From: Candidatus Zhuqueibacterota bacterium | GTDB taxonomy: Bacteria; SM23-31 | DNA: 5,030 nt | Assembly: GCA_022562855.1 (NCBI GenBank) | Contig: JADFON010000190.1 | Coordinates: forward strand, 1 to 5,030 | Direction of reading: 5' to 3' | In this document: in pieces, positions 1 through 5,030 of the stretch | Position numbering within the stretch: position 1 is the first letter of the stretch | How the letters are laid out: every line of letters starts with the position of its first letter | Translations under genes and position numbers: made by a program | Notes under the pieces: model-generated | What the model was told of the DNA's origin: nothing | Seen by the model: only the letters and a program-made list of their open reading frames with translations | Databases searched by the model: none

Positions 1-120
1 AAATAAATCAAGAATTACCAAAGTACTATTAAGTTGCTTAAGTGTAAGATACATTGCAAAATAACGAGTTTATCACAAAAAGTAAATCAAAAAGTGTTTT
101 TGAGCGGGATAAATAGCGCT

Positions 121-154
121 CTAAAAAACAAAAAAACAGACAATATGTCTGTTT
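121..154 (-). terminator. Rho-independent terminator of the minus-strand operon
   Basis: A perfect 9-bp inverted repeat (arms 134-142 and 146-154, 3-base loop) is followed on the minus strand by a long T-rich tract interrupted by one G (133 down to 122). The stem is AT-rich at its base with a CAGACA/TGTCTG core. It lies about 140 bases beyond the stop codon of the carboxyltransferase gene and no gene intervenes, so it is the natural end of the four-gene transcript. A hairpin followed by a T tract is the bacterial intrinsic terminator layout. On the plus strand the stem is preceded by an A-rich tract but lacks a good T run after it, so it would act mainly in one direction. Confidence 0.75.
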
Positions 155-191
155 CTCAAATTTTATCAATTCATTTGGGCGGCATTTCATC

Positions 192-217
192 ATAGGGCAC
201 GGCACGCCGTGCCCCTA
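192..217. repeat. REP-like GC-rich palindrome
   Basis: Positions 195-203 and 206-214 form a perfect 9-bp inverted repeat (GGGCACGGC / GCCGTGCCC) with a 2-base centre. The flanking TA/TA bases extend it, with one unpaired base. It is an island of GC in AT-rich surroundings. From general knowledge, palindromes of the form GTAGGGGCACGGC...GCCGTGCCCCTAC occur as dispersed short repeats in many environmental bacterial genomes and resemble REP elements mobilised by RAYT transposases. Only one copy is in this window, so its repeat nature is inferred from the motif. There is no T run after it on either strand, so it is not an obvious terminator, but it could protect the 3' end of the operon mRNA. Confidence 0.55.
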
Positions 218-294
218 CGGTTGACATGTATAAACTGTGTGTTAATGTTCAATATTTATCTGCTTACAAAAAAAATTCATAAACGATCAACTTC

Positions 295-1902
295 TTACAT
301 CCTGAACACGCCGAATTTATGTTCGGGTATGGGTGCGTTGAGGGACATCGATATCCCGAGGGCGAGTACGTTTCGAGTGTCGACCGGGTCGATGATGCCG
401 TCGTCCCACAAACGCGCGGTGCTGTAATATGCGCTGCTTTCCTCTTTATACTTATCAAGCACCGGCTGTCTGATCTTATCGATTTCCTTTTTTGATAATT
501 TCTTCCCTTTAGCCTTGAATTGGTCGATTTTTATCCTCTCGAGTACATCCGCTGCCTGTTCGCCGCCCATAACGGATATCTTCGCCGTGGGCCACATCCA
601 CAGAAGCCGAGGAAAATATCCCCTGCCGCACATCGCATAATTTCCTGCGCCGTGCGATGCTCCGACAATAACCGTAAATTTCGGAACCTGAGCAGTTGCA
701 ACGGCATGAACCATTTTTGCACCGTCACTCGCAATCGCTCCATGTTCGTATTCTTTGCCGACGATAAAACCGGTAATATTCTGCAAGAATACAAGAGGGA
801 TTTTCCGTACCGAACACATCGAGACAAAATGGGCGCCTTTTTTGGCGCTTTCCGAAAATATCACACCGTTATTGCCCACAATGCCGACCGGGTAACCCAT
901 GATATTTGCATACCCGGTTACAAGCGTAGTTCCGTAATTTTGTTTAAATTCATGAAACCGGCTCCCGTCTACTATCCGCGCAATAATTTCACGAATATCA
1001 AACGGTTTCCGGAAGTCTTTCGAGACAATACCGTAAAGCTCTTGCGGGTCGTATCGGGGTTCCTCAACTGTTTTCATTGCAAGTTCAAATTTTCGCGGGG
1101 TGTTGCAACATTCTATAATATTACGCGCTATTTCAAGAGCATGTTTGTCATCGACGGCGTAATGATCGCTGACGCCAGATATCCGGGTATGTACGTCCGC
1201 GCCTCCAAGCTCCTCAGGCGTCACGTCGGCTCCTGTTGCCGCCTTTACAAGCGGAGGTCCACCGATAAAAATGGTCCCGGTGTCCTTGACGATTATTGTC
1301 TCATCGCTCATAGCAGGAACATAAGCCCCGCCTGCGGTACAAGAACCCATGACAATCGAAATTTGGGGAATGCCTTCAGCCGAAAGACGCGCCTGGTTAT
1401 AAAATATCCTGCCGAAATGTTCCTTGTCGGGAAATACGCCGTCCTGAAGCGGTAAGAACACACCACCGGAATCGACAAGATAAATGCAGGGAAGACGATT
1501 TTCGAGGGCGATTTCCTGCGCCCGGACATGTTTTAAAACGGTGATTGGAAAATAAGTCCCGCCTTTTACCGTGGCGTCGTTCACCACGATAAGGACTTCC
1601 CGCCCGTGTACAACGCCTACGCCTGTTATGATTCCGGCGCAAGGCGCTGAATCGTCATACATTCCGTTTGAGGCAAGAGTGGAAAATTCAAGAAAAGGGG
1701 TGTTTTTGTCAAAAAGGAGATTCAGGCGGTCTCTTGCAAGGAGTTTTCCGCGCCCGGTGTGCCGTTTGCGGGATTCCTCCGGACCTCCTGCCTTTGCGCT
1801 GTCAAAGCGCGTTCTGAACTCGGCAAGACGTTCCTGGTAAAAGGCGTGATTTTCCTTAAATTCCGGGGAGCGTGGATTGATATTCGTTTCTAATCGGTAC
1901 AC
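295..1902 (-). CDS. mccB: Methylcrotonyl-CoA carboxylase-type carboxyltransferase (beta) subunit
   Basis: This 535-residue protein transfers the carboxyl group from carboxybiotin to an acyl-CoA, most likely 3-methylcrotonyl-CoA to 3-methylglutaconyl-CoA (leucine/isovalerate pathway, cytoplasmic). Two crotonase-like carboxyltransferase domains are seen (about 25-290 and 295-530). The first has [10 protein letters not shown] (108-117), the [14 protein letters not shown] stretch (157-170) and the oxyanion-hole glycines of [17 protein letters not shown] (185-201). The second has LQNITGF (373-379), [16 protein letters not shown] (414-429) and [17 protein letters not shown] (435-451). These are typical of MCC/geranyl-CoA carboxylase beta chains rather than propionyl-CoA carboxylase. 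Length and the FGVFRM end match Pseudomonas LiuB as I recall it. The start is GTG: an in-frame TAA lies three codons upstream, and the N-terminal INPRSPEF matches the family. No clear Shine-Dalgarno site precedes it. It follows the DUF35 gene by 24 bases, the same operon. No alpha (biotin) subunit is in the window. Substrate choice is inferred; geranyl-CoA or another branched enoyl-CoA remains possible. Confidence 0.93.
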
Positions 1903-1926
1903 GTATTTTTAGCCCGATAAAATTTT

Positions 1927-2319
1927 CTACGTGGGAACGCATTTGTAACCGTAACAGATAATTCCGGCGTCACCCACTTCATAAATTTTTCGGAATTCGA
2001 TCCGCACCTTTGTACCTGCTTTCAGATCATCAGGATCACAATCAGCAATCATCGACGTGATTCTGACACCGTCATTGAGTTCGACAATGGCAACTGCGTA
2101 GGGGACTAAATCCCGGAAATGCGCAGGGGCAACGTGAATGACGGTATAGGTAATGATCTTTCCCTCGGTTTCGAGGTTAACTTTTTCAAAGTTGCTTGAT
2201 TTTGTCGAAGGATTTACAAGACGCGGCGGGAAGAAAATTTCGCCGGTCTCTTTACATTTGTTTCCTTCGTACCTGTATCTTTGCGGGATTTCTCTCCAAT
2301 ATCGTGCAGGTGTGGACAT
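1927..2319 (-). CDS. DUF35 OB-fold protein, partner of thiolase and HMG-CoA synthase
   Basis: This 130-residue protein is the third member of the archaeal-type HMG-CoA synthase/thiolase cluster. In archaea the DUF35 protein holds thiolase and synthase together and helps form the shared CoA/acetoacetyl-CoA channel. Visible parts are an N-terminal helix with the family's YWREIPQRYRYEG (7-19), a zinc-ribbon-like segment (20-40), then a C-terminal OB-fold (about 45-128) ending GIICYGYKCVPT. The zinc ribbon is degenerate: of the expected CxxC...CPxC ligands only Cys22 remains, with Thr25, Asn36 and Thr39 at the other positions. FFPPR (29-33) is kept. The start at 2319 is chosen over an in-frame ATG at 2343 because GGAGG (2331-2327) lies 7 bases before it and because homologues begin near this point. 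The ATG overlaps the thiolase stop by one base (TAATG), so translation is probably coupled. Confidence 0.88.
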   Translation of the reverse strand: MSTPARYWREIPQRYRYEGNKCKETGEIFFPPRLVNPSTKSSNFEKVNLETEGKIITYTVIHVAPAHFRDLVPYAVAIVELNDGVRITSMIADCDPDDLKAGTKVRIEFRKIYEVGDAGIICYGYKCVPT

Positions 2320-3476
2320 TAGACTGCCTCCAATATCTGGCAAACGCCGCTTGCGCCGCTTCCGCCCATGTTTTGCGTCATACCGGTTCGAGCATTGTGC
2401 ACCTGTCTTTCCCCGGCTTGACCGCGCAGTTGTTCTACAATTTCAATTACCTGGGCAACTCCCGTGGCGCCGACAGGATGTCCCTTTGATTTCAGACCGC
2501 CGCTGGTGTTGACCGGAATTTCACCGCCAATCGCCGTGCGTCCCGTAGAAGCCATACAGCCGCCCTGACCTTTTTCTGCGAAACCGAGGGCTTCTACAAC
2601 GCAAATCTCCGCGATACTGAAACAATCGTGTACTTCGCACACATCGATGTCCTTCGGTTCTTTGCCAGCCATTTTATATGCCTGCATTCCGGCTATTTCA
2701 ACCACTTTAAGCCAGGAAGGGTCCTTACGGTGATGAAGCGCCAGGAAATCAGATGCTTGTCCTATCCCGGCGATTTTTACCGCCGGGTTGTTTTTGTAAT
2801 TCATTGCCATCTCAAGAGGGCAAACTATGACTGCGGCGGCGCCGTCGGTTATCGGCGAGCAGTCGAGAAGCCGGAGAGGGTCGCAGACCATTATAGAATT
2901 CAAAACCTGCTCCGTTGTCACTTCAAATTGGTACTGCGCGTTGGGATTTAGATTCCCATTATGATGATTTTTGACTGAAACGGCTGCCAACTGTTCTTGT
3001 GTTGTTCCGTATGTGTCCATATGCAGACGCGCAATCATTGCATACAGTCCCGGAAACGTGACGCCGTTATATACTTCGTATTCCTGGTCTGCCGCAGTGG
3101 CAAGAGCAGCAGTCGCATCATTGCCATCGACGTCGAGCATTTTCTCAACACCGCCCGCAAGAACGATATCGCTCATCCCGGAAGCAACTTCGATAAAAGC
3201 CTGCCGTACTGCCGCACCTCCTGAAGCACACGCCGACTCTATACGCGTCGAGGGAATCGGGGTGACGCCAAGATAATCCGCCATCAGCGCGCCTATGTGT
3301 TCCTGACCTACAAAAAGTCCGCTTGACATATTCCCTATATACATGGAATCGATATGATCTACGCCGGCGTCTTCGATGGCTTTTAAAGCGGCTTCAACAA
3401 AAATATCTCTCAGCGACTTTTCCCATAACTCCCCCCATTTATTCATGCCGACGCCGATTATCGCAACATCACGCAT
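2319..3476 (-). CDS. SCP2-type thiolase, probable acetoacetyl-CoA thiolase
   Basis: This 385-residue enzyme most likely condenses two acetyl-CoA to acetoacetyl-CoA, or cleaves acetoacetyl-CoA in the other direction. The nucleophilic cysteine is Cys83 in ESACASGG (80-87). The EVHDCF motif (281-286) takes the place of the NEAF motif of classical thiolases; it is the SCP2-thiolase/archaeal signature, in which its Cys285 is thought to act as acid/base. His333 lies in [14 protein letters not shown] (326-339). The C-terminal end, [14 protein letters not shown], lacks the CxG cysteine of classical thiolases, which agrees with that class. Length is normal. AGGAGG (3489-3484) sits 7 bases before the ATG. 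It is downstream of HMG-CoA synthase by 118 bases and overlaps the DUF35 gene by one base, the layout of the archaeal three-protein complex. A 3-oxoacyl-CoA thiolase with another chain substrate is the alternative; the neighbours favour acetoacetyl-CoA. Confidence 0.92.
2327..2331 (-). promoter_or_regulatory. Ribosome binding site deciding the DUF35 start
   Basis: GGAGG on the minus strand, inside the last codons of the thiolase gene, sits 7 bases before the ATG at 2319. This decides the start in favour of 2319 rather than the in-frame ATG at 2343. Confidence 0.75.
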
Positions 3477-3483
3477 TACACTG

Positions 3484-3489
3484 CCTCCT
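3484..3489 (-). promoter_or_regulatory. Ribosome binding site of the thiolase gene
   Basis: A perfect AGGAGG on the minus strand sits 7 bases before the ATG at 3476. The 15 bases from GGAGG to ATG match those before the DUF35 gene at all but one position. Confidence 0.8.
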
Positions 3490-3564
3490 GTAAATTCTCA
3501 TTATTGACACTGATTTATTATGATTATCACCGATAACAATTAAAGGATTTTAACAGCCGGAAGT

Positions 3565-3592
3565 GTGATAAACCGGTGAAAATCTGTGTCAA
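3565..3592 (-). promoter_or_regulatory. Candidate internal promoter before the thiolase gene
   Basis: On the minus strand a perfect TTGACA (3592-3587) and TATCAC (3570-3565, 4 of 6 consensus) are separated by 16 bases. The pair lies just after the HMG-CoA synthase stop codon, in the 118-base gap that is the only sizeable gap in the operon. It would start transcription near 3558 and let thiolase, DUF35 and carboxyltransferase be made apart from the synthase. The -10 box is only moderate and no experiment supports it. Confidence 0.3.
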
Positions 3593-3594
3593 GA

Positions 3595-4650
3595 TTATCT
3601 CTTGATTTTGCCCCTGTACTTGGCGTATTCTCCGTAACTCAGGTATTTTTTGTTTCCGTCAAGCATTGCCCTCGTCTGTACAGTCTTTTTCTGAGTTTCA
3701 ACGATATGGTCGGTTATTTTAAATACAAAACCGTCGCTTCCCGCCCCCGATCCATACGAGACCATAAAGATAAGATCACCCGGTTTAGCAATGTCGAGAA
3801 TAGCGGTCAATCCCATCGGCGACGCCCCTGAATAGGTGTTGCCCAGAGTCGGCGCCAGCCAGCCTGTGTCCATTTGTTCCTTTGTGAAACCAAGCGAAAG
3901 ACCGGCTCTCTGAGGAAATTTACCGTTCGGCTGATGAAAGACTGCAAATGCATAATCTTCCGGTTTGGTGCCGGATTTTTTCAAAAGACCTTTAGCGCAC
4001 GCGTTTACATGCTTGAAAAATGCGGGTTCACCGGTAAATCTTCCCGCATGCGAAGGATAGAACTGATGTTCACGCCTCCAGAAATCCGGTGTATCGGTCA
4101 TGTAGGCATAGGTTTCAAGGACTTCGGCAACGACCTTCTCTCCACCGAGGATAAAAGCCGCCGCCCCGGCTGACGCTGAATATTCGAGAGCGTCACTTGG
4201 ACAGCCCTGCGAAGTGTCCGCCCCGATTGCCAACCCGTACTTGATAGAGCCTGACCGCACTTGTTCAAGACAAACATACATACCTTCCGACCCGGCTTTG
4301 CAGGCAAACTCAAAATCGGCGCAGTGAATTTCCGGCGTAGCGTTTATCGCTTCCGCCACAACCGTCCCGCTTGGTTTAACTGCATAGGGATGAGATTCGG
4401 AACCGATATAAATCGCGCCAATATCTTTTGGGTTTATCCCACACCGTTTGATGGCATTCCGAGCCGCCTCTACCGACATAGTGATTACATCCTCGTCAGG
4501 TCCCGGCACCGATTTTTCACGGAGCATAAGCCCTTTTTCCATGCTTTTCGGATCTGCGCCCCAAACCTTGGCGATCTCTTCAATCGTTATCCGGTTACGC
4601 GGAATATACGACCCGTGACCGACTATCCCGACTTTACCATTATTCTTCAT
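3595..4650 (-). CDS. Hydroxymethylglutaryl-CoA synthase, archaeal type
   Basis: This 351-residue enzyme condenses acetyl-CoA with acetoacetyl-CoA to HMG-CoA, the committed entry to the mevalonate pathway; the reaction can also be considered in reverse. It has the thiolase-like fold of the KAS III/HMGS family. Catalytic residues are visible: Glu85 in GSESHPYAVKPS (83-94), nucleophile Cys117 in EFACKAG (114-120) and His239 in FHQPNGKFP (238-246). Archaeal-type signatures include VGIVGHGSYIPRNRI at the N-terminus, GADTSQGCPSDALEYSA (143-159), TDTPDFWRR (185-193), RFTGEPAFFKH (204-214) and GNTYSGASP (270-278). Length fits archaeal enzymes (about 345-350) and is shorter than the Firmicutes MvaS or eukaryotic forms. 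The ATG has a TGAGGT ribosome site 7 bases upstream. It is the first gene of the minus-strand operon. An archaeal origin of this type followed by transfer to bacteria is known in several lineages; whether that holds here needs a tree. Confidence 0.94.
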   Translation of the reverse strand: MKNNGKVGIVGHGSYIPRNRITIEEIAKVWGADPKSMEKGLMLREKSVPGPDEDVITMSVEAARNAIKRCGINPKDIGAIYIGSESHPYAVKPSGTVVAEAINATPEIHCADFEFACKAGSEGMYVCLEQVRSGSIKYGLAIGADTSQGCPSDALEYSASAGAAAFILGGEKVVAEVLETYAYMTDTPDFWRREHQFYPSHAGRFTGEPAFFKHVNACAKGLLKKSGTKPEDYAFAVFHQPNGKFPQRAGLSLGFTKEQMDTGWLAPTLGNTYSGASPMGLTAILDIAKPGDLIFMVSYGSGAGSDGFVFKITDHIVETQKKTVQTRAMLDGNKKYLSYGEYAKYRGKIKR

Positions 4651-4657
4651 CTATGGT

Positions 4658-4663
4658 ACCTCA
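4658..4663 (-). promoter_or_regulatory. Ribosome binding site of HMG-CoA synthase
   Basis: TGAGGT on the minus strand lies 7 bases before the ATG at 4650. It supports this start over later candidates. Confidence 0.7.
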
Positions 4664-4745
4664 CAAACCTACAACAATTTGTATGTGCAGTATTTTTTTG
4701 TCTATTTATAAACAAAACAAAAAGCAAAAATGCTCCGTAAATTAT

Positions 4746-4773
4746 ATTATAGTTTAGGAAAGAAATACGTAAA
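4746..4773 (-). promoter_or_regulatory. Candidate sigma70-like promoter of the HMG-CoA synthase operon
   Basis: On the minus strand TTTACG (4773-4768) and a perfect TATAAT (4751-4746) are separated by 16 bases. A second overlapping TATAAT follows at 4746-4741. Transcription would start near 4740 and give a leader of about 90 bases before the HMG-CoA synthase ATG. In AT-rich sequence such -10 boxes arise easily, so the call rests on position and spacing. If the host were an archaeon, TTTATAAA (4712-4705) would be the better TATA-box candidate. Confidence 0.4.
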
Positions 4774-4817
4774 TTTCAAGTAGAATAAAATTGAAGGAAG
4801 TGATTTCAGCAACACTT

Positions 4818-4845
4818 TTGAATGCTCATAATAAGAAAATATAAT
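4818..4845 (+). promoter_or_regulatory. Candidate sigma70-like promoter of the PfkB-family kinase gene
   Basis: TTGAAT (4818-4823, 4 of 6 consensus) and a perfect TATAAT (4840-4845) are 16 bases apart on the plus strand. Transcription would begin near 4852, about 90 bases before the kinase ATG, so the start falls at the 5' arm of the inverted repeat at 4849-4885. The two divergent promoter candidates lie back to back with about 45 bases between their -35 boxes. Confidence 0.45.
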
Positions 4846-4848
4846 TTC

Positions 4849-4885
4849 TTTCATTGGTCCAGATGCTGTGGAGGTACCAATGAAA
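4849..4885 (+). promoter_or_regulatory. Inverted repeat with a ribosome site and mini-ORF start in the kinase leader
   Basis: Arms TTTCATTGGT (4849-4858) and ACCAATGAAA (4876-4885) pair perfectly over 10 bp around a 17-base loop. Three more pairs follow after one mismatch (4845-4847 with 4887-4889). The loop carries GGAGG (4870-4874), and 5 bases later an ATG in the 3' arm (4880-4882) opens a six-codon ORF, MKQRIN, ending in TAG at 4898-4900. A hairpin that hides a start codon behind an exposed ribosome site could be a leader-peptide control of the kinase gene or, because it overlaps the predicted transcription start, a protein operator. It may also be the remnant of an old gene start. It matches no riboswitch family I recognise. 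Confidence 0.4.
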
Positions 4886-4941
4886 CAAAGAATCAATTAG
4901 CTAGTAGAAAAATCTAATTAAAAAAGGTTATTATTAGAATA

Positions 4942-5030
4942 ATGCACGATATTATTACTGTTGGTGACGCCACCATAGATACATTTACAAAAATCCACGA
5001 TGCCGAAATTAGGTGTTCGGTAAATAAAGA
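4942..5030 (+). CDS. PfkB-family carbohydrate/nucleoside kinase, N-terminal fragment
   Basis: Only 29 codons are present before the window ends. The translation begins MHDIITVGDATIDTF and continues KIHDAEIRCSVNK. A first beta strand leading into (V/F)GxxxxD, with the substrate-contacting aspartate at Asp13, is the N-terminal pattern of PfkB/ribokinase proteins. The TF.KIHDA...C.VNK continuation resembles, from memory, PfkB proteins annotated in candidate-phylum bacteria. The ATG is the only usable start: an in-frame TAA lies at 4915-4917 with no ATG, GTG or TTG between. The nearest purine-rich site (AAAAAGG, 4921-4927) is rather far upstream (14 bases). The gene diverges from the HMG-CoA synthase operon and need not share its pathway. 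The exact substrate (ribose, fructose, adenosine, other) cannot be told from this fragment. Confidence 0.7.
   Translation, partial: MHDIITVGDATIDTFTKIHDAEIRCSVNK

Follow-up and report, generated by a model that had tools for sequence, protein, structure and literature searches.

What does a bacterium do with an archaeal-type HMG-CoA synthase (HMGS) whose gene heads a row of four on one strand, the others being those for a thiolase, a DUF35 protein and a subunit of 3-methylcrotonyl-CoA carboxylase (MCC)? An earlier note on this DNA had offered two readings of opposite direction: the oxidation of leucine or isovalerate, with HMG-CoA being cleaved by HMGS and thiolase working in reverse, or the synthesis of methylcrotonyl- and isovaleryl-CoA. 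The window that we have analysed is the entire contig C197 (5,030 bases) of a genome assembly of 2.51 Mb in 491 contigs, which is 79.6% complete; the sequence 3' of its last gene ends with the contig. The window has the following features, in order of transcription for the genes.

3595..4650, minus strand: archaeal-type HMG-CoA synthase (HMGS), 351 aa
2319..3476, minus strand: acetoacetyl-CoA thiolase, archaeal complex type, 385 aa
1927..2319, minus strand: DUF35 scaffold subunit (OB-fold), 130 aa when begun at the ATG at 2319; the open reading frame as listed reaches a TTG at 2343
295..1902, minus strand: 3-methylcrotonyl-CoA carboxylase beta (MCC-beta, carboxyltransferase), 535 aa
131..157, minus strand: terminator-like hairpin of 12 pairs (3 G-C) with a T-run, 3' of MCC-beta; from a scan, not above chance
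4746..4773, minus strand: sigma-70-like promoter match, TTTACG-16-TATAAT, upstream of HMGS; from a scan, not above chance

All four open reading frames lie on the minus strand at the positions reported before, and the gaps between them in gene order (118, -1 and 24 bases, the second with DUF35 read from its ATG) are short, as the earlier note had claimed. The ATG at 2319 is the likely start of DUF35, in preference to the TTG at 2343; with this start, the stop codon of the thiolase and the start codon of DUF35 overlap as TAATG. The common terminator that had been ascribed to the four genes stands less firmly: a hairpin with a T-run does follow MCC-beta, but 10 sites of terminator type were picked up in the window, against 7.4 +/- 2.6 in shuffled sequences, so that a terminator shared by the four genes is only plausible.

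The first three genes encode proteins of the archaeal type that had been assigned to them. HMGS reaches 521 bits against TIGR00748, the cut-off of which is 353, and, among solved structures, the best match of each subunit of the trio is a chain of 6esq, which represents the archaeal thiolase/HMGS/DUF35 complex (6esq/6et9): 466 bits to chain I for HMGS, 387 bits to chain A for the SCP2-like thiolase and 105 bits to chain E for DUF35. The presumed catalytic residues of HMGS, Cys117, His239 and Glu85, are invariant among its relatives and align with 6esq chain I. In DUF35, the cysteine ligands of the zinc ribbon are largely lost, the window reading KCKETG...VNPST; the same loss is repeated in several relatives, and was rejected as a marker of MCC linkage, which it does not track. 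The carboxyltransferase is by score a true MCC-beta, as proposed earlier, with 724 bits to the Pseudomonas protein 3u9r, 435 bits to the beta subunit of geranyl-CoA carboxylase and about 272 bits or less to beta subunits of methylmalonyl/propionyl type. Its top match in the PDB, 9tps (732 bits), bears the depositor name 'propionyl CoA carboxylase beta subunit'; judged by its scores, this entry groups with the MCC-beta entries despite that name.

Is the joining of the trio with MCC-beta a peculiarity of this contig? The gene content around 86 HMGS loci (80 obtained by scanning 84,980 species genomes, plus the window and five related genomes) was read by six-frame HMM scans. HMGS and thiolase are almost always adjacent in these loci (median gap 17 bases). 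In 24 of the 86, MCC-beta comes next after DUF35 on the same strand, at a median distance of 126 bases, and in 21 of the 86 a hydratase comes after MCC-beta (median gap 18). The usual continuation after DUF35 and MCC-beta consists of methylglutaconyl-CoA hydratase, biotin carboxylase (BC) and biotin carrier (BCCP), the linked hydratase having its best match, below the cut-off, in gamma-carboxygeranoyl-CoA hydratase (AtuE/LiuC type). Loci linked to MCC occur in bins named Zixibacteria, Aminicenantes, WOR-3/Stahlbacteria, Cloacimonadota, Coatesbacteria, Acidobacteria and Deltaproteobacteria/Myxococcota, and the full order HMGS-thiolase-DUF35-MCC-beta-hydratase-BC-BCCP in those of Zixibacteria, Aminicenantes, WOR-3, Coatesbacteria and Deltaproteobacteria/Myxococcota; in one locus of Bacteroidota (L115), MCC-beta, hydratase, BC and BCCP lie upstream of HMGS and an acyl-CoA dehydrogenase downstream. 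Hence the linkage, for which the earlier note had proposed a survey of related genomes, recurs in many phyla. None of the acyl-CoA dehydrogenases in or near the clusters was identified as isovaleryl-CoA dehydrogenase, and AtuA (PF07287) was dropped as a universal cluster partner, being found in 11 of 61 genomes and absent from the window's genome. About half of the loci with archaeal-type HMGS have no MCC gene nearby, and the same is true of all five archaeal loci. When an MCC gene near HMGS (any MCC-type gene within 9 kb, a label that takes in a few propionyl-CoA carboxylase clusters) is mapped as a state on the HMGS tree, it undergoes 23 changes, at least 13 of which are forced by well-supported branches, with truncated contigs inflating the apparent losses; the compared genomes do not count as independent samples, and a good many of them are incomplete. 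These changes imply that the association has been made or lost many times.

The partner of the trio is not always MCC-beta. In L037 (genome G026) and L102, the trio is joined to a carboxyltransferase resembling that of propionyl-CoA carboxylase, which in G026 is 36% identical to the window's protein and is accompanied by a hydratase passing the PRK07657 cut-off; in Planctomycetes (L083), it is joined to a GcdA/MCC-like carboxyltransferase of 577 aa. The occurrence of several types of carboxyltransferase with the same trio points to a shared function, rather than to the common descent of a single operon, as the probable basis of the association.

The window's own lineage presents a more scattered arrangement. 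In G002, of the same family, contig C137 carries an MCC-beta 78% identical to the window's, then hydratase, BC and BCCP, and HMGS with thiolase lies at the edge of another contig; in G001, also of this family, HMGS and a shortened thiolase are about 3.7 kb apart with other genes between. The contiguous four-gene order is absent in both, which could be taken to mean that the trio and MCC-beta are genes of unrelated function standing side by side in the window. A fortuitous neighbourhood of this kind is nevertheless barely credible, for the association is repeated in many phyla with three types of carboxyltransferase, and the chance of finding a given gene within 10 kb in a genome of 3 Mb is, by our own estimate, roughly 1%. 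The linkage of the trio with MCC-beta is not incidental. Two further enzymes that the earlier note had suggested seeking in the same genome, methylglutaconyl-CoA hydratase and MCC-alpha, were not found there, the best hydratase match reaching 157 bits (general crotonases only) against 342 in G002; the 80% completeness of the assembly could account for both. By context, one BC/BCCP pair of this genome (C85) is the orthologue of G002's second pair and not of the one in its MCC operon, and there are two acyl-CoA dehydrogenases, neither of which could be assigned to a substrate.

If MCC and the hydratase produce HMG-CoA, which enzyme would then consume it? In the usual route, HMG-CoA lyase (HMGL) yields acetyl-CoA and free acetoacetate, the re-activation of which costs a thioester. 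A search of 55 genomes with the profile NF004283 gave no HMGL over its cut-off in the window's genome, where the earlier note had advised looking for it, or in G001 and G002; the one match of the window's genome to PF00682 (HMGL-like) is LeuA in an ilv/leu operon, not a lyase. Matches over the cut-off were present in 7 of the 55 genomes, all bearing HMGS, and were considered as counter-examples. Six of them form one clade (support 100) away from MCC, lying beside a CaiB-type CoA transferase and mostly also beside LeuC/LeuD-like and isocitrate-dehydrogenase-like genes, neighbours of CaiB type that a split HMGL in G084 shares. Among HMGS-bearing genomes, an ordinary HMGL occurs in G099 only, the HMGS of which is not linked to MCC, and HMGL of the type found in MCC operons occurs in none of the 37 genomes with linked genes. 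For comparison, we took the seven genomes that have MCC-beta of at least 55% identity and no archaeal HMGS: four possess an ordinary HMGL. In G012 and G038, which lack archaeal HMGS, HMGL lies inside the MCC operon. The difference in ordinary lyase between linked genomes and those without HMGS (0/37 vs 4/7) has a Fisher p of 0.0003, and that in every match over the cut-off (4/37 vs 4/7) a p of 0.014, both tests treating as independent genomes that are not; the two counts are given because ordinary and CaiB-type lyases were sorted after the matches had been seen. The linked operon is present, and HMGL over the cut-off absent, in three complete chromosomes (L040, L053 and L078); in a further one (L058), HMGS and MCC are far apart and the lyase homologue is of CaiB type.

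HMG-CoA might instead be drawn off by HMG-CoA reductase. HMGS would then work forward for mevalonate, with MCC and the hydratase feeding leucine-derived HMG-CoA to the same pool for isoprenoid or lipid supply, as in trypanosomatids; leucine carbon does contribute to sterols in Trypanosoma brucei (PMC5993337). The reductase, which the earlier note had also proposed to look for, has a homologue in the window's genome (contig C357, 346 bits to PF00368), so that another sink for HMG-CoA is possible, and IspG was not found in this genome at its present completeness. Yet the homologue falls below the NADPH-type equivalog cut-off (281 vs 442) and sits in an ether-lipid operon, among two acyltransferases, an alkyl-DHAP synthase (472 bits to 2uuu) and a short-chain dehydrogenase, with no mevalonate genes beside it. 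Moreover, the window's genome encodes IspE (171 bits against a cut-off of 139), and nothing in it passes the cut-off for mevalonate kinase; its GHMP matches are IspE itself, a heptose-kinase-like protein and a fragment of ThrB. G002 has IspG and no reductase. Across the 55 genomes searched, IspG is present in 46 and the reductase in 8, leaving 47 without it: the cluster occurs mostly in genomes with the MEP route to isoprenoids and without HMG-CoA reductase. An isoprenoid supply from this operon is, on this evidence, unlikely. Gene content reveals neither a lyase nor, in most cases, a reductase, and the complex is left as the sole HMG-CoA-using enzyme identified.

Direct results are the enzymes that the genes encode, the repeated linkage of the trio to MCC and hydratase genes in unrelated phyla, and the lack of an MCC-type lyase in those genomes. 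They support the first reading of the earlier note, as does the finding that most of those genomes have IspG and no reductase. We consider it likely that this operon provides the last steps of leucine/isovalerate oxidation, with the HMGS/thiolase/DUF35 complex running in reverse in place of HMG-CoA lyase. MCC would carboxylate 3-methylcrotonyl-CoA and the crotonase-type hydratase would yield HMG-CoA; the reversed complex would convert HMG-CoA and CoA into acetoacetyl-CoA, acetyl-CoA and H2O, and thiolysis of acetoacetyl-CoA would follow, giving a net reaction of HMG-CoA + 2 CoA -> 3 acetyl-CoA. The complex could in this way stand in both for the lyase and for the activation of acetoacetate. 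In the synthetic direction, the unfavourable condensation by thiolase is pulled by HMGS and the sum of the two reactions should lie near balance, so that reversal is possible. ATP-driven MCC would set the direction towards HMG-CoA, and the reverse flow would be driven by this carboxylase upstream and by the removal of acetyl-CoA. The direction, the substrate and the formation of a complex in these bacteria we infer from gene content.

The opposite course would lead from acetyl-CoA via HMG-CoA and methylglutaconyl-CoA to methylcrotonyl-/isovaleryl-CoA for iso-branched lipids, with MCC acting as a decarboxylase. The archaeal thiolase/HMGS/DUF35 complex is known to work in the synthetic direction, and the window's genome has the ether-lipid operon mentioned above; myxobacteria make ether-type lipids of this kind from isovaleryl-CoA. 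This second reading is disfavoured because the clusters contain BC and BCCP, hence an ATP-driven carboxylase, and a decarboxylating route needs neither; in addition, other MCC operons hold the degradative HMG-CoA lyase in the place of the trio, and the window's genome has a route to leucine precursors in its ilv/leu operon. Synthesis by this route appears quite improbable.

Returning to oxidation through the reversed complex, we are apparently dealing with a real and conserved variant of leucine/isovalerate degradation, undescribed so far, the proposed direction of which follows from gene content; in the open-licence literature, we found no published description of HMGS in an MCC operon, and leucine goes unmentioned in a review from 2026 on the isoprenoid routes of bacteria (PMC13001223). 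On balance, it seems probable that the variant is widespread in bacteria, with the reversed archaeal complex replacing both lyase and acetoacetate activation, and that it was assembled several times with different carboxyltransferases, which would explain why archaeal-type HMGS has been kept in many bacteria with the MEP pathway. HMGS being annotated as an isoprenoid enzyme, such genomes are probably credited with partial mevalonate synthesis, and their leucine pathway probably passes for incomplete because HMG-CoA lyase is missing. If the proposal is true, the thioester otherwise spent on acetoacetate activation would be saved, which matters to energy-limited anaerobes.

How does this arrangement compare with known systems? 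The archaeal complex, to whose chains all three subunits are most alike, differs in that the trio is here encoded with MCC genes, in bacteria mostly of the MEP pathway, and is proposed to run in reverse. The myxobacterial route to isovaleryl-CoA from HMG-CoA also ties HMGS to methylglutaconyl-CoA and methylcrotonyl-CoA, but it is synthetic and has a dedicated methylglutaconyl-CoA decarboxylase, AibAB, together with the reductase AibC, whereas an ATP-dependent carboxylase is encoded here. The yng cluster of Bacillus subtilis is assigned to leucine breakdown. With G026 and L102 it has in common a carboxyltransferase of propionyl type, a crotonase-type hydratase (of PRK07657 type in G026) and BC; it has the lyase YngG, in place of which G026 and L102 have the HMGS trio. 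Its genes yngE-yngJ are among listed sporulation genes (PMC517825). Finally, the liu-type operon, as in the lyase-containing cluster for anaerobic isovalerate oxidation of Desulfococcus multivorans (PMC5109826), shares MCC-beta, hydratase, BC and BCCP with the linked clusters, which carry the HMGS/thiolase/DUF35 trio at the place where that operon has HMG-CoA lyase.

The spacer that follows the MCC-beta gene on its 3' side is AT-rich except for one element:

Window 196-215: near-perfect GC-rich palindrome, GGGCACGGCACGCCGTGCCC

The DUF35 gene of the window (1927-2319) has lost zinc-ribbon cysteines, as have its counterparts in loci L032, L035, L043, L044, L046, L051, L058, L064 and L094; this loss is repeated in scattered lineages, the gene itself being retained. 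One of these loci belongs to a genome of the same family:

L032 (G001:C127), 783-6794: HMG-CoA synthase and thiolase locus

Here about 3.7 kb of other genes separate the two; the thiolase frame stops at ~319 aa and is overlapped by the DUF35 match, which suggests a damaged thiolase C-terminus.

An AtuA-family protein (PF07287) adjoins the trio of HMG-CoA synthase, thiolase and DUF35 in L044 (together with an AtuA ferredoxin-like domain), L062, L064, L085, L090 and L035, sometimes with MCC also alongside. Genome G030 has both MCC-beta and AtuA, with no archaeal HMG-CoA synthase and no HMG-CoA lyase over the cut-off.

The window's own genome also carries an HMG-CoA reductase homologue, in first position of an operon:

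L120 (G000:C357), 5049-10303: reductase homologue, two PlsC-type acyltransferases, alkyl-dihydroxyacetonephosphate synthase, short-chain dehydrogenase

This looks like a complete ether-lipid gene set, in which the homologue occupies the position expected for a fatty-alcohol-forming reductase.

A question of naming concerns one clade:

L176, L177, L178, L179, L183, L185, L186/L187: HMG-CoA-lyase paralogues neighbouring a CaiB-type CoA transferase

Except for a split one in G084, these paralogues exceed the NCBIfam cut-off for HMG-CoA lyase, a name that is probably wrong for them. Most lie beside LeuC-like, LeuD-like and isocitrate/isopropylmalate-dehydrogenase-like genes, and the cluster perhaps represents a CoA-dependent route of citramalate type.
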